Source: an uncultured Oscillospiraceae bacterium
Lineage (GTDB): Bacteria; Bacillota; Clostridia; Oscillospirales; Oscillospiraceae
Direction of reading: 5' to 3'
Assembly: GCA_947625285.1 (NCBI GenBank)
Contig: CANQNS010000009.1
Location: 1-64,000, forward strand
Length of the DNA: 64,000 bases
The position numbers and the translations under genes were made by a program. The notes beneath the pieces are model-generated. The model was given only the letters and a program-made list of their open reading frames with translations, was not told the DNA's origin and searched no databases. This document shows positions 1 through 64,000 of this stretch, in pieces. Numbering within the stretch: position 1 is the first letter of the stretch; the number at the start of each line of letters is the position of its first letter.

Positions 1-73
1 CGAAGGGGCTCCCCTGCTAAGGGAGTAGTGCGTGATGAGCGCAGCGCGGGTTCAAATCCCGCCTTCTCCGCCA
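1..73 (+). tRNA. tRNA-Ser (anticodon GCT), 5' end cut by the window edge
   Basis: The anticodon arm CTCCC-CTGCTAA-GGGAG is visible with anticodon GCT, which reads AGC/AGU serine codons. A long variable arm (TGCG...CGCA) follows, as expected of class II tRNAs. The T arm is GCGGG-TTCAAAT-CCCGC, and the 3' acceptor strand CTTCTCC is followed by discriminator G and an encoded CCA. The 5' acceptor strand and most of the D arm lie outside the window. Confidence 0.93.
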
Positions 74-75
74 AA

Positions 76-109
76 AACAGGACCCGGATCGTTCGATCCG
101 GGTCCTGTT
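76..109. terminator. Perfect 15-bp hairpin, probable bidirectional terminator
   Basis: A perfect inverted repeat with 15-bp arms (76-90 and 95-109) and a GTTC loop lies between the tRNA and the end of the converging minus-strand gene. On the minus strand the hairpin is followed by TTTTTGG, so it best serves the sulfatase gene. The plus-strand side has only a weak T-tract. Confidence 0.75.
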
Positions 110-110
110 C

Positions 111-1967
111 TCATTCCGCCGGGGGCTCGAACAGGGACTGATAGCGGTCCGGCGGCTCTTGCAGATTGTTGTATTCCATGAAATAGTAGGGGGCCAGAAG
201 CTCGTAGCGGCTGTCGTCCCGGTCAAAGGTGCCGTACTCGCCGCCGGCCGTGCGGTACAGGCCGTTGCTCAGCCGGACCGGCACCTGCCGGGACAGGTCC
301 AGCAGCGTTTGATAGTAGGTGGACAGCGGCAGCCCCGCCATATCCAGCAGCGTGGGCATCAGGTCCGGCACGGAGATCAGCGCGTCGTCCCGCGCCTCCA
401 GCGGGCCGTATGCGTCGTTGGCCCAGATGAACAGGGGGGTGGAGTGCCGGACGATTTCCTTGTCGTTTCCCTTGAGCCCCTCCCGGGCGGGCACGTCCAG
501 GATGATGTTGGGCGTGTGGTCCCCCAGCATACACACCAGGACCGGCCTGTCAACGCCGCTGAAATAGTCGATCAGGGTCTCCAGCGCGTCGTCGGACATC
601 TTCAGGGACGTCAGATACTCGTCCATGTCGTGTTCCCGCTTGCCGAAGTACATATCGGACGTGACCGTGAACAGGCTGCTGTCGTTCTGCTTCCAGCCGC
701 CGTGGTTCTGATAGGTCAGCAGGTACATGAACCGGGGTCCATCGCCGGCCTGCTCGTACCAGCGGAACATATCCTGATAATTGGCCTCGTCGGTGGCTCT
801 GCGCTTGCCGTAAACGGTGGGTGTGAAGTCGTCGATGAAGTGGATCTGGTCGAATCCCAGCATGGGATAGACCCGCTGGCGGCTGTAGTTGGAGCCTTCG
901 GCGTCGTGCATGGCGACGGTGGTGTAGCCCAGATCGTCAAGATACTGCACGACGCTGTTTGCGCTGGACATATCCAGGGTGGAGAAGGGGGCCTGGCAGT
1001 TGGCGAGATAGGTGGAATTGCTTGTCAGCAACTCAAATTCCGTGCGGTTGGTGCTGCTGCCGACCCAGGGGACCACCGCGTGGCCCTTTATGGCGTTTTC
1101 CAGGGAAGAGTAATTTTCGTGATAGGGCTCGCTGGTTGTCAGGTCCGTATATTCCTCCAGGAAATAATAGCTCTCGTTCAGGATCAAAATGATGTCCGGC
1201 GGCGCCTCACCGCCGGCGTCGGCGGTATCGTCGTCGTCGGCGGGGCTCTCCGCCAGCTGCTTCACCAGGTCCTCGTCATAGCCCTCCGGCCGGGCGACCG
1301 GGTCCAGGGTCTTGAATACCTGCCGGGTGAAGTAGATGGGGTAGCCGAATTTGTTCATGTCCAGGCTGGGCTTCCAGTCGTTCACCTTATCGACATATTC
1401 CATCAGATCCAGCGTCACGCAGCAGACGCCGAGGGTCGCCGCCATGCCCAGCGCAACGGCCCACAGCTTTTTCCAGGGAACGGGAGGGACGCCGTAACGC
1501 TTCAGCGCCAGCGACAGGGCAAGGTTTACCGCCGTGGCGGCCAGGATGAGGGCCACCTCCCACGTCATGTGCAGGCCATAGCCGCTCAGTACGTTCAGGG
1601 CCGTGTTGGTGCTTTGCAGAAGCATCACGGTCACTACCTCGTTGGCGTAGACGCGCACATAGTAGTTTACCAGGCTCCACAGGCAGATAAAGACGCTGCC
1701 AAGGGCGCAGGCGAGATAAAGCCGCCTGGTGAGCAGCAGAAACAGCATATCCACCAGGAATATCAGCGCAAGGTCGATGATCTGATAGATGATGTTCCTT
1801 GTCAGCAGCTTGAAGATGGACGTGCCGGGGCTCAGGTCCAGCTGCAACCACTGGATAAAGATGATGATAAAGGTGAGCGAAGCGCAAAGGACGATGCGGG
1901 GGTTATTTTTGATAAGGTCGCTAAGCCGCTTGAAATACCGTGTGATGGCAGCCTTCTCCTTTTGCAT
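111..1967 (-). CDS. LTA synthase-like membrane sulfatase
   Basis: 618-residue protein of the LtaS/alkaline-phosphatase superfamily, which transfers glycerol-phosphate to lipoteichoic acid or related polymers outside the membrane. The first ~200 residues hold about five hydrophobic segments. The extracellular sulfatase fold begins near residue 255 (PPDIILILNESYY). It shows a candidate nucleophile region SSTNRTEFELL, the NHGGW histidine, and the late metal-binding motif GDHTPNI. The ATG at 1967 is preceded on the minus strand by AGGAGAG, which sets the start. It stands alone, divergent from the GH13 gene. The motifs and topology fit the family well, but the exact substrate (LTA or another glycerol-phosphate polymer) cannot be told from sequence. 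Confidence 0.87.
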   Translation of the reverse strand: MQKEKAAITRYFKRLSDLIKNNPRIVLCASLTFIIIFIQWLQLDLSPGTSIFKLLTRNIIYQIIDLALIFLVDMLFLLLTRRLYLACALGSVFICLWSLVNYYVRVYANEVVTVMLLQSTNTALNVLSGYGLHMTWEVALILAATAVNLALSLALKRYGVPPVPWKKLWAVALGMAATLGVCCVTLDLMEYVDKVNDWKPSLDMNKFGYPIYFTRQVFKTLDPVARPEGYDEDLVKQLAESPADDDDTADAGGEAPPDIILILNESYYFLEEYTDLTTSEPYHENYSSLENAIKGHAVVPWVGSSTNRTEFELLTSNSTYLANCQAPFSTLDMSSANSVVQYLDDLGYTTVAMHDAEGSNYSRQRVYPMLGFDQIHFIDDFTPTVYGKRRATDEANYQDMFRWYEQAGDGPRFMYLLTYQNHGGWKQNDSSLFTVTSDMYFGKREHDMDEYLTSLKMSDDALETLIDYFSGVDRPVLVCMLGDHTPNIILDVPAREGLKGNDKEIVRHSTPLFIWANDAYGPLEARDDALISVPDLMPTLLDMAGLPLSTYYQTLLDLSRQVPVRLSNGLYRTAGGEYGTFDRDDSRYELLAPYYFMEYNNLQEPPDRYQSLFEPPAE

Positions 1968-2033
1968 GCTTGTATATCTCTCCTGTATGTACGTCGGTCA
2001 CGGACAAATTTCGACAGCTTTCAAACGTCATAG

Positions 2034-2061
2034 ATTTTATCACGAATTCAAAAAAAGACAA
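2034..2061 (-). promoter_or_regulatory. Candidate SigA promoter of the LtaS-like gene
   Basis: On the minus strand TTGTCT (2061-2056) and TAAAAT (2039-2034) are separated by 16 bp, about 70 bp upstream of the ATG. It is divergent from the GH13 promoter. Confidence 0.5.
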
Positions 2062-2125
2062 GGGAATTTTCAAATATCGGCCCCTCCGCCGCCGCGTGAA
2101 CGGCGCGCCAGCGGCGCATTCGCGG

Positions 2126-2154
2126 TTGACAGCGGCCCGCCGGGATGCTATTCT
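2126..2154 (+). promoter_or_regulatory. SigA-type promoter of the GH13 gene
   Basis: A consensus -35 TTGACA (2126-2131), a 17-bp spacer and TATTCT (2149-2154) lie 51 bp before the ATG at 2206. This supports the downstream start over the far-upstream starts of the same open frame. Confidence 0.75.
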
Positions 2155-2205
2155 TCATCATGCGCGGCGGGCCGGGACCTGCCGCGGCAGGGAGGCTTTG
2201 CAACG

Positions 2206-4116
2206 ATGGAACAGTGGCTGGAGAGCGTATACAGCGACGGCACGTCGATGTTCGTGAGCGACCCGTCCCCCAGGCCGGGTGAGACGGTCACGGTGCGGAT
2301 CCGCGTGTATGCTGACGCGCCGGTGCGGCACATATTCCTGCGCTGGCTCCGAAACGGGCTGGAGCAGGTGGTGGAGATGACGCCGGCGGGCGAAAAGCGC
2401 GGCCTGCGGTACTTCGCGGCGGATATGCCCGTGACGGAGAACAGGATGCAGTACCAGTTCTATCTGGTCAGCGACGGCGCGATCTACTATTACACCCAGC
2501 GGGGCGTTACCACCTATCTGCAGGATCACACCTGCGACTTCGTGCTGCTGGCGGACTATGTGCAGCCGGCATGGGTGAAACGGGCAGTGTTCTATCAGAT
2601 ATTCCCGGAGCGGTTCTGCAACGGGGACCGGTCCAACGACGTGCGCCCGGGGGAGTATGCCCAGGAGGGACATCCGGCCATCCATATGGAAAGCTGGAGC
2701 GACACGCCTCTCGCCTATCAGCAGGGCTACTGCCTGGATTTCTTCGGCGGTGACCTGCAGGGCATCCGCCAGAAGATACCCTACCTCAAGGAGCTGGGCG
2801 TCACGGCGCTGTACATAAACCCCATTTTTCTGGCCCCGTCCGTACATAAGTACGACTGCGCGGACTACTTCCATGTGGACCCCCATTTCGGAGGCGACCA
2901 GGCGTTGGCGGAGCTCTCCGCCGCGCTGCATGAAAACGGCATGAAGCTGGTGCTGGACATCTCCATCAACCACACCGGGGCCAATCACCGCTGGTTCAAC
3001 CGGGACGGGATGTTCTTCGATACGTCCGTGGGGGCCTATCACGACATGAACGCGCCGGAGCGGGGCTATTACTTCTTCGGGGAGGGGAACGACTACCACG
3101 GCTGGGCGGGAAACGCCAATCTGCCCACCTTGAATTATACCTCCCAGGCCCTGCGGGACGAGATATACCGGGGGGAGGGGTCCGTGCTGAAAAAGTGGCT
3201 GAAGCCCCCCTACAGCATCGACGGCTGGCGGTTTGACGTGGCGGACACCTTCGCCCGCAACGACGCCGTCCAGCTCAGCCATGAAGTTTGGCCGGAGATA
3301 CGCCGGAGCATCCGGGCGGAAAATCCCCAGGCCTACATTCTGGCGGAGGACTGGGGCGACTGCGCGGGGTATCTGCAGGGAAGCGAGTGGGATTCGCCCA
3401 TGAACTACTTCGGCTGCGGCCGGCCTATCCGGCAGTTTTTCGGCCAGTCGGACCTGTTCATGAGCCGAAACCCCATCCTGCGGAGCGCGACGCGCAAAAT
3501 GACGGCGGAGGAGCTGTACAGCCGGGTCATGCAGCACCTGGCAAAGCTGCCCTACGTCATGTGGGAGAACCAGTTCAACCTCTTTGACAGCCACGACGCC
3601 AGCCGCCTCCACAACGACCCGGCCATCACGCCCATGGCCTGGCGGGGTGCGGTGTATTTCCAGTTCATCCTCACCGGCGCGGCGTCCGTCTACTACGGCG
3701 ACGAGGCCGCCATCGACGGCACCCTGGGCACCAACGAGGGCTGCCGCTATCCCATGCCCTGGGACAAAGACATCACCGGCTGCGAGGCATACCGGGTCTA
3801 CCACACGATGGCGCACCTGAAAGGGGAACATCCGTCGCTGTCCGAAGGCGGGATGAAGTTCCTCTATGCCTCCGGCCCCGTGGCCGCCATCGCCCGGTCC
3901 ACCCAGGATGAGGCCTTCCTGGCCGTGCTGTCCGCCGGCGGGCAGGATGCCCGTGTCCGTCTGCCGCTGGGAGCCATCGGCGCGGAGGGGCTGGAGGACC
4001 GGGACGTGATGGGCGAGAGCGTGTCCTGGCGGCGGCTGGACGAGCACGCCGTGGAGATGGACGTACCGGCGGGGCAGTGCTATTTCGTCCGGTGCAGAAT
4101 GCGCGCCGATCGCTAA
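2206..4116 (+). CDS. GH13 alpha-glycosidase (neopullulanase/cyclomaltodextrinase type)
   Basis: 636-residue intracellular alpha-glucan hydrolase of family GH13. An N-terminal beta-sandwich-like domain occupies about residues 1-120, followed by the TIM barrel starting near AVFYQIFPERF. All four GH13 conserved regions are visible: DISINH, GWRFDVADTF (nucleophile Asp344), ILAEDWGD (acid/base Glu381) and FDSHD (Asp464). There is no signal peptide, so it probably acts on imported maltodextrins. The open frame continues upstream, but ATG 2206 has GGGAGG about 10 nt before it and follows a good promoter. The next gene is a sugar-type solute-binding protein with its own promoter, which fits a shared role in maltodextrin use. 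Exact specificity is not resolved. Confidence 0.9.
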   Translation: MEQWLESVYSDGTSMFVSDPSPRPGETVTVRIRVYADAPVRHIFLRWLRNGLEQVVEMTPAGEKRGLRYFAADMPVTENRMQYQFYLVSDGAIYYYTQRGVTTYLQDHTCDFVLLADYVQPAWVKRAVFYQIFPERFCNGDRSNDVRPGEYAQEGHPAIHMESWSDTPLAYQQGYCLDFFGGDLQGIRQKIPYLKELGVTALYINPIFLAPSVHKYDCADYFHVDPHFGGDQALAELSAALHENGMKLVLDISINHTGANHRWFNRDGMFFDTSVGAYHDMNAPERGYYFFGEGNDYHGWAGNANLPTLNYTSQALRDEIYRGEGSVLKKWLKPPYSIDGWRFDVADTFARNDAVQLSHEVWPEIRRSIRAENPQAYILAEDWGDCAGYLQGSEWDSPMNYFGCGRPIRQFFGQSDLFMSRNPILRSATRKMTAEELYSRVMQHLAKLPYVMWENQFNLFDSHDASRLHNDPAITPMAWRGAVYFQFILTGAASVYYGDEAAIDGTLGTNEGCRYPMPWDKDITGCEAYRVYHTMAHLKGEHPSLSEGGMKFLYASGPVAAIARSTQDEAFLAVLSAGGQDARVRLPLGAIGAEGLEDRDVMGESVSWRRLDEHAVEMDVPAGQCYFVRCRMRADR

Positions 4117-4144
4117 AATAGAAAGATTTTTTCATCGTAAACTA

Positions 4145-4173
4145 TCGACAAGCGCGGTTTCATGAGTTAAAAT
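4145..4173 (+). promoter_or_regulatory. SigA-type promoter of the solute-binding protein gene
   Basis: TCGACA (4145-4150), 17 bp, TAAAAT (4168-4173), followed by an AGGAGG ribosome-binding site at 4196-4201. Confidence 0.7.
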
Positions 4174-4210
4174 AGCTTTGTTCCATGTAAGACCTAGGAG
4201 GAAAGTGTCC

Positions 4211-5512
4211 ATGAGGAGAATACTGAGCCTGATCCTTACCCTGTCCATATTCCTGTCTCTGGGGGCCATTGGCGGGACCGCCTTGGCGGAGGAGGCCCCT
4301 CCCGAGGCGGGGACGGAGGAAGCCGCGCCCGCGCCCACCGTCATCAATTTCTGGTCCATGTGGAACGCCGAGGAGCCCCGCGCCTCGTTTTTGCTGACCG
4401 CGGCGGAGCTGTATGAGATGGAGTCCGGCGTACACGTGAACATCGAGTTTCGCGGCCGGGATCTGAGCGGCTATATCGCTGATTCCCTTGCCGCCGGCGA
4501 GGCTGTGGATATCTTCGAGGACAGCTATATGAACATCTGCGCCGGCAGGTATAAGAACTATACGCTGAGCCTGAACCAGATGGCGGAGGAGATCGACTAC
4601 GGCGAGCACAGCTACGGCGTGTTCAACGAGCAGGTGAAAAGCTCCGCCGGGCGGCTGAACTGCGTCACCGAGGCGCCGCAGCTGGGCGCGTTCTTCTATG
4701 ACATGGACGCCTTTGACGACGCCGGCATCACGTCGGTGCCGGAGACTTGGGACGAGTTTCTGGAGGACTGCGCCAAGCTGAAAGAGGTTGGGTACGGGCC
4801 CCTTGCGCTGGACGCCAACTTCGCCCACTTTTTGTTCTACCACCATCTGGTGCGGTATCTGGGCGAGGACGGCGTCACCGAGCTGCGGGACAACGGCCAC
4901 TGGTCGGACAACGACCAGGCTGTCCAGGCGGCCCAGGATATGATCGATCTGGTCCAGGCGGGCTATCTGGTATTCGGCGCGCCGGAGGAATATCCCGGCA
5001 GCCAGAACAAGGTGGGCTACGGCCTGGCGGCCATGGTGCTGAACTATGACAGCGTGATCTCGGAGGTGACGGCGGCCACCGGCGCGAAGATGCGCTGGGG
5101 CGCGTTCGCGTACCCCGAGGTGGAGGGCGGCGTCAACGACGGAGCCACCTATGTGGGGGCCACGTCCCTGGCGATCAGCTCCTACAGTGCCCATCCTCAG
5201 GAGGCCTTTGACTTTATCCGTTATCTGGTGACCGGGGAATACGACCAGAAGGCCTCCGTCCAGTACGACTTCATCCCCGCCGACACCGCCAACGAGGCGC
5301 CCGAGGATCGGGCCGAGGCCATGGAAGTGCTGAAAAACGCCGACACGCCTATGACGAAGTTCGGCCAGCTCTGGTCCATGCCCGGCTGGGATTCCGCCGC
5401 CGGCATGATCACCGGCCTGTTCACCAGGGCTTACGCCACCGGCGCGGATTTCTGCGCCGCCATCGACACGCTCTATCCTGTCCCCGAGCCGGAGGCCCCG
5501 CCGGAGGGTTGA
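4211..5512 (+). CDS. Extracellular solute-binding protein (ABC sugar-type)
   Basis: 433-residue family-1 extracellular solute-binding protein. It has a clear N-terminal signal peptide (charged MRRI, hydrophobic core, TALAEE cleavage region) but no lipobox cysteine, so membrane anchoring is not evident. The body shows the usual features: early VINFWSMWNAEE, mid-chain TWDEFLEDCAKL, and C-terminal helices. A TTG at 4178 is in frame, but the AGGAGG at 4196-4201 sits inside that extension, so ATG 4211 is the start. No permease or ATPase gene is adjacent, so it must work with components encoded elsewhere or be an orphan. Its GH13 neighbour suggests an alpha-glucan or oligosaccharide ligand; this is inference. 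Confidence 0.85.
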   Translation: MRRILSLILTLSIFLSLGAIGGTALAEEAPPEAGTEEAAPAPTVINFWSMWNAEEPRASFLLTAAELYEMESGVHVNIEFRGRDLSGYIADSLAAGEAVDIFEDSYMNICAGRYKNYTLSLNQMAEEIDYGEHSYGVFNEQVKSSAGRLNCVTEAPQLGAFFYDMDAFDDAGITSVPETWDEFLEDCAKLKEVGYGPLALDANFAHFLFYHHLVRYLGEDGVTELRDNGHWSDNDQAVQAAQDMIDLVQAGYLVFGAPEEYPGSQNKVGYGLAAMVLNYDSVISEVTAATGAKMRWGAFAYPEVEGGVNDGATYVGATSLAISSYSAHPQEAFDFIRYLVTGEYDQKASVQYDFIPADTANEAPEDRAEAMEVLKNADTPMTKFGQLWSMPGWDSAAGMITGLFTRAYATGADFCAAIDTLYPVPEPEAPPEG

Positions 5513-5529
5513 GCGAGACAGAGACCGAT

Positions 5530-5565
5530 ACGCGCCCCAACGGTACGTCCGTCGGGGCGTGTTTT
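5530..5565 (+). terminator. Rho-independent terminator after the solute-binding protein
   Basis: ACGCGCCCC and GGGGCGTGT arms, with an inner ACGG/CCGT pairing, form a GC-rich stem ending in TTTT at 5562-5565. Confidence 0.75.
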
Positions 5566-5575
5566 GTAAAAGTAC

Positions 5576-5602
5576 AGCCGCCGGCGAGAGTGCCCGGCGG
5601 CT
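5576..5602 (+). other. 9-bp perfect hairpin just upstream of the HAD gene ribosome-binding site
   Basis: AGCCGCCGG (5576-5584) and CCGGCGGCT (5594-5602) flank a 9-nt loop. The stem ends immediately before GGAAGGAG, so it could affect translation initiation of the next gene. No function is demonstrated. Confidence 0.45.
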
Positions 5603-5617
5603 ATGGAAGGAGCCGCC

Positions 5618-6277
5618 ATGGTGTATGTGGTCTGGGACTGGAACGGGACGCTGCTGGACGACGTGGAGGTATGCCTGGCCGTGATGGACGGGATGCTGGT
5701 CCGGCGGGGCCTGCCGCCCATGGGAGATGTGGCGCGGTACCGGGACATTTTCACCTTCCCGGTGCGGGATTATTACGCGCTGGCGGGGCTCGATCTGGAC
5801 AAGGAACCCTTTGAGGGCCCGGCGGAGGAGTTCATGCGCGGCTACCGGCGGCGTTCCGCCGGCTGCGCGCTGATGGCGGGCGCGGCGGAGGTCCTGGACG
5901 CGCTGGACGCTCTGGGCGCGGTCCAAGTGCTGGTCTCCGCCTCCCGGCAGGACGATCTGGAGCGGCAGGTGGCGGAGCGTGGCCTCACAGGCAGGTTCCG
6001 GGCGGTGCTGGGCATGGCGGACGATCTGGGCCAGGGCAAGGCGGGCCTGGCGGCGGGGTATCTGGCGGAAAACGGCATCGACCCGGCGGAGGCGGTGTTC
6101 ATAGGCGACACGGTCCACGACTGGGAGCAGGCCCGCCAGCTTGGCTGCCGGTGCGTGCTGATCGCAAACGGCCACCAGAGCCGGGCCCGGCTGGCCGCCA
6201 CCGGCGCGGCGGTGCTGGAGGATATACGGCGGCTGCCGGCTTTTTTGCAAGAACAGGATATCGGAGGCGGGGCGTAA
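5618..6277 (+). CDS. HAD-family phosphatase (phosphoglycolate phosphatase-like)
   Basis: 219-residue HAD hydrolase. Motif I is DWNGTLLDD near the N terminus (nucleophile Asp plus general acid Asp two residues later, WDWNG variant). Motif II is VSASR, and motif IV is FIGDTVHDWEQA, followed by the substrate-release end GCRCVLIANGHQ. The cap insertion between motifs I and II is helical, as in Gph-like subfamily IA. An upstream in-frame ATG at 5603 lies within the ribosome-binding sequence AAGGAG, so ATG 5618 is preferred. Its stop codon overlaps the ATG of dapF, so the two are translationally coupled. The physiological substrate is unknown. Confidence 0.85.
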   Translation: MVYVVWDWNGTLLDDVEVCLAVMDGMLVRRGLPPMGDVARYRDIFTFPVRDYYALAGLDLDKEPFEGPAEEFMRGYRRRSAGCALMAGAAEVLDALDALGAVQVLVSASRQDDLERQVAERGLTGRFRAVLGMADDLGQGKAGLAAGYLAENGIDPAEAVFIGDTVHDWEQARQLGCRCVLIANGHQSRARLAATGAAVLEDIRRLPAFLQEQDIGGGA

Positions 6278-7113
6278 TGGATTTTTGGAAAATGAACGGC
6301 GCGGGGAACGATTTCATCATCCTGGGCGATATGCAAAGGCGCATACCGAACGACAGGCTGGGCTTGATTGCCAGGACCCTGTGCCGCCGGCATATGTCCA
6401 TCGGCGCGGACGGGCTGATGGTGGTCCGGCCGGCGGAGGCGGGGGGCGATTATCGGATGCTTTTCTACAATTCCGACGGCTCCGCGGCGGAGATGTGCGG
6501 CAACGGCGCCCGATGCGTCTGCCGGTACGGCTATGAAAACGGCCTGGCGGGGGAGGTACAGCATGTGGAGACCCCGGCGGGGCCGGTGACGGGCCGGCGC
6601 GTGGACCAGCGGCGTTACCAGGTCCTGCTGAACGACCCCACGCTGGCGGAGCCGGACTATCCCGTGCAGCTCGACGGCGAAACGCTTCCCTGCGCCTATG
6701 TGGAGCTGGGCCGCCCCGGGCTGCCCCACGCGGCGGTGCCCTACGCCGGGCTGCGGGACGCGGAGGAAAACGCCCTGCGGTCGTTGGGGCGCGCCCTGCG
6801 GTATCATCCGGCGTTCCCCAAGGGGGCCAACGTGAATTTCTATGAGATCACGGGCCCGGACCGGGTCTATATCCGCACCTATGAGCGGGGGGTGGAGGAC
6901 TTCACCTATGCCTGCGGCACCGGCACGGCGGCGGTGGCCCTGACGCTTTCCCTGCGGGGGGAGCTGGCGGGAGATACCCTCACCGCCGATATGGCCGGCG
7001 GCACGCTGACCGTCGCCGTGGCCCGGGAGGACGAGGGGACCCGGCTTTATCTGACCGGCCCAACCAACATCGTCTGTAAGGGGACCGTCACCGACGAGGA
7101 GATGGAGATATGA
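6277..7113 (+). CDS. dapF: Diaminopimelate epimerase
   Basis: 278-residue DapF converts LL- to meso-diaminopimelate for lysine and peptidoglycan synthesis. The N-terminal signature MNGAGNDF is present. Both catalytic cysteines sit in their motifs: CGNGARC near residue 73 and YACGTGTAAV near residue 211. The length is normal. GGAGG precedes the ATG at 6277, which overlaps the TAA of the HAD gene; the long upstream in-frame extension is therefore not used. The end overlaps the start of the S66 peptidase frame (ATGA), so the three genes form an operon dealing at least partly with cell-wall metabolites. Confidence 0.96.
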   Translation: MDFWKMNGAGNDFIILGDMQRRIPNDRLGLIARTLCRRHMSIGADGLMVVRPAEAGGDYRMLFYNSDGSAAEMCGNGARCVCRYGYENGLAGEVQHVETPAGPVTGRRVDQRRYQVLLNDPTLAEPDYPVQLDGETLPCAYVELGRPGLPHAAVPYAGLRDAEENALRSLGRALRYHPAFPKGANVNFYEITGPDRVYIRTYERGVEDFTYACGTGTAAVALTLSLRGELAGDTLTADMAGGTLTVAVAREDEGTRLYLTGPTNIVCKGTVTDEEMEI

Positions 7114-8154
7114 TCAAGCCAAAGCATTTGCAGCCGGGCGACACGGTCGCCATTGTCAGCCTGTCCGCCGGGACGCTGGGGGAACCCTGGGCCCATCCAT
7201 AAGCTGCGCATTGCCCGGGAGCGCCTGGAGAGAGACTACGGTCTGCGTGTGACGGTCATGCCGAATGCCCTGAAAGGCCGGGACTATCTGTACGAACACC
7301 CGGAGGCTCGCGCGGCCGATATGATGGACGCCTTTCGGGACAAGAGCATCAAGGCCGTATTCAGCGCCATCGGCGGGGACGATGCCATCCGTTTGCTCCC
7401 CTATGTCGACTTTGATGTGATCCATGCCAACCCCAAAATATTCACAGGCTTTTCCGACACCACCAGCAACCATCTGATGCTATATAAGGCCGGGATCATC
7501 TCCTATTACGGGGCAAGCGTCATGACCAATTTTGCAGAGTATGGCAAGATCAACGACTACACCGCCCAAATGATCCGGGATACGCTCTTTGCGCCCAAGC
7601 CCACTTTGGATATCCCCTCCGCGCCCTATTGGTATGACGACGAGGACGAAAAGATCTGGTGGAAAGAGGAAAACCAGCACCGATACAAAGCGTACCACCC
7701 GGAAACGGTGGGCTATGAGACCGTGCAGGGCTCCGGCGCTGTGGAAGGGGAACTGCTGGGCGGCTGTCTGGACGTATTCGTGGAGGTGCTGGGTACCGCC
7801 ATCTGGCCGACCCGGGACCAGTGGGCGGGAAAGATCATGTTTTTGGAGACCAGCGAGGCGGATATGAGCGCCGAGTACGTCACGTGGTACCTGCGCAACT
7901 TCGCGGCCCAGGGACTTTTTGACGTGATCCGGGGCATCATCGTGGGCAAACCGGCTCGCCGCAGTAAGTATGAGTCCTACAAAGAGGCGTTCCGCACAGT
8001 CGTCGGCGAAGAGGCCGGCCACCCGGAACTGCCCATCCTGTTCAACGTGAATTTTGGGCATGCCGAGCCCATCGGCATCATTCCCTACGGCGTAAAATGC
8101 TGTCTGGATGCGGACGCCAGAACGTTGACGCTGCTGGAACCGGCCACGTCATGA
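7110..8154 (+). pseudogene. S66 family LD-carboxypeptidase (MccF-like), frameshifted
   Basis: LD-carboxypeptidases of family S66 remove the terminal D-Ala of muropeptide tetrapeptides; MccF-type members confer microcin immunity. The frame opening at ATG 7110 (overlapping the dapF stop) encodes the family start PGDTVAIVSLSAG...GEPWA, then hits TAA at 7200. The rest continues in the +1 frame from IHKLRIARERL to the end. Deleting one base of the GGCCC around 7191-7194 gives a continuous 347-residue protein. Downstream motifs are intact: AIGGDD, GFSDTT (probable nucleophile Ser), EGELLGGC and NFGHAEP. The lesion is a one-base insertion or a sequencing error; ribosomal frameshifting is less likely since there is no slippery run. 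Confidence 0.82.
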
Positions 8155-8189
8155 CGGCCCGCCCTCTATCATGAAAGAAGGCGGGCCGT
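8154..8189. terminator. Hairpin between converging genes
   Basis: ACGGCCCGCC (8154-8163) and GGCGGGCCGT (8180-8189) form a perfect 10-bp stem between the S66 gene and the converging minus-strand gene. No strong T-tract is present on either side, so efficiency is uncertain. Confidence 0.5.
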
Positions 8190-8203
8190 ACTGTATGCGC
8201 TTT

Positions 8204-8887
8204 TCAGAGGCTCAGCATCTTCACGATCTGCTTTTCCGTTGCGTGGGGCAGGAGCTTTTGCAAGTGCTCTTCCATCCGGCGGAAGGACTCCTCCGGGGAC
8301 CGGCTGTAGGCGGCCGTCACCGCGTCGCGGCCTAAAATGGACTCCGGCGCGGCGTACCGGGCGATGCCCCAGCCGTAGGCGTTGCCGTGGCGGTCGGTGG
8401 CGTAGTCAAAATCCTGTATGCAGAGATAGGTCTGCATCTGCAGGCGGGTCATGACGGTCTCAAAGCCCTTTTTGCCGTCCTTGCCCCCGTAGCCGCAGAG
8501 CCTCTTGAGCTGGCCGGTCTGCAGGGAGCCGTGCCGCTCGACGGCGTCCACGATCTCCTTGTCCTTGAAGGAGGCCAGCTCGTCGTCAAAGCGGGCGTCA
8601 AAGTCGTAGCCGTCCCGGCGGAAGTTGGCGAAGTCCGGCAGCCATTCCGCGCTGACAAAGCCGGCCTTTTTCCGAAAGAATTTCCCGTACACCGTCGTTT
8701 TCATCCGGGCCACGGGGCCTTTCCAGTCCCAGGGGGCCCAATCGCCGCTTTCGCTGTCGTACCAGAGCTCCGGCGGGGTGTGCTCCTCGATGGAGAAGCC
8801 GGGTATGTCGTTTTTGAAAAAGGGGAGAAAGCCCCACTCCCGCGCCAGGGCTTCCATGTCCTGAACAGAGCGTATCTCGCGTACCAT
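8204..8887 (-). CDS. AlkZ/YcaQ-related hypothetical protein
   Basis: 227-residue soluble protein, rich in aromatic residues (WYDSESGDWAPWDWKGP), with a C-terminal helical region of winged-helix character (GSLQTGQLKRLCGYGGKDGK). I associate it with the AlkZ-related proteins found in many Clostridia, a family distantly resembling the interstrand-crosslink glycosylase YcaQ. Catalytic residues cannot be assigned, so a repair role is only a suggestion. The ATG at 8887 has AAAGGAG eight bases upstream on the minus strand. It is a single-gene unit between converging and diverging neighbours. Confidence 0.7.
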   Translation of the reverse strand: MVREIRSVQDMEALAREWGFLPFFKNDIPGFSIEEHTPPELWYDSESGDWAPWDWKGPVARMKTTVYGKFFRKKAGFVSAEWLPDFANFRRDGYDFDARFDDELASFKDKEIVDAVERHGSLQTGQLKRLCGYGGKDGKKGFETVMTRLQMQTYLCIQDFDYATDRHGNAYGWGIARYAAPESILGRDAVTAAYSRSPEESFRRMEEHLQKLLPHATEKQIVKMLSL

Positions 8888-8968
8888 GGCGGCGGCTCCT
8901 TTCCATGTGCTGAATGTGCTGAGAAAATTCTACCACAAGCCCGACCATCTGACAAGCGCCGCGCTTTC

Positions 8969-8997
8969 TTGCGCGCTCAGGCATTGTGTGATACAAT
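8969..8997 (+). promoter_or_regulatory. SigA-type promoter of dus, implying a leaderless transcript
   Basis: TTGCGC (8969-8974), a 17-bp spacer and TACAAT (8992-8997). The ATG at 9004 begins seven bases after the last base of the -10, where transcription would normally start. No Shine-Dalgarno sequence lies in between. Confidence 0.65.
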
Positions 8998-9003
8998 GAC
9001 GGC

Positions 9004-9990
9004 ATGGAACTATATTTCGCGCCGATGGAGGGCGTCACGGACTACATCTACCGCCGTATCCACCGGCGGTATTTTCCGGGCGTGGACAAGTATTTCACGC
9101 CCTTTTTGAGCCCTACCCAGAACCACGTCTTCCCGCCCCGTGAGCTGCGGCAGGTACTGCGGTCCAATAACGACGGCATACCCCTGGTGCCCCAGCTTCT
9201 GACGAAGAACGCCGCCGACTTTCTCTGGGCGGCGGCCGCGCTGGCGGATATGGGCTATGGGGAGGTCAACCTGAACGTGGGCTGTCCCTCCGGCACTGTC
9301 ACCGCCAAGGGCAAGGGCGCGGGGCTGCTGGCGGATCCGGACAGCCTCCGGCGGCTGCTGGACGGCATATTTTCCGCACCGCCGCCTGTGGCCGTTTCCG
9401 TCAAGACCCGGCTGGGGGTCCACGCGCCGGAGGAGTTCGTCCGCATCCTGGAGATATTCAACGACTATCCCATTTGCCAGCTCATCCTCCACGCCCGGAC
9501 CAGGGACGAGCAGTATGTCGGCCCTGTCCACCCGGAGGCATACGGCGATGCGCTGGAAAACGCCCGTATGCCGGTCTGCTGCAACGGCGATCTGCGCTCG
9601 GAGGCGGATATCCGCGCCGTGGCGGCGCGCTTTCCCGGCACGGCGGCCGTCATGCTGGGCCGGGGCGCGGCGGCGGACCCGGCGGTCTTTTCCCGTGTAA
9701 GGGGGGAGGCCGTGGAGCCGGACGCGCTGGAGCGGTTCCACCGGGAGCTATGCGACGCCTATTGCGCGGCCTTCGGCGGGCCCGGCAGCGCGATGCACCG
9801 CATGAAGGCCATATGGAGCTATCTGCTGCGGGGCTTCGCGGGGGGAGAGGCCTGGGAAAAGCGGCTGGGCAGGACCCGCCGCTGGCCGGAGTTTCTCGCC
9901 CTGACGGACGAGATCCTGTCCACGCTGCCGCCTGCGCCGCCGCCGGGACCGTCCCCCTGGCAGCCGCAGGAGCAAATTTATAGTTTTTGA
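9004..9990 (+). CDS. tRNA-dihydrouridine synthase (Dus family)
   Basis: 328-residue FMN-dependent enzyme that reduces uridine to dihydrouridine in tRNA. The TIM-barrel start LYFAPMEGVTD is the Dus signature. The catalytic cysteine lies in LNVGCPSGTVTAKGKGAGLL, followed by the FMN/RNA-contacting SVKTRLG, LILHARTRDEQY and VMLGRGAAADP. The C-terminal ~80 residues form the helical tRNA-binding domain. The ATG at 9004 is the only sensible start because the conserved sequence begins at residue 2; no ribosome-binding site precedes it and it coincides with the predicted transcription start. It is next to uvrA but has its own promoter. Confidence 0.9.
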   Translation: MELYFAPMEGVTDYIYRRIHRRYFPGVDKYFTPFLSPTQNHVFPPRELRQVLRSNNDGIPLVPQLLTKNAADFLWAAAALADMGYGEVNLNVGCPSGTVTAKGKGAGLLADPDSLRRLLDGIFSAPPPVAVSVKTRLGVHAPEEFVRILEIFNDYPICQLILHARTRDEQYVGPVHPEAYGDALENARMPVCCNGDLRSEADIRAVAARFPGTAAVMLGRGAAADPAVFSRVRGEAVEPDALERFHRELCDAYCAAFGGPGSAMHRMKAIWSYLLRGFAGGEAWEKRLGRTRRWPEFLALTDEILSTLPPAPPPGPSPWQPQEQIYSF

Positions 9991-10020
9991 TTGTAATTTG
10001 TGTACGCGGTAGTGTATAAT
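9991..10020 (+). promoter_or_regulatory. SigA-type promoter of uvrA
   Basis: TTGTAA (9991-9996), 18 bp, consensus TATAAT (10015-10020), 34 bp before the ATG. No SOS box was recognised here. Confidence 0.6.
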
Positions 10021-10054
10021 GAATCGTTAAGCCAATAGACGAAGGATCGGTAAA

Positions 10055-12886
10055 ATGCCCGAAAAGCTTACCATACAGGGCGCACGCGCCAACAACCTGA
10101 AAAATATCGACATCGAGCTTCCCCGGGACCGGCTGGTGGTGTTCACCGGCCTGTCCGGCAGCGGCAAATCCAGCCTCGCCTTCGACACCATCTATGCCGA
10201 GGGCCAGAGGCGGTATGTGGAGAGCCTGTCCAGCTATGCCCGGCAGTTCCTGGGCCAGATGGACAAACCGGACGTGGACTTCATCGGGGGCCTTTCGCCG
10301 GCCATCTCCATCGACCAGAAGACCACCTCCCGCAACCCCCGGTCCACCGTGGGCACCGTCACGGAGATACACGATTATCTGCGCCTTTTGTGGGCCCAGA
10401 TCGGCATACCCCACTGTCCCCGGTGCGGCAAGGAGATACGCCAGCAGACCATAGACCAGATCGTGGACCAGATCATGGCTCTGCCGGAGGGGACGAAGCT
10501 GCAGATCCTGGCCCCGGTGATCCGGGGCAAAAAGGGAGAGCACCGGAAGATATTCGAGGACGCCCAGCGGTCCGGCTATGTCCGGGCCCGGGTGGACGGG
10601 AACATCTATGACCTGGGCGAGAGCATCCCCCTGGACAAGAACAAAAAGCACGACATCGACATCGTGGTGGACCGGCTGGTGATGAAGGCCGACGTGGTCC
10701 GCCGGCTGACGGACTCCGCGGAGACGGCCATGGGCCTGTCCGGCGGACTGGTGCGGGTGGATCTGACGGGGCAGGATAAGCAGCTCACCTTTTCCCAGAA
10801 TTACGCCTGCGAGGACTGCGGTATCTCCATCGAGGAGATGACGCCCCGGCTTTTCTCCTTCAACGCCCCTTACGGCGCGTGCCCCACCTGCAGCGGCCTT
10901 GGGACCATGCTGCGGGTGGACCCGGCCCTTATCATACCCAACCCCAATCTGTCCATCATGGACGGGGGCATCATGGCCTACGGCTGGTCCAATGTCCGGG
11001 GCGACTCCATCTGCCGGATGTACTATGAGGCCCTGGCCCGGCGGTACCACTTCGACCTCTATGACCCCATCAAGTCCCTGCCGGAAGCGGCGTTGAACGC
11101 CATATTGTACGGCACCAACGGGGAGCCTTTGGAGCTGCGCTATGAGCGCGGCTCCGGCTATGGCACGCTCTCCAAGGATTTTGAGGGCATCGTCAACAAT
11201 CTGGAACGCCGCTACAAGGAAACGCAGTCCGCCTCCGCCCGCCAGGAGTTGGAGGACTGCATGGGGGAGTACGACTGCCCGGACTGCCACGGCGACCGGC
11301 TGAAGCCGGAGGTGCTGGCGGTGACGGTGGGCGGCCTCAATATCGCCCAGTTCAGCCGTATGCCCGTGACCCAGGAGCTGGCCTTTCTGGAAAAGCTGGA
11401 GCTGACGGAAAAGGAACATATCATCGCTGACCGCATCCTCAAGGAGATCTGCCAGCGGCTCAGCTTTCTGGTGAGCGTGGGGCTGGGATATCTGACCCTG
11501 AGCCGGGGCGCGGGAACGCTCTCCGGCGGCGAGAGCCAGCGCATCCGCCTGGCTACCCAGATCGGCTCCGCGCTCATGGGAGTGCTGTATGTGCTGGACG
11601 AGCCCAGCATCGGCCTGCACCAGCGAGACAACGCCAAGCTGCTGCGCACCCTGCGCCAGCTCACCGACGCGGGCAATACCCTGATCGTGGTGGAGCATGA
11701 CGAGGACACCATCCGGGCGGCGGACTGGGTGGTGGACATCGGCCCCGGCGCCGGCGTCCATGGGGGACAGGTGGTCTGCGCCGGCACGCCGGCGGACATC
11801 ATGGCCTGCCCCGAGTCCATCACGGGCCAGTATCTGTCCGGCAAGAAGCGCATCGAGGTCCCGGCGGTCCGCCGGAAGGGCAACGGCCACTTTCTGTCCG
11901 TCCGGGGCGCGGCGGCCAACAATCTGAAGGACCTGGACGTGGATATCCCCCTGGGGGCGTTCACCTGCGTCACCGGCGTCTCCGGCAGCGGCAAGTCCTC
12001 TCTGGTGAACGAGGTCATTGAGAAAAAGCTGGGCGCGGACCTGAACCGGCGCAAGGTGCGGCCGGGCAAATGCCTGTCCATAACGGGGCTGGAATATCTG
12101 GACAAGGTCATCGACATCGACCAGAGCCCCATCGGCAGAACGCCCCGGTCCAATCCCGCCACCTATACGGGCCTTTTCAACGACATCCGGGACCTTTTCG
12201 CCTCCACCCAGGACGCCAAGCTCCGGGGGTACAAGGCGGGCCGGTTCTCCTTCAATATCAAGGGCGGCCGGTGCGAGGCCTGCTCCGGCGACGGGCTTTT
12301 GAAGATCGAGATGCTGTTTCTGCCGGACGTGTACGTGCCCTGCGAGGTATGCCACGGCAAGCGGTATAACCGGGAGACCCTGGAGGTGCGCTACAAGGGC
12401 AAAAACATCGCTGAGGTGCTGGATATGACCGTGGAGGAGGCGTTGGGCTTCTTCCAGAACCAGGAGACCATCCGCACCAAGCTGCAGACCCTGTGGGACG
12501 TGGGATTGGGCTATGTGAAGCTGGGCCAGTCCTCCACGACCCTGTCCGGCGGCGAGGCCCAGCGGGTGAAGCTGGCGACGGAGCTTGCCCGCCGCAGCAC
12601 CGGCAGCACGTTCTATATCCTTGACGAGCCCACCACCGGCCTGCACACCGCCGACGTGGCCCGGCTGCTGGATATATTGCAGCGGCTGGCGGACGGCGGG
12701 AACACCGTGCTGGTGATCGAGCATAATCTGGATGTGATCAAGTGCGCGGACTATATCATCGACCTGGGCCCCGAGGGGGGCGACGAGGGCGGAGAGCTGG
12801 TCTTTTTCGGCACCCCGGAGCAGTGCGCCAAGGATAAGCGGAGCTATACGGGGCAGTTTTTGCGTAAAGTTCTTTTTGAAAGGTGA
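10055..12886 (+). CDS. uvrA: UvrABC excinuclease subunit A
   Basis: 943-residue damage-recognition ATPase of nucleotide excision repair. Two ABC modules are complete: Walker [14 protein letters not shown] near residue 32 and [10 protein letters not shown] near residue 640, with signatures [12 protein letters not shown] and [12 protein letters not shown]. The cysteine zinc modules CPRCG..., [13 protein letters not shown] and [14 protein letters not shown]...CEVCHGKRY are intact. The length is standard. GAAGGA lies nine bases before the ATG. Four bases separate it from the next small membrane protein gene, which starts the uvrA-recD2-comF run. Confidence 0.98.
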
Positions 12887-12889
12887 GCC

Positions 12890-13381
12890 ATGGATTTCGT
12901 TGACATCATATCCGATATCGGCGTAGGCAAGGCTATGGTAACGTTCGTGGTGTCCATGCTGCCTGTGATCGAGCTGCGGGGCGCCATCCCCATCGGCGTG
13001 GGGCTGGGACTGCCCGTGTGGCAGTCCGCGCTCATCGCCATGGCCGGCAATATCCTGCCCGCGCCCTTCATCATCGCCTTTGTCCGGGTGGTGATGGACT
13101 GGCTGCGCGAAAAGTCCGAGCGGGCCCGGAGATTCGTGGCCTGGCTGGAGAGAAAGGGCACTGGGAAAAAGGCCGACCGGGTCCGGCAGGCGGAGTTTTG
13201 GGGCCTGCTGCTGTTCGTGGCGGTGCCGCTGCCCGGCACTGGTGCCTGGACCGGCGCGCTGATCGCCGCGCTTTTGAATATGCGCATGAGCAAGGCCCTG
13301 CCGCCTATCGTCATCGGCGTGCTGATCGCGGGGCTTCTCGTATCCCTGGCTACCGCCGGGGTCATCACCGTTTTCTTCTGA
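12890..13381 (+). CDS. Small multidrug export-like membrane protein (COG2426)
   Basis: 163-residue integral membrane protein of the Sm_multidrug_ex type (PF06695-like). It has the conserved MLPVIELRGAIPIG helix and a later PLPGTGAWTGALIA helix, with a charged cytoplasmic stretch (EKSERARRFVAWLERKGTGKK) between two pairs of hydrophobic segments. The family name is historical and transport has not been firmly shown. It follows uvrA by 3 bp and its stop lies 2 bp before recD2, so it is co-transcribed with repair genes without an obvious functional link. Confidence 0.85.
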   Translation: MDFVDIISDIGVGKAMVTFVVSMLPVIELRGAIPIGVGLGLPVWQSALIAMAGNILPAPFIIAFVRVVMDWLREKSERARRFVAWLERKGTGKKADRVRQAEFWGLLLFVAVPLPGTGAWTGALIAALLNMRMSKALPPIVIGVLIAGLLVSLATAGVITVFF

Positions 13382-13383
13382 CA

Positions 13384-15597
13384 ATGCGGGAGCAGGAGCT
13401 GGAAAAGATAGAGGGCCAGGTCTCGTCTGTGGTCTATGTGAACGCCGACAACGGCTACACCGTTCTGCGCCTGGACACGGACGACGGCGACCACGCCGTT
13501 GTGGTGGGCTGCATCCCCATGGCCGCGCCGGGGGAGAGCATCACCGCCTGGGGCAATTGGACGCGCCATCCCACCCACGGCGAGCAGTTCAAAGCCCTGC
13601 ACACGGAGCGGACCATGCCCTCCGGGGCGGCGGCCATCTATGACTATCTCTCCAGCGGCGTCATCAAGGGCATCGGCCCCGCCACCGCCGCGCTGATCGT
13701 GGGAAAATTTGGCGACGCCGCCTTCGACGTTCTGCGGGACCAGCCGGAAAAGCTGGCGACGCTGCGAGGCGTGAGCCGGAAGAAAGCGGAAGAGCTGAGC
13801 GCGACTTTCCGGCGGCAGACGGGGATGCGTGCGCTGATGGAGTATCTGGCCGGGGCCGGACTGGCCCCCATCTTTGCCCTGCGGCTCTACAGGACCTATG
13901 GCGACGACGCGCTGGACATGGTGCGGGACAACCCCTATATCCTCTCCAGCGTCCAGATCGGAGCCACCTTCGCTGACGCGGACGCGCTGGCCCTTGCCAA
14001 CGGCGTGGAGGCGGACGATCCCCAGCGCATTGCGGCGGCGCTGCTTTTTGAGCTGCGCCACAACAGCGATAACGGCCACTGCTTCCTGCCGGTGGACAAG
14101 CTCACCGCCGCCACCGCCCAGCTCATCGGCGTGGAGGCCGAACAGGTGGGAGAGGGGCTGGACATCCTGCTGGACTCCGGCGAGGTGATCCAGGAGCCCG
14201 TGGGCAACGTGACGGCCTGCTATCTGGCCCATCTTTACGCGGCGGAGGTCTATGTGGCCCGGCGGCTGCGGGAGATGGCGTCGTATACATACGCCGATCA
14301 GCGGGTGAACGTGGCGCGGGTCATCGAAAAGCTGGAGGCGGAGGAGGGCATTCGCTTCGCTCCCCAGCAGCGCGATACCCTGGACGCGGCGGCCCGGAAG
14401 CAGCTGGTGGTCATCACCGGCGGCCCCGGCACCGGCAAGACCACCTCCGTGCGGGCGGTGCTGGCCCTTTTCGACGCCATGGGCCTGGAGACCATGCTGG
14501 CGGCCCCCACGGGCCAGGCGGCCAAGCGGCTGGGGGACCTGACCGGCCGGGAGGCCTCCACCATCCACCGGCTGCTGGAGGCCAGCTTCTCCCCGGAGAC
14601 GGACAGCACGGTGTTCCGCAAGAACGAGAGCGATCGGCTCAAGTGCGGCGCGCTGGTGCTGGACGAGTGCTCCATGGTGGATATGTCGCTGATGAAAGCG
14701 GTCCTGGCGGCCATCGGCCCGGCCTGCCGGCTGGTGCTGGTGGGCGACGCGGACCAGCTGCCGTCAGTGGGGCCCGGGGCGGTGTTCCGGGACGTGATAC
14801 GCAGCGGCGTGGCGGAGACAGTGCGCCTGACGGAGATATTCCGCCAGAAGCAGGGGAGCCGCATCGTGCTCGGCGCCCACCAGATCGACCAGGGCACGGT
14901 GCCGGATCTGCGGGCCAATAAGGACGGCTTTTTCTTTCTGCGCCGGCGTGATGCGGACAGCGCGGCGGAGACCATCGTTTCCTTGTGCCAGGAGCGGCTG
15001 CCCAGGAACATGGGCGTCGCCCCCGGAGAGATACAGGTCCTCACGCCCACCCGCAAGGGTGCGGCGGGGACCGAGGCTCTCAACCAGCGGCTGCAGCAGG
15101 CTCTGAACCCGCCCGCGGCGAATAAGCCGGAGTTCGTCTGCGCCGGACGGACCTTCCGTGTGGGGGACCGGGTCATGCAGATCCGCAACGACTACGACAT
15201 CCTCTGGCGGACGGCGGACGCGGCGGAGAGCGGCTACGGCGTTTTCAACGGGGACATCGGCTATATCAGCTCCATCGACCCGGCGGCGGAGTCGTTCACG
15301 GTGGACTTTGACAGCCGCCAGGCGGAATATGTTTCCGAGCAGGCCGTGGAGCTGGACCACGCCTGGGCCACCACGGTCCACAAGGCCCAGGGCAGCGAGT
15401 ACCGGGCCGTGGTGCTGGCGGCGGTGCGCGCCGCGCCGCAGCTGATGTACCGGAGCCTGCTCTATACCGCCGTCACCCGTGCGGCGGAGCTTCTGGTGAT
15501 CGTAGGGGACGAGGAGGCGGTGCGCGTCATGACGGAAAACGCCCGCCGCGCCAAGCGATACAGCGGCCTTCGCATCCGCATGGCGGATGGGGATTAA
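13384..15597 (+). CDS. recD2: RecD2-like ATP-dependent DNA helicase
   Basis: 737-residue SF1B helicase of the RecD2/YrrC type that works without RecBC in recombination and replication-fork repair. An N-terminal OB-like region (GQVSSVVYVNADNGYTVLRL) is followed by helix-hairpin-helix repeats (GIGPATAALIVGKFG, LRGVSRKKAEELS). Helicase motif I GGPGTGKTTS is near residue 343, with DECSMVDMS (II), GDADQLPSVGPGAV (III), TVHKAQGSEY (V) and YTAVTRA (VI). ATG 13384 follows the previous stop by 2 nt with no Shine-Dalgarno, so translation is likely coupled. The end overlaps the comF-like gene by 11 bp. Confidence 0.94.
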   Translation: MREQELEKIEGQVSSVVYVNADNGYTVLRLDTDDGDHAVVVGCIPMAAPGESITAWGNWTRHPTHGEQFKALHTERTMPSGAAAIYDYLSSGVIKGIGPATAALIVGKFGDAAFDVLRDQPEKLATLRGVSRKKAEELSATFRRQTGMRALMEYLAGAGLAPIFALRLYRTYGDDALDMVRDNPYILSSVQIGATFADADALALANGVEADDPQRIAAALLFELRHNSDNGHCFLPVDKLTAATAQLIGVEAEQVGEGLDILLDSGEVIQEPVGNVTACYLAHLYAAEVYVARRLREMASYTYADQRVNVARVIEKLEAEEGIRFAPQQRDTLDAAARKQLVVITGGPGTGKTTSVRAVLALFDAMGLETMLAAPTGQAAKRLGDLTGREASTIHRLLEASFSPETDSTVFRKNESDRLKCGALVLDECSMVDMSLMKAVLAAIGPACRLVLVGDADQLPSVGPGAVFRDVIRSGVAETVRLTEIFRQKQGSRIVLGAHQIDQGTVPDLRANKDGFFFLRRRDADSAAETIVSLCQERLPRNMGVAPGEIQVLTPTRKGAAGTEALNQRLQQALNPPAANKPEFVCAGRTFRVGDRVMQIRNDYDILWRTADAAESGYGVFNGDIGYISSIDPAAESFTVDFDSRQAEYVSEQAVELDHAWATTVHKAQGSEYRAVVLAAVRAAPQLMYRSLLYTAVTRAAELLVIVGDEEAVRVMTENARRAKRYSGLRIRMADGD

Positions 15598-16243
15598 GCT
15601 CGTTGACCGGCTGCTGGACCTGGTGTACCCCACCAGATGCGTATTCTGCCGGCGGTTCCTGCCGCCGGGGCGGCCTTCCATATGCCAGTACTGCGACAGC
15701 GCGCTGCCCAGGAACGAGAACGGCGGCCGCCGCCGGGGAAACTATTTCTCCGAGTGCATCTCCGCGCTGTACTATGAAAACGATGTACGGGAGGCCATAC
15801 GCCGCTATAAATTCGGCGGCGCCCAGGCCTATGCGCCGGTGTTCGGTGAGCTGCTGGCCCAGTGCATCTATGAGCATCTGGAGGGGGAGTACGACATCCT
15901 CTCCTGGACGCCGCTGGACCGGGGCCGCCGGCGAAAGCGGGGCTATGACCAGGCGGAGCTTCTGGCCCGGGACGTGGGTAGGCGGCTCATGCGGGAGCCG
16001 ACGGCGGTGCTCCGTAAGCGGCGGGGCGTGCGTCCCCAGTCCCTGACCGGCGATCCCGCCTCCCGCAAGGCCAACATCGCCGGCGCCTATACCGTCATCG
16101 ACCCGGAGCGCATATCCGGCAAAAGGATACTTCTCATAGACGATATCGTTACCACCGGCTCCACGCTCTCGGAGTGCGCCAGGACACTGCTTCTGGCCGG
16201 GGCGGAGGAGGTCCGGTGCGCCACCCTTGCAAGTACCCGGTAG
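15587..16243 (+). CDS. ComF-like phosphoribosyltransferase-fold protein
   Basis: 218-residue protein of the ComF family, linked in competent bacteria to processing of incoming single-stranded DNA. The N terminus has the four-cysteine zinc finger CVFC...CQYC. The C-terminal phosphoribosyltransferase domain carries the PRPP loop LLIDDIVTTGSTLSECA and the preceding RGVRPQSLTGDPASRKAN segment. It overlaps the recD2 end, so it is expressed with the helicase and could act with it on single-stranded DNA. The window has no other competence gene. Confidence 0.87.
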   Translation: MGIKLVDRLLDLVYPTRCVFCRRFLPPGRPSICQYCDSALPRNENGGRRRGNYFSECISALYYENDVREAIRRYKFGGAQAYAPVFGELLAQCIYEHLEGEYDILSWTPLDRGRRRKRGYDQAELLARDVGRRLMREPTAVLRKRRGVRPQSLTGDPASRKANIAGAYTVIDPERISGKRILLIDDIVTTGSTLSECARTLLLAGAEEVRCATLASTR

Positions 16244-16255
16244 GAGGAACATAAA

Positions 16256-17287
16256 ATGCTGTTTTTTGAAAGAGACATCGCCATCGACCTTGGCACCATG
16301 ACTACGCTCATCTATGTGCGCGGCCGGGGCATCCGGCTGCGTGAATCCTCTCTGGTGGCCGTGGACAGCACCAACGGACGGCTGCTGCGCATCGGTGAGG
16401 AGGCCAAAAAGATGCTGGGCCGCACCCCGGCCAACATCGTGCCCATCAACCCCATCGTGGCGGGCGTCATATCCGACTATGACATGACCGCCCGGATGCT
16501 GCGGGAGTTCATCGGCCGGGTCACCTCCTTCAGCCTGTTCAAGCCCCGGGTGCTGATCTGCGTGCCCGGCAGCATCACCGGCGTGGAGGAGCGCGCCCTG
16601 ATCGACGCGGCCATCGAAGCCGGCTCCCGAAAGGTGTATCTGGTGGAGGCGTCCCTGGCTACGGCCATCGGCGCGGGCGTGGACATCAACAAGGCCGACG
16701 GCCATATGGTGGTGGACATCGGCAGCGGCACCACGGAGGTGGCCGTGGTCTCCCTGGGCGGCGTGGTGGAGCAGGAATCCATCAAGACGGCGGGGGAGGC
16801 CTTCGACGAGGCCATCGTCCGCTTCGTCCGCAAGAAGCACAATTTGCTCATCGGCGCTCAGACGGCCCAGGAGCTGAAGCATTCCATCGGCTGCGTGTAC
16901 CCCCGGCCGGAGGTGTCCTACGAGGAGGTCAAGGGCCGGTGCCTGGTGACGGGCCTGCCCCGCAGCGTGACGGTCAGCTCCGCGGATATGGCGGAGGCAC
17001 TGGAGGAGCCCATGGCCCAGCTCATGGAGGCCATACATATGGTGCTGGAGCGCACGCCCCCGGAGCTGGTGGGCGACGTGAGTCAGAACGGTATCGTCCT
17101 GTCCGGCGGCGGCAGCCAGATCTGGGGTCTGGACAAGGTCATCACGGACAAGACCGGCATCGAGGCGGTGCTGGTGGACGACGCGCTTTCCTGCACCGCC
17201 TACGGCGCGGGGCGTATGCTCCAGAACCTCAACGATATGCGGGAGGGCATGATAAACCTTGCCCGCCGGCGTCAGATGAAGGGCTGA
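16256..17287 (+). CDS. MreB/Mbl-like rod-shape-determining actin homologue
   Basis: 343-residue actin-fold ATPase guiding peripheral peptidoglycan synthesis under the membrane. Phosphate-1 loop IAIDLGTMTTLIYV, phosphate-2 VVDIGSGTTEVAVV, and adenosine motif GIVLSGGGSQIWGLD are present. The length is typical. It starts with MLFFERDIAIDLG, a hydrophobic/amphipathic N terminus often used for membrane binding. TAGGAGG precedes the ATG at 16256. mreC and mreD are not adjacent, so this is a solitary paralogue (Mbl/MreBH-like). A strong terminator follows. Confidence 0.9.
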   Translation: MLFFERDIAIDLGTMTTLIYVRGRGIRLRESSLVAVDSTNGRLLRIGEEAKKMLGRTPANIVPINPIVAGVISDYDMTARMLREFIGRVTSFSLFKPRVLICVPGSITGVEERALIDAAIEAGSRKVYLVEASLATAIGAGVDINKADGHMVVDIGSGTTEVAVVSLGGVVEQESIKTAGEAFDEAIVRFVRKKHNLLIGAQTAQELKHSIGCVYPRPEVSYEEVKGRCLVTGLPRSVTVSSADMAEALEEPMAQLMEAIHMVLERTPPELVGDVSQNGIVLSGGGSQIWGLDKVITDKTGIEAVLVDDALSCTAYGAGRMLQNLNDMREGMINLARRRQMKG

Positions 17288-17321
17288 ATACACGTTTCAA
17301 CACAGTGGCAGATATCGTGAA

Positions 17322-17364
17322 AAAAGAGGGACACCTGCCTTTTTCTGGTCGGTGTCCCTCTTTT
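17322..17364. terminator. Strong bidirectional terminator
   Basis: AAAAGAGGGACACC (17322-17335) and GGTGTCCCTCTTTT (17351-17364) are perfect 14-base complements. They give T-tracts on both strands between mreB and the converging minus-strand gene. Confidence 0.9.
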
Positions 17365-17381
17365 GTAAAGGCGCCGGCAAA

Positions 17382-18579
17382 CTAGCTGTCGGCAATCAGG
17401 TATATATTCTTATCATCAAAGCAAATCTGCGCGGTGTGATCGTAGATCTGGATCATATCATCCATCTGGTGCAGAAGCTTCCCGGTGCCAGGGTCTCCAA
17501 CGGCTGCAAATGCTCCTACCACGGCCCTCTCTATTTTATCGGCGTGATCATTTAGGGATTCTCCGTGGCTTTGTAAAAACTCATCAACGGGCCCTTTTCG
17601 GATGACGGGAATATTCTCTATCGCTTTTCCCAACGCCTTGCTAGCCGTGCCAATTCCCTTTTTCACATTTACACCGATAGCGGAATTGCTTACCTTTTCC
17701 AAAAAAACAGAGCACTGGTCGAAGTGGTTCCTATAGGTTTCTGAGTGAAGTCTGATCTCATCTTGTACGCTGGAGAAATACTCTTCCTTGTAGTTGCCGC
17801 TGAGCAGTATCTCGAGAAATGACGCCAGTGAAAATGTGTATAAGGACAGCCTATAGTATTGAAATATCCTTCGCAGTTCGGACAGCTTGGCATTTACATT
17901 CCGCTGCGCCGGTATGATCTCTCTTTTCTCTATGGCCGCACTTGCTTTTTTCTGATAGACATTCATGTTTTTCCTGGCTGACCTCTGTATATCAAGGACC
18001 ATCTTGTGGTTGCTCAACATAAATTTCTCGTTGTCCCAAATCAACTTGAAATTCTTCATAATGCCGACCAGGGTTTCCAAATCAGCCTCGGCTCCGGCCT
18101 CGTTTTCTATTTCCAGGAAACGCAGAATATCCTTCTGTGTCTCTTCGAGGCTCCCAAGTTTCTTCTCGATTTGAAAAAGTGCCACGGCCATCATCATCGT
18201 TGCCGGATCGGGGGGAGTTGTCATTTTTTTCTGTGAAACTTACCGTGTCTACTTTCTGAAATTTTGCCATCTTCGATGTGTCTTTGAATGAGCCCCAATA
18301 AGTTCCATCTTTTGAGGCTTTCAGAACATCCCCGTCTCCGGCGTTCACCAGTCTGTACACCCCCTGATTTTCCAGTGCCACGGTTTGTGTTATTGTATTC
18401 AGTGAAGGCACCAGAGCAGCCACGCCCGCCCCAAGGGTCGTAAGCTCGGCAATAGGCATACTTATCGTCCTCTTATTGGTTAGGCTCGCTTTTGTATCAA
18501 GCAAGATCTCGCTGGATATTTGCACGAAGTCAGTTTCAGGATCGGAAAGCGTCATTTTTTTCTGGCGTCCAGTATCCAT
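17382..18579 (-). pseudogene. Hypothetical protein split by a frameshift in an A7 run
   Basis: Two overlapping minus-strand frames appear to be one gene. The upstream frame starts at ATG 18579 (GAGGA ribosome-binding site) and runs through IPIAELTTLGAGVAALVPSL... to KVDTVSFTEK. The downstream frame continues with MTTPPDPATMMMAVALFQIEKKLGSLEE to the end at 17382. The switch occurs at seven A residues (minus strand, plus 18224-18230); removing one A joins both parts into a ~398-residue protein. The downstream part is helical and ends with PVDEFLQSHGESLNDHADKIE and MDDMIQIYDHTAQICFDD. I recall uninterrupted Firmicutes proteins of this layout, of unknown function. It could be a broken gene, a phase-variable gene or a sequencing error; two coupled genes are less likely. 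Base composition is lower in GC than its neighbours. Confidence 0.7.
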
Positions 18580-18652
18580 TGATCTGTCCTCATCTTTCTC
18601 TCTTGATAATGTGTTTAAAGCAGGGAACATGCTTCTTATATGGGCGGCATCG

Positions 18653-19492
18653 TCAGACCTTCTCCTCCATCCATTCCAGCAGATCGTCCCAGACCTGCTG
18701 TTTGCCCAGCTCGTTCAAGATCTCGTGTCGCATACCGGGATAGAGCTTCACTGTCACATCCTGCATCCCGGCACTTTGGAACCGCTTTGCCACATGCAGC
18801 ACGCCTTTTCCGTAGCCGCCAACCGGGTCCATGTCCCCGGAGACGAACAGCACAGGGAGGCTCTTGTCCATCAAAGCCATATGTCGGTCCCTGCCGATAA
18901 GCTGCAGACCCACCATCATGTCGTGCATGAGCCCCGCCGTGGCGGTGAAAGCGCAGAAAGGGTCCGCGTCATAGGCCCGGATCACCGCCGGGTCCCGGCA
19001 GACCCAGGCGTTGGAGCTGATGGGATCGTCGATCTTTTTCAGATACCCGCCGAAGGCCAGGTTTTGCAGCATTTGGCTCCTGTACTGGCTGCCGTGTCGC
19101 CTGATCTCCAGGGAGGACATGAGCTTGCCGAATCGGCAGACCATATCCGGCTGATGGCCCGTACCGGACAGGATGCAGGCAGCGCAGCCGCCCGGGTACC
19201 AGCCCAAAAGGGTCCGGGCGATAAAGCTGCCCATGCTGTGGCCGAACAGGATGATAGGCGCGTCTGGGTACCGGTCACGTAGAATGTCATAGAGCTTTTT
19301 CTCGTCCTCCACAATATAGCGCCAGCCGTCTGATTCGGAGAACCAGCCCAGCTCTTTCTGGTCCATCACGGTCCGTCCGTGGCCCAGATGATCGTCCCCG
19401 ACCACCGCCCAACCGTTTTGTCCCGCCAGAAAGCAGGCAAAAGCGTCATATCGGGCGATGTGCTCTGCCACTCCGTGGACCAGCTGCACCAC
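18653..19492 (-). CDS. Alpha/beta hydrolase (lysophospholipase/monoacylglycerol lipase-like)
   Basis: Serine hydrolase of the Hydrolase_4 type. The oxyanion region is QLVHGVAEH, the nucleophile elbow is GHSMGS, and the acid/histidine pair is plausible in SGDMDPVGG and GMRHEILNE. The first standard start is GTG 19492, giving 279 residues. The same frame, however, reads upstream through family-like sequence (FLSSDGSHEIHVRSWIPSS) to a stop near 19602, with only non-canonical codons such as ATT 19591 available. The true start may be non-standard, or the gene may have lost its start codon. It lies 73 bp upstream of the split hypothetical gene on the same strand. Confidence 0.8.
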   Translation of the reverse strand: MVQLVHGVAEHIARYDAFACFLAGQNGWAVVGDDHLGHGRTVMDQKELGWFSESDGWRYIVEDEKKLYDILRDRYPDAPIILFGHSMGSFIARTLLGWYPGGCAACILSGTGHQPDMVCRFGKLMSSLEIRRHGSQYRSQMLQNLAFGGYLKKIDDPISSNAWVCRDPAVIRAYDADPFCAFTATAGLMHDMMVGLQLIGRDRHMALMDKSLPVLFVSGDMDPVGGYGKGVLHVAKRFQSAGMQDVTVKLYPGMRHEILNELGKQQVWDDLLEWMEEKV

Positions 19493-19584
19493 ACCCCGGA
19501 CCGGACTGGAGGGGATCCAGCTGCGTACGTGGATCTCGTGAGATCCGTCGCTGGAGAGAAATGTCGAATCACTGATATTTACCG

Positions 19585-19613
19585 TAGCAATACACCACCA
19601 TGTGTGCTATAAT
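19585..19613 (+). promoter_or_regulatory. Candidate promoter of glpK
   Basis: A consensus TATAAT (19608-19613) lies 56 bp before the glpK ATG; the best -35 at 17 bp spacing (TAGCAA, 19585-19590) is poor, so an activator may be involved. Confidence 0.45.
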
Positions 19614-19669
19614 CTCTGTGCCATATTTTAACAACTTTTCGACCTGCTCGTCAACGAAGGAGGCACGCC

Positions 19670-21172
<1,503 letters not shown>

Positions 21173-21173
21173 C

Positions 21174-22526
21174 ATGAAGACCCTGAATGGACGATCCAAT
21201 CAAATAGATATGCTTCATGGGCCGCTGCTGGGGAAGATACTGCTTTTCGCGCTTCCCCTGGCGGCCAGCAGCATTTTGCAGCAGCTTTTCAACTCCGCGG
21301 ACGTGGCGGTGGCCGGCCGCTTCGCCGGCAACCAGGCCCAGGCCGCCGTGGGCGTCAACGGCCCGGTGGTTGGGCTGCTGGTGAACCTGTTCGTGGGCCT
21401 TTCCGTGGGCGGCAACGTTGTCATCGCCAACTTCGTCGGCCAGCGCAAGGACCATGAGGTACAGCAGGCTGTCCACACCGTTCTGGCTCTGGCCCTGGTA
21501 AGCGGCTTTTTCCTCCTGGCGCTGGGTCAGGTGGTGGCAAGGCCCCTGCTGTCCGTCATGGGCACGCCGGAGGACACATTGGACCTGGCGATCGTGTATC
21601 TGCGCATCTACTTTCTTGGGATGCCCTTCGTCATGGTCTACAACTTCGGCTCCGCCATCCTCCGCAGCGTGGGGGACACCCGGCGGCCGCTGTACTGCCT
21701 GATGATCTCCGGCGTCATCAACGTGATACTGAATCTGGTCTTTGTGATCGTGTTCCATCGGAGCGCGGACGGCGTCGCCATCGCCACGGTGATCTCCAAC
21801 GCCGTCAGCTCCGCGCTGGTCATATTCTTTCTGCTGCGGGAGGACGACCCCATCCGCTTCGAGCCCAAAAAGCTCCATATATACGGCGGCGTCCTCAAGC
21901 GCGTGGTCCGCATCGGCGTGCCGGCGGGGCTCCAGGGCGTGGTGTTCTCCGTGTCCAATATCTGCATCCAATCCGCCATCAACAGCTTCGGCTCCGCCGC
22001 CATGGCCGGGTCCGCCGCCGCCCAGAATTTTGAGTCCTTCACCTTTTTCGTCACCAACTCCTTCAACCAGGCCGCCGTCACCTTCGTGAGCCAAAACTAC
22101 GGGGCCCACCAGTTCGACCGGTGCAAGCGGGCGTTGGTCCTGAGCCTGCTGGCCGGCTTCGCCGCCACCGGGGCCATGTGTGCGGCGTTCGTGCTGTGCC
22201 GGGATAAGTGTATCCTGCTCTTCACAAAAGACCCGGTGGTGGCGGCATACGGCTGCACACGCATCTTGCGGGTGGAGACGTTCTCCTTCCTGGCGGTGAG
22301 CTATGAAGTCACCGGCGCGGCCCTGCGCGGCGTGGGATATTCTCTGACGCCCACCATCATCACTGTGTTCGGCTCCTGTGTCCTGCGGCTGGTATGGGTG
22401 TATATCCTTTTCCCCAATGTGACTGATTTCGCGAGGCTGCTCACGGTGTACCCGGTCACCTGGCTGCTGACGGGGGCCATGATGTTCTGCGCGTATTTCA
22501 TCATACGGCGCAAGGTGTTCCGATAA
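21174..22526 (+). CDS. MATE family efflux transporter
   Basis: 450-residue, twelve-helix MATE-type transporter, presumably a cation-coupled drug or metabolite exporter. The family start is typical: MLHGPLLGKILLFALPLAASSILQQLFN is split over the first cytoplasmic helix and TM1, followed by FNSADVAVAGRFAG. The two six-helix halves repeat visibly (ISGVINVILNLVFVI; SNICIQSAINSFGSAAMAGSAAA). ATG 21174 follows the glpK stop directly; a GAGGAA lies 22 bp upstream, so coupling to glpK translation is likely. The substrate is unknown. Confidence 0.92.
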   Translation: MKTLNGRSNQIDMLHGPLLGKILLFALPLAASSILQQLFNSADVAVAGRFAGNQAQAAVGVNGPVVGLLVNLFVGLSVGGNVVIANFVGQRKDHEVQQAVHTVLALALVSGFFLLALGQVVARPLLSVMGTPEDTLDLAIVYLRIYFLGMPFVMVYNFGSAILRSVGDTRRPLYCLMISGVINVILNLVFVIVFHRSADGVAIATVISNAVSSALVIFFLLREDDPIRFEPKKLHIYGGVLKRVVRIGVPAGLQGVVFSVSNICIQSAINSFGSAAMAGSAAAQNFESFTFFVTNSFNQAAVTFVSQNYGAHQFDRCKRALVLSLLAGFAATGAMCAAFVLCRDKCILLFTKDPVVAAYGCTRILRVETFSFLAVSYEVTGAALRGVGYSLTPTIITVFGSCVLRLVWVYILFPNVTDFARLLTVYPVTWLLTGAMMFCAYFIIRRKVFR

Positions 22527-22530
22527 AGTC

Positions 22531-22560
22531 GAATCAAGACAAACTGTGACGGCATAGTCT
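22531..22560 (+). promoter_or_regulatory. Candidate SigE-type promoter of sigK
   Basis: CATAGTCT (22553-22560) resembles the SigE -10 CATACAnT (6/8), and GAATCAA (22531-22537) is a partial -35 at 15 bp. SigE control of sigK is established in Bacillus; here it is only inferred. Confidence 0.35.
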
Positions 22561-22581
22561 GCATCGGGGGGTGGTGCGGCT

Positions 22582-23268
22582 ATGCTGTCTGCGGGTCTCA
22601 TGCTTTTGATCTCCAGCGCGCTGCTGATGCTCCGGCTGGGGGACAACGCCTCGTCCTTTCCCCGGCCGCTGAAGCCGAAGGAGGAACAGGAGTACATACA
22701 GAGGTCCCTTGCGGGGGATATGGAGGCCAGAAACAAGCTCATCGAACACAATCTGCGTCTGGTGATGCACATCATCAAGAAGTACTATACCGCCAGCGGG
22801 GACACGGAGGACCTGGTCTCCATCGGCACCATCGGGCTCATCAAGGGCGTGTCCACCTACCGGCCGGACAAGGGGGTGCGCCTGGCTACCTATGCGTCCA
22901 AGTGCATCGAAAACGAGATACTCATGCACTTCCGGGGCCAGAAAAAGTCGGCGGGCGACGTGTCGCTGTCGGACGCGCTGGACACAGACGGCGAAGGGGA
23001 GGGCTTGGCCCTGCTGGACACCATCGCCTGCGACCAGGATATGCTGGAGGACCTGTCCCGGCTGGAGTCGGTGGAGCGCGTCCGCCGTGCGGTGGACACG
23101 GTGCTGGAGGGCAGGGAGGCGCAGGTGATCCGCCTGCGCTACGGTCTGGACGGCAGACCGCCCATGCCTCAGCGCGAGGTGGCCTCCATCATCGGCATCT
23201 CCCGGTCCTATGTATCCCGCATCGAGAAAAAGGCGCTGGAGCGGCTCAGAAACAGCCTGGAAGAGTAA
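22582..23268 (+). CDS. sigK: Late mother-cell sporulation sigma factor SigK, uninterrupted
   Basis: 228-residue sigma-70 factor. A short hydrophobic pro-sequence (SAGLMLLISSALLMLRL) precedes region 2, as in pro-SigK, suggesting membrane-linked proteolytic activation. Region 2 (EHNLRLVMHIIKKYY, DLVSIGTIGLIKGVSTY, RLATYASKCIENEILMHFR) and region 4.2 (QREVASIIGISRSYVSRIEKKALERL) are complete. The gene is not split by a skin element, unlike B. subtilis and C. difficile. Mother-cell control by DNA rearrangement in this genome, if any, must therefore act elsewhere (compare cotJC). Confidence 0.93.
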   Translation: MLSAGLMLLISSALLMLRLGDNASSFPRPLKPKEEQEYIQRSLAGDMEARNKLIEHNLRLVMHIIKKYYTASGDTEDLVSIGTIGLIKGVSTYRPDKGVRLATYASKCIENEILMHFRGQKKSAGDVSLSDALDTDGEGEGLALLDTIACDQDMLEDLSRLESVERVRRAVDTVLEGREAQVIRLRYGLDGRPPMPQREVASIIGISRSYVSRIEKKALERLRNSLEE

Positions 23269-23336
23269 AAAAGACAAAATATTGTGTGTTCTGACCCGTA
23301 CCACACACAAATATTAGTAAAGAATTGAAAAAAGGC

Positions 23337-23365
23337 TTGATTTATCCATCGGCGTGTGGTATATT
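23337..23365 (+). promoter_or_regulatory. SigA-type promoter of the rimP-nusA-infB operon
   Basis: TTGATT (23337-23342), 17 bp, TATATT (23360-23365). A leader of roughly 85 nt with an intrinsic terminator follows. Confidence 0.75.
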
Positions 23366-23391
23366 CACACTAGCAAATGTCCTGATTCCTG

Positions 23392-23419
23392 GAGTGGGTA
23401 CCGTCCCACTCTTTTTCTT
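23392..23419 (+). terminator. Leader terminator/attenuator of the rimP-nusA operon
   Basis: GAGTGGG (23392-23398) and CCCACTC (23405-23411) with a 6-nt loop, then TTTTTCTT. It lies between the promoter and the rimP start, so most transcripts could stop here. NusA-stimulated termination in the nusA leader is known in B. subtilis, and nusA is the second gene of this operon. Confidence 0.75.
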
Positions 23420-23455
23420 GATGAAAAAGAATTTGTCAGAAACTGGAAATTATTT

Positions 23456-23911
23456 ATGAACCGTATCGAGAAAACTGTATGGGACCTGGCTCTGCCGGTG
23501 GTGGAGGGGGCCGGTCTGGAGCTGTGGGACGTGGAGTACGTCACCGAGGGCGGCCAGCGGTATCTGCGTGTGTATCTGGACAGCCCCGACGGGGTGGACC
23601 TGGACCAGTGCGAGGCCGTGTCCCGGACCCTGGACCCCATTTTGGATGAAGCGGACCCGGTGCCGGAAAGCTATATATTTGAGGTCAGCTCCGCCGGCTG
23701 CGAGAGGGCGTTGAAGCGGCCGGGGGACTTTGAACGGTTTCTGGGCTCGCTGGTCGAGGTGAAGCTCTACAGCGCGTCGGACGGCGCCAAGCAGTGGCTG
23801 GGAGAGCTGCTGGCCTATGAGGACGGGGACGTTACCATCCAGTCCGGCGGCGATAAACGCCGTTTTGAGAAAAAACAGATCGCCAGCGTCAGGCTGCGCG
23901 TAGAAATGTGA
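23456..23911 (+). CDS. rimP: Ribosome maturation factor RimP
   Basis: 151-residue 30S assembly factor. The family core ELWDVEYVTEGGQRYLRVYLD, the CEAVSRTLDPILDE helix and the EVSSAGCERALKRPGDFERFLG segment are present. ATG 23456 (MNRIEKTVWDLA) fits the family N terminus; an open upstream extension runs through the leader terminator and is discarded. The ribosome-binding site is weak (GGAAA). nusA begins 17 bp after the stop. Confidence 0.93.
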   Translation: MNRIEKTVWDLALPVVEGAGLELWDVEYVTEGGQRYLRVYLDSPDGVDLDQCEAVSRTLDPILDEADPVPESYIFEVSSAGCERALKRPGDFERFLGSLVEVKLYSASDGAKQWLGELLAYEDGDVTIQSGGDKRRFEKKQIASVRLRVEM

Positions 23912-23928
23912 TCGGAGGAAGAGTTACC

Positions 23929-24981
23929 ATGAACGCCGAGTTTTTTGCCGCGATCGAGGATCTGGAACGGGAGAAGGGCATCCCCCGGGAATACATGTAC
24001 GACAAGATCAACCAGGCCATGCTGACCGCCTTTCGGAAGGACAATCCGGATGCGGCGGACAACGTGGTGGTGGAGCTTGACGAGGACAAAAAGAAGATAG
24101 ATATGTACGTCGTCACCACCGTGGTGGACCAGGTGGAGAACCCCGCCGTGGAGATGACGCTGGAGCAGGCCCACAAGATCTCCAAGCGCGCCAAGGTGGG
24201 CGGCCAGATCAAGGTGCCCGTGAACACCAAGGAGCTGGGACGCATCGCCGCCCAGAACGCCAAGCAGGTCATCATCCAGGGCATCCGGGAGGCGGAGCGC
24301 GGCCTGATCTATGACGAGTTCACCAGCCATGAGCATGAGATACTCACCGGCGAAGTGGCCCGCATTGACCCGCGCACCGGCAATATCTCCATGAAGATCA
24401 GCTCCAATTCCGAGTACACGGACGCGCTTTTGAGCGTGAACGAACAGATCCGGGACGAGGTTCTGGTGGAAGGCCAGCGGGTGAAGGTGTATGTCATCGA
24501 AGTGCGTAAATCCTCCCGCGGTCCCCAGGTCCTCATCAGCCGGACCCATCCCGTGCTGGTGAAGCGGCTGTTCGAGCTGGAGGTCCCCGAGATCGCGGAC
24601 GGCACCGTGGAGATCATGTCCATCGCCCGGGAGGCCGGCTCCCGCACCAAGATGGCCGTGTGGAGCACGGCGGCGGACGTGGACCCCATCGGGGCCTGCG
24701 TCGGTCCTCGCGGCGGCCGCGTGTCCAGCATCGTGGATGAGCTGGGCGGCGAGAAGATAGACATCGTAAAATACAGCGAGATCCCGGAGGAATATGTGGC
24801 CGCGGCCCTGTCCCCGGCGGAGGTCATCAACGTCTACATGGACGAGGACGGCAAGTCCTGCCGGGTCATCGTGCCGGACAACCAGCTCTCCCTTGCCATC
24901 GGCAAGGAAGGGCAGAACGCCCGTCTGGCCGCCAAGCTGACCGGGATCAAGATCGACATCAAGCCCGAGAGCGAGGACTGA
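23929..24981 (+). CDS. nusA: Transcription termination/antitermination factor NusA
   Basis: 350-residue NusA, which binds RNA polymerase and modulates pausing and intrinsic termination. The N-terminal polymerase-binding domain ([18 protein letters not shown]) is followed by the S1 domain (around [17 protein letters not shown]) and two KH domains ([33 protein letters not shown]). It lacks the C-terminal acidic repeats, as usual in Firmicutes. GGAGGA eight bases before ATG 23929 excludes the upstream in-frame start. It likely feeds back on the leader terminator of its own operon. Confidence 0.97.
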
Positions 24982-24984
24982 TCT

Positions 24985-25248
24985 ATGGGGGAGCCTGTGC
25001 GGATGTGCGCCGGATGCCGGGAACACGCGCCGAAAAAGGAGCTCATACGCATCGTCCGCACGCCCACCGGGGAGATCGTGGCGGACGCCGGCGGCAAGGT
25101 GCCCGGCCGGGGCGCCTATATCTGCCGGAAAAGCGCGTGTCTTGCCAAGGCGCGAAAGAGCCGTGCGCTGGAGCGGATGCTCCGGACCCCCATCAGCGCG
25201 GAGACCTATGACGCCCTTGCCGCCGCCATAGAGGGCGCGGATGGATAA
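24985..25248 (+). CDS. rnpM: YlxR family RNA-binding protein (RNase P modulator)
   Basis: 87-residue basic protein of the YlxR/RnpM family, reported to bind RNA and modulate RNase P. The family signature [19 protein letters not shown] and the closing GRGAYIC with two cysteines are present. It starts 3 bp after nusA and overlaps the ylxQ gene by 8 bp, the standard operon order. Confidence 0.92.
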
Positions 25249-25573
25249 GGCTCTGGGCTATTTGGGCCTGGCGGCCCGGGCGGGACGGCTGGCCGTGGGC
25301 GCGGAGGACTGCGCCGACCGGCTGCGCCGGGGCGTGCCGGGGCTGCTGGTATCGGCGTCCGACGCCGGACGCAGTACGCTGGACGAGGCGCGGTATCTGG
25401 CGCAGGCGCGGGGGCGGACCGTGTTTCCGTCCCGCTATACGAAGCGGGTACTGGCCGACGCCCTGGGACGGAGCGGTCCCGTGGCGTTGGTGATGATATG
25501 TGACGAGGGCCTGGGCGCGGCGTTTTTGAAGGCCGCGGGCGGTGGTCACGGAAATGAGGAGGAGCGAGTATGA
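25241..25573 (+). CDS. YlxQ, L7Ae/L30e-like RNA-binding protein
   Basis: 110-residue L7Ae-fold protein, probably binding kink-turn RNA. The start [20 protein letters not shown] is the family signature, with a shortened C terminus rich in glycine. It overlaps rnpM at the start and infB at the end (ATGAG overlap), which argues for tight co-translation. Confidence 0.88.
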   Translation: MDKALGYLGLAARAGRLAVGAEDCADRLRRGVPGLLVSASDAGRSTLDEARYLAQARGRTVFPSRYTKRVLADALGRSGPVALVMICDEGLGAAFLKAAGGGHGNEEERV

Positions 25574-27912
25574 GTAGTTTGCTGAAATACCGTGTGCATG
25601 AGGTGGCGAAGGACTTTGGCGTCACCTCCAAGGTCATTACGGAGATCCTGACCGAGTATGCCACCACTCCCAAGAACCACATGCAGGTATTGGAGGACGA
25701 GGAACTCAGCATCATCTTTGAGTACATGACCCAGCACAATCAGGTGGAGAGCATCGCGGAGGTATTCGCTGACTCCGCCCAGCCTGCTCCCAAGTCCGAC
25801 GGCGCGTCCGCCCAGCCGGCGCAGTCCGGTCAGGAGCAGAAGTCCGCTCAGGGCGCCACAACGGCCCCGGCGGCGGCCCAGCAGCCGGCCCGCCAGAGCA
25901 AGCCCGACAAGCCCCACGTGCCCAGGCAGATGCCCCAGAAAAAGGTGGTGGACACCAGAGGCACCGCCAATACCAACCTTTCCAAGTATGACGAGCGGTT
26001 CGACCGCATGGCCGGCGACCGTGCCGAGAAGATGAAGCACGGCAAGGAGAAGATCGGCAACCGCAATAAGCAGCGGCAGAACGCTGCCGCCGCCAGCGCG
26101 AAACGCCGCCAGGAGGAGCGCGACAAGATGCAGCGGCTCCAGTTCGAGATCGCCAAAAAAGCCCCCACCCGGGTGCAGATCCCTGACGAGATCAGCGTGC
26201 AGGAGCTGGCGATGCGGATGAAAAAGAGCGGCGCGGAGGTGGTCCGCAAGCTGATCCGCATGGGCGTCATGGCGGGCCTGCCGGATATGATCGACTATGA
26301 CACCGCCGCGCTGGTAGCCATGGAATTCAACTGCAAGGTGGAGCATGAGGTGGTCGTGACCGTGGAGGAACGGCTCATCGACGACCATGTGGACACGGAG
26401 GAGGAGCTGCTGCCCCGTGCGCCGGTGGTGGTGGTCATGGGTCACGTGGACCACGGCAAGACCTCGCTTCTGGACTATGTCCGCAACACGAAGGTGGCGG
26501 CCGGCGAGGCCGGGGGCATCACCCAGGCCATCGGCGCGTATGTGGTGGACATCGGCGGCAGTCCGGTGACGTTCCTGGACACGCCGGGCCATGAGGCGTT
26601 CACCTCCATGCGCGCCCGGGGCGCCATGGTGACGGACGTGGCTATCCTGGTGGTGGCCGCCACGGAGGGCATCAAGCCCCAGACCGTGGAGTCCATCAAC
26701 CACGCCAAGGCCGCCAATATCCCCATCGTGGTGGCGATCAACAAGATGGATATGCCCGGCGCCAACGCCGACCGGGTCAAGCAGGAGCTGACCGAGTACG
26801 AGCTGGTGCCCGAGGAGTGGGGCGGAGACACCATCGTGTGTCCCATCTCCGCCAAGACCGGCGAGGGCGTGGATTCGCTGCTGGAGATGCTGGCGCTGCA
26901 GACCGAGATGCTGAGCCTGCGGGCCAATCCGGCCCGGGCTGCCAGCGGCGCGGTCATCGAGGCGCGGCTGGATAAGGGCCGGGGCCCCATCATGACCGTG
27001 CTGGTGCAAAACGGCACGCTGCGCCAGGGCGACGTGATCATCGCCGGAACGGCGGTGGGCAAGGTGCGCACCATGATAAACGACAAGGGCCAGCGGGTCA
27101 CCGAGGCCGGTCCCTCCGTGCCGGTGGAGATCGCCGGCATGAGCGAGGTGCCCAACGCCGGCGACACCTTCAACGCCGTTACCGACGAGCGCATGGCCCG
27201 TGAGCTGGTGGAGGAGCGCAAGGCCAAGGCCAAGCTGGCCGCCAACACCGCGCCCAAGAAGGTGTCTCTGGACGATCTGTTCGCCCGGATCCAGGAGGGC
27301 GAGATGAAGGACTTTAACATCATCGTCAAGGCGGATGTGAAGGGCAGCGCGGAGGCGGTGAAGGCATCGCTGGAGAAGCTGTCCAATGAGGAGGTCCGGG
27401 TCCGGGTCATCCACTGTGCGGTGGGCGCCATCAACGAGTCCGACGTGATGCTGGCCTCCACCTCCAACGCGGTGATCGTGGGCTTCAACGTGCGGCCGGA
27501 GAACGCCGCCCGGGAGAGCGCCACCCGCTCCGACGTGGATATCCGGCTCTACCGGGTCATTTACGACTGCATCAACGAGATCGAAGCGGCCATGAAGGGT
27601 ATGCTGGCTCCCAAGTTCCAGGAGAAGATCATCGGCCACGCGGAGGTCCGCCAGACCTACAAGGTCTCCAAGGTGGGCACCGTCTGCGGCTGCTATGTGC
27701 TGGACGGCAAGATCCAGCGCAGCTGCAAGGTCCGGGTGCTGCGGGACAACATCGTCGTCTACGAGGGCGACCTTGCCAGCCTGCGCCGGTTCAAGGACGA
27801 TGTGCGGGAGGTGGCCGCCGGGTACGAGTGCGGCATGCAGGTGGATAAGTTCAACGACATCAAGGAGCAGGATGTCATCGAGTGCTTTGTGATGGAGCAG
27901 ATCAATGCCTAA
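25570..27912 (+). CDS. infB: Translation initiation factor IF-2
   Basis: 780-residue GTPase placing fMet-tRNA on the 30S subunit. The N-terminal IF2N helix domain (YRVHEVAKDFGVTSKVITEIL) is followed by a low-complexity Ala/Gln/Lys linker. The G domain has G1 GHVDHGKTSLLD near residue 294, the DTPGHEAF G3 and NKMD G4. The C-terminal domains include VLVQNGTLRQGD and the C2 domain ending in DVIECFVMEQINA. The length is normal. The stop overlaps the rbfA start by 8 bp. Confidence 0.98.
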   Translation: MSSLLKYRVHEVAKDFGVTSKVITEILTEYATTPKNHMQVLEDEELSIIFEYMTQHNQVESIAEVFADSAQPAPKSDGASAQPAQSGQEQKSAQGATTAPAAAQQPARQSKPDKPHVPRQMPQKKVVDTRGTANTNLSKYDERFDRMAGDRAEKMKHGKEKIGNRNKQRQNAAAASAKRRQEERDKMQRLQFEIAKKAPTRVQIPDEISVQELAMRMKKSGAEVVRKLIRMGVMAGLPDMIDYDTAALVAMEFNCKVEHEVVVTVEERLIDDHVDTEEELLPRAPVVVVMGHVDHGKTSLLDYVRNTKVAAGEAGGITQAIGAYVVDIGGSPVTFLDTPGHEAFTSMRARGAMVTDVAILVVAATEGIKPQTVESINHAKAANIPIVVAINKMDMPGANADRVKQELTEYELVPEEWGGDTIVCPISAKTGEGVDSLLEMLALQTEMLSLRANPARAASGAVIEARLDKGRGPIMTVLVQNGTLRQGDVIIAGTAVGKVRTMINDKGQRVTEAGPSVPVEIAGMSEVPNAGDTFNAVTDERMARELVEERKAKAKLAANTAPKKVSLDDLFARIQEGEMKDFNIIVKADVKGSAEAVKASLEKLSNEEVRVRVIHCAVGAINESDVMLASTSNAVIVGFNVRPENAARESATRSDVDIRLYRVIYDCINEIEAAMKGMLAPKFQEKIIGHAEVRQTYKVSKVGTVCGCYVLDGKIQRSCKVRVLRDNIVVYEGDLASLRRFKDDVREVAAGYECGMQVDKFNDIKEQDVIECFVMEQINA

Positions 27913-28273
27913 CCACCATATCGACCGCGTCAACGATGATATCCGCCGGGTCCTGGCGGAGAAGCTGCGCCAGGTCAAGGACCCCCGCATCCAGCAGGGC
28001 GCTATGCTCACCGTGACCCATACGGAGACGACCAGCGACCTGCGCCACTGCAAGGTGTATGTGAGCGTGCTGGGCCAGTACGACGAAAAACAGATGCTGC
28101 GGGGGCTCAAGTCTGTGGGGGGGTATCTGCGCCGGGAGCTGGGCCGCAGTCTGGATCTGCGGTATACGCCGGAGCTGACCTTCGTGCTGGACGATTCCAT
28201 CGCCCACGGCGCCTATATCAACAAACTCATCAACGATCTGGAACTTCAACATGACGACAATGAATCTGAATGA
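27905..28273 (+). CDS. rbfA: 30S ribosome-binding factor RbfA
   Basis: 122-residue KH-fold assembly factor for the 16S 5' region. The family start HIDRVNDDIRRVLAEKL, the central CKVYVSVLG strand and the closing LRYTPELTFVLDDS are intact. It overlaps both infB and the nrnA-like gene. Confidence 0.95.
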   Translation: MPNHHIDRVNDDIRRVLAEKLRQVKDPRIQQGAMLTVTHTETTSDLRHCKVYVSVLGQYDEKQMLRGLKSVGGYLRRELGRSLDLRYTPELTFVLDDSIAHGAYINKLINDLELQHDDNESE

Positions 28274-29201
28274 CTGCTTTGAATACCTGAAAGAACACGA
28301 CGGATATCTGCTGCTGACCCATATCCGCCCGGACGGCGACACGCTTGGCAGTGCCGCCGCCCTTTGTCATATCCTTCGCCGGATGGGGAAGATCGCCTAT
28401 CTCTACGACAATCCCCAGGTCACCGAGACCTTCCAGCCCTTCGTGGAGCCCTACGCGTCCCCGGACGGGTTCGAGCCCGCCTGCATCGTGGCGGTGGATC
28501 TGGCGTCGGAGAACCTGTTCCCGGAGGGCTTTTCCCGGGAGAAGAAAGTGGACCTGTGCATCGACCACCATCCGGCCAACGACGCCTATGCCGCGCAGCT
28601 TCTGTGCATGCCGGATAAGGCCTCCTGCGGGGAGATCGTGCTGGAGCTGGGGAAGATGGCCCTGGGAAAGCTGGACGCCACCGCCGCCAATTTCCTGTAT
28701 GTGGCGGTCAGCACGGACTGCGGTTGCTTCGTCTACGCCAACACCAAGGCGGACACCCACCGGGCCGCTGCGGAGCTTATCGACGCCGGAGCGGACTATA
28801 AGCGTCTCAACAAGCTGCTGTTTCGCACCTTCTCCTACGCCCGCCTGCGGCTGGAGGGGCTCATATACAGCGGCATGAAGCGTTTTGGCGAGAACGGCAG
28901 CATAACGGTCGCTACCGTCACGCTGGATATGCTGAAGGAGGCCGGAGCCACGGAGGACGACTGCGACGACCTTGCCTCGCTTCCCGGCCGGGTGGCCGGA
29001 AACCGGGTGGCGGTGACTATCCGGGAGCTGGAACCGGGGCTTTGCAAGGTGAGCCTGCGAAGCGGGGAGGACTTTGACTCCGCGGCGATCTGCCAGCTCC
29101 ACGGGGGCGGCGGCCACCGCATGGCGGCGGGCTGCACGGTCCATTCCGACCCGGACGAGACCCGGGACGTGATCGTCTGGGACATCCTGGAGGCCATGTG
29201 A
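28251..29201 (+). CDS. nrnA: DHH/DHHA1 phosphoesterase, NrnA-like nanoRNase/pAp phosphatase
   Basis: 316-residue DHH-family enzyme degrading short oligoribonucleotides and 3'-phosphoadenosine 5'-phosphate. Metal-binding motifs are LLTHIRPDGDTLGSA, AVDLA and CIDHHPAND, with STDCGCF. The C-terminal DHHA1 signature is GGGGHRMAAG. The start overlaps rbfA by 23 bp and the TGA overlaps the truB ATG. The position between rbfA and truB is the usual Firmicutes operon order. Confidence 0.92.
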   Translation: MTTMNLNDCFEYLKEHDGYLLLTHIRPDGDTLGSAAALCHILRRMGKIAYLYDNPQVTETFQPFVEPYASPDGFEPACIVAVDLASENLFPEGFSREKKVDLCIDHHPANDAYAAQLLCMPDKASCGEIVLELGKMALGKLDATAANFLYVAVSTDCGCFVYANTKADTHRAAAELIDAGADYKRLNKLLFRTFSYARLRLEGLIYSGMKRFGENGSITVATVTLDMLKEAGATEDDCDDLASLPGRVAGNRVAVTIRELEPGLCKVSLRSGEDFDSAAICQLHGGGGHRMAAGCTVHSDPDETRDVIVWDILEAM

Positions 29202-29893
29202 TGGACGGCATCCTGCTGGTGGACAAGCCCGCCGGGTGGACCAGCATGGACGTGTGCGCCCACCTGCGGGGGGTTCTGCATGAAAAGCACATAGGCCACA
29301 CCGGGACGCTGGACCCCAACGCCACGGGGCTTCTTGTGGTGCTGACCGGTAAGGGGACCAAGGCGGCCAAATACGCGGAGAACGACAGCAAGGAATACGC
29401 GGCCCGGCTCCGGCTGGGCACGGTGACGGACACCCAGGATATCTGGGGCAACGTCCTGAAAAGCGAACCGGCGCAGCCGGACCGGGGGACTATCGAGGCG
29501 GCGTTGGAGGCCTTTCGTGGCCCTATCCTGCAGTTGCCGCCCATGTATTCCGCCATCAAGGTCCGGGGCAAGAAGCTCTATGAGATCGCCCGGCGGGGCG
29601 GCAGCGTGGAGCGGGAGCCCCGGCCGGTGAACATCCACCGGCTGGTCCTGACCGATCGGGACGAGGCGGGGGACTGGGGCCTGGAGATAGAGTGCTCCAA
29701 GGGCACCTATATCCGCACCCTCTGCGCCGATATCGGCCAGGCTCTGGGCTGCGGCGGGTGCATGAGCGCGCTGCGGCGGGTGCGGGCCGGACGGTTCACC
29801 ATCGACCAGGCCCACACCCTGGAGGAGATACGCGCAGACCCGGAGGGGTATATCCTGCCCCTGGAGCTGTTGACCCAAGGGGGAGAGGGATAG
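29201..29893 (+). CDS. truB: tRNA pseudouridine-55 synthase TruB (short form)
   Basis: 230-residue enzyme making pseudouridine at tRNA position 55. The N terminus GILLVDKPAGWTSMDV and the catalytic Asp in HTGTLDPNATGLL are diagnostic, followed by SKEYAARLRLGTVTDTQD and RVRAGRFTIDQAHTLEE. It ends without the C-terminal PUA domain of E. coli TruB. ATG 29201 overlaps the nrnA stop (TGATG); a GTG one codon earlier is equally possible. Confidence 0.95.
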   Translation: MDGILLVDKPAGWTSMDVCAHLRGVLHEKHIGHTGTLDPNATGLLVVLTGKGTKAAKYAENDSKEYAARLRLGTVTDTQDIWGNVLKSEPAQPDRGTIEAALEAFRGPILQLPPMYSAIKVRGKKLYEIARRGGSVEREPRPVNIHRLVLTDRDEAGDWGLEIECSKGTYIRTLCADIGQALGCGGCMSALRRVRAGRFTIDQAHTLEEIRADPEGYILPLELLTQGGEG

Positions 29894-30805
29894 ATGCGGA
29901 ACATACGGCGCGTCGCCGCGCTGGGCTTTTTCGACGGCGTGCATCTGGGCCATCAGGCGCTGATGGCAAAGACAAGGGAGCAGGCGGCGCGGCTGGACGC
30001 CGTGCCCACGGTCGTGACCTTCGACGCCCACCCGGACAAGGTGGTCCGGGGCATGGATGTGCCCCTTTTGGAGAGCATGGCCGGCCGCGGAGAGCTGATC
30101 GGCCGCGTGGGCCGCATCGAGGATGTGGTGACGCTCCACTTCGACAGTACGTTCATGCGTACGCCCTGGGAGGATTTCGTCCGCTCGGTGGTGGACGAGC
30201 TGGGCGCGGCGCATCTGGTGATGGGCCGGGATTTTTGCTGCGGCTGGAAGGGCCTGGGCACGGCGGAGCGCATCGCCGGCTGGTGCCGGGAAAACGGCGT
30301 GGGCTGCGATGTCGTGGAGCCGGTGAAGCTGGACGGCATCGTGGTGAGCTCCACCTATATCCGCTCGCTGGTATCGGCGGGGCGGATGGACCAGGCGGCC
30401 CGCTTCCTCGGCCACCCCTACGAGCTTTCCGATAAGGTGGTCCACGGCTATCAGCGTGGCCGGCGGATGGGCATACCCACCGTCAACTTTCCCATCCCGG
30501 AGGGGGTCATCGTGCCACGGTACGGGGTGTACGCCACCCGGGCCTGGCTGCGGTCCGACCCCGTTCCCGCCGTGACGAACGTGGGCGTGCGGCCCACCTT
30601 TGACGGGGACCGGCGCGTGACCGTGGAGACCAATCTGCTGGACTTTTCCGGCGATCTGTATGGCGCGTGGGTTCGCGTCGAGTTTTTGTCGTTTTTGCGG
30701 GACGAGGCCCGTTTCGCCTCCGCCGACGCTCTGGCGGCGCAGATCCGGCGGGATATCGACGCCGCAAAGCTGTATTTTTCCCGGCAGGAGGCGCAGGCGC
30801 GGTGA
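29894..30805 (+). CDS. ribF: Bifunctional riboflavin kinase/FAD synthetase
   Basis: 303-residue enzyme making FMN and then FAD. The N-terminal nucleotidyltransferase half has ALGFFDGVHLGHQALM and VVSSTYIRSLVSAGRMDQAARFLG. The C-terminal riboflavin kinase half has VVHGYQRGRRMGIPTVNFP and TNVGVRPTFDG. The ATG follows the truB stop without a gap, and its own stop overlaps the ruvC GTG. No riboswitch is needed here because it lies within the operon. Confidence 0.96.
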   Translation: MRNIRRVAALGFFDGVHLGHQALMAKTREQAARLDAVPTVVTFDAHPDKVVRGMDVPLLESMAGRGELIGRVGRIEDVVTLHFDSTFMRTPWEDFVRSVVDELGAAHLVMGRDFCCGWKGLGTAERIAGWCRENGVGCDVVEPVKLDGIVVSSTYIRSLVSAGRMDQAARFLGHPYELSDKVVHGYQRGRRMGIPTVNFPIPEGVIVPRYGVYATRAWLRSDPVPAVTNVGVRPTFDGDRRVTVETNLLDFSGDLYGAWVRVEFLSFLRDEARFASADALAAQIRRDIDAAKLYFSRQEAQAR

Positions 30806-31317
30806 GGATACTGGGCATCGACCCCGGCGTGGGGACCGTCGGCTTCGGCGTGGTGGACGCGGTCAGGGGCAAAAATGCCTATGTGGCCTGCGGGGCCATC
30901 ACCACGCCCTCCAATACGCCCCTTTCCCCAAGGCTCGACATGATCTATAACGATCTCAACGAGCTGATCGTGACCTTTTCCCCGGAGGCCATCGCCATCG
31001 AGGAGCTGTTCTTTTCCAAGAACATCACCACCGGCATCTCCGTGGCCCACGGCAGGGGGGTGATCCTGCTCAGCGCGTACCGCAGCGGCGTGCCGGTGTT
31101 TGAGTACACCCCCATGCAGGTGAAGCAGGCCGTGGTGGGCTACGGCAATGCCAAGAAGAATCAGGTCATATACATGGTCCAGCGGCTTCTGAACATGAAA
31201 TCGCCGCCCAAGCCCGACGACGCGGCGGACGCCCTGGCCCTGGCTATATGCCACGCCAGGAGCATGACGAGCCGCCTGGCAGCTGAGGGAGGAGAGAGCG
31301 GATGTTCTACCATTTGA
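30802..31317 (+). CDS. ruvC: Crossover junction endodeoxyribonuclease RuvC
   Basis: 171-residue Holliday-junction resolvase. Catalytic acids are visible in RILGIDPGVGTVGFG, IAIEELFF and KPDDAADALALAICH. GTG 30802 overlaps the ribF stop (GTGA) and places the family N terminus exactly; the longer upstream extension is rejected. The end overlaps ruvA by 16 bp. Confidence 0.96.
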   Translation: MRILGIDPGVGTVGFGVVDAVRGKNAYVACGAITTPSNTPLSPRLDMIYNDLNELIVTFSPEAIAIEELFFSKNITTGISVAHGRGVILLSAYRSGVPVFEYTPMQVKQAVVGYGNAKKNQVIYMVQRLLNMKSPPKPDDAADALALAICHARSMTSRLAAEGGESGCSTI

Positions 31318-31904
31318 ACGGGACCGTGACGGAGCTGGAGCCGGGCCTGGCGGTCATAGACTGCGGCGGCGTGGGCTTCGCGGTGAACACCACGGCCAAC
31401 ACCCTGGGCCAGCTCCATACGGGAAAGCCCGCCAAGCTCTATATCTGCGAGCAGGTCCGGGAGGACGCCTTTGAGCTTTTCGGCTTTGCCACGCTGGGGG
31501 AGAAGAAGTGCTTCGAGATGCTGATCTCCGTGTCCGGCGTGGGGCCCAAGGCCGCGATCGCCATATTGTCCGTCAATACGCCGGAGCACGTGTGCATGGC
31601 GGTGCTGGGGGACGACGAGCGAGCCCTGACAGCCGCCTCCGGCGTGGGCAAACGGCTTGCCCAGCGCATCATTCTGGAGCTGAAGGACAAGATGGGCAAG
31701 CAGGCGGAGAGCCTTGCGGGCACAGGCGTGACGCCGGCCGCGCCGGCGGCGGGGGACAAGACCGCCATGGGCGACGTGATGAGCGCGCTGACCGTGCTGG
31801 GCTACAGCCGTGCGGAGTGCGCCGCGGCCGTCAGGGGGCTGGATCTGGAGTCCATGACCGTGGAGGACGCCATCCGCGCCGCGCTGCGTAATATGATGAA
31901 ATGA
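31302..31904 (+). CDS. ruvA: Holliday junction helicase subunit RuvA
   Basis: 200-residue junction-binding tetramer subunit. The OB domain start MFYHLNGTVTELEPG is followed by two helix-hairpin-helix motifs (VSGVGPKAAIAILS; ASGVGKRLAQRIILELKDK). The C-terminal UBA-like domain (DVMSALTVLGYSRAECAAAV) contacts RuvB. It sits between ruvC and ruvB. Confidence 0.97.
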   Translation: MFYHLNGTVTELEPGLAVIDCGGVGFAVNTTANTLGQLHTGKPAKLYICEQVREDAFELFGFATLGEKKCFEMLISVSGVGPKAAIAILSVNTPEHVCMAVLGDDERALTAASGVGKRLAQRIILELKDKMGKQAESLAGTGVTPAAPAAGDKTAMGDVMSALTVLGYSRAECAAAVRGLDLESMTVEDAIRAALRNMMK

Positions 31905-31918
31905 GGTGGTGAGGGCCT

Positions 31919-32959
31919 GTGAGCATCAATTTTTCCGCCGAGGACCAGGATCAGGTCCTGACTACGGCCACATTTCAGGCGGAGGACGCCGCGGAGGCGT
32001 CGCTGCGGCCCAAGCGGCTGGCGGAGTACACGGGTCAGGAGAAGGCCAAGGAGAATCTGGCGGTGTTCATCGAGGCCGCCAAGCTCCGAAACGAACCTCT
32101 TGACCATGTGCTGCTCCACGGCCCCCCGGGGCTGGGCAAGACCACTCTGGCCGGCGTTATCGCCAACGAGATGGGCGTCAATATGCGCATCACCTCCGGC
32201 CCGGCCATCGAAAAGCCCGGCGACCTGGTGGCGCTGCTGACAAATCTGCAGGAAAACGACATCCTCTTTCTGGACGAGATCCACCGGCTGAACCGCTCCG
32301 TGGAGGAGATCCTTTACCCGGCCATGGAGGATTACTCCATCGACATCATTTTGGGGAAGGGGCCTTCTGCCAACTCCATCCGGCTGGACCTGCCGCACTT
32401 TACCCTGATCGGCGCAACGACCCGTTCCGGGCAGCTTTCCGCGCCGCTGCGGGACCGCTTCGGCGTGGTGCTGCGCCTGGAGCTTTACAGCACCGAGGAC
32501 CTGCGCCGGATCGTGGAACGCAGCGCGGGCATATTGGGCATCGAGATCGAGCCCGCCGGCGCGGTGGAGATCGCCTCCCGCAGCCGGGGCACGCCCCGTA
32601 TCGCCAACCGTATGCTCCGGCGGGTCCGGGATTTTGCCCAGGTGAAGGGCACCGGCGTCATCACCCAGGACATCGCGGACGAGGCTCTGCGGCGGCTGGA
32701 GGTGGATAAGGCAGGACTGGACCATGTGGACCGGCGGATGCTCCGCAGCATCATAGAGCTCTATAACGGCGGGCCGGTGGGCCTGGAGGCCCTGGCCGCC
32801 ACCATCAACGAGGAGGCCGTGACGCTGGAGGACGTGTACGAGCCGTTTCTGCTCCAGCAGGGCTTTCTCACCCGCACGCTCCGGGGCCGGTGCGTGACCC
32901 GGAAGGCATATGAACACCTGGGCCTGGAGTATCTGGGACAGCAGAAAATGGATATATGA
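31919..32959 (+). CDS. ruvB: Holliday junction branch-migration ATPase RuvB
   Basis: 346-residue AAA+ motor. The signature [19 protein letters not shown], Walker [12 protein letters not shown], Walker [16 protein letters not shown], sensor [18 protein letters not shown] and a C-terminal winged helix ([18 protein letters not shown]) are complete. GTG 31919 is the start, with GAGGTGGTGAGGG before it. It closes the long operon; a terminator follows. Confidence 0.97.
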
Positions 32960-32988
32960 GCCATTTTATGGCATTATATGGAATGAAC

Positions 32989-33019
32989 ACCGGCGGTGGA
33001 TGGTCTCATCGCCGGTTTT
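32989..33019 (+). terminator. Terminator at the end of the nusA-ruvB operon
   Basis: ACCGGCG (32989-32995) and CGCCGGT (33010-33016) with an inner GATG/CATC stem, followed by TTTTC and a second T-run at 33026-33030. Confidence 0.65.
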
Positions 33020-33064
33020 CGTCAATTTTTGCCTTAAAACTGGTACTTTTTTTGTAAAAAATGC

Positions 33065-33092
33065 TTGACTTCCTGGTTTAAAGAGATATAAT
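33065..33092 (+). promoter_or_regulatory. SigA-type promoter of the SigH-like gene
   Basis: TTGACT (33065-33070), 16 bp, consensus TATAAT (33087-33092). Only five bases separate the -10 from GTG 33098, so the transcript would be leaderless or have a leader of about 11 nt if GTG 33110 is used. Confidence 0.65.
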
Positions 33093-33097
33093 CATGT

Positions 33098-33712
33098 GTG
33101 TGTGACTATGTGGATACAACTATACCGGACGAGGAGCTGCAGCTTTTGGCGAAGCGGCAGGCCGATGGGGCGGAGGAGGCGTTAGCCGAACGGTATATCC
33201 GCGAGGTGCGGATGTGTGCCAGACCCTATTTCCTCATTGGCGGCGACAGCGAGGATCTGATCCAGGAGGGAATGCTGGGGCTGCTGTCCGCCATCCGGGA
33301 GTATGACGCCGGAAAGGGCGCGTCCTTTCGGACCTATGCCCGCACGTGTATCCACAACCGCATCCGTTCCGCTGTCCGCAGCGACCAGCGCATGAAAAAC
33401 GCGCCGCTCAACGACGGCGTTCCCCTTGACGATGTCCTCTCAGATGAATCCCAGTCCCTAGGTGCTCACTATTATGCGCGCAGTCCCGAGGAGCAGGTTC
33501 TTGCCAGAGAGACCGAACGAGAGTTTATTTCCGCCTATTCACGGTGCTTATCAAAACTGGAATCCGAGATACTCCGTCTGTACCTTGACGGCCTGACCTA
33601 CGGGGAGATGGCCGCCGCCACAGGCAGAGATGTCAAAGCCATTGATAACGCCGTCCAGCGCATACGGCGCAAGCTGGCTAGGCTGCCCTCAGGCGAAAAC
33701 AGCGAAAGCTGA
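33098..33712 (+). CDS. Sigma-70 family factor, SigH-like
   Basis: 204-residue sigma factor resembling the early stationary-phase/sporulation factor SigH. Region 2 (ARPYFLIGGDSEDLIQEGMLGLLSAIREYD, FRTYARTCIHNRIRSAVRSDQR) and region 4 (LSKLESEILRLYLDGLTYGEMAAATG) match its layout. The starts GTG 33098 and GTG 33110 are both in frame without a Shine-Dalgarno; the conserved core begins at DEELQLLAKRQ, so neither is excluded. It lies between the ruv operon and a zinc-ribbon gene. Whether it truly equals Spo0H is an inference from length and region-2 resemblance. Confidence 0.8.
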   Translation: MCDYVDTTIPDEELQLLAKRQADGAEEALAERYIREVRMCARPYFLIGGDSEDLIQEGMLGLLSAIREYDAGKGASFRTYARTCIHNRIRSAVRSDQRMKNAPLNDGVPLDDVLSDESQSLGAHYYARSPEEQVLARETEREFISAYSRCLSKLESEILRLYLDGLTYGEMAAATGRDVKAIDNAVQRIRRKLARLPSGENSES

Positions 33713-33761
33713 TCGCAAATATACGCCCTTATGGGAAAACTATCAAAAGAGAGGAACCGAA

Positions 33762-34043
33762 ATGTACGAAGACAAGACCCTTGTATGCAAAGAGTGCGGA
33801 CAGGAGTTCGTATTCACTGCCGGTGAGCAGGAGTTCTACGCTGAGCGCGGCTTCCAGAACGAGCCCCAGCGCTGCAAGGCCTGCCGCGACGCCCGCAAGG
33901 CCGCTGCCCGCGGCCCCCGGGAGTACTTCACCGCCACCTGCGCCGCTTGCGGCGGAGAGGCCCGCGTGCCCTTCGAGCCCAAGAGCGACCGCCCGGTGTA
34001 CTGCAGCGAGTGCTTCGCCAAGATGCGCGCCGGCGAGCTTTGA
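33762..34043 (+). CDS. Small zinc-ribbon protein
   Basis: 93-residue protein with two treble-clef/zinc-ribbon units: CKECGQEF...CKACRDARK and CAACGGEARVPF...CYCSECF-like (YCSECFAKM). It matches the CxxC-x17-CxxC zinc-binding proteins common in Clostridia, with no known role. ATG 33762 has GAGGAA six bases upstream; an open frame further upstream overlaps the sigma gene and is not used. Probably co-transcribed with the sigma factor and ended by the terminator at 34059. Confidence 0.82.
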   Translation: MYEDKTLVCKECGQEFVFTAGEQEFYAERGFQNEPQRCKACRDARKAAARGPREYFTATCAACGGEARVPFEPKSDRPVYCSECFAKMRAGEL

Positions 34044-34058
34044 TCGGCTAGTGCAGGG

Positions 34059-34094
34059 AAAAATAGAGGGAGCGTTGCCGCTTCCTCTATTTTT
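34059..34094 (+). terminator. Terminator after the zinc-ribbon gene
   Basis: AAAAATAGAGG (34059-34069) and CCTCTATTTTT (34084-34094) form an A-T flanked perfect 11-bp stem. Confidence 0.85.
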
Positions 34095-34097
34095 ATG

Positions 34098-34126
34098 TTG
34101 AAATCCGCGCCCGGCGGGCATATAAT
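34098..34126 (+). promoter_or_regulatory. SigA-type promoter of the DUF1858 gene
   Basis: TTGAAA (34098-34103), exact 17-bp spacer, consensus TATAAT (34121-34126). It begins 4 bp after the preceding terminator. Confidence 0.8.
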
Positions 34127-34162
34127 AGTCCTATCGAGACAAGTGTTCAGGAGGTAATCCCT

Positions 34163-34375
34163 ATGTATCAGGTCACCAAAGATACGATCGTATTTGAGAT
34201 CATGCAGAACGCGCCCGAGACCCAGCCCCTGTTCCAGCGCATCGGTATGCACTGCCTGGGCTGCGCCTATGCCACTGGCGAGAGCATCGAGCAGGCCTGC
34301 CTGGTCCACGGCGTGGAGGTCGAGCCCTTTGTGAAAGAGGTCAATGACTTCATCGCCGCGCACGCGAATGCCTGA
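34163..34375 (+). CDS. DUF1858 redox-disulfide protein
   Basis: 70-residue protein of the DUF1858/hybrid-cluster-associated redox disulfide type. The CLGC pair in GMHCLGCAYATGESIEQAC is the expected redox motif, preceded by the TIVFEIMQNAPETQPLFQRIG helix. Such proteins often accompany iron-sulfur or nitrogen-oxide metabolism in anaerobes, but no such gene is adjacent. CAGGAGG precedes the ATG, and it is a monocistronic unit between its own promoter and terminator. Confidence 0.85.
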   Translation: MYQVTKDTIVFEIMQNAPETQPLFQRIGMHCLGCAYATGESIEQACLVHGVEVEPFVKEVNDFIAAHANA

Positions 34376-34384
34376 AGATCGAGC

Positions 34385-34420
34385 GGCGGCGGGGAAAACC
34401 CCGCCGCCCTTTCTTTTTTT
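34385..34420 (+). terminator. Strong terminator after the DUF1858 gene
   Basis: GGCGGCGGGG (34385-34394), AAAA loop, CCCCGCCGCC (34399-34408), then TTTCTTTTTTT. The next start codon (trmK) lies three bases after the T-tract. Confidence 0.92.
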
Positions 34421-34423
34421 GAC

Positions 34424-35080
34424 ATGATCCATCTATCTGACCGCCTGGCCGCCATCGCGGCCCAGGTACGTCCCGGCGCGTCCGTCATCGACGTGGGGAC
34501 CGACCACGGCCTGCTGCCGGTGTGGCTCGTCCAGTCCGGCCGCGCCCGCCGCGTCCTGGCGACGGATATCCGTCCGAGACCTTTGCAGAGCGCGGCCGCG
34601 CTGGTGGAGCGGACCGGGACAGGGGAGAGCGTCCGGCTCATGCTGACCGACGGTCTGGACGGCATAGGCCCCGCCGACGGTGACACCATCGTCCTTGCCG
34701 GTATGGGGGGCGAGACCATGATCCGCATCCTTGACCGGGCCCCCTGGGCCCGGGACAGCGCGTGTCTGATCCTGGAGCCCCAGAGCAAGCGCGCCGCGCT
34801 GCGCCGGTGGCTTGCCGCCAGCGGCTGGCGGGTGACGTCGGAGCGGCTCGTGGAGGACGCCGGGCGTATCTATCCCATCCTCTGCGCCAGAGGCGGCGCG
34901 GCGCAAGCCTACACCCCAGTGGAACTGCATATCGGGCTGCTGGAGCTGATCGGGACGGACCCGCTGTTTGCCCGGTATCTGGCTGCGCAGACGGCCCGGT
35001 GCGCCAAGGCCGCGCCCTACGACCCGGAGGCCGCCGCGCTGCTGCGGGATTATGAGAAGCTGAAGGAGGGACTGACATGA
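34424..35080 (+). CDS. trmK: tRNA (adenine-22-N1)-methyltransferase TrmK
   Basis: 218-residue class I SAM-dependent methyltransferase modifying A22 of tRNA. SAM motif I SVIDVGTDHGLLPVWLV and the family motif VLAGMGGETMIRIL with LILEPQSK are diagnostic. The start MIHLSDRLAAIA is the family N terminus. It sits directly after a strong terminator T-tract, with no Shine-Dalgarno and no recognised promoter, so how it is expressed is unclear. Its stop overlaps the Nif3-like ATG (ATGA). Confidence 0.9.
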   Translation: MIHLSDRLAAIAAQVRPGASVIDVGTDHGLLPVWLVQSGRARRVLATDIRPRPLQSAAALVERTGTGESVRLMLTDGLDGIGPADGDTIVLAGMGGETMIRILDRAPWARDSACLILEPQSKRAALRRWLAASGWRVTSERLVEDAGRIYPILCARGGAAQAYTPVELHIGLLELIGTDPLFARYLAAQTARCAKAAPYDPEAAALLRDYEKLKEGLT

Positions 35081-35847
35081 CCCGTGTCACGGACATATTC
35101 GACTTTTTGAATGAGAAGGCCCCGGTGGACACAAAAATGGAATTTGACAACGTGGGTCTGCTGGTGGGCCGCCGGGATGCGGCTGTCCACAGGGTCCTGA
35201 CCGCGCTGGATATCACCGGCGGGGTGATCGCGGAGGCGGCGGAGCTGGGCGCGGAGCTGATCGTGAGCCACCATCCGCTGTTTTTCTCGCTGCGCTCCGT
35301 CACGGACGGGACCGGCGAGGGTGAGCATGTGCTGGCGTTGGCGGAAAACCACATCGCGGCCATCTGTATGCACACCAATCTGGACGCGGCGGCCGGCGGC
35401 GTGAACGACGCGCTGATGGCAGTACTGGGCGGCGCCGTCACGGGCGTGCTGGAGCCGGACACGGGCATCGGCCGCGTTGGCTGTCTTGACCGGGAGACGC
35501 CCTTCGGTGACTTTCTGCGCTTTACGAAGGACGCCCTGGGCGCCAACGGTCTGCGCTACCATGACGCGGGCAGGCCGGTGAAGATGCTTGCCGTCTGCGG
35601 CGGCTCCGGCGGCAGCGACATCGGCCTGGCGGCCGCCGCCGGGTGCGACACCCTTGTGACGGCGGACGTGAAGTACAACCAGTTTCTGGAGGCCGTGCGG
35701 CTCGGCGTGAACCTCATCGACGGCGACCACTTCTGCACGGAGAACGTGGTGGTGCCGGTGCTGAAAGGCTGGCTGGACGCGGCCTTCCCGGAGGTGGAGG
35801 TCCTCGTCTCCCGAACCCACGGCCAGAGCGCACAATTCTTGTCATAA
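35077..35847 (+). CDS. Nif3-like dinuclear metal-centre protein (YqfO family, short form)
   Basis: 256-residue Nif3 family protein. Metal-ligand motifs are visible: LIVSHHPLFF, MHTNLDAAAGGVND and LIDGDHFCTE. It lacks the PII-like insertion of the ~370-residue B. subtilis YqfO. trmK-nif3 pairing is common in Firmicutes and the 4-bp overlap indicates coupling. A GTP cyclohydrolase-type annotation is often seen, but the catalytic role is unproven. Confidence 0.88.
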   Translation: MTRVTDIFDFLNEKAPVDTKMEFDNVGLLVGRRDAAVHRVLTALDITGGVIAEAAELGAELIVSHHPLFFSLRSVTDGTGEGEHVLALAENHIAAICMHTNLDAAAGGVNDALMAVLGGAVTGVLEPDTGIGRVGCLDRETPFGDFLRFTKDALGANGLRYHDAGRPVKMLAVCGGSGGSDIGLAAAAGCDTLVTADVKYNQFLEAVRLGVNLIDGDHFCTENVVVPVLKGWLDAAFPEVEVLVSRTHGQSAQFLS

Positions 35848-35870
35848 ACGATCCCTCCCGGGCGTATGGT
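35842..35870 (+). promoter_or_regulatory. Candidate SigE-type promoter of spoIVA
   Basis: TCATAAA (35842-35848), 14 bp, CGTATGGT (35863-35870). The -35 and the spacing are identical to those found upstream of yunB, another mother-cell gene; the -10 is divergent. Confidence 0.4.
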
Positions 35871-35899
35871 TTACCAAACATGCCTTGGAGGGATTCTTT

Positions 35900-37372
35900 G
35901 TGGACAGTATCTATGAGGATATCGCCCGCAGAACGGACGGCGACATCTACCTGGGGGTCGTCGGACCGGTCCGGACGGGAAAATCGACCTTTATCAAGCG
36001 TTTCATGGAGACGCAGATCATCCCCAACATCGAAAACGTGTATAAAAAAGAGCGCGCCCGCGACGAGCTGCCACAGTCCGGCTCCGGCCGCACCGTCATG
36101 ACCGCCGAGCCCAAATTCGTGCCGGAGGAAGCGGCGGAGATCGCCCTGGGCACGGAGGCCTCCGCCTCTGTGCGGCTCATCGACTGCGTGGGCTATATGG
36201 TGCCGGGGGCCGAGGGCATCTATGAGGACGGGTCGGAGCGCATGGTGACCACGCCCTGGTACGACCACGAGATCCCCATGACCCAGGCGGCGGAGGAGGG
36301 GACCCGGAAGGTGATCAGCGAACACTCCACCATCGGCCTTGTGATCACCACTGACGGCAGCTTTGGGGAGATACCCAGGGAAAACTATCTGGCGGCGGAG
36401 GAGAGGGTCATCCGGGAGCTGCAGGACATCGGCAAGCCCTTCGCCGTGGTAGTCAACAGCGCGGAGCCCGCCGGGGCCGCCGCGTCCGCTCTGGCGGCGC
36501 AGCTTTCGGAGCAGTACCGGGTGCCGTGCCTGCCCGTCAACTGCCAGGAGCTGTCGGCGGAGGACGTGAACGCGGTGATGAAGGCGGTGCTGTTTCAGTT
36601 CCCCCTCCACGAGCTGAGCGTCTGGCTGCCGGCCTGGGCGGAGGCTCTGCCGGAGGACAGCGAGCTGAAAAAGACCATGTATTCCATGCTGCTGGACATG
36701 GGCGAGGATATGTCCGCCCTGCAGGACGCCTACGCCGGCGTGGAGGGGCTCACGCACAGCGAGCTCATAAGCTCCGCCCGCATCACCGCCGCCCAGGCCG
36801 GCAGCGGCACGGCCAGCGCGGTCATCGAGCTGGAGCAGTCGCTGTACTACAGGACCATCAGCGACCAGTCCGGCTTTGAGATACGCGACGACGGGGACCT
36901 GATGGAGCTGCTGCGGTCCTTGAAGAGCGTCAAGACGGAGTATGACCACGTACATGAGGCCTTGGCCCAGGCGCGGGAGACCGGCTACGGCATCATCATG
37001 CCCGGCCCGGAGGAGATGGAGCTGCAAGAGCCCCAGATCGTCAGCCGGGGCGGACGCTACAGCGTGCGTCTCAAGGCCAGCGCGCCGGCCATACACCTGT
37101 TCCGCACCCAGGTGGAGACAGAGGTCTCCCCGGCGGTGGGAGGGGAGAAGGCCTCGGAGCAGATCGTCAGCTTTCTCCTGCAGGGCTTCGACGGGGACAT
37201 CAACCGCATCTGGGAGTCCAACATCTTCGGCAAATCCCTCAACGACATCGCTGAGGAGGGGATCACCAACAAGCTGCAGCAGATGCCGCCCAACATCCGA
37301 AACCGGCTGCGCGTCACGGTCCAGCGGCTCGTCAACGACGGCGGCAGCCGCCTCATATGCTTCATTCTTTAA
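35900..37372 (+). CDS. spoIVA: Stage IV sporulation protein A (spore coat morphogenetic ATPase)
   Basis: 490-residue protein that polymerises on the forespore surface as the coat basement layer. The N-terminal GTPase-like domain has Walker A GVVGPVRTGKSTFIKRF and RLIDCVGYMVPGA, with TTDGSFGEIPRENY. The C terminus ends in SRLICFIL, as needed for SpoVM-dependent localisation in B. subtilis. GTG 35900 follows TTGGAGG; the TTG in that sequence is not the start. It is preceded by a candidate SigE promoter and followed by a terminator overlapping the next promoter. Confidence 0.97.
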   Translation: MDSIYEDIARRTDGDIYLGVVGPVRTGKSTFIKRFMETQIIPNIENVYKKERARDELPQSGSGRTVMTAEPKFVPEEAAEIALGTEASASVRLIDCVGYMVPGAEGIYEDGSERMVTTPWYDHEIPMTQAAEEGTRKVISEHSTIGLVITTDGSFGEIPRENYLAAEERVIRELQDIGKPFAVVVNSAEPAGAAASALAAQLSEQYRVPCLPVNCQELSAEDVNAVMKAVLFQFPLHELSVWLPAWAEALPEDSELKKTMYSMLLDMGEDMSALQDAYAGVEGLTHSELISSARITAAQAGSGTASAVIELEQSLYYRTISDQSGFEIRDDGDLMELLRSLKSVKTEYDHVHEALAQARETGYGIIMPGPEEMELQEPQIVSRGGRYSVRLKASAPAIHLFRTQVETEVSPAVGGEKASEQIVSFLLQGFDGDINRIWESNIFGKSLNDIAEEGITNKLQQMPPNIRNRLRVTVQRLVNDGGSRLICFIL

Positions 37373-37377
37373 AAATA

Positions 37378-37406
37378 TTGCGCCGTCCGCGCCTTGGGGG
37401 TATAAT
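37378..37406 (+). promoter_or_regulatory. SigA-like promoter upstream of cwlD, overlapping a terminator
   Basis: TTGCGC (37378-37383), 17 bp, consensus TATAAT (37401-37406). The -10 lies inside the left arm of the spoIVA terminator. Confidence 0.55.
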
Positions 37407-37433
37407 GGCTTTGACGAGTCATTATACCTTTTT
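37399..37433 (+). terminator. Terminator of spoIVA
   Basis: GGTATAATG (37399-37407) and CATTATACC (37420-37428) form a perfect 9-bp stem followed by TTTTT. Confidence 0.8.
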
Positions 37434-37521
37434 CTTTCATCTTTTGACCGGGTCCCGTTCAGCCAAAACTGCCGCGAATAGAAGCCCGCGCCTGCTCATA
37501 GATTGCAGTGAGGTGGCTTGA

Positions 37522-38238
37522 ATGGGCGGAAAGAGCGGAATCAAATGGTGGTGGCCTCTGGCGGCTGCGGCGCTGCTGGCGGCAGCCGCCCTGGCCTGGC
37601 AGAGAAACGCCGGCCGGGCGGCGGACGCGGACGCGGAGCCGGTCCCGCCGGTGCTGGTAATCGATCCGGGCCACGGCGGCGCGGACGGTGGCGCGGTGGC
37701 AGCGGATGGGACGCTTGAGAGCGATATCAACCTGGACGTGGCCCTGCGGGTAGAGGCCCTTGCCCGGTTCTGGGGCGCGCAGACCGTCATGACCCGGACC
37801 GGGAAGGACATCGACTACCCCTCGGACGCCACCTCTATCGCCGCGAAAAAGGTGGCCGACCAGCACGCCCGGGCGGGCCTTATCAACAACACCCCCGGCG
37901 CGGTGCTTTTGAGCATCCACCAGAACAAATATCCCGCCGCCGCGCCCCACGGCATCCAGGTCTTTTACGGAAAGGCAGCCGGTAGCGACGCGCTTGCCAA
38001 GCTGGCCCAGGCCAATCTGACGGCCCAGCTGAGCCCGGAAAACCGCCGGGTGGCCGCGCCTGTCGACAAGCGGGTGTATCTCATGGATAAGGCAAAATGC
38101 CCCGCCGTGCTGGTGGAGTGCGGTTTCCTGTCCAACCCGGACGATCTGGCGCGCCTGCAGACCGAGGGCTACCGCCTGAAGCTGGCGGCGGTGCTGCTGG
38201 GGAGCTATCTTGAATACATAAGAGGAACGGCAACATGA
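37522..38238 (+). CDS. cwlD: N-acetylmuramoyl-L-alanine amidase CwlD
   Basis: 238-residue zinc amidase; with PdaA it makes muramic-delta-lactam in the spore cortex. An N-terminal membrane segment (WWWPLAAAALLAAAALAW) is followed by the Amidase_3 motifs VIDPGHGGADGG, the catalytic Glu in TLESDINLDVAL, LLSIHQNK and VECGFLSNPDD. The order is the same as CwlD. GAGGTGG precedes the ATG, and the stop overlaps radA (ATGA). Only a SigA-like promoter was recognised, whereas Bacillus uses SigE/SigG. Confidence 0.92.
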   Translation: MGGKSGIKWWWPLAAAALLAAAALAWQRNAGRAADADAEPVPPVLVIDPGHGGADGGAVAADGTLESDINLDVALRVEALARFWGAQTVMTRTGKDIDYPSDATSIAAKKVADQHARAGLINNTPGAVLLSIHQNKYPAAAPHGIQVFYGKAAGSDALAKLAQANLTAQLSPENRRVAAPVDKRVYLMDKAKCPAVLVECGFLSNPDDLARLQTEGYRLKLAAVLLGSYLEYIRGTAT

Positions 38239-39584
38239 AGGAAAAGACGATCTTTTACTGCACCGCCTGCGGCTATGAGACATCCCGCTGGCAGGGCCAG
38301 TGTCCCGCCTGCCGGGCCTGGAACACGCTGACGGAGGCTCCGGCGGCCCCAAAAGCCACGGAAAAGGCCCGGCCCGTCCGGCGGGCCATGCCCAAGCGGC
38401 TGACGGAGCTGGACGACCGGGATGAGCTGCGGTTCTCCACCGGGGTCGGTGAGCTGGACCGGGTGCTGGGCGGCGGCGCGGTGCGCGGCTCCATCGTCCT
38501 ATTCGGCGGCGCGCCGGGCATCGGCAAGTCCACGCTGCTGCTGCAGGCCTGCGGCAGTATCGGCCCGGGCGAGAGCATCCTCTACGTGACCGGCGAGGAG
38601 AGCGAGCATCAGCTGAAGATGCGCGCCCAGCGGCTGGGGGTCCGCCGGGAGGAGCTGCACGTTCTGGCGGGCACGGACATCAACGACGTGATCGCCGCCA
38701 TCGAGGAGCTGGGCCCGGAGATCGTCATCATCGACTCGGTCCAGACGGTGTACGACCCCAGCCTGAGCACCGCCCCCGGCAGCGTGGGCCAGGTCAAGCA
38801 GTGCGCCATGGAGATCATGCAGCTTGCAAAAACCAGCGGCTTCACCGCCTTTGTGGTGGGCCATGTGAACAAGGAGGGAGCCATCGCCGGGCCCAAGGTG
38901 CTGGAGCACATGGTGGACTGCGTGCTGTATTTCGAGGGGGACGGCTCTCTGAGCTACCGTATCCTCCGGGCGGAGAAGAACCGATTCGGCTCCACCAACG
39001 AGATCGGCGTGTTTGAGATGCGCCGGGAGGGGCTGCGGGAGGTGCCCAATCCCTCCGAGGTCATGCTGGCGGGCCGGCCTTCTGGCGTGCCCGGCACCTG
39101 CGTGGCCTGTGTGATGGAGGGCAGCCGGCCCATTCTGGCGGAGGTCCAGGCCCTGGTGACGCCCACGGGCTTTTCCGCGCCCCGGCGGACCTCCAACGGC
39201 TTTGACTATAACCGGCTGTACCTGCTGCTGGCCGTGCTGGAAAAGCGGGGCGGCATGAATGTGAACGCCTGCGACGCCTATATCAACGTGGTGGGCGGCC
39301 TGACCCTGGACGAGCCCGCCGCCGATCTGGCTGCATGCCTGGCGGTGGCCTCCAGTTTCCGGGATATCCCGCTGCCGGACAAGCTGGCCGCAGTGGGTGA
39401 GGTGGGCCTCACCGGTGAGATACGCAGCGTCCAGGCGCTGGACCTGCGCCTTTCCGAGATCGCCCGCCTGGGCTTTACCCAGTGCGTCATCCCCGCCCGC
39501 ATCCGGGGCGAGCTGAAGCCCCCCAAGGGACTGGATCTCATTCCCGTCAAGACGCTCCGGGAGGCGGTGGAAAAGACGCTGTGA
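38235..39584 (+). CDS. radA: DNA repair protein RadA
   Basis: 449-residue RecA-like helicase processing recombination intermediates. The zinc finger CTACGYETSRWQGQCPAC, Walker A GGAPGIGKSTLLL, RadA-specific KNRFG and the C-terminal Lon-like domain (LTLDEPAADLAACLAVASS) are intact. It overlaps cwlD by 4 bp and its own stop overlaps the GTG of the next gene. Confidence 0.97.
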   Translation: MKEKTIFYCTACGYETSRWQGQCPACRAWNTLTEAPAAPKATEKARPVRRAMPKRLTELDDRDELRFSTGVGELDRVLGGGAVRGSIVLFGGAPGIGKSTLLLQACGSIGPGESILYVTGEESEHQLKMRAQRLGVRREELHVLAGTDINDVIAAIEELGPEIVIIDSVQTVYDPSLSTAPGSVGQVKQCAMEIMQLAKTSGFTAFVVGHVNKEGAIAGPKVLEHMVDCVLYFEGDGSLSYRILRAEKNRFGSTNEIGVFEMRREGLREVPNPSEVMLAGRPSGVPGTCVACVMEGSRPILAEVQALVTPTGFSAPRRTSNGFDYNRLYLLLAVLEKRGGMNVNACDAYINVVGGLTLDEPAADLAACLAVASSFRDIPLPDKLAAVGEVGLTGEIRSVQALDLRLSEIARLGFTQCVIPARIRGELKPPKGLDLIPVKTLREAVEKTL

Positions 39585-40288
39585 GGCTCCTGATAGGGAG
39601 GAGGTACCGGGAGAAACTGGCGCAAAGCCTTGGGGCTCTAGGGATAGAGCCCGTTTGGCTGCCCGACGATCCCGCCCTGGACCAAAGACTTGTCGGTCAC
39701 GCGGACCTGCTGGCGTTCGCTTCCGGCCGGCAGATCGTGCTGGCGGAGGAGCTATGTGATCCATCCAATATCGTTAATTATTTAACTAATATGGGATATC
39801 ACGTCCGGCCAACGAAAAATACAAGGGGATCGCGCTATCCCGCAGACGCGGGCCTGTGCGTGTGCACCACGGGAAAGTATACGATATACGCTCCCGACGC
39901 CATCGACGACGCCATAAGGCCGCTGATCGGCGGCATTCCCGTGACCGTGGCCCAGGGCTACGCGAAATGCGCCGCGTGCGTCGTGGACGACCGATCCATC
40001 ATCACGGCGGACGCTGGCGTCTCCAGAGCTGCGAAAAGCGTGGGGATGGACGTGCTGGACATCGCGCCGGGTCATATCCGCCTGGACGGATATGAGTACG
40101 GCTTCATCGGCGGCGCGTCATTTAAAATAGATGATGATGTGATCGCGTTCACGGGAACGCTGGACGAGCATCCCGACAGAGAGCGCATTCTTTGTTTTCT
40201 GGCGGAACGAGGCAAAATGGTGGAATTTCTCACTCAGGAGCCTATTTTCGATATCGGCGGGGCTATCTGCCTTTCAGCCCTCCCCTAA
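39581..40288 (+). CDS. DUF6873-like (GME-fold) hypothetical protein
   Basis: 235-residue protein resembling the DUF6873 family, which shares a fold with guanidino-modifying enzymes. Motifs seen are HADLLAFASGRQIVL, GYAKCAACVVDDRSIITAD and GFIGGASFKIDDDVIAFTG; a catalytic triad could not be assigned with confidence. GTG 39581 overlaps the radA stop. Its stop codon lies directly beside dif-like site A, so the accessory island inserts immediately after this gene without truncating it. Confidence 0.7.
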   Translation: MRLLIGRRYREKLAQSLGALGIEPVWLPDDPALDQRLVGHADLLAFASGRQIVLAEELCDPSNIVNYLTNMGYHVRPTKNTRGSRYPADAGLCVCTTGKYTIYAPDAIDDAIRPLIGGIPVTVAQGYAKCAACVVDDRSIITADAGVSRAAKSVGMDVLDIAPGHIRLDGYEYGFIGGASFKIDDDVIAFTGTLDEHPDRERILCFLAERGKMVEFLTQEPIFDIGGAICLSALP

Positions 40289-40316
40289 ATTCGGCATAAT
40301 ATTAATTATGCCGAAT
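40289..40316. other. dif-like Xer site A
   Basis: ATTCGGCATAA (40289-40299), central TATTAA, TTATGCCGAAT (40306-40316): perfect 11-bp inverted arms around a 6-bp centre. This matches the dif hallmark CATAA-N6-TTATG seen in E. coli. It lies about 3.6 kb from the Xer gene, adjacent to it if the island is removed. It may also act as a terminator. Confidence 0.65.
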
Positions 40317-40359
40317 TTCCCCTGCGCGGGGAAACTTTCCCTCCCGGGCCGCCGCCCGT

Positions 40360-40388
40360 CGGCGGCATAATTTGGTGTTATGCCGAAT
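40360..40388. other. dif-like site B (7-bp centre)
   Basis: CGGCGGCATAA (40360-40370), TTTGGTG, TTATGCCGAAT (40378-40388). The right arm is identical to site A; the left arm and centre differ. The stop codon of the minus-strand 80-residue gene lies inside its right arm. Confidence 0.5.
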
Positions 40389-40620
40389 CGCTCTCTCTTG
40401 ACACAGCGTTCCCGCCGTCACCTCCGTTCCGCAGGTCCTCCCAAGCCCAACGAGCGTGCAGCCGGAGCCACCCAAAGAGATAGCCCCAAGTGCAACGCTG
40501 CCGCTCGGCCCAGTCATGGCGCACCACGGGCAGCCACAGGAGCCGGAGCTCTCGGAGCTCCCTCTTGCGGCTGCGCCGGACGCGCTCCCGGTCCTGTTCT
40601 TTTGTCGCCGTTGTTGCCAT
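40378..40620 (-). CDS. Small basic hypothetical protein of the island
   Basis: 80-residue Arg/Trp-rich protein (DRERVRRSRKRELRELRLL, WGYLFGWLRLHARWAWEDL) of unknown function. The ATG at 40620 lies seven bases after the TACAAT of a good promoter, so the mRNA would be leaderless; an in-frame GTG two codons upstream would start before the transcript. It ends inside dif-like site B. The basic helix could bind nucleic acid, for example as an accessory factor for the recombinase upstream; this is speculation. Confidence 0.55.
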   Translation of the reverse strand: MATTATKEQDRERVRRSRKRELRELRLLWLPVVRHDWAERQRCTWGYLFGWLRLHARWAWEDLRNGGDGGNAVSRESDSA

Positions 40621-40626
40621 GCCCAC

Positions 40627-40654
40627 ATTGTAGCACGGGCACCCCCCCCGTCAA
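40627..40654 (-). promoter_or_regulatory. Promoter of the small island gene
   Basis: On the minus strand TTGACG (40654-40649), 16 bp including a G8 run, TACAAT (40632-40627). The next ATG follows after six bases. Confidence 0.65.
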
Positions 40655-40656
40655 CT

Positions 40657-41187
40657 CTAAGTTGACCGGCGGCGGTGCCGCATCGGTTTCTCCTCCAAGA
40701 GCCGGTCGGCCATGGCATAGATCATGGTAATCGTCCAATCAGAGTGGTTCAAAGCGCGCCGCACTCTCTCGATGTCGCCATACTTCCTCATGAGCTCCAC
40801 GGCATAGACTTTTCTAAGGCTGTGGACCCCGACGTTTTGAGGAATCCGGAAGGCCCGCGCCGCCCTCTTGACGTCTTTCCAGACCGCCTGCCGGGTGCGG
40901 TGTTTTGTCGGGTCCCACGGGCTGGGGAAAGCCCACTGAGCCGAAGCTTGAGCAAGGATGGCCTCCCTCTCCCATGCCGGGAAGCCGATTTGTTTTCGCT
41001 TCCCCGTCTTGCTCTCCGTGACCCACACGTGGTCCTTGATTTGGTCCGGCCGGAGCTCCAGCACGTCCGAAACCCGAAGCCCCGTCCGTAAACAGACCCG
41101 GCAAACCAGCTCATTCGACCACATAAGGGCCGAAAAGACCCGGTCCACCTGCTCTTGGATGAGATACTGCGTTTTGATTTTGAGCAC
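40657..41187 (-). CDS. Short tyrosine recombinase/integrase (catalytic domain only)
   Basis: 176-residue protein with the complete catalytic set of tyrosine recombinases: Arg in RTGLRVSDVLELR, Lys in SKTGKRKQIGF, HSLRK, the histidine of LNHSDWT and the nucleophile Tyr in TMIYAMAD. The N-terminal SAM-like core-binding domain is missing, so DNA recognition may depend on a partner or the host Xer protein. The start is GTG 41187; no better start exists. It is downstream of Rep on the same strand. Confidence 0.8.
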   Translation of the reverse strand: MLKIKTQYLIQEQVDRVFSALMWSNELVCRVCLRTGLRVSDVLELRPDQIKDHVWVTESKTGKRKQIGFPAWEREAILAQASAQWAFPSPWDPTKHRTRQAVWKDVKRAARAFRIPQNVGVHSLRKVYAVELMRKYGDIERVRRALNHSDWTITMIYAMADRLLEEKPMRHRRRST

Positions 41188-41210
41188 CCTCTTTCTGCAC
41201 TTTTTGGGTC

Positions 41211-41235
41211 GGACCGCCCATGTCGCGGGCGGTCC
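41211..41235. other. Hairpin between island genes
   Basis: GGACCGCCC (41211-41219) and GGGCGGTCC (41227-41235) form a perfect 9-bp stem between the 119-residue gene and the recombinase gene. Possibly an intraoperonic processing site or weak terminator. Confidence 0.45.
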
Positions 41236-41283
41236 GGCTCCGTTTTTACTTTCCGAAAACTGTCAACTGGGTCTGCTGCGGCC

Positions 41284-41643
41284 TCACACGTCAACAATGA
41301 TTGTCACGGGCTCGCCGCCGGAAGTGCCTCCCTCAATTCCAATGAGCTTTTCGCCCACCCAAGCCGCCGCCGTCGCGCTCTTGGCGGCTGCTGCCAGCGC
41401 GTCTTGGTGGAATTTCACTCGGCCCACAGCCCGCGCTTGGTTGTAGACGGACACCAAGGACCGTTTGAAGCGGCTTTGGGCTTGCAGCTCAAGGTCCATG
41501 AACTGCGGCTCCACGTCAGGCCATGCCGCCGCTGCCATGGCGTCGTCAATGGCCGCCTGAGCGCGGGCCGCCTCGAAGAAGCGAGCCCACTGGTCGTCGC
41601 CCCACTCATGGGCCACCACCAGCGGCTTTCGTTTTTCTGCCAT
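41284..41643 (-). CDS. Hypothetical island protein
   Basis: 119-residue soluble, Ala-rich protein (QWARFFEAARAQAAIDDAMAA; HQDALAAAAKSATAAAWVGE). No family recognised. ATG 41643 has GGGGAGA three bases upstream, so the longer open frame through Rep is not used. It starts 26 bp after the Rep stop and probably shares its transcript. Its role in replication or transfer is unknown. Confidence 0.65.
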   Translation of the reverse strand: MAEKRKPLVVAHEWGDDQWARFFEAARAQAAIDDAMAAAAWPDVEPQFMDLELQAQSRFKRSLVSVYNQARAVGRVKFHQDALAAAAKSATAAAWVGEKLIGIEGGTSGGEPVTIIVDV

Positions 41644-41669
41644 GCTCTCCCCTTCTTTCCCGTTTTCGG

Positions 41670-42608
41670 TTAATTCCTGTTTTTTGCTGTCCCGTTCACG
41701 GGACAGCCGGAAGCGTCGGTGCGATAGATCACCAGTCGGCAGCCCATGGAGGGGACGGTCCCCTCCCATGCGCCGGGCACGGCGGCAGCCGTTTCGATGT
41801 CCCCCTCTCCAAAAACGGCCGTTGGTCGCTGGAGCTCGCCGCCGGAATAATACCACCTGCCGCCGATTTTGCCCGTTGTGGCGGCCTCCTTGGTGATGTA
41901 CTTGGTGATGTAAGCGGCAGCCGCGTCGACTTCGCCATAAGGCCGAATAGCGGTGGTGAAGCCCAAGGACCATGCGGGCAGGTTGTAAACGATTTGCCAG
42001 CCGTCGCGCAGCATTCGCTCGCGCTCTGCCGCGCTCTTGGGCCGTCGGGGTCTTGACCCGGCGCGGGTCAGGGTGCCCGAATCCACGGCTCTGATGTCGC
42101 CGCGAAAGAAGCCGTGGAAATGGACCGCGCCGTCCTTGTGGAGCTCCGGGACAAGGACATAAGCGAGCCCGTGGCGGCGCACTTGGTTGTCTGCCCACTG
42201 GCTCATTTTGCGGGTGATGGTCCCCATGTCGTGGCGGTCAATGCGGCTGGGGTCAAGAGTAAGGGTGACGAAATAATCCCACTGGTTCGACCTCACGAAA
42301 TCCCGCAAGGCGGCCTTGGCCCGCCGCATGGACCGCGCACGGTTTTCCGCTGCCCTTGTGTCCGGCAGTTCCAAGCTCTTGCCCTCATGTTCAAGCCGGG
42401 TCATTTCGAGTTCCGGGTCCGCGAGCTCTGCAAAGACCCGCCGAAGCTCCATGAGGGAACCGTGGCTCAGTTCCTCACGATCCGAAGCGCGAGAGAAGCC
42501 AGCGCGCCGAAAAATCGGCCTGTCAGCCACCATAACAAGAGTTGACCCATCAGGATAAACAAGCGTTCTCGCATTTGCGTAGACCTCATTTTTTGTGGCG
42601 AAGATCAT
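41670..42608 (-). CDS. HUH rolling-circle replication initiator (ORF2/G2P-like)
   Basis: 312-residue Rep. Motif I is YFVTLTLDPSRI, the metal-binding HUH is HFHGFF, and the tyrosine motif is AAAYITKYITKEA, with two tyrosines three residues apart as in phage-type Rep proteins. The region before motif I (RAKAALRDFVRSNQWD) is typical of the replication initiators of small Firmicutes elements and filamentous-phage-like proviruses. ATG 42608 gives a conserved-looking start TKNEVYANARTLVYPDG; the ribosome-binding site is weak. No coat, zot-like or relaxase gene is present, so this is a replicon rather than a complete filamentous phage. Confidence 0.82.
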   Translation of the reverse strand: MIFATKNEVYANARTLVYPDGSTLVMVADRPIFRRAGFSRASDREELSHGSLMELRRVFAELADPELEMTRLEHEGKSLELPDTRAAENRARSMRRAKAALRDFVRSNQWDYFVTLTLDPSRIDRHDMGTITRKMSQWADNQVRRHGLAYVLVPELHKDGAVHFHGFFRGDIRAVDSGTLTRAGSRPRRPKSAAERERMLRDGWQIVYNLPAWSLGFTTAIRPYGEVDAAAAYITKYITKEAATTGKIGGRWYYSGGELQRPTAVFGEGDIETAAAVPGAWEGTVPSMGCRLVIYRTDASGCPVNGTAKNRN

Positions 42609-42931
42609 GACAGGTGACGGAATAACGTCCCTGAATCAAGTAGAACGAAACGGACCAGCCCCGGCCGCGCTGCCTTCGGCTCGGGCCCGGCAAGCGCGGG
42701 CCCGGCCTTCGGCCCTGCGGCCTCTTGCGTCGCTGTCGGGCGGCGGCCAATGGCGAGCCCTGGCCGCCGCTGTGGTGGTCCGGGTCTGCCGTCGAGCCGG
42801 GTTCGTCGGGGGCCCGGCGGCGGCCGCTGGTGCGGCCGTCGTCGTGGCCCCACTTCTCGCCCGGTTCCCCGCCGTTGGCGGGGGGCTGTGGTAGGCGCTC
42901 GCGGCGGCCGCTCTCGCGGCCGGCGTTCCGA

Positions 42932-43545
42932 CGCTCCGGCTGCCGCCGTCGCGCTCGCGCCCGGGGGCTCGCCCCCGTCTGCCCCTGTCCGGGGGCTGCG
43001 GCCCCCTGCCTTGGTGGTCGTCCGGGTGCGCGGCCGCTCTCGGTGCGGCGGTGGCCGTCAGCGCGGGTCCTCTTGGTGCGGCGGTCGTTCGGGCCCGCGC
43101 CGGGCTCCGCTGCCGCCGGGCGGCCCTGTGTCTGGTGGGCCGTCCGGCTCTCGCTTTGCCCTCTGCGGTGCCCGGCGGGTCTGTCCCCCTCCTTTGGGGT
43201 GTGCCGGGGGCCCGGCCGCCTGCCCCGCCGTCCCCGGCCCCGCCCGGCTTTGTGCCCGTGCCTTTCGGCGGGCCGGGCGGGGCTGCGCTCGGCTCTGTTG
43301 TCCGGGGTGGTGCTGGTGGGTCGCTTGCCGGTCCGCTGCGGCGTCCCGGCTCGGGGCTGCGCCGCCGCTGCTGCGGCGGCTTGGGGCGGCCCCCTCCCTC
43401 TCCCGGGGGGCGGCCCGCCCCGCTTGGCGGGCCGCGTCGCGGCCCGCTTTGTGCGCGGGCGCGGGGCGGGCGCTGGTGCCCGGCTCCGCCGGGCCTCCCG
43501 GTGGGGTTGGCGCGGCCGTCGGCTGGTCCCGCCGCCGGGGGTGCG
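42932..43545. other. GC-rich adenine desert
   Basis: On the plus strand 42932-43545 has a single A (43060); 43061-43545 is 485 consecutive bases with none, while T is common. The tract is dense in GC hairpins, e.g. CGGCCCGCC/GGCGGGCCG at 43411-43434. Because the minus strand is T-free, all three minus frames are open by default. No frame shows a clear codon-position bias, so I read it as non-coding or as structural DNA of the element. Confidence 0.8.
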
Positions 43546-43580
43546 AGCCGGGGTCCCGGGTGTGGGGAGGCGCGGGCGGG

Positions 43581-43608
43581 GGCCCCGCCGTGCGCGGCGG
43601 GGCCTTTT
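43581..43608 (+). terminator. 10-bp GC hairpin with T-tract at the edge of the GC-rich tract
   Basis: GGCCCCGCCG (43581-43590), TGCG, CGGCGGGGCC (43595-43604), TTTT. Terminator-like on the plus strand, though no plus-strand gene is recognised before it. Confidence 0.5.
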
Positions 43609-43774
43609 CCCCGCTCCGGCCCGGCTGGAAGGCGACGCCCGACCGTCAACGAACGCGCAGCAGCTCACCATCAAGGGAGCTTGTCCGACACAAGATGTGG
43701 TGAGAACAGTGTCTGCAACGCGGCCTTTGTTTCCCTGCGGGAAACGCCGCTCCAAGCTCCGCTTTTTGCCCGAA
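43609..43774. other. Island segment without a recognised gene; possible origin region
   Basis: Contains short dyads CTTGT-CCGAC-ACAAG (around 43680-43694) and TTTCCC-TGC-GGGAAA (around 43728-43743). Such small hairpins next to a Rep gene could include the double-strand origin, but no nick site can be assigned. Confidence 0.3.
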
Positions 43775-43868
43775 ATTCGGCATAATCAATTCAGAGGACA
43801 AACCCGAAATCCGTTCCACCCCAAGGGCTCGCCGCCGCGACTCGGCATAACAAATAATTATGCCGAAT
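43775..43868. repeat. Right-hand dif-like half-site C and full site D
   Basis: Site C (ATTCGGCATAA, 43775-43785) shares 14 bases AAATTCGGCATAAT with site A but lacks the second arm. Site D is ACTCGGCATAA (43840-43850), CAAATAA, TTATGCCGAAT (43858-43868). The stretch between them (GGGCTCGCCGCCGCG) resembles the stretch between A and B (GGGCCGCCGCCCG). C-D therefore looks like a diverged direct copy of A-B. Confidence 0.5.
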
Positions 43869-43887
43869 TATTTGTGTATTTTGCCAC

Positions 43888-43916
43888 TGGACAAGCTCCC
43901 TCTGCTCTGCTATAGT
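43888..43916 (+). promoter_or_regulatory. SigA-type promoter of the Xer gene
   Basis: TGGACA (43888-43893), 17 bp, TATAGT (43911-43916), located 20 bp after dif-like site D. Confidence 0.65.
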
Positions 43917-43939
43917 ACAATATGTTGGGGGTTCTTGCC

Positions 43940-44926
43940 ATGAGCTATCAAAATGAGGCGTCGCCGGTGCTGCGGGAGTTTCTTGTGTACCACGACACCA
44001 TCAAGGGACAATCGAAAAAGACCGTGGATTCCTATTTTATGGATCTGCGAACTTTCACGCGCTATCTTTATATCGCCCGGGATCTTGTCCCCCGTGACAC
44101 GGCTCTGGAGGACGTGGACATCCGAAACGCCGATCTGGGGTTCTATGGCTCCGTCACGCTCCAGGAGGTCTATGACTTTCTGGCGTACCTGTCCCGCGAC
44201 CGGGAGCTGAACGCCGCGTCCCGGGCGCGGATGATAACCAGCCTGAAAGGATTCTATCGGTACCTTACCGTCAAGACCAAGCAGCTCACGGTGGACCCGG
44301 TCCAGGACCTGGACGCGCCAAAGCTGAAAAAGTCCCTCCCCCACTATCTGACGCTGGAGGAGAGCCGCCGGCTGCTGTCGGCGGTGGACGGCAAGAACAA
44401 AGAACGGGACTACTGCATTTTATGCCTGTTTTTGAATTGCGGGCTGCGTATCTCCGAGATGGTGGGGCTGAACCTGTCGGACATCCGGCAGGACAGCCTG
44501 CTGATCCACGGCAAGGGCAACAAGGAGCGGGTGGTCTATCTGAACGACGCCTGCGTGGAGGCTCTGAACGCCTGGCTGGCCGTCAGAAAGGATATCCCCA
44601 CCGCGGACAAGAAGGCGGTGTTCCTGTCCAACCGGCGCACCCGCATGAGCGTGGACACCATCCAGGTCATGGTCCACAAGACGCTCCTGAAGGCGGGCCT
44701 GGACGCCAGCCACATCTCCCCCCACAAGCTGCGCCACACGGCGGCCACTCTGATGCTGCAAAACGGCGTGGACGTGCGTACGCTCCAGGAGGTCCTGGGC
44801 CATGAGAGCCTCAACACCACGCAGATATATACCCACATCGCCAACGCGGAGCTGAAAAAAGCCGCCGCGGCCAACCCCCTGGCGGACTTTGCGCCGGCGG
44901 AGAGAGACACACACACGGAGGAATAA
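43940..44926 (+). CDS. Chromosomal tyrosine recombinase XerC/XerD type
   Basis: 328-residue full-length Xer recombinase, normally resolving chromosome dimers at dif. The N-terminal core-binding domain (VDSYFMDLRTFTRYLYI) is present, unlike the island enzyme. Catalytic residues are CGLRISEMVG, HGKGNKERVV, HKLRHTAATL, GHESLNTTQIYTH. ATG 43940 is preceded by TTGGGGG; TTG 43922 is possible but at the predicted transcript start. Palindromic dif-like sites lie just upstream. The promoter survives beside the island junction, and the next gene begins 7 bp downstream. Confidence 0.92.
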   Translation: MSYQNEASPVLREFLVYHDTIKGQSKKTVDSYFMDLRTFTRYLYIARDLVPRDTALEDVDIRNADLGFYGSVTLQEVYDFLAYLSRDRELNAASRARMITSLKGFYRYLTVKTKQLTVDPVQDLDAPKLKKSLPHYLTLEESRRLLSAVDGKNKERDYCILCLFLNCGLRISEMVGLNLSDIRQDSLLIHGKGNKERVVYLNDACVEALNAWLAVRKDIPTADKKAVFLSNRRTRMSVDTIQVMVHKTLLKAGLDASHISPHKLRHTAATLMLQNGVDVRTLQEVLGHESLNTTQIYTHIANAELKKAAAANPLADFAPAERDTHTEE

Positions 44927-44932
44927 CGGGGC

Positions 44933-46333
44933 ATGGTATTTTCCAGCATCCTTTTCATGTTCATATATCTGCCGGTGGTGCTGGCGGTATATTATATCGT
45001 CCCCTCCCGCTGGCGGAACGTGTGGCTGTTCGCCGTGAATCTGGTGTTTTACGGCTGGGGCGAGCCGGTGTATATCTTTTTGATGATCTTCTCCATCTGC
45101 GTAAACTACGTCAGCGGGCTGCTCATCGGCAGATACGTCGACCAGCGGCGGCGCAGGGCCAGGCTGGTCCTCGTCATCAATACCGTTATCAATCTGGGGA
45201 TGCTGTTTTTCTTCAAATACTTCGACCTGGTGGCGGAGACATTGAGCCTGATCCCCGGCGTGGCGATACCGAGCCTGGGGCTCACGCTGCCCATCGGCAT
45301 CTCCTTTTATACCTTCCAGACCATGAGCTATCCCATCGACGTGTACCGGGGCGACGGGCGGGTGCAGAAGAACTTCATCAAATTCGGCACCTTCGTGGCC
45401 CTGTTCCCCCAGCTGATCGCCGGCCCCATCGTCCGTTACAAGGACATCGCGGAGCAGCTGGATCACCGGCGGGAGGATCTGGACAAATTCGCCTCCGGCG
45501 TGCAGCGGTTCATCGTTGGCCTGGGCAAAAAGGTGCTGATCGCCAACAACGTGGGCATGCTCTGGGACGCCTACGCGGGAGCCGCCGCCGGGGAGCTGAC
45601 CTTCCTGGGAGCCTGGATGGCCGCCATCGCCTTTTCTTTGCAGATATACTTCGACTTCTCCGGCTACTCCGACATGGCTATCGGCCTGGGCAGGATGCTG
45701 GGATTCGAGTTTTTGGAGAACTTCAATTACCCCTATATCTCCCGGACGGTCACGGAGTTCTGGCGGCGGTGGCATATCAGTCTCAGCACCTGGTTTCGGG
45801 ACTATGTGTACATCCCCCTGGGCGGCAGCCGCAAGGGGCTGGCCCGCCAGATCCTGAATCTGCTGATCGTGTGGGCCCTGACGGGCCTGTGGCACGGGGC
45901 CAGCTGGACGTTCCTGTTCTGGGGGCTTTACTACGCCTTCTTCCTCATTTTGGAGAAGCTGTTTCTGCTGCGCTGGCTGGACAGTCTCCCCCGCTTCGTG
46001 GGGCGCCTGTACACCCTGGCGGTGGCTGTATCCGGCTGGGTCATTTTCCAGCAGACCAGCGTGGCCCAGACGATGGTGTTTTTCAAGGCCATGTACGGCT
46101 TTGGCGAGGCCGGGTTCTGCGGCGGGACGGACCTCTATTATCTCCGGGGCTTTGGCCCGGTGCTGCTGGCGGCCTGCTTCGCCAGCCTCCCCGCCGGTAA
46201 AAAGCTGTTCGCACGGCTGCCGGAAAAGCTCCGCGCCGTGGCGGCGCCGGCGCTCATCTTGCTGGTGCTGATCGTCTCCACCGCCTATCTGGTGGACTCC
46301 ACCTATAACCCCTTCCTCTACTTCCGGTTTTGA
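44933..46333 (+). CDS. MBOAT family membrane O-acyltransferase (AlgI/DltB-like)
   Basis: 466-residue multi-pass membrane enzyme transferring acyl (usually acetyl) groups to an exported polysaccharide. MBOAT motifs are LGLTLPIGISFYTFQTMSY, FWRRWHISLSTWFRDY with the catalytic-region His, YIPLGGSRKG and TGLWHGASWTFLFWG. GGAGGA precedes the ATG. A DHHW-type partner follows by 9 bp, the classic AlgI-AlgJ pairing. The acceptor polymer is not identifiable from context. Confidence 0.92.
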   Translation: MVFSSILFMFIYLPVVLAVYYIVPSRWRNVWLFAVNLVFYGWGEPVYIFLMIFSICVNYVSGLLIGRYVDQRRRRARLVLVINTVINLGMLFFFKYFDLVAETLSLIPGVAIPSLGLTLPIGISFYTFQTMSYPIDVYRGDGRVQKNFIKFGTFVALFPQLIAGPIVRYKDIAEQLDHRREDLDKFASGVQRFIVGLGKKVLIANNVGMLWDAYAGAAAGELTFLGAWMAAIAFSLQIYFDFSGYSDMAIGLGRMLGFEFLENFNYPYISRTVTEFWRRWHISLSTWFRDYVYIPLGGSRKGLARQILNLLIVWALTGLWHGASWTFLFWGLYYAFFLILEKLFLLRWLDSLPRFVGRLYTLAVAVSGWVIFQQTSVAQTMVFFKAMYGFGEAGFCGGTDLYYLRGFGPVLLAACFASLPAGKKLFARLPEKLRAVAAPALILLVLIVSTAYLVDSTYNPFLYFRF

Positions 46334-46342
46334 GGTGCGCGT

Positions 46343-47488
46343 ATGAATAAGCTGGCAAAGATCGTGATCGTGGCGGTGTTTCTGGGCTTCATCGGGCTGT
46401 TTTTCATCCTTCTGCCGGTGATGCCGGACGTGGGATTCTCCCAGCAGGAGAACCGCGTTTTGCAGCAGCTTCCCGACTTCTCCCTCTCCTCCCTGGCGGA
46501 CGGCACGTTCACCGCCTCCTTCGAGCGATACACCACCGACCAGTTCCCCTTCCGGGACGCCTGGACCGCCCTGAAGGCCCGGTGCGAGCTTCTCAGCGGG
46601 AAAAAGGAGAACAACGGCGTCTACTACTGCGGCGGCGATGTTCTGATAACGGATTTCGACGCCCCCGCGGACGAGACCATCGACAGCGCGGTGGACGCGT
46701 TGAACGCCTGGGTGGAATACACGGACACGCCCATATACTTCGGCCTGATCCCCGGCGCGGGCGAGGTCCAGTCCTCCCTCCTGCCGGCCAACGCACCCAA
46801 CGCCAGCCAGCAGGCCGTCATCGACCGGGCCTATGGCCGCAGCAAGGCCGTCAATATCGACGTGGCCTCCGCCCTGCGCCAGCACGCCGGCGAGTATATC
46901 TTCTACCGCACGGACCACCACTGGACGAGCCTGGGCGCCTTTTACGCCTATGACGCGCTGTGCCGGGTCTGGGGCTTCCCCGCCCCCGATCTGGCCTCCT
47001 ACGACCGGCAGACGGTCTCCGACGCCTTTTACGGCACCACCTACTCCTCCTCCGGCTTTTCCTGGGTCCGGCCCGACGAGATGGAGATCTTCGTGCCCGA
47101 CGACGGCACGGTCACCCTGACGGACTATGGCTCCCCGGAGCCGGCCACCGAGCCCATGTACGACACGTCCTTTCTGGACGTGAAGGACAAGTACTCCATG
47201 TTCCTGGGGGGCAATACCTCCCTCCTTCGGGTGGACACGGGCCATGAGGGCCCCTCCCTGCTGATCGTGCGGGATTCCTACTCGGACAGCCTGGTCCCAT
47301 TCCTGACGGCGAATTTCTCCCGGATCGACCTGGTGGATCTGCGTTACTACAAGGACTCGCTGGCGATGTACGCGGACGAGAACGATTTTGACAGCATCCT
47401 GGTGCTGTACAGCGTCAGCAACTTCTCCACAGACCGAAACCTGGCCCTGCTGCGGCCCATCATTTTTGCAGGAGGCGGCGACACATGA
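46343..47488 (+). CDS. DHHW family extracytoplasmic protein (AlgJ/AlgX-like partner)
   Basis: 381-residue protein with an N-terminal signal-anchor (KIVIVAVFLGFIGLFFILL) and an SGNH-like domain. The DHHW motif appears in YRTDHHWTSLGAFYAY and the serine region in LLIVRDSYSDSLVPFL. It is the usual partner of MBOAT acyltransferases, completing O-acetyl transfer outside the membrane. The 4-bp overlap with dut puts all three in one transcript. Confidence 0.9.
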   Translation: MNKLAKIVIVAVFLGFIGLFFILLPVMPDVGFSQQENRVLQQLPDFSLSSLADGTFTASFERYTTDQFPFRDAWTALKARCELLSGKKENNGVYYCGGDVLITDFDAPADETIDSAVDALNAWVEYTDTPIYFGLIPGAGEVQSSLLPANAPNASQQAVIDRAYGRSKAVNIDVASALRQHAGEYIFYRTDHHWTSLGAFYAYDALCRVWGFPAPDLASYDRQTVSDAFYGTTYSSSGFSWVRPDEMEIFVPDDGTVTLTDYGSPEPATEPMYDTSFLDVKDKYSMFLGGNTSLLRVDTGHEGPSLLIVRDSYSDSLVPFLTANFSRIDLVDLRYYKDSLAMYADENDFDSILVLYSVSNFSTDRNLALLRPIIFAGGGDT

Positions 47489-47895
47489 AAGTGACACTTG
47501 ACCCCGGGGCCTATATGCCCACCCGGGCCCACGCCACCGACGCGGGGCTGGACCTGTACGCCCGCGAAAGCGTCCTTATCCCCGCCGGCGGCAGCGGCAT
47601 ATTCGACACCGGCGTTCATATCTCCCTGCCACCCCACACCGTGGGCATGCTCAAGAGCAAGAGCGGCCTGAACGTGAAGAAAAACCTGCTGTGCGAGGGG
47701 GTCATCGACGAGGGGTACACCGGCCCCATCGTGGCGAAGGTGTACAACCACGGCGCGGAGGACGTGACTATCGAGGCGGGCATGAAGATCGTGCAGCTGG
47801 TGATCCTCCCCATCCTGACGCCGGAGCTGGAGCTGGCTGACGCTCTGGAGGACACGGACCGTGGCGACGGCGGCTTTGGCAGCACAGGGAAATAA
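47485..47895 (+). CDS. dut: dUTP diphosphatase
   Basis: 136-residue trimeric dUTPase. The five motifs are recognisable: HATDAGLDLYA, LKSKSGLNVKKN, GVIDEGYTGPI, KIVQLVILP and a C-terminal RGDGGFGSTGK that closes over the substrate. It starts within the DHHW gene end (ATGA overlap). It removes dUTP and supplies dUMP for thymidylate synthesis. Confidence 0.97.
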   Translation: MKVTLDPGAYMPTRAHATDAGLDLYARESVLIPAGGSGIFDTGVHISLPPHTVGMLKSKSGLNVKKNLLCEGVIDEGYTGPIVAKVYNHGAEDVTIEAGMKIVQLVILPILTPELELADALEDTDRGDGGFGSTGK

Positions 47896-47900
47896 AAAAT

Positions 47901-47930
47901 ACCGGCGCGCCCGATTGGGTGCGCCGGTTT
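47901..47930. terminator. Bidirectional terminator between dut and the histidine kinase gene
   Basis: ACCGGCGCGCCC (47901-47912) and GGGTGCGCCGGT (47917-47928), with A-rich sequence on the left and TTTATT on the right. Confidence 0.8.
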
Positions 47931-47931
47931 A

Positions 47932-49830
47932 TTACATGCTTTTTACGGACTCTGGCAGCGGCGGCTCTCCGGCCCTGTGGACAGGTCCGTCCGCCCGCGG
48001 GAAGGATAGCTCAGCCTTGAAGAAGTCCCCGTCCAGCGTCAGGGTCAGCTGCCCGCCCATGAGCTCGGTGAGGCTCCTTGCGATGGACAGGCCCAGGCCG
48101 CTCCCCTCGGTGCTGCGGGAGCTGTCCCCCCGGACAAAACGCTCCATCAGCTCCTCCGCCGGGATGTCCAGCGGGGCCCGGGAGGTATTTTTGGCCGCCA
48201 GAGCCACGCGCCCCCCCTCCGTAGTCAGGTCAAAATAGGCCCGGGTGCCCGGTTGGGCGTATTTGATGATGTTGGTGAGAAGATTGTCCATCACCCGGCC
48301 CAGGAGCCGGGCGTCGGCGCGGACGCAGGTCTCTGTCTCCGGCCTGTGGATGACCGGCTGGACCCCGGCTGCGATGAGCCGTTCGCTGTACTCCCCCACC
48401 GACTGCTCCAGTAGCTCGTTCAGATCGAAAAGCTCCGCGTTCACCGTCATGACGCCGCTGACCGCCTTGGACGCCTCCACCACGTCCTCCGTCAGCTTTT
48501 TCAGCTTGGCGCTCTGCCGGTCCAGCACGTCCAGATACTCCCGCCGGGTCTCATCCGGCAGGTCCTCCCCTTTCAAAAGCTCGATGTAGTTGATGATGGA
48601 GGTCAGGGGCGTTTTCAGATCGTGGCTCACGTTGGTGATGAGCTCCGTTTTCATCCGCTCGCTGCGAAGCCGCTCCTCCACCGCCGTTGTCATGCCCTCA
48701 CCGATCCGGTTCAGGTCCCGGCCCAGGTCATGCCACACCAGATGCAGCCGCTCCGCGTCTACCTTGTAGGTGAGGTCCCCCGCCGCCAGCGCGCCGGACG
48801 CCTTGCAGATGCAGCCGCGCTCCTTTCTCCACTGAAACGCGCAGGGCACCAGCAGACAGTCGAACAGCACCAGCAGGAAAACATTGAGCCGGGCCTCCAA
48901 TATAAGGATGTTATAATACCCGCAGGTCTTCAAAAACAGCGCGAGCACGATGATGAAGTGCAGCGCGAACGCGGTCACGGCCAGCACCTTCAGGGTCTTT
49001 TCCCGCAGGCCCCGGCGCAGCAGAAGCCGCTTGACGAACTGCCCGGCGGCCAACTGGTTCAGCAGGATCAGCGTCAGCACGCAGACGAGCCAAAGCATGA
49101 ACAGCTCCCGCAGCCATGAGACGCCAAAGCCGAGCTGCCAGACCACCTCCCGCAGATTGTAGCCAAAAGAATCATCTATGAACGGGGCCAACAGCACCGC
49201 CAGCGTGTACAGCGCCACCGCCGCGCCGTCAAAGGGCAGCCTGCCCAGCAGCGTGAGGGCCTCCCGTCTGCCCAGCAGTATGGCCCCCGCCGCCGCGACG
49301 GCAAAAAAGACCGCCGCCAGCACCGCCGACACCACGCCGGCCGGCAGATACACGGCCCGCAGCGGATAGAGGTGGCTGAAAAGATAGTACTCCCGGTAAC
49401 AGCCCCCGTAGGGCTTCACCGGCAGGTCCACATAGCCCGTCAGCTTGACGGTCTTGTCAGCCTGCTCCATATAGACCGGCTCCGGGTATTCGGCAACGGT
49501 CCGGGAGGCGGCGGTGCGGGTGTCGGCGTAGACCTGGCCGGTGTCCGCGTCCTCCACCACATAGGCAAAGGCGTCGCCGCCGTAGCCCCCAAGGTCCGCG
49601 TTGTCCGGGTCGCCCAGCCACTGAAGATTCCTCACGACAAAGCCCAGGGCGTCTCTCACATAGCTCTGTGCCATGCGGGTGTCGGCAAAGGTGAAATCCT
49701 CGCTGCCATACCAGCCGTCCTCCAGCGCGTAGCGGTAAAGGGTGATGGAGGCAGCCGCCGTGGCGGAGAAAAGGAAAAAAAGGGCCAGCGCCAAAAGCCT
49801 GACCCATCTTTTTTCTGCCGCTGCCCTCAT
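47932..49830 (-). CDS. Sensor histidine kinase (VanS-like)
   Basis: 632-residue membrane kinase. One N-terminal membrane helix, an extracellular domain to about residue 165, then a block of five to six hydrophobic helices (AGVVSAVLAAVFFAVAAAGA onward) precede a HAMP-like linker. The H-box is NVSHDLKTPLTSI, the N-box DNLLTNIIKYA, and the G-box GSGLGLSIARSL. The 7TM-like middle block is larger than in simple VanS kinases. The response regulator ends 4 bp upstream, so they are one unit. The stimulus is unknown; cell-wall stress is plausible by resemblance only. Confidence 0.92.
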   Translation of the reverse strand: MRAAAEKRWVRLLALALFFLFSATAAASITLYRYALEDGWYGSEDFTFADTRMAQSYVRDALGFVVRNLQWLGDPDNADLGGYGGDAFAYVVEDADTGQVYADTRTAASRTVAEYPEPVYMEQADKTVKLTGYVDLPVKPYGGCYREYYLFSHLYPLRAVYLPAGVVSAVLAAVFFAVAAAGAILLGRREALTLLGRLPFDGAAVALYTLAVLLAPFIDDSFGYNLREVVWQLGFGVSWLRELFMLWLVCVLTLILLNQLAAGQFVKRLLLRRGLREKTLKVLAVTAFALHFIIVLALFLKTCGYYNILILEARLNVFLLVLFDCLLVPCAFQWRKERGCICKASGALAAGDLTYKVDAERLHLVWHDLGRDLNRIGEGMTTAVEERLRSERMKTELITNVSHDLKTPLTSIINYIELLKGEDLPDETRREYLDVLDRQSAKLKKLTEDVVEASKAVSGVMTVNAELFDLNELLEQSVGEYSERLIAAGVQPVIHRPETETCVRADARLLGRVMDNLLTNIIKYAQPGTRAYFDLTTEGGRVALAAKNTSRAPLDIPAEELMERFVRGDSSRSTEGSGLGLSIARSLTELMGGQLTLTLDGDFFKAELSFPRADGPVHRAGEPPLPESVKSM

Positions 49831-49834
49831 GACC

Positions 49835-50527
49835 TCATCCCTCCAGTTTATAGCCCTTGCCCCAGACCACCTTCAGATATCGGGGCGACGCCGGGTCGAT
49901 CTCCAGCTTCTCCCGCAGGTGGCGGATATGCACCGGCACCGTGCCCTCGGCTCCCATGGGCTTGTCCTGCCACACCTGGCGGTATATCTCCCGGCTGGAA
50001 AAGACCTTGCCGGGATTCTCCATGAAGAATTTCAGTATATCGTATTCCTTGGGCGTGATAACGACCTCCTCCCCGTCCAGCAGAACGGTCTTGGTGTCGT
50101 CGTCCAGCTCGATGCCGCCCAGCACAAGGCTGGCGGAGCGTCTGCGGGGCCCCTGTTCGTTCATATATATATACCGCCGCAGCAGGGCCTTTACCCGCGC
50201 CAGCAGCTCCTGGGCGTTGAAGGGCTTCGTCACATAGTCGTCCGCGCCCAGCTCAAGACCCATGATCTTGTCCGCGTCCTCGCTCTTGGCCGTCAGCAGA
50301 ATGACCGGCACGTTGCTGCGCTCCCGCAGCAGGCTCAGCACGGACACCCCGTCCAGCTCCGGCATCATGATGTCCAGAAGGATCAGATGGACTTCCTCCC
50401 TGCCGGCGATGTCCAACGCCTCCCGGCCGTTGGCGGCTTCCAGCACCTGATAACCGCCGCCGGTGAGATAGATGTTCAGCGCACGGCGTATGTCCCGGTC
50501 ATCGTCACAGATCAGAACGGTGTACAT
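49835..50527 (-). CDS. OmpR-family response regulator
   Basis: 230-residue regulator. The receiver has the acidic pair ICDDDRD, phospho-acceptor Asp in LILLDIMMPELDG, and Lys in VTKPFNAQELLARVKALLRR. The C-terminal winged helix ends VWGKGYKLEG. A strong GGAGGAGGGGAGG lies upstream of ATG 50527. It is paired with the kinase downstream. Confidence 0.95.
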   Translation of the reverse strand: MYTVLICDDDRDIRRALNIYLTGGGYQVLEAANGREALDIAGREEVHLILLDIMMPELDGVSVLSLLRERSNVPVILLTAKSEDADKIMGLELGADDYVTKPFNAQELLARVKALLRRYIYMNEQGPRRRSASLVLGGIELDDDTKTVLLDGEEVVITPKEYDILKFFMENPGKVFSSREIYRQVWQDKPMGAEGTVPVHIRHLREKLEIDPASPRYLKVVWGKGYKLEG

Positions 50528-50553
50528 GTGCCTCCCCTCCTCCTGTTATCAAT

Positions 50554-50605
50554 GTAACACAAGTTACAAAAAGATGAAAGGGGGTATTTCTTAAGATTTC
50601 ATTAA
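50554..50605 (-). promoter_or_regulatory. Possible operators upstream of the two-component genes
   Basis: An inverted repeat GTAAC-ACAA-GTTAC (50554-50567) and, further upstream, TTAAT-GAAATC-TTAAG (50605-50590), two half-sites with 11-bp periodicity like OmpR-type direct repeats. No clear -35/-10 pair. Autoregulation is a guess. Confidence 0.3.
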
Positions 50606-50612
50606 CTTCGAC

Positions 50613-50642
50613 AAAAAACGCCCCGGAGGACTCTCCGGGGCG
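50613..50642 (-). terminator. Terminator of the fba-ATPase transcript
   Basis: CGCCCCGGAG/CTCCGGGGCG (50619-50628, 50633-50642), perfect 10-bp stem with a 4-nt loop, followed on the minus strand by TTTTTT (50618-50613). Confidence 0.92.
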
Positions 50643-50655
50643 CTGCTGTATGGGT

Positions 50656-52356
50656 TTATTTTTCGGGAATGACCGGCTCGCGGATGATAAAGGCCCGCAG
50701 GGAGTTGAGCACGGCCAGCAGGGCCACGCCTACGTCCGCGAACACCGCCAGCCACAGCGGGCAGACGCCGAACATATCCAGCGTCAGGATGATGGCCTTG
50801 AAGCCCAGCGCAAAGACGATATTCTGCCAGACGATGGTGCGGGTGTGCTTCGCCGCACCCATGGCGGCCACCACCTTGGAGGGCTCCGCGCCCATGATGA
50901 CAACGTCAGCGGCCTGGATGGCGGCGTCGGACTTGGCGCCGTGCAGGCTCATGCCCACGTCCGCCTGGCGGATGCACTCGCCGCAGGTCTCCGCGTCACC
51001 CACAAAGATGAGGGTGCCGCGCTTGATCTGGCGGTTTTGGATCTCCCGGACCACGGCCACCTTTTCCGTGCTCTGGCAGTTGGGATAAAACTCGTCGATG
51101 CCCACCTGCCGGGCGAACTTCTCCGCGGCGGCGGAGCTGTCCTCCGTCAGCATGGCGACTTCCCGCTTCCGGTCCCAGGACAGCACCGTCACCGCGCCGG
51201 GCACGTCGGGCTTGGCGACGCTGCCAAACACGATGCGGCCGGCGTACTGGCCGTCGATAGCCAGATACACACAGTCCTCGTCCACCACGTCCTGGCCGGG
51301 GTCCACGCCGTGGGCCCGGACAAAATCCGGCAGCCCCAGGATGATCTTGACGCCCTCCACCTCCACGGTGATGCCAAAGCCCGTGGGCTCCTGGTGGAAG
51401 CTCTGGATGAGCTCGATGTATATGACGCCCTTGTAGGAGCTCTTGATCCCCTCCGCATAGGGCGCGTCGGAGTAGGCGCAGGCGTGGGCCGCCACACGCA
51501 GAAAAACGTCCGCGTCGATCTTCTCACTTTTGATGGAGACGACCCGCAACCCCTGCCCCTCCAGGGCCCCGGTCTTGTCAAAGACCACGGCCCTGGCGCG
51601 GGACACGTCGTCCATGGCGCAGGTGTTCTTAAAGAGGATGCCCTGCCGGGTCGCGCCGCCGATGCCCGCAAAGTAGCTCAGCGGGACAGATATGACGATG
51701 GCGCAGGGGCAGGCGATCACCATCAACACCAGCGCCCGGTACACGCCCTCCGTGACGGTGGTGTGCATCACCAGCGGCAGGAACAGCGCGATCGCCGCGG
51801 CGATGCCGATAACGACCGGGGTGTATATACGGGCAAAATGGGAGATAAATTCCTCCGTGCGGCCTTTGGGTCCCTTGTCGGAGCGCACGTCCGCCAGGAC
51901 CGCGCTGGCCTCCGGCGAGCGGTTTTCCATAAGACCCTCTATGCTCTGGCGCACCTTCGCCACGGCGCAGCCCTGAAAGAGCTCGCCCAGCTGATACAGT
52001 ATCATGACGGACGCGCCCTCGCTGGCCTCGCCAATGATCACCGACGCCACGGCCACCACGCTCATGAGCAGGCTCTCGTCAAACAGCCGCTTGTGGAAGA
52101 TGTTCGCCACGGCCCGGATGAACACGTCATATCCCGCGCAGAGGATCGCCAGGATATCCAGTCCCATCGAGACCTGGGGCAGAACGCCCTCCGAGACAAG
52201 CGCGCCAACGAAAAGCAGCCCCGCCGCGATCAGCCGCCAGACCATCACCGTATCGAAGCCGTGATGCTCGTGGTGATGGGCCTGCATGCAGCTGTCGCAG
52301 GTGCAGTCATGGCCGTGGCCGGCCACGGCCTCTTTTATCTCCCGAATAAAACCCAT
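50656..52356 (-). CDS. Degenerate P1B-type metal ATPase lacking the actuator domain
   Basis: 566-residue relative of Zn/Cd/Pb-exporting P-type ATPases. Kept: a His/Cys-rich N terminus (HGHDCTCDSCMQAHHHEHH), the membrane CPC (216-218) and FDKTG (Asp260). Lost: the actuator domain, since residues near 150-165 pass from SPEASAVLAD straight to KGRTEEFISHFARIYTP where ~90 residues with TGES belong. The nucleotide domain has SDAP for the SEHP motif, MLTED for MLTGD, and GDAETC for GDGIND. The frame is uninterrupted and the helices are intact, so this is not a simple pseudogene. Pumping is unlikely; a sensor, metal-binding or passive role is possible. It starts 4 bp after fba on the same strand. Confidence 0.85.
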   Translation of the reverse strand: MGFIREIKEAVAGHGHDCTCDSCMQAHHHEHHGFDTVMVWRLIAAGLLFVGALVSEGVLPQVSMGLDILAILCAGYDVFIRAVANIFHKRLFDESLLMSVVAVASVIIGEASEGASVMILYQLGELFQGCAVAKVRQSIEGLMENRSPEASAVLADVRSDKGPKGRTEEFISHFARIYTPVVIGIAAAIALFLPLVMHTTVTEGVYRALVLMVIACPCAIVISVPLSYFAGIGGATRQGILFKNTCAMDDVSRARAVVFDKTGALEGQGLRVVSIKSEKIDADVFLRVAAHACAYSDAPYAEGIKSSYKGVIYIELIQSFHQEPTGFGITVEVEGVKIILGLPDFVRAHGVDPGQDVVDEDCVYLAIDGQYAGRIVFGSVAKPDVPGAVTVLSWDRKREVAMLTEDSSAAAEKFARQVGIDEFYPNCQSTEKVAVVREIQNRQIKRGTLIFVGDAETCGECIRQADVGMSLHGAKSDAAIQAADVVIMGAEPSKVVAAMGAAKHTRTIVWQNIVFALGFKAIILTLDMFGVCPLWLAVFADVGVALLAVLNSLRAFIIREPVIPEK

Positions 52357-52360
52357 TCGA

Positions 52361-53329
52361 TCAGGCCTTGCCGTTGCAGCCCAGCACGTCCACCAGCTTG
52401 TGGCGCACCAGCTCCTTGATGTTGGCCCGGGCGGGCTTCAGATACTCGCGGGGGTCGAACTTGTCAGGATGCTCGTCGAAGAACTGCCGGATGGTGCCGG
52501 TCATGGCAAGACGCAGGTCAGAGTCGATGTTGATCTTGCACACGCTCATGGTAGCGGCCTTACGCAGCTGCTCCTCGGGGATGCCGACGGCGTCGGGCAT
52601 CTTGCCGCCGTGGGTGTTGATCATCTTCACATACTCCTGGGGCACGGAGGAAGAGCCGTGCAGCACGATGGGGAAGCCGGGCAGACGCTTGGAGACCTCC
52701 TCCAGCACGTCGAAGCGCAGCGGGGGCGGGACAAGGATGCCCTTCTCGTTGCGGGTGCACTGGGCGGCGGTGAACTTGTACGCGCCGTGGCTGGTGCCGA
52801 TGGCGATAGCCAGGCTGTCGCAGCCGGTCTTGGAGACGAACTCCTCCACTTCCTCAGGACGGGTGTAGCTGGAATCCTCGGCGGAGACCTTCACGTCGTC
52901 CTCCACGCCGGCCAAGGTGCCCAGCTCGGCCTCCACCACCACGCCGTGGTCGTGGGCATACTCCACCACCTTGCGGGTGATCTCGATGTTCTTTTCAAAC
53001 TTCTCGCCGGAGGCGTCGATCATGACGGAGGTGAAGCCGCCGTCGATGCAGCTCTTGCAGGTCTCGAAGTCCGGGCCATGGTCCAGATGCAGCACCACGG
53101 GGATCTCCGGGCACTCGGCCACGGCGGCCTCCACCAGCTTCACCAGATAGGTGTGGTTGGCGTAGGCGCGGGCGCCCTTGGACACCTGCAGGATCACGGG
53201 AGCGTGCTCCTCCCGGCAGGCCTCGGTGATGCCCTGGACGATCTCCATGTTGTTGACGTTGAAAGCGCCGATGGCATAGCCGCCGTCATAGGCTTTCTTG
53301 AACATTTCGGTGGATGTTACGAGAGGCAT
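52361..53329 (-). CDS. fba: Class II fructose-1,6-bisphosphate aldolase
   Basis: 322-residue zinc aldolase splitting fructose-1,6-bisphosphate into triose phosphates. Metal and catalytic motifs are VVLHLDHGPDFETC, VEAELGTLAGVEDD and AIGTSHGAYKF, with IVLHGSSSVP. The length is slightly longer than the Bacillus FbaA type. Ribosome-binding sequence AAAGGAGAT precedes the ATG. It is divergent from the phosphofructokinase, which makes its substrate. Confidence 0.96.
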   Translation of the reverse strand: MPLVTSTEMFKKAYDGGYAIGAFNVNNMEIVQGITEACREEHAPVILQVSKGARAYANHTYLVKLVEAAVAECPEIPVVLHLDHGPDFETCKSCIDGGFTSVMIDASGEKFEKNIEITRKVVEYAHDHGVVVEAELGTLAGVEDDVKVSAEDSSYTRPEEVEEFVSKTGCDSLAIAIGTSHGAYKFTAAQCTRNEKGILVPPPLRFDVLEEVSKRLPGFPIVLHGSSSVPQEYVKMINTHGGKMPDAVGIPEEQLRKAATMSVCKINIDSDLRLAMTGTIRQFFDEHPDKFDPREYLKPARANIKELVRHKLVDVLGCNGKA

Positions 53330-53364
53330 AAGAAAGATCTCCTTTACAATATTTTTCCATGCCC

Positions 53365-53393
53365 TTTATTTTACCGCACATTTATGCTATAAT
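53365..53393 (+). promoter_or_regulatory. Promoter of pfp, interlocked with the fba promoter
   Basis: Consensus TATAAT (53388-53393) with TTTATT at 17 bp (53365-53370). Its -10 overlaps the -35 of the opposing fba promoter. Confidence 0.55.
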
Positions 53394-53396
53394 CAA
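53368..53396 (-). promoter_or_regulatory. Promoter of fba, interlocked with the pfp promoter
   Basis: On the minus strand TTGATT (53396-53391), exactly 17 bp, TAAAAT (53373-53368). The two promoters occupy nearly the same 32 bp in opposite directions. Confidence 0.7.
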
Positions 53397-53436
53397 TAAA
53401 AACATTAATAAAAACACTGTTTTGGAGGAAAAAAAC

Positions 53437-54678
53437 ATGGCTGACAAACTTGTTGGAGCCTGCATCATCGGGCAGTCCGGCGGCCCCACGTCCGTCATCA
53501 ACGCCAGCGCCTACGGCGCGATATCCGAGGCCCTGGCCGCGGAGGAGATCACCCAGGTGCTGGGCGCCGATCACGGCATCACCGGCGTGCTGGGCGACAA
53601 GCTCTATGACATGGGCAAAGAGGACCCCCAGGAGCTGGCCTATCTGAAAAACACCCCCGCCTCAGAGCTGGGCTCCTGCCGGTACAAGCTGGCCGATCCC
53701 GACAAGGACGACACGGACTATAAGCGCATCCTTGAGGTGTTCAAAAAGCACAATGTCCGCTACTTCTTCTATAACGGCGGCAACGACTCCATGGACACTT
53801 GCGACAAGATCAGCCGCTACATGTCCAAGTCCGGCTGGGAATGCCGCGTGATGGGCATTCCCAAGACCATCGACAACGACCTCTGGGGCACCGACCACTG
53901 CCCCGGCTTCGCCTCCGCCGCCAAGTACATCGCCACCAGCGCGATGGAGGTGTCCAAGGACGGGCGCGTCTACCCCACCGGCCAGGTGACCATCATGGAG
54001 ATCATGGGCCGTCACGCGGGCTGGCTGGCTGCCTCCGCCGCCCTGGCCACCCACTTCGGCGCGGGCCCCGACCTGGTGTATCTGCCGGAGCTGGACTTCG
54101 ACCAGAAGGCGTTCCTGGACGACGTGGAGCGCATCTATAAGGAAAAGGGCAATTGCCTTGTGGCCGTGTCCGAGGGCCTGCACTATGCCGACGGCACCTT
54201 CGTGTCCGAGGCCAAGACCAGCTCTACCGACGGCTTCGGCCACGCCCAGCTTGGCGGTCTGGCCGCCCGCCTGTGCGAGATGGTAAAGGAGCGCACCGGC
54301 GCGAAGGTCCGGCCCATCGAACTGAGCCTGCTGCAGCGTTGCGGCGCGCACCTGGCCTCCAAGACCGACGTGGAGGAGGCGGAGATGGCCGGCCGCATGG
54401 CCGTCAAGGCCGCCGTTGGCGGCGAGACCGGCAAGATGGTGGCCTTTGAACGCGGCGTCGACGAGAAGGGAGGCTACAAGTGCAACATCACCCTCCTCCC
54501 CCTGACCTCCGTTGCCAACGCGGAGAAGAAGGTGCCTCTGGAGTGGATCACCCCGGAGCACAACGGCGTCACCCAGGACTTCATCGACTACGCCCTGCCT
54601 CTGATCCAGGGCGAGCCCGAGCGGCCCACCGAGTGCTCTCTGCCCCGGTACGCCAGGCTCAAGAAGGTTCAGGCGTAA
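53437..54678 (+). CDS. pfp: 6-phosphofructokinase, diphosphate-dependent type
   Basis: 413-residue phosphofructokinase. GGNDSMDTCDKIS replaces the GGDGS of ATP-dependent enzymes, and GIPKTIDNDLWGTDH has the Lys typical of PPi-using forms, so diphosphate is the likely phosphate donor and the reaction reversible. EIMGRHAGWLAASAAL is also typical. GGAGG nine bases before ATG 53437 sets the start; the longer frame covers the promoter. It is divergent from fba. Confidence 0.9.
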   Translation: MADKLVGACIIGQSGGPTSVINASAYGAISEALAAEEITQVLGADHGITGVLGDKLYDMGKEDPQELAYLKNTPASELGSCRYKLADPDKDDTDYKRILEVFKKHNVRYFFYNGGNDSMDTCDKISRYMSKSGWECRVMGIPKTIDNDLWGTDHCPGFASAAKYIATSAMEVSKDGRVYPTGQVTIMEIMGRHAGWLAASAALATHFGAGPDLVYLPELDFDQKAFLDDVERIYKEKGNCLVAVSEGLHYADGTFVSEAKTSSTDGFGHAQLGGLAARLCEMVKERTGAKVRPIELSLLQRCGAHLASKTDVEEAEMAGRMAVKAAVGGETGKMVAFERGVDEKGGYKCNITLLPLTSVANAEKKVPLEWITPEHNGVTQDFIDYALPLIQGEPERPTECSLPRYARLKKVQA

Positions 54679-54687
54679 AAGCGTTAG

Positions 54688-54716
54688 AAAAGCGGCAGCC
54701 ACGCGCTGCCGCTTTT
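54688..54716 (+). terminator. Terminator of pfp
   Basis: AAAAGCGGCAGC (54688-54699), CACGC, GCTGCCGCTTTT (54705-54716): a perfect 12-bp stem with T-tract. Confidence 0.92.
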
Positions 54717-54740
54717 GCCGTTTTGATGTCGAACAGTCGA

Positions 54741-54769
54741 TAGCAATCGTTTCCCCCTTTGCATAGTAT
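54741..54769 (+). promoter_or_regulatory. Candidate sporulation promoter of the cotJ operon
   Basis: CATAGTAT (54762-54769) resembles the SigE -10 CATACAnT (6/8) and shares GCATAGT with the region before sigK. The -35 (TAGCAAT, 54741-54747) is weak. Confidence 0.3.
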
Positions 54770-54792
54770 GGAGCGCAAAGGGGGAAATTTTT

Positions 54793-55239
54793 TTGCAAAA
54801 CAACGATTCCTGCACTTATAAAGAGGGCCCTCTGCCCTCCTGCGCACCGCTGGCCGTGCCCATGGTGGCCGCCCAGATGTGCGCGGAACCGGCCTATGAA
54901 AGCGGCGAGGCTCTTGCCAAGGGCACGCTGTTCCCCGGGCTGGATCTGCCCTTTATGGACTATGTGGCAAACGGCCCGGTGGAGAAAACGCCGGAGACCG
55001 AGCTGATGGCGATCGACTTCGTGTGCCAGGAGCTGGCGCTTTATTTGGATACACATCCCGGCGACCAAGAGGCCTTCAAGACCTGGAAGAGCGTCAACGC
55101 CCTGGCAAAAGAGGCCCGGAAGCGGTATGTGGAGATGTGCGGCCCGGTGATGCGCACCGATACGGCCAAATTCGACTCCTGGGTGTGGCCCGAGGACCCC
55201 TGGCCCTGGAACGCGGGCGGAAAGGCTGGTAAGAAATAA
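54793..55239 (+). CDS. CotJA-CotJB fusion spore coat protein
   Basis: 148-residue protein joining two spore-coat families that are separate genes in Bacillus. Residues ~18-58 (APLAVPMVAAQMCAEPAYES, GTLFPGLDLPF) correspond to CotJA. Residues ~70-140 (MAIDFVCQELALYLDTHPGD, FDSWVWPEDPWPWN) correspond to CotJB, including its Trp-rich end. The likely start is TTG 54793 with AAGGGGG upstream. The last base of its stop overlaps the cotJC ATG. CotJA/B are needed to place the CotJC Mn-catalase-like protein in the coat. Confidence 0.82.
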   Translation: MQNNDSCTYKEGPLPSCAPLAVPMVAAQMCAEPAYESGEALAKGTLFPGLDLPFMDYVANGPVEKTPETELMAIDFVCQELALYLDTHPGDQEAFKTWKSVNALAKEARKRYVEMCGPVMRTDTAKFDSWVWPEDPWPWNAGGKAGKK

Positions 55240-55754
55240 TGTTCGTATATGAGAAGAAGCTGCAGTACCCTGTCCGCATCAAGAACCCCAACCCCGCCAT
55301 GGCGAAATACATCATCACCCAGTACGGCGGCCCCGACGGCGAGCTTGGCGCGTCGCTGCGGTATCTGAGCCAGCGGTATTCCATGCCCTACCCCGAGGTA
55401 AAGGCCATCCTGACCGACATAGGCGTGGAGGAGCTGGGGCACCTGGAGATGATCGGCACGATCGTCCACCAGCTGACGCGGAACATGACCGTGGAGCAGG
55501 TGGAGAAGGCCGGCTTCCAGGACTACTTTGTGGACCACACCGCCGGCGTCTACGCCCAGGCGGCCGCCGGCTGGCCCTATGACGCCGCCAGCTTCGCCGT
55601 CAAAGGCGACGTGATCGCGGATCTTTCCGAGGACATGGGCGCGGATGCTGCGACGCGGAAAGGACAACGTGAGGAAATACGATGGGACAAGCTGACCTTT
55701 CTCTTATACCTCAAAATGGCAATTCTTCATGCTGAATCTCCGGGTGGTCCTTAA
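55239..55754 (+). CDS. cotJC: CotJC (Mn-catalase-like coat protein), 5' part, interrupted by an element
   Basis: The first 137 codons (55239-55649) are normal CotJC: FVYEKKLQYPVRIKNPNPAMA, LTDIGVEELGHLEMIGTI with Mn-ligand-type Glu/His, and GDVIADLSEDMGADA. From codon 138 the frame reads element DNA, giving an unrelated tail and a stop at 55754. The missing C-terminal part lies at 59942-60145. Joining the parts at the shared GC (55650-55651 and 59942-59943) yields a 204-residue protein in frame, with the family sequence ADAAPEQKARVTYDN across the joint. So the coat gene is functional only if the element is excised. Confidence 0.9.
   Translation: MFVYEKKLQYPVRIKNPNPAMAKYIITQYGGPDGELGASLRYLSQRYSMPYPEVKAILTDIGVEELGHLEMIGTIVHQLTRNMTVEQVEKAGFQDYFVDHTAGVYAQAAAGWPYDAASFAVKGDVIADLSEDMGADAATRKGQREEIRWDKLTFLLYLKMAILHAESPGGP
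55650..55668. other. Left attachment site (attL) core and inner arm
   Basis: Crossover GC (55650-55651), then inner arm GACGCGGAAAGGACAAC (55652-55668). Its reverse complement matches the right inner arm at 12 of 17 positions, so in the excised circle the two arms form a dyad around GC, as in serine-integrase attP sites. Confidence 0.75.
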
Positions 55755-56838
55755 GTTCGGTTTCAAACACTTTCCACCATGGGTGATCATCATCATAAAC
55801 GATCTGATTTTTTAGTTTTTCAATTATCGCTTGATTGCCACTTTTCAATCCAGATATAAAATAGTTCTTAAGTGACCATGAAATACCGTTCCGATTAATA
55901 GAACAAATATTATCCCAATAGCACTTATCAATATATGATGCAGAAAACTCATCATTAGATGTCAACTTACAAATTGCCGTATTTGTCCAGCGGGATATTT
56001 TATTAAATGCTAAAAGCATATTAGTATCTATCCATGTAGCCAATGCACCATATTCACCACATTTATTATTTTCTGAATAATATGTTCCATTAGAAAAATC
56101 TTTATATATAATTTCTTCTGTTCTAAGGCGCACTGAAGCATCTATATACTTCCAAAATTCACCCTTACAACAAGCGATGAGGTAACGTAAATCGAAAAAA
56201 TCTGTTGCAACCCTTAATTCGTCACTTATTACTTTATATACCCTGGAAATCTCTGCTTCGTCAAGAGCATTATATAAGGAATTAAGAAAAGATTTTGCTA
56301 CATAGACATCACATTCATCTCTTTTTAAAACCACTTCAATAGCAATATTTGCTCTCTGTCGTTTTGGTATTTCCTGAACGAGCAGGTCTGAATATTGCTT
56401 ATTTTTAACATAGTACTGATCTGTAATACGCTTGAAAAACTCTTCCTTATTAAAGCTTAATTGAGAATTATCAACTAATCCAAGAAGGAAGTTTATAAAA
56501 CCAATAATTGAATCAGCAGATGATTCTTCATCCTTTATGGCGTCATGACTTCTAGGATTACGGATTCCAGTATAGATTCCCTTTAATATCTCCTGTACGC
56601 CCTTCTGTTCATCCCTTTCCGAATCAGTTTGCAACTTGTTTAGCTTTATTCTAGGATTCTCTCCGCCAAACGCTTGCCCTACCAGACTGGCACCATCACC
56701 TTCAAGGCCAGACTTGTTGCGTATAGTATCTGTTAAGAAAAGAATGGAGTCAAGAATAGCCCCGGAATAGTTGCCTGCCTCATAATTTGCTCTTACGGCA
56801 TTCCATAATTCTGAATTAATCTCATGTTGAAATACCAT
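55711..56838 (-). CDS. HEPN-like Ymh/TIGR02391-type protein
   Basis: 375-residue AT-rich gene. Residues ~8-130 match the Ymh/TIGR02391 domain: ELWNAVRANYEAGNYSGAIL, RNKSGLEGDGASLVGQAFGG, and the HEPN-type R-x4-H in RNPRSH (Arg93, His98). The remaining ~240 residues are not recognised. HEPN domains with this motif are often RNases of abortive-infection or restriction-linked systems, so a defence role is plausible. GAGGTGT precedes ATG 56838. Its 3' end overlaps the aberrant tail of the cotJC 5' frame in antisense. Confidence 0.75.
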   Translation of the reverse strand: MVFQHEINSELWNAVRANYEAGNYSGAILDSILFLTDTIRNKSGLEGDGASLVGQAFGGENPRIKLNKLQTDSERDEQKGVQEILKGIYTGIRNPRSHDAIKDEESSADSIIGFINFLLGLVDNSQLSFNKEEFFKRITDQYYVKNKQYSDLLVQEIPKRQRANIAIEVVLKRDECDVYVAKSFLNSLYNALDEAEISRVYKVISDELRVATDFFDLRYLIACCKGEFWKYIDASVRLRTEEIIYKDFSNGTYYSENNKCGEYGALATWIDTNMLLAFNKISRWTNTAICKLTSNDEFSASYIDKCYWDNICSINRNGISWSLKNYFISGLKSGNQAIIEKLKNQIVYDDDHPWWKVFETELKDHPEIQHEELPF

Positions 56839-56935
56839 AATGACACCTCAACTAATAATGTATATAGCAAGTATGTCATTTGTGCTACCAAATGACCTTG
56901 TTGGGTGGAGTCCCAAAGCCCCTGGTGATGGAGCA

Positions 56936-57085
56936 GTTATCCCCTGTCCTAAATTATATTCCGGCGTGCGGTCTCTGTCAAGGCTTGGCATCAATGTCAC
57001 AATCGCTAAACGAGCCGGTCAGCCTTCGGCTGGCCGGGCCTTGACCAAGGTCGTACGCCGGAAGTTTGATCATTAAGGGGATAAC
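56936..57085. repeat. 150-nt nested inverted repeat, possible structured RNA
   Basis: Outer stem GTTATCCCC (56936-56944)/GGGGATAAC (57077-57085). Next CCGGCGT (56961-56967)/ACGCCGG (57055-57061). Next GTCAAGGC (56977-56984)/GCCTTGAC (57038-57045). Inner hairpin CCGGTCAGCC (57015-57024)/GGCTGGCCGG (57028-57037) with one G-T pair. All four stems nest around one centre, so the whole segment can fold as a long hairpin or cruciform. It is GC-rich inside otherwise AT-rich DNA. No known RNA family recognised. Confidence 0.65.
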
Positions 57086-57090
57086 AGCAC

Positions 57091-57114
57091 ACAAGCCCGC
57101 TGACGCGGGCTTGT
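57091..57114. terminator. Hairpin downstream of the MBL gene
   Basis: ACAAGCCCGC (57091-57100), TGAC, GCGGGCTTGT (57105-57114): a perfect 10-bp stem, 16 bp beyond the stop of the minus-strand MBL gene. No T-tract follows on the minus strand, so it may be a weak terminator. Confidence 0.5.
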
Positions 57115-57130
57115 CCAATATATAATGGGT

Positions 57131-57895
57131 TCAGATGTGGATTTGGAAATCACCAAGATCAAATATTCCGCTTCCCTGTTCTAACTTACCGGTAGCCGCC
57201 AATTCGCTGAATCCCTTTTCTATTCTATCGATCAGGTCTACAGGGATATTCAGATGATGATGGCCAGGCATGATTCTTTCTATATCGAGTTTTTGGATCT
57301 TCTTCACAGACTGCCAGAATTTCTGTGGGTCGGTGGACGGATAGAACACATCGAGACAGCCCTGATAAATCAAGTCCCCGGAATACAGATACTTTCTTTC
57401 CGGCTCATAGAAACAGCAGTGACCGGGAGAGTGCCCGGGCGTATGAATGACTGATAACTGCCTGTTACCTAAATCCAGATGATCCCCATCGTGTAAAATT
57501 CTTTGCGGCGCACCCCGAAAAATCTCGTAGTCGTCAATAGAAAAGCCGCTTGGAAAAATACAAGTCTCACGCATCAGATTGCACTTGACCTCTGACAATG
57601 GTATCGGAAACTTGACAGAAAGCCAATCCTTCTCAGCGTTATGTACCGCAATGCTGTCAAAGTACTTATGTCCGCCAATATGGTCCCAATGGACGTGGGT
57701 GGTAACTACCGTGACAGGGAGCGTGGCAAGGCTGTCCACCACTTCCCGAATGTTGGCGACGCCTAAGCCTGTATCGATCAGAATCGCTTTGTCTGTTCCA
57801 CAGAGAAGATAGCAATGTGTTTCTTCCCAATGCTTATATTCACTGATCGCATAAGTATCTGCGTCGATTTGTTCAATTGTAAACCAATCACTCAT
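57131..57895 (-). CDS. MBL-fold metallo-hydrolase
   Basis: 254-residue metallo-beta-lactamase-fold enzyme. Metal motifs are TTHVHWDHIGG (HxHxDH), HTPGHSPGHCC and YSGDLIYQG, with a final PGHHHLN. It resembles the glyoxalase-II-like branch; the substrate is unknown. GGAAGAATGATCT precedes ATG 57895. GC content is intermediate between the HEPN-like gene and the host. It is cargo of the cotJC element with no obvious link to recombination. Confidence 0.87.
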   Translation of the reverse strand: MSDWFTIEQIDADTYAISEYKHWEETHCYLLCGTDKAILIDTGLGVANIREVVDSLATLPVTVVTTHVHWDHIGGHKYFDSIAVHNAEKDWLSVKFPIPLSEVKCNLMRETCIFPSGFSIDDYEIFRGAPQRILHDGDHLDLGNRQLSVIHTPGHSPGHCCFYEPERKYLYSGDLIYQGCLDVFYPSTDPQKFWQSVKKIQKLDIERIMPGHHHLNIPVDLIDRIEKGFSELAATGKLEQGSGIFDLGDFQIHI

Positions 57896-58297
57896 AGATC
57901 ATTCTTCCAGCCCTCCAGAAATGCGTGACCATTATACCACACAGGGGTCTATTCATCAATCCATCTATCATCCCCCGAAATGCGTCTCACCGTGAGATTT
58001 AATTTGTCAAAGCCTGTATCATTCAGGAAAGTTTTGGCTTCTATTGGGGATTTCCTGTTATATTGCACTTCCGTTGTCGTAATAGACGTCAGAGGCAGTC
58101 TCATAAGCTGTACTACCAGACACGGAAAGGAGCAATGCTTATTTGACAGAAAACCGGAACCACGCACCGAACTGCAAGAGCGTTTTCAAAAGCGGCGGAA
58201 ACGCGATATGCAGAGACGCTTTCACTGCAAAATGGATAGAGCTTATCACTCGGCGAGAGAGAGAAAGACGGATAAGCGCGGAAAGCTGCCCGAAAAA
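57896..58297. other. Element intergenic region without a recognised gene
   Basis: About 400 bp between the divergent MBL and recombinase genes. Short frames exist on both strands, for example a minus frame ending in FDKLNLTVRRISGDD, but none has a convincing ribosome-binding site or family match. A recombination directionality factor could be hidden here but cannot be supported. Confidence 0.35.
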
Positions 58298-58326
58298 ATG
58301 ACAAGCTGCGTTTCCTATGATACAAT
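58298..58326 (+). promoter_or_regulatory. Promoter of the serine recombinase gene
   Basis: ATGACA (58298-58303), 17 bp, TACAAT (58321-58326): a good SigA-type pair. The -10 also reads GATACAAT (58319-58326), one base from the SigE -10 CATACAAT, but no SigE -35 lies at 13-15 bp. Confidence 0.6.
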
Positions 58327-58370
58327 ATTCGTAGGGAGACAGCTTGTTCTATCTCTTAGGAGAAAGGAAT

Positions 58371-59924
58371 ATGAAGGTAGCTATTTATTGCCGCTTATCC
58401 GAAGAAGATAGAAACAAACAATTTGCGACCGATGACAGCAACAGCATCCAAAACCAAAAGGCCATGCTGCTGCAATACGTCATGGAACAGGGGTGGGAGC
58501 TTTACAACATCTACAGCGACGACGACTACACCGGAGCAGACCGACGGCGGCCGGAGTTCAACCGGCTCCTGCGAGACGCGGAGCAGCGGAAATTTGACAT
58601 TGTTCTCTGTAAGACCCAATCCCGCTTTACCCGCGAGCTGGAGCTGGTGGAAAAGTACATACACGGTCTCTTTCCCCTCTGGGGTATCCGCTTCATCAGC
58701 ATCGTGGACAACGCCGACACCGCTAACAAGGGCAACAAAAAATCCCGTCAGATAAACGGGCTGGTGAACGAGTGGTATCTGGAGGATATGTCTGAGAATA
58801 TCCGCAGTGTGCTGACGAGCCGCCGGGAAAATGGGTTTCACATCGGCGCCTTTGCCCTCTACGGCTACAAGAAAGACCCCGACCAGAAAGGCCACCTTAT
58901 TATCGACGAGGAAGCTGCCGCCGTTGTCCGGGAGGTGTTCACCCTCTACGCCCAAGGCTACGGCAAGACCGCCATCGCCCGGATACTCAACGACCGGGGC
59001 ATACCGAACCCCACGGAGTACAAGCGTCTACACGGCCTGCGCTATATGCAACCCGCCACGAAGAACAGTACCCTCTGGAAATACTTCGCTATCGCGGATA
59101 TGCTGGAAAACGAGATGTATATCGGAAACATGGTACAGGGCAAGTACGGCAGCGTGTCCTATAAGACGAAACAGTGCCGCCCGCGCCCCAAAGACCAGTG
59201 GTATGTGGTGGAGGGCACCCATGAGCCCATCATCGACCGGCCGCTGTGGGAGGCGGTGAAGGCCCTGCGGGAGCAGCGGGCCAAGCCCTTTGACTCCGGC
59301 AAAATAGGGCCCTTTGCCCGAAAAGCACGGTGCGCCGGCTGCGGCTGCGTCATGCGCTCGTCCAAGAGCCGGGGCCGCCGCTATCTGCAATGCTGTACCC
59401 GGCATGTGTCAAAAGACGCCTGCGAGGGCGCGTTCATCGCCGTTGACAAGCTGGAACAGATGGTGCTGACGGAGTTGAACCGCTTAACGGCGGAGTATCT
59501 GGACAGGGATGAAATGGCCCGGCAGATCAAGTTTTGTACAGATCTGCAAGAGCAGAGATCACACCTACAGTCCGAGGTAACAGCATATCAAAAGCGGATC
59601 GCAGAGTACACCAAGGGAATCCGGGACCTGTACTTGGATAAGGTCAAGGGGCTGCTGTCCGAGGGCGATTATCTGGACATTTCACGGGATTTCACCGAGG
59701 AACGCAATCGGCTGGAATTGGCGGCAGCCGACACGGAAATGCAGATCGAAGCCATTGACACCAGGATCGCTGCAGGCGACAACCGCCGGGAAATGATCGA
59801 GCAGTATACCAACCTGGAGCACCTTGACCGGGAGACCGTGGAGGTGCTGATCGACTACATCATCGTGGGCAAGCGCATCCCTGGCACACGGGATGTGCCC
59901 ATCGAGATACACTGGAACTTTTAA
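58371..59924 (+). CDS. Large serine recombinase of the cotJC element
   Basis: 517-residue large serine integrase. The resolvase domain has the nucleophile Ser10 in AIYCRLSEEDRN, then SDDDYTGADRRRPEF and CKTQSRFTRELELVEKYI. The recombinase domain follows (GYGKTAIARILNDRGIPNP), then a zinc ribbon CAGCGCVMRSS...CC and a coiled coil (EEQRSHLQSEVTAYQ-like, residues ~395-470). Size and order fit SpoIVCA-type enzymes and transposon/phage integrases alike. ATG 58371 follows AGGAGAAAGG. The stop at 59922-59924 is directly followed by the attR inner arm, the usual int-attP arrangement. Confidence 0.93.
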   Translation: MKVAIYCRLSEEDRNKQFATDDSNSIQNQKAMLLQYVMEQGWELYNIYSDDDYTGADRRRPEFNRLLRDAEQRKFDIVLCKTQSRFTRELELVEKYIHGLFPLWGIRFISIVDNADTANKGNKKSRQINGLVNEWYLEDMSENIRSVLTSRRENGFHIGAFALYGYKKDPDQKGHLIIDEEAAAVVREVFTLYAQGYGKTAIARILNDRGIPNPTEYKRLHGLRYMQPATKNSTLWKYFAIADMLENEMYIGNMVQGKYGSVSYKTKQCRPRPKDQWYVVEGTHEPIIDRPLWEAVKALREQRAKPFDSGKIGPFARKARCAGCGCVMRSSKSRGRRYLQCCTRHVSKDACEGAFIAVDKLEQMVLTELNRLTAEYLDRDEMARQIKFCTDLQEQRSHLQSEVTAYQKRIAEYTKGIRDLYLDKVKGLLSEGDYLDISRDFTEERNRLELAAADTEMQIEAIDTRIAAGDNRREMIEQYTNLEHLDRETVEVLIDYIIVGKRIPGTRDVPIEIHWNF

Positions 59925-59943
59925 GTTGTCTTTATCCAGTCGC
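59925..59943. other. Right attachment site (attR) inner arm and core
   Basis: Inner arm GTTGTCTTTATCCAGTC (59925-59941) then crossover GC (59942-59943). The arm starts one base after the recombinase stop codon and is an imperfect inverted copy of the left arm. Confidence 0.75.
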
Positions 59944-60145
59944 ACCAGAGCAGAAGGCCCGGGTGACCTATGACAACATCCTTCGCATGGCGGACGACCC
60001 GGACGTGATCGACGCCATCCGCTTCCTGCGGGAGCGGGAGGTGGTCCACTTCCAGCGGTTCGGTGAGGCCATGGGCATCGCCACCTCCCGGATGGACCAG
60101 CGCAACGTGTACGCCGTCAACCCCGCATTCGACAGAAAAAAGTAA
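59942..60145 (+). pseudogene. cotJC: CotJC 3' part, separated from its 5' part
   Basis: 68 codons continuing CotJC from the GCA codon at 59942: APEQKARVTYDNILRMADD, then the four-helix-bundle end FLREREVVHFQRFGEAMGI and VYAVNPAFDRKK. No start signal precedes it; a GTG at 59963 is in frame but lacks a ribosome-binding site. The Glu/His pair in REREVVHFQRF is expected among the manganese ligands, so the 5' part alone would be inactive. Not decayed: no stop or frameshift has accumulated, which argues for continued selection on the joined gene. Confidence 0.9.
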
Positions 60146-60155
60146 CGGACAAAAT

Positions 60156-60185
60156 AAGACCGGCCGGGCTGTCCCGGTCGGTCTT
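60156..60185. terminator. Bidirectional terminator between cotJC and ligA
   Basis: AAGACCGGCCGGG (60156-60168), CTGT, CCCGGTCGGTCTT (60173-60185): 13-bp stem with one G-T pair, between converging genes. Confidence 0.75.
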
Positions 60186-60187
60186 GC

Positions 60188-62161
60188 TTATTCCTCAATG
60201 AGCCTGGCAAAGTCCTCTTCCGTGAGGATGGGGACGCCCAGGCTCTCCGCCTTGGTGAGCTTCGATCCGGGGTTGGCCCCGGCCAGCACATAGGAGGTCT
60301 TTTTCGACACCGAGCCGGAGGCCTTGCCCCCAAAACGCTCGATGATCTCCTCCGCCTGCTGGCGGGTGAACCGCTCCAGGGTCCCGGTGAGCACAAAGGT
60401 CTTGCCCGCGAAGCGGTCGTCCGCGATCTCCTCCCGGCTTTCAAAGGACACGCCCGCCGCCCGCAGGAGCCGTATCTGGTGCAGGCTCTGCTGGCTGTCG
60501 AACCAGTCAACGATATATTTGGCGGTGACGGGCCCCACGTCTTCGATGGCGGTGAGCTGCTCCTCGGTTGCGTTCATGAGCTCGTCCAGCGTGGCGAAGT
60601 GCCGGGCCAGGACCTTGGCGGCCTTACTGCCCACCTGCCGGATACCAAAGGCGCACAGCAGCCGGGCCAGGCCCCGGGACTTGCTGTCCTCCAGGTTGGC
60701 GATGAGATTTTCCGCGGACTTCTTCCCCATCCGCTCCGCCGTGGCTACGGACTGGGCGTCCAGGCTGTAGAGCTCCGCCGGGGTGTGGATGAGCCCGGCC
60801 TTGTCCAGCGACTCCACCACCGCCGGGCCCAGGCCGTCGATGTCCATGGCCTCCTTGGAGGCGAAGTGGACGATGTTACGCAGCCGCTGGGCCGGGCACT
60901 CCGCGCCGGTGCAGCGGATGGCGGCCCCGTCGATGTCCCGGACCACCGGCGCGCCGCAGGCGGGACATGTGTCCGGGAAGCGAAACGCGCCCTGGCTGTC
61001 CTTCTTCACGACCTCCAGCACCTCGGGGATGATCTCCCCCGCCTTTTGCACCAGCACCGTGTCCCCCACGTTCACGCCCAGCTCGTTGATGAAATCCTGG
61101 TTGTGGAGGGTGGCGTTGGTGACGGTGGTGCCCGCCAGGCGGATGGGCTCGATGACCGCCTTTGGGGTCAGCACGCCGGTGCGGCCCACTTGGATCAGGA
61201 TATCCACCACCCGGCTGGGCTTCTTCTCCGGCGGGTATTTATAGGCCACCGCCCAGCGTGGGTACTTGGCCGTGCTGCCCAGGGCGGCCCGCTGGGAAAG
61301 GTCGTTGAGCTTGATGACCGCGCCGTCGATGTCGAAGGGATAGCCCTCCCGACCCTCACCAATGGCCGCTATGGCGTCGGTACAGTCCTTTGGGGTCCTG
61401 CACAGGGTATGGGCCACCACGGGCAGGCCCATGGCCGCCATGGCCTCCAGCGTCTCGAAATGCTCCTTGTAGACGGCGCCTTCCGCCAGCTGGATGTTGA
61501 AAAAGATCACGTCCAGCATCCGCTTTGCGCAAACGGCCGGGTCCTTCTGGCGCAGGGAGCCGGCGGCGGCGTTGCGGGGATTTGCCAGCAGCGGCAGGCC
61601 CTCTACCTCGTTGCGGGCGTTGATGGCGTTGAACGTATCATGGGACATATAGACCTCGCCCCGGACGATGATGCGGCCGGGGGCGTTTTGCAGGGTCTTG
61701 GGCAGGCTGCGGATGGTGCGGAGGTTCTCCGTCACGTCCTCCCCCACCTGGCCGTTGCCGCGGGTGGCCCCCCGGTAGAACCTGCCGTCCCGGTACTCCA
61801 CCGCCACGGAAAGCCCGTCGATCTTGGGCTCCGCCACATAGTCGTGGGGCTGGGGCACCGAGGCGTCCATCTTCTCCACGAAGCCGGCCACCTCCTCAAA
61901 GGAGAACACGTCCTGCAGGCTCTCCAACGGCACCTCATGCTCCACCGGCGCAAAGGCCTCGCTGACGTGGCCGCCCACGTGCTGGGTGGGCGAGTCGGGC
62001 CGGATCCACTCCGGGTGGGCCGCCTCCATGCGCTTGAGCTCGTTGTTCATCCGGTCATACTCAAAGTCGGACACCAGCGGCGCGTCGTTGTCGTAATAGG
62101 CCACGGACAACGCCAGCAGCTTCTCCACCAGCTCGTTATACGCCTCGATCGTATGGTCCAT
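60188..62161 (-). CDS. ligA: NAD-dependent DNA ligase
   Basis: 657-residue LigA sealing nicks during replication and repair. The adenylation lysine is in AEPKIDGLSVAVEY. The OB-domain motif, the four-Cys zinc finger (CPACGAPVV...CTGAECPAQ), HhH repeats and the C-terminal BRCT domain (GKTFVLTGTLERFTRQQ) are complete. ATG 62161 with GGGAGCG upstream is the start; an open frame into yunB is not used. It follows yunB by 2 bp on the same strand, so a housekeeping ligase sits behind a sporulation gene. Confidence 0.97.
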   Translation of the reverse strand: MDHTIEAYNELVEKLLALSVAYYDNDAPLVSDFEYDRMNNELKRMEAAHPEWIRPDSPTQHVGGHVSEAFAPVEHEVPLESLQDVFSFEEVAGFVEKMDASVPQPHDYVAEPKIDGLSVAVEYRDGRFYRGATRGNGQVGEDVTENLRTIRSLPKTLQNAPGRIIVRGEVYMSHDTFNAINARNEVEGLPLLANPRNAAAGSLRQKDPAVCAKRMLDVIFFNIQLAEGAVYKEHFETLEAMAAMGLPVVAHTLCRTPKDCTDAIAAIGEGREGYPFDIDGAVIKLNDLSQRAALGSTAKYPRWAVAYKYPPEKKPSRVVDILIQVGRTGVLTPKAVIEPIRLAGTTVTNATLHNQDFINELGVNVGDTVLVQKAGEIIPEVLEVVKKDSQGAFRFPDTCPACGAPVVRDIDGAAIRCTGAECPAQRLRNIVHFASKEAMDIDGLGPAVVESLDKAGLIHTPAELYSLDAQSVATAERMGKKSAENLIANLEDSKSRGLARLLCAFGIRQVGSKAAKVLARHFATLDELMNATEEQLTAIEDVGPVTAKYIVDWFDSQQSLHQIRLLRAAGVSFESREEIADDRFAGKTFVLTGTLERFTRQQAEEIIERFGGKASGSVSKKTSYVLAGANPGSKLTKAESLGVPILTEEDFARLIEE

Positions 62162-62163
62162 GC

Positions 62164-62823
62164 TTATCGCTCCCAATTCATATAGCTGTTCGGCACCTCC
62201 CCCACGATCACTGTCTCCGAGAGCAGTATCTGGGTCTGCACCGATGTATCTAACGCCCGCCAGGGCAGTACGAAGGAAAGCTGTATGTCCAGGTCCAGAA
62301 ATAGCTGATGACGGGTCTGGTTGATGCCCGCGCCGGTCAGCTCGCTGCGAAAGCCGGCGGAGCTGGACGACAGCACCGTCACATGGGCGGTGATGGAGGG
62401 GCCGTGGTTCATCAGCAGCACGCTTCCGAACAGGTTCGCCAGCGGTATCTCCACCGTCACGGCGTTCTCCTCTGTTTCCGAAATGGCCCTGGACAGCACC
62501 TCCGCCGCCAAGTCGTTGATGACTACCGCGTCCGCGCTGACAGCGGTCACGCTGCCGTTTTCGTCCCGCTGCAGCTCCACCAGGCTCTTGCCCTCCGCCC
62601 GGGTCTGGGCCATCACGTCCTTGACGATGGCGTTCACCTTGGTGACTACCTCGTCCCGGGCCTCGGAGGCGGCGTAGTCCGTCACCATGTCCCGCAGAAC
62701 GTGGCTCAGGGAAAACACGCCCGCCGCCGCCAAAAGCAGCAGAACGACGCCCGCCGCCCGCAGAATGGGCCGCCGGGCGGCCGGTCTCATCGCCGTCCGC
62801 TTCGGCCACCGCCTTGGCGGCAT
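62164..62823 (-). CDS. yunB: Sporulation protein YunB
   Basis: 219-residue membrane-anchored sporulation protein. A cationic N terminus and one membrane helix (RAAGVVLLLLAAAGVFSL) are followed by the YunB domain: VTKVNAIVKDVMAQT, AVTVEIPLANLFGSVLLMNHGP and SETVIVGEVPNSY. Its precise role is unknown; in B. subtilis it is SigE-dependent. A well-matched SigE-type promoter lies 24 bp upstream. ATG 62823 has GGGGGTGAG upstream. Confidence 0.9.
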   Translation of the reverse strand: MPPRRWPKRTAMRPAARRPILRAAGVVLLLLAAAGVFSLSHVLRDMVTDYAASEARDEVVTKVNAIVKDVMAQTRAEGKSLVELQRDENGSVTAVSADAVVINDLAAEVLSRAISETEENAVTVEIPLANLFGSVLLMNHGPSITAHVTVLSSSSAGFRSELTGAGINQTRHQLFLDLDIQLSFVLPWRALDTSVQTQILLSETVIVGEVPNSYMNWER

Positions 62824-62846
62824 ACGCTCACCCCCCCTGTCGGGGT

Positions 62847-62875
62847 ATCGTATGCGCCCATGCCGCCGTTTATGA
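62847..62875 (-). promoter_or_regulatory. SigE-type promoter of yunB
   Basis: On the minus strand TCATAAA (62875-62869), 14 bp, CATACGAT (62854-62847); 7 of 8 match to the -10 consensus CATACAAT. It lies in the 54-bp gap after the M42 peptidase gene. Confidence 0.6.
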
Positions 62876-62877
62876 CG

Positions 62878-63897
62878 TTATTTTGCCATTTCCTCCAGGA
62901 AAAGACGCGCCAGCTTATACTGGTCCTCGCACTCGGACACCTTTGCCACAGAGGCCGGCGAGTGGATGTTCCGCACCGGCACGGACAGGGCCGTCACGCG
63001 GACGCCCGCGCCGCTGCGCTGTACGGCGGAGCCGTCGGTGCCGCCGGAGATCATGGTCTTTGTCTGCCAGGGGATGCCGTTTTCCTCCGCCAGACGGCCA
63101 AGAAGGCCGTAAAGCTCCCGGTCATAGATGGTGCCCCGGTCCATAAAGGGGATCACCACGCCCCTGCCAAGCTGGCAGACGCGCTTTGCGCCCTCCACGC
63201 CGGGGATATCGGCGGCGGTGGTGGTCTCCAGGATCAGCGATACGTCCGGCTCCACGCTCCGGGCGGCGATGGCCGCGCCCCGGCAGCCCACCTCCTCCTG
63301 GACCGTGAAAGCGAACCAGCAGTCGCAGGGCAGGTCGCTCTCCAAAAGCTCCAGCATGGTGGCGCAGCCGGCCCGGTCGTCGATGGCCTTGGCCTTGATA
63401 AAGCCGTCCCCGAAGCGGACAACGGTATCGTCAAAGGCGACGAGATCACCCACGGAGACGGACTTGGCCGCCTCCTCCCGATCGGCCGCGCCGATGTCGA
63501 TATACATCTCGCTGACAGGCGGCAGGGTCTTGCGCTGCTCCGCCGTAGTCAGATGCACCGCTTTGGAGCCCACGACCCCCGGGACCCGGTCGGTGCCCAC
63601 ATAGACCTGCTTGCCGACCAGCACCCGCCGGTCAAGACCGCCCGCCTCCGCAAAGCGCAGATATCCCTCGGCGGTGACGTCCGTCACGATCAGGCCAACC
63701 TCGTCCATGTGGGCGCAGAGCATGACGCGCCTGCCTGGCGTGACCGCGCCCTTTTTAAAGACCATCAGGTTCCCCATCGGGTCGGTGCGTATCTCATCGG
63801 CGCAGGGCATGGCGCGCTCCAGGATGTAGTCCCGTACCTCGTCCTCGCCGCCGGAGACGCCCACCAGACAGCACAGAGTTTCCATCGTGTCCAGCAT
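62878..63897 (-). CDS. M42 family metallo-aminopeptidase
   Basis: 339-residue cobalt/zinc aminopeptidase of the glutamyl-aminopeptidase/FrvX type. Metal ligands are visible in VMLCAHMDEVGLIV, KAIDDRAGCATMLELL, FTVQEEVGCRGA and RNIHSPASV. The length is normal. ATG 63897 starts 3 bp after the stop of a second M42 gene, so the two are tandem paralogues in one transcript that ends before yunB. Confidence 0.93.
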   Translation of the reverse strand: MLDTMETLCCLVGVSGGEDEVRDYILERAMPCADEIRTDPMGNLMVFKKGAVTPGRRVMLCAHMDEVGLIVTDVTAEGYLRFAEAGGLDRRVLVGKQVYVGTDRVPGVVGSKAVHLTTAEQRKTLPPVSEMYIDIGAADREEAAKSVSVGDLVAFDDTVVRFGDGFIKAKAIDDRAGCATMLELLESDLPCDCWFAFTVQEEVGCRGAAIAARSVEPDVSLILETTTAADIPGVEGAKRVCQLGRGVVIPFMDRGTIYDRELYGLLGRLAEENGIPWQTKTMISGGTDGSAVQRSGAGVRVTALSVPVRNIHSPASVAKVSECEDQYKLARLFLEEMAK

Positions 63898-63900
63898 CCG

Positions 63901-64000
63901 TCACACCTCCAAACCTTCCACATAGGCCGTCAGCAGCTCCACGATGGCCTCCATGTCGGCCAGAGAGACCATCTCCACCGGGGAGTGCATATACTTCAGC
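63901..64000 (-). CDS. Second M42 family peptidase, 3' end only
   Basis: The minus strand encodes the closing LKYMHSPVEMVSLADMEAIV...AYVEGLEV of an M42 peptidase, with the C-terminal metal-ligand His in MHSPVE. The remainder lies beyond the window. Confidence 0.8.
   Translation of the reverse strand, partial: LKYMHSPVEMVSLADMEAIVELLTAYVEGLEV

Follow-up and report, generated by a model that had tools for sequence, protein, structure and literature searches.

Few genes are known to undergo sporulation-programmed excision of intervening DNA, and in the literature that we searched most of them belong to Bacillus and pathogenic Clostridia. Programmed excision in a terminal cell, with several elements per locus, is also found in the heterocyst elements of cyanobacteria (nifD, fdxN/XisF). 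In B. subtilis, excision of skin, a prophage-like element at one site in sigK, by the large serine recombinase (LSR) SpoIVCA rebuilds this sporulation gene in the mother cell, and the available text of PMC5025042 places spoIVCA itself under sigmaE. For the skin element of C. difficile (skinCd), the same text describes a sigmaA promoter with inverted repeats for the LSR and a sigmaE-driven directionality factor, which measures 53 aa according to the portion of PMC10747680 available to us. SPbeta, an active prophage in the polysaccharide gene spsM, uses an LSR with a mother-cell directionality factor (SprA/SprB; PMC5025042 and PMC4191935, both as excerpted), and gin, a non-phage element of 28.6 kb with three LSRs in the regulator gene gerE of B. 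cereus, is excised in sporulation by the LSR GirC and the factor GirX (PMC5595907, likewise). Sporulation genes are also the targets of vfbin (spoVFB), the spoVR elements and yin (yabG) of Clostridium botulinum, all of them phage-like, with yin reported from one strain only in the available parts of PMC10747680 and PMC5025042.

The window analysed here, a stretch of 64,000 nucleotides from an uncultured Oscillospiraceae bacterium, shares with skinCd an LSR element inside a mother-cell sporulation gene. Its layout resembles that of skinCd in a sigmaA-like LSR promoter with an inverted repeat, and in a conserved small ORF, a candidate directionality factor, that in relatives often lies behind a sigmaE-like promoter. 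Unlike in skinCd, the target is not sigK but cotJC, a coat enzyme gene; the element in the window is small, with no phage gene recognised; cargo varies between elements; and one cotJC can be cut by several of them. A paper from 1995 reports, in its title, that cotJ of B. subtilis is under sigmaE control. As for B. subtilis skin, we propose that excision by the LSR rebuilds the gene, but the element differs in that skin is prophage-like and has its recombinase gene under sigmaE. It resembles SPbeta in pairing an LSR with a directionality factor, here a candidate only, and gin in being non-phage, whereas gin differs in size, in its three LSRs, in its target (a regulator gene) and in its host. 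The heterocyst elements belong to nitrogen fixation in another host, and the window's LSR scores 82.8 bits against the XisF model, far below the cut-off of 375. No split cotJC turned up in the literature that we searched on cotJC and on interrupted sporulation genes; nearest comes PMC11222575, the available text of which describes a prophage attachment site with a cotJC-like gene next to it and does not report this gene as split.

The locus and its reference genes are laid out as follows.

22582 to 23268, + strand: SigK-family sporulation sigma factor, uninterrupted (NF004471, 265.8 bits, above the cut-off of 252; TIGR02846, 269.8, below 298.65)
35885 to 37372, + strand: spoIVA, uninterrupted (PF09547, E 1.5e-114)
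54793 to 55239, + strand: ORF with CotJA and CotJB domains (PF11007, PF12652), directly 5' of cotJC, start codon uncertain
55239 to 55645, + strand: 5' piece of cotJC including the GA core (PF05067 profile 1-154; joint from joins and congeners)
55644 to 55645: GA, likely crossover dinucleotide, left junction (sole top-scoring join for the window; congener sequence)
55646 to 59949: intervening element, 4304 bp with one GA core counted (from joins and from the contiguous gene in five congeners)
55646 to 55668: left element end, TGCTGCGACGCGGAAAGGACAAC, half of an attP-like palindrome (a count by eye pairs 17 of its 23 positions with 59925-59947)
55711 to 56838, - strand: cargo gene of the Hypoth_Ymh / TIGR02391 family (PF09509, E 2.4e-31)
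57131 to 57895, - strand: cargo gene for an MBL-fold hydrolase (PF00753, E 9.1e-30; the NCBIfam matches shown are below their cut-offs)
58371 to 59924, + strand: LSR, 517 aa, with Resolvase, Recombinase, zinc ribbon and DUF4368 domains
59925 to 59947: right element end, GTTGTCTTTATCCAGTCGCACCA, second half of the attP-like palindrome (from the sequence)
59948 to 60145, + strand: cotJC 3' piece, beginning with the GA core and ending at the stop (PF05067 profile 147-198; joint from joins and congeners)

The first-pass annotation had read cotJC as split by an insert with both halves undamaged and sigK as intact in the window, and both readings hold: the PF05067 profile is hit at 55239-55658 (positions 1-154, E 7.6e-36) and again at 59939-60094 (147-198, E 4.4e-10), both free of internal stops, and the SigK-family ORF is uninterrupted. 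An intact second cotJC was looked for genome-wide with the same profile, and beyond the two pieces the 2.06-Mb, 97%-complete genome yielded no further match. The joint proposed earlier, at a GC, is indeed in frame (ADAAPEQKAR, 204 aa); as the likely crossover it is misplaced by four codons, and we rejected it on the contiguous congener sequences and on the best-scoring join for the window, which is at GA. Most likely, then, the crossover is this GA (55644-55645, with the right copy of the core at 59948-59949). Joining there gives a 200-aa CotJC in a single frame that reads DMGA followed by EQKAR, matching at the joint the DMGAEQKAR(A/V)TYDN of five congeners with a contiguous cotJC (L178-L182); the GA also falls within the overlap common to all 13 of 13 site-C joins, and sits at the centre of the near-palindrome that, by eye, the two element ends form together. 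We rejected an assembly artefact or chance: the same cut recurs in dozens of further assemblies, some of them from named isolates, and is not the error of one assembly.

With the expected domains, the LSR is the predicted site-specific recombinase that the element encodes. That it lies on the same strand as cotJC was borne out for the window; since in 17 of 70 adjacent named loci the LSR adjoins the 5' piece instead, its orientation is not a common feature. Among the three large ORFs scanned (Ymh, MBL-fold, LSR) we found no phage structural or lysis genes and no relaxase or transfer genes. The MBL-fold hydrolase is common to the sister element L063 (dN/dS 0.15), and the Ymh-family gene has no counterpart there. 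We also considered the plasmid record OY725852.1 as a circular, excised form, and discarded it because a cotJC 3' piece follows its LSR. DUF4368 is present in most of the TndX/TnpX-type LSR clade, according to the available text of PMC10083194. Unlike the loose targeting of that clade, 75 of the window LSR's 80 best relatives from named genomes share one site, with cotJC cut there in the same stretch; the remaining five had no cotJC piece in the stretch examined.

The cut at the window's site alone is found in genomes named for several other genera. Carriers recorded as named strains include Anaerotignum lactatifermentans DSM 14214 (L072), Flintibacter muris DSM 110149 (L125), Roseburia faecis M72 (L115) and Diplocloster modestus ASD4241 (L124). 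Within a family sample, cotJC was matched in 237 of 300 genomes, and we re-examined 80 genomes without a full-length match, drawn from 82 (G139 and G286 were left out, and the window's own genome stands outside the 80). Counting as split only those whose piece ends fall at the sites, at least 57 of the 80 have pieces on either side of a cut that falls at one of three sites, and at least five of these 57 carry cotJC in three pieces. G150 and G053 are examples of three-piece carriers. A fourth cut, site D, occurs in two genomes: its exon was found for G053 and G284 among eight family genomes examined, and not in the stretches examined of G198, G091, G017, G058, G039 and G189. As an aside, the third cotJC piece of G143 lies on the opposite strand, perhaps through inversion or misassembly.

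Between the MBL-fold gene and the LSR lie the features that may govern recombination.

58080 to 58109, + strand: sigmaE-like promoter 5' of the small ORF, TAATAGA, 15-nt spacer, CATAAGCT (the same position scores highly in many relatives; weak in the window's copy)
58143 to 58301, + strand: small ORF of 52 aa starting with TTG, conserved in relatives; a candidate recombination directionality factor
58298 to 58326, + strand: sigmaA-like LSR promoter, ATGACA, 17 nt, TACAAT, extended -10 (read by eye; many relatives have a comparable site)
58300 to 58348: inverted repeat flanking the LSR promoter, with its arms at 58300-58308 and 58340-58348 (by eye)

The window's small ORF has no Pfam match, its family has no significant match in PDB, and small-ORF families compared with Pfam, PHROGs and PDB gave at best weak, non-significant matches. 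Scored with a sigmaE matrix built from spoIVA promoters, the training sites having been selected beforehand by their fit to a consensus, 28 of 58 regions upstream of small ORFs reach at least the 99th percentile of shuffles, compared with 0 of 71 upstream of LSRs and 0 of 58 on the reverse strand; the 58 are related to each other, and thinning leaves 13 of 35. The window's own site scores 8.5, below the 95th percentile of shuffles (11.3). As cotJA and sigK upstream regions in the window also score low (8.3 and 4.2) and spoIVA gave no usable site, the matrix tells little in this genome. Small ORFs of site-B elements show no clear sigmaE-like site (p is about 0.02 for L143, about 0.00 for L148, whose score of 8.1 is modest, and at least 0.07 for the others). 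An exact 8-bp inverted repeat is present in 31 of 71 LSR upstream regions as opposed to 93 of 1420 shuffles.

Across nine species pairs in which both partners are split, dN/dS lies between 0.011 and 0.079 in eight (window/L063 0.029, L149/L150 0.011, L159/L161 0.011, L147/L148 0.022, L147/L154 0.04, L148/L154 0.079, L145/L151 0.016, L143/L144 0.03), the ninth, L137/L096, being saturated; eight control pairs with contiguous cotJC give 0.009-0.085. Low values extend to the 3' pieces in the seven pairs tested: taken alone, those of L149/L150 differ nonsynonymously at 0 of 282 sites versus synonymously at 26 of 84, and those of L159/L161 at 0 of 147 versus 15 of 39. Judged by these substitutions, split cotJC, including its severed 3' piece, is under strong purifying selection, which is the strongest evidence for a restored gene. 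The elements themselves look as old as the species split in several pairs. In pairs that can be judged, dS of element genes is mostly near that of host genes (L149/L150, L147/L148, window/L063), and whole elements are colinear in L149/L150 and L159/L161, which suggests that they have been in place since the species parted. There are departures from this pattern: in L143/L144 the element is about 92% alike over 5 kb versus 78% for the 5' flank, so that at least one party gained it after the split; one cargo gene of L159/L161 has a dS of 0.37 versus 0.82 for cotJC; and an ORF past the 3' piece in L149/L150 has a dS of 0.12. Element dS values in L145/L151 are mostly saturated.

Other scenarios might produce a split gene of this kind. 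Imagine an ordinary site-specific mobile element that lands in cotJC and leaves at random in any cell, with the gene kept clean through fast turnover of insertions in lineages that are mostly element-free. In favour of it, LSR relatives share one site over many genera and adjoin either piece, the LSR promoter is vegetative in look, sister elements differ in cargo and the L143/L144 element is younger than its hosts' divergence; moreover, eight congeners lack an LSR at E 1e-120, so that in the window's genus the element is recent or mobile. We nonetheless regard this scenario as unlikely, given the colinear elements and host-like dS in the pairs named above, selection on split genes equal in strength to that on contiguous ones, and a sigmaE-like promoter before the small ORF in about half of the relatives.

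Alternatively, cotJC might be dead in carriers, a dispensable coat gene whose inactivated halves are young pseudogenes. The first-pass annotation had raised such decay against its own reading; we looked for it and found instead dN/dS of 0.01-0.08 in the eight split pairs, a result that in the seven pairs tested for it extends to the 3' pieces. C-termini are altered in 6 of 30 loci (L085, L149, L150, L152, L158, L162), and the cotJC-type genes of C. difficile look redundant in the available text of PMC11222575, yet 20 of 30 rebuilt genes encode 197-208 aa, and in L149 and L162 the absent gene end sits further downstream, beyond a fourth cut; we think a dead gene very improbable. Scarcely credible is a pair of separate genes, each with its own protein, also foreseen earlier for the 3' fragment: neither ORF is interrupted and the 3' one, though short, has a possible GTG start, but the residues at the cuts differ between species while keeping the same place for each site, and congeners carry both parts as one contiguous gene.

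Developmental excision that restores CotJC is strongly supported by the comparison of genomes, and we consider it likely that the insert is an intervening element removed in sporulation. The skin-like element first proposed for cotJC is thus the best-supported reading, on the grounds of split-gene selection, single copy, element age and small-ORF layout; because related species are cut at fixed sites in a gene still protected by evolution, the pieces are probably rejoined at spore formation. In this model the LSR would insert the element at its fixed site in cotJC and, expressed from a vegetative-type promoter, leave it integrated during growth. Once the cell sporulates, a sigma factor of the mother cell (probably sigmaE) would turn on the small ORF 5' of the LSR, and its product, acting as directionality factor, would have the LSR recombine the two GA cores. 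The element would then exit as a circle, restoring the full 200-aa frame in the mother cell, which passes on no DNA; the spore would retain the element. Computation shows the split itself, a frame that is restored by joining, a conserved site, the small ORF, a likeness to sigmaE promoters and selection on split cotJC; excision, its timing, the role of the small ORF and the need for CotJC are what we infer.

What elsewhere is known from few genes appears here to be widespread in a single coat gene, among both cultured and uncultured commensals of the gut (at least 57 of 237 matched family genomes). In metagenome assemblies, split cotJC may be labelled as missing or broken by gene finders and in surveys of sporulation, and fixed-site LSR families with linked small ORFs are possible integrase/directionality-factor pairs for genetic tools. 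There are many natural replicates, which differ in recombinase, in cargo and in the residue targeted, so that it becomes testable, by comparison and in culturable isolates, why elements of this kind are drawn to sporulation genes. More broadly, we think it probable that across gut Clostridia cotJC exists as a fragmented gene. Distinct LSR families would cut it at four fixed sites, in some genomes with two elements present together, and its pieces are under selection in every case tested. To make CotJC, each mother cell that forms a spore would need to remove up to two elements, and some of these may be long-term homes of host metabolism genes, DNA that the spore line retains and the terminal cell loses.

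The first-pass annotation had proposed that the spore coat gene cotJC is split by an element encoding a large serine recombinase (LSR), and with a corrected joint the gene is indeed in two pieces. These are the only two PF05067 matches that a profile search returned from the 2.06-Mb, 97% complete assembly holding the window. A single ORF with CotJA and CotJB domains lies upstream, CotJA, CotJB and then CotJC being the usual operon order. The layout is as follows.

55239-55645: 5' piece of cotJC
55646-55668, no strand: palindrome arm, element end
inside the insert, minus strand: ORF, Ymh-family gene
inside the insert, minus strand: ORF, MBL-fold hydrolase
inside the insert, plus strand: conserved small ORF of 52 aa, preceding the LSR
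inside the insert, plus strand: ORF, LSR of 517 aa
59925-59947, no strand: palindrome arm, element end
59948-60145: 3' piece of cotJC

Here and in other genomes, cotJC is cut at the following places, the window at site C.

Site A: near residue 30 of CotJC
Site B: near residue 62
Site C: near residue 135
Site D: near residue 176, at the RFGEA motif

The joint originally proposed, at GC, is in frame but adds four codons that are absent in five congeners (L178-L182), whose contiguous cotJC reads DMGAEQKAR(A/V)TYDN at this point. When candidate joins sharing a dinucleotide were searched, GA came out as the single best one for the window, rebuilding 200 aa, and GA lies within the shared overlap of 13/13 site-C joins. 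Family element ends suggest an attP-like palindrome around it, roughly GTTGTTCTTATATGATTGCAGCA-GA-TGGTGCAATCATATAAGAACAAC, which we assembled by eye, combining the right-end consensus with one type of left end. All 31 joins made in 30 fetched loci are in frame and without stop. The rebuilt CotJC measures 197-208 aa in 20 of the 30, has an altered C-terminus in six (L085, L149, L150, L152, L158, L162), is additionally cut at site C in L155, and lacks its start in three (L086, L107, L122), where site B or the contig edge marks the beginning of the piece. Because the search picks in-frame solutions, it is the agreement with congeners and the selection that carry the weight, rather than frame alone.

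LSR relatives are encoded in 339 stretches of genome contigs. In 70 of the best 80 of these (75-95% identity) the 3' end of the LSR lies at most 400 bp from a cotJC fragment with the same cut position, the neighbour being the 3' piece in 53 loci and the 5' piece in 17; a further five (L096, L122, L131, L133, L137) carry one at another position of the stretch, and none was found in the stretches of L066, L073, L093, L113 and L116. A relative at E 1e-120 occurs in 36/400 Oscillospiraceae genomes. Among 21 fetched family loci of at least 57% identity, window included, 15 directly adjoin a cotJC piece, L049-L051 carry one further off, and none was found in the short stretches of L038, L043 and L044; the genomes of the latter two (G155, G039) hold site-C pieces a few kb away. 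Fetched loci with an LSR 41-45% identical are never at cotJC (9/9). The cut place is a fixed site, not an accident.

Site C is one of several. PF05067 matched in 237/300 family genomes, and in 82 genomes besides the window's own every match was at about E 1e-47 or weaker. When 80 of those 82, without a full-length-grade match, were re-examined, four had only weak, apparently unrelated matches, and at least 57 of the remaining 76 carried both sides of a cut at site A, B or C. At least five genomes have cotJC in three pieces (G209, G029 and G150, A+B; G143, A+C; G111, B+C), with no internal stop save in the last match of G209, which runs past two stops. Site D is supported by a last exon downstream in two of eight genomes examined (G053, locus L183; G284, locus L186). 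LSR identity is 43-76% within one site and 23-32% between sites (12 compared); the site-B LSR of L156 is just 21-24% identical to other site-B LSRs, so that site B is used by more than one family.

On contig C1 of G143 the pieces lie at 71980-72309 (minus), 112357-112455 (minus) and 129685-129852 (plus), the last on the opposite strand, perhaps through an inversion between elements or misassembly.

We compared the joined cotJC, and the elements themselves, in nine pairs of split loci.

Joined cotJC (dN, dS), followed by element and host divergence, in nine split-split pairs
L149/L150: 0.005, 0.44; elements align over the full 4.8 kb at 84.9%, 5' flank 89.9%; LSR and cargo dS 0.52-0.95 versus host 0.45-0.77
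L159/L161: 0.009, 0.82; 9.0 kb aligned at 89.8%, flank 84.9%; dS of LSR 0.77 and spermidine synthase 0.37 versus 0.82
L147/L148: 0.014, 0.66; LSR and cargo dS 0.65-0.86 versus host 0.62-0.66
L148/L154: 0.104, 1.31; cargo gene dS 1.33 versus 1.31, LSR saturated
L147/L154: 0.105, 2.6
L145/L151: 0.021, 1.32; element versus host dS mostly saturated
L143/L144: 0.045, 1.52; element about 92% over 5 kb, flank 78%
window/L063: 0.014, 0.50; elements 91% over 3.09 kb, the window's with one extra gene; LSR and cargo dS 0.35-0.41 versus host 0.49-0.54
L137/L096: saturated

In all seven pairs tested piece by piece dN/dS is at most 0.084; eight control pairs with contiguous cotJC give 0.009-0.085. The 3' pieces are severed from the gene's start, and taken alone they changed at 0/282 nonsynonymous versus 26/84 synonymous sites in L149/L150, 0/147 versus 15/39 in L159/L161, and 4/144 versus 12/42 in window/L063. 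An ORF beyond the 3' piece of L149/L150, with a dS of 0.12, is perhaps in a site-D element.

The simplest reading of these divergences is that several split states would have been inherited through speciation, with the whole protein still needed meanwhile. Strictly speaking, split-split pairs could also have arisen from later insertions of equally diverged elements. L143/L144 shows the opposite trend: its element is more alike than its flank and hence moved after the species split.

Many upstream regions of site-C-family LSRs have, by eye, a sigmaA-like promoter within an inverted repeat, a layout not seen in L064, L105, L111, L116, L120 and some further loci. By count, 31/71 regions contain an exact inverted repeat of 8 bp, versus 93/1420 shuffles. 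Upstream of the LSR, 58/70 loci scanned, window included, have a conserved small ORF (42-61 aa), a candidate directionality factor with the motif CKSVFKSG...FTKKWIELIN.LEK. The sigmaE consensus, allowing up to three mismatches, matched 21/58 small-ORF upstream regions, against 2/71 LSR regions, 2/58 reverse strands and 28/1740 shuffles. With a matrix from spoIVA upstream regions (17/22 usable sites, chosen by the same consensus), 28/58 small-ORF regions, or 13/35 after thinning, reach the 99th percentile of shuffles, against 0/71 LSR regions and 0/58 reverse strands. The window's own small-ORF site scores 8.5, under the 95th percentile (11.3); the matrix is also low on its cotJA (8.3) and sigK (4.2) regions, and its spoIVA upstream region yielded no usable sigmaE site for the matrix. 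In most site-B elements, too, a small ORF precedes the LSR, with no clear sigmaE-like site in the upstream regions scanned. The site-C control region matches in layout what PMC5025042 and PMC10747680 report for the Clostridioides difficile skin element.

The next LSR clade (L054-L062, the family loci 41-45% identical) occupies a different gene, one for a PRK06851-like P-loop ATPase, whose fragments match NF005320 far under cut-off. We take this to be a spore gene. In L054-L058, L060 and L062 the LSR is followed by a 3' ATPase piece containing HVVEPKYP or a similar sequence, and L059 has the 5' side of the gene on the other strand. Within 480 nt upstream of the LSR, sigmaE-like scores reach 12 or more in 6/9, up to 21.6 (L061), without a shuffle threshold, and stay under 12 in L054, L055 and L060; several of the nine have, by eye, a small ORF there. 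Elsewhere in the window, at 40657-42608, a phage-integrase-family ORF (PF00589) beside a G2P-like replication protein (PF23343) may perhaps mark a small integrated replicon.

The interrupted sporulation genes named in the available portions of PMC10747680, PMC5595907 and PMC5025042 are sigK, spsM, spoVFB, gerE, yabG and spoVR; in these portions cotJ goes unmentioned in the first two and appears in the third just in a reference title. A literature search with subscription journals mostly outside its coverage found no split cotJC in print, which leaves absence unproven. While the GC joint gives way to GA, the split cotJC with its LSR holds, and the developmental interpretation, a skin-like element in cotJC whose excision is predicted, is best supported and, judging from sequence comparisons, quite probable.

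Nine loci come from viral contigs, and in five of them the cotJC piece is also cut at a second place (62/63-136 in L233, L234 and L237; 132/133-178 in L236 and L238). A 23.9-kb circular record labelled as a plasmid of Subdoligranulum variabile (OY725852.1, L242) has a 3' piece of cotJC after its LSR and so looks like misassigned chromosomal DNA. Elements common to species carry metabolic genes, among them a pyrimidine-nucleoside phosphorylase in L148 and, in L159 and L161, the polyamine-type genes below. The L157 element encodes restriction-modification-type genes; an ORF beside the site-A LSR of L158 resembles, by eye, pyrroline-5-carboxylate reductase. Cargo in L159 matches Orn/Lys/Arg decarboxylase, AdoMet decarboxylase and spermidine synthase, and in L161 the arginase family; these two species of one genus hold polyamine-type biosynthesis genes inside a cotJC element. 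If the element were lost in vegetative cells, the polyamine-type genes would be lost too.
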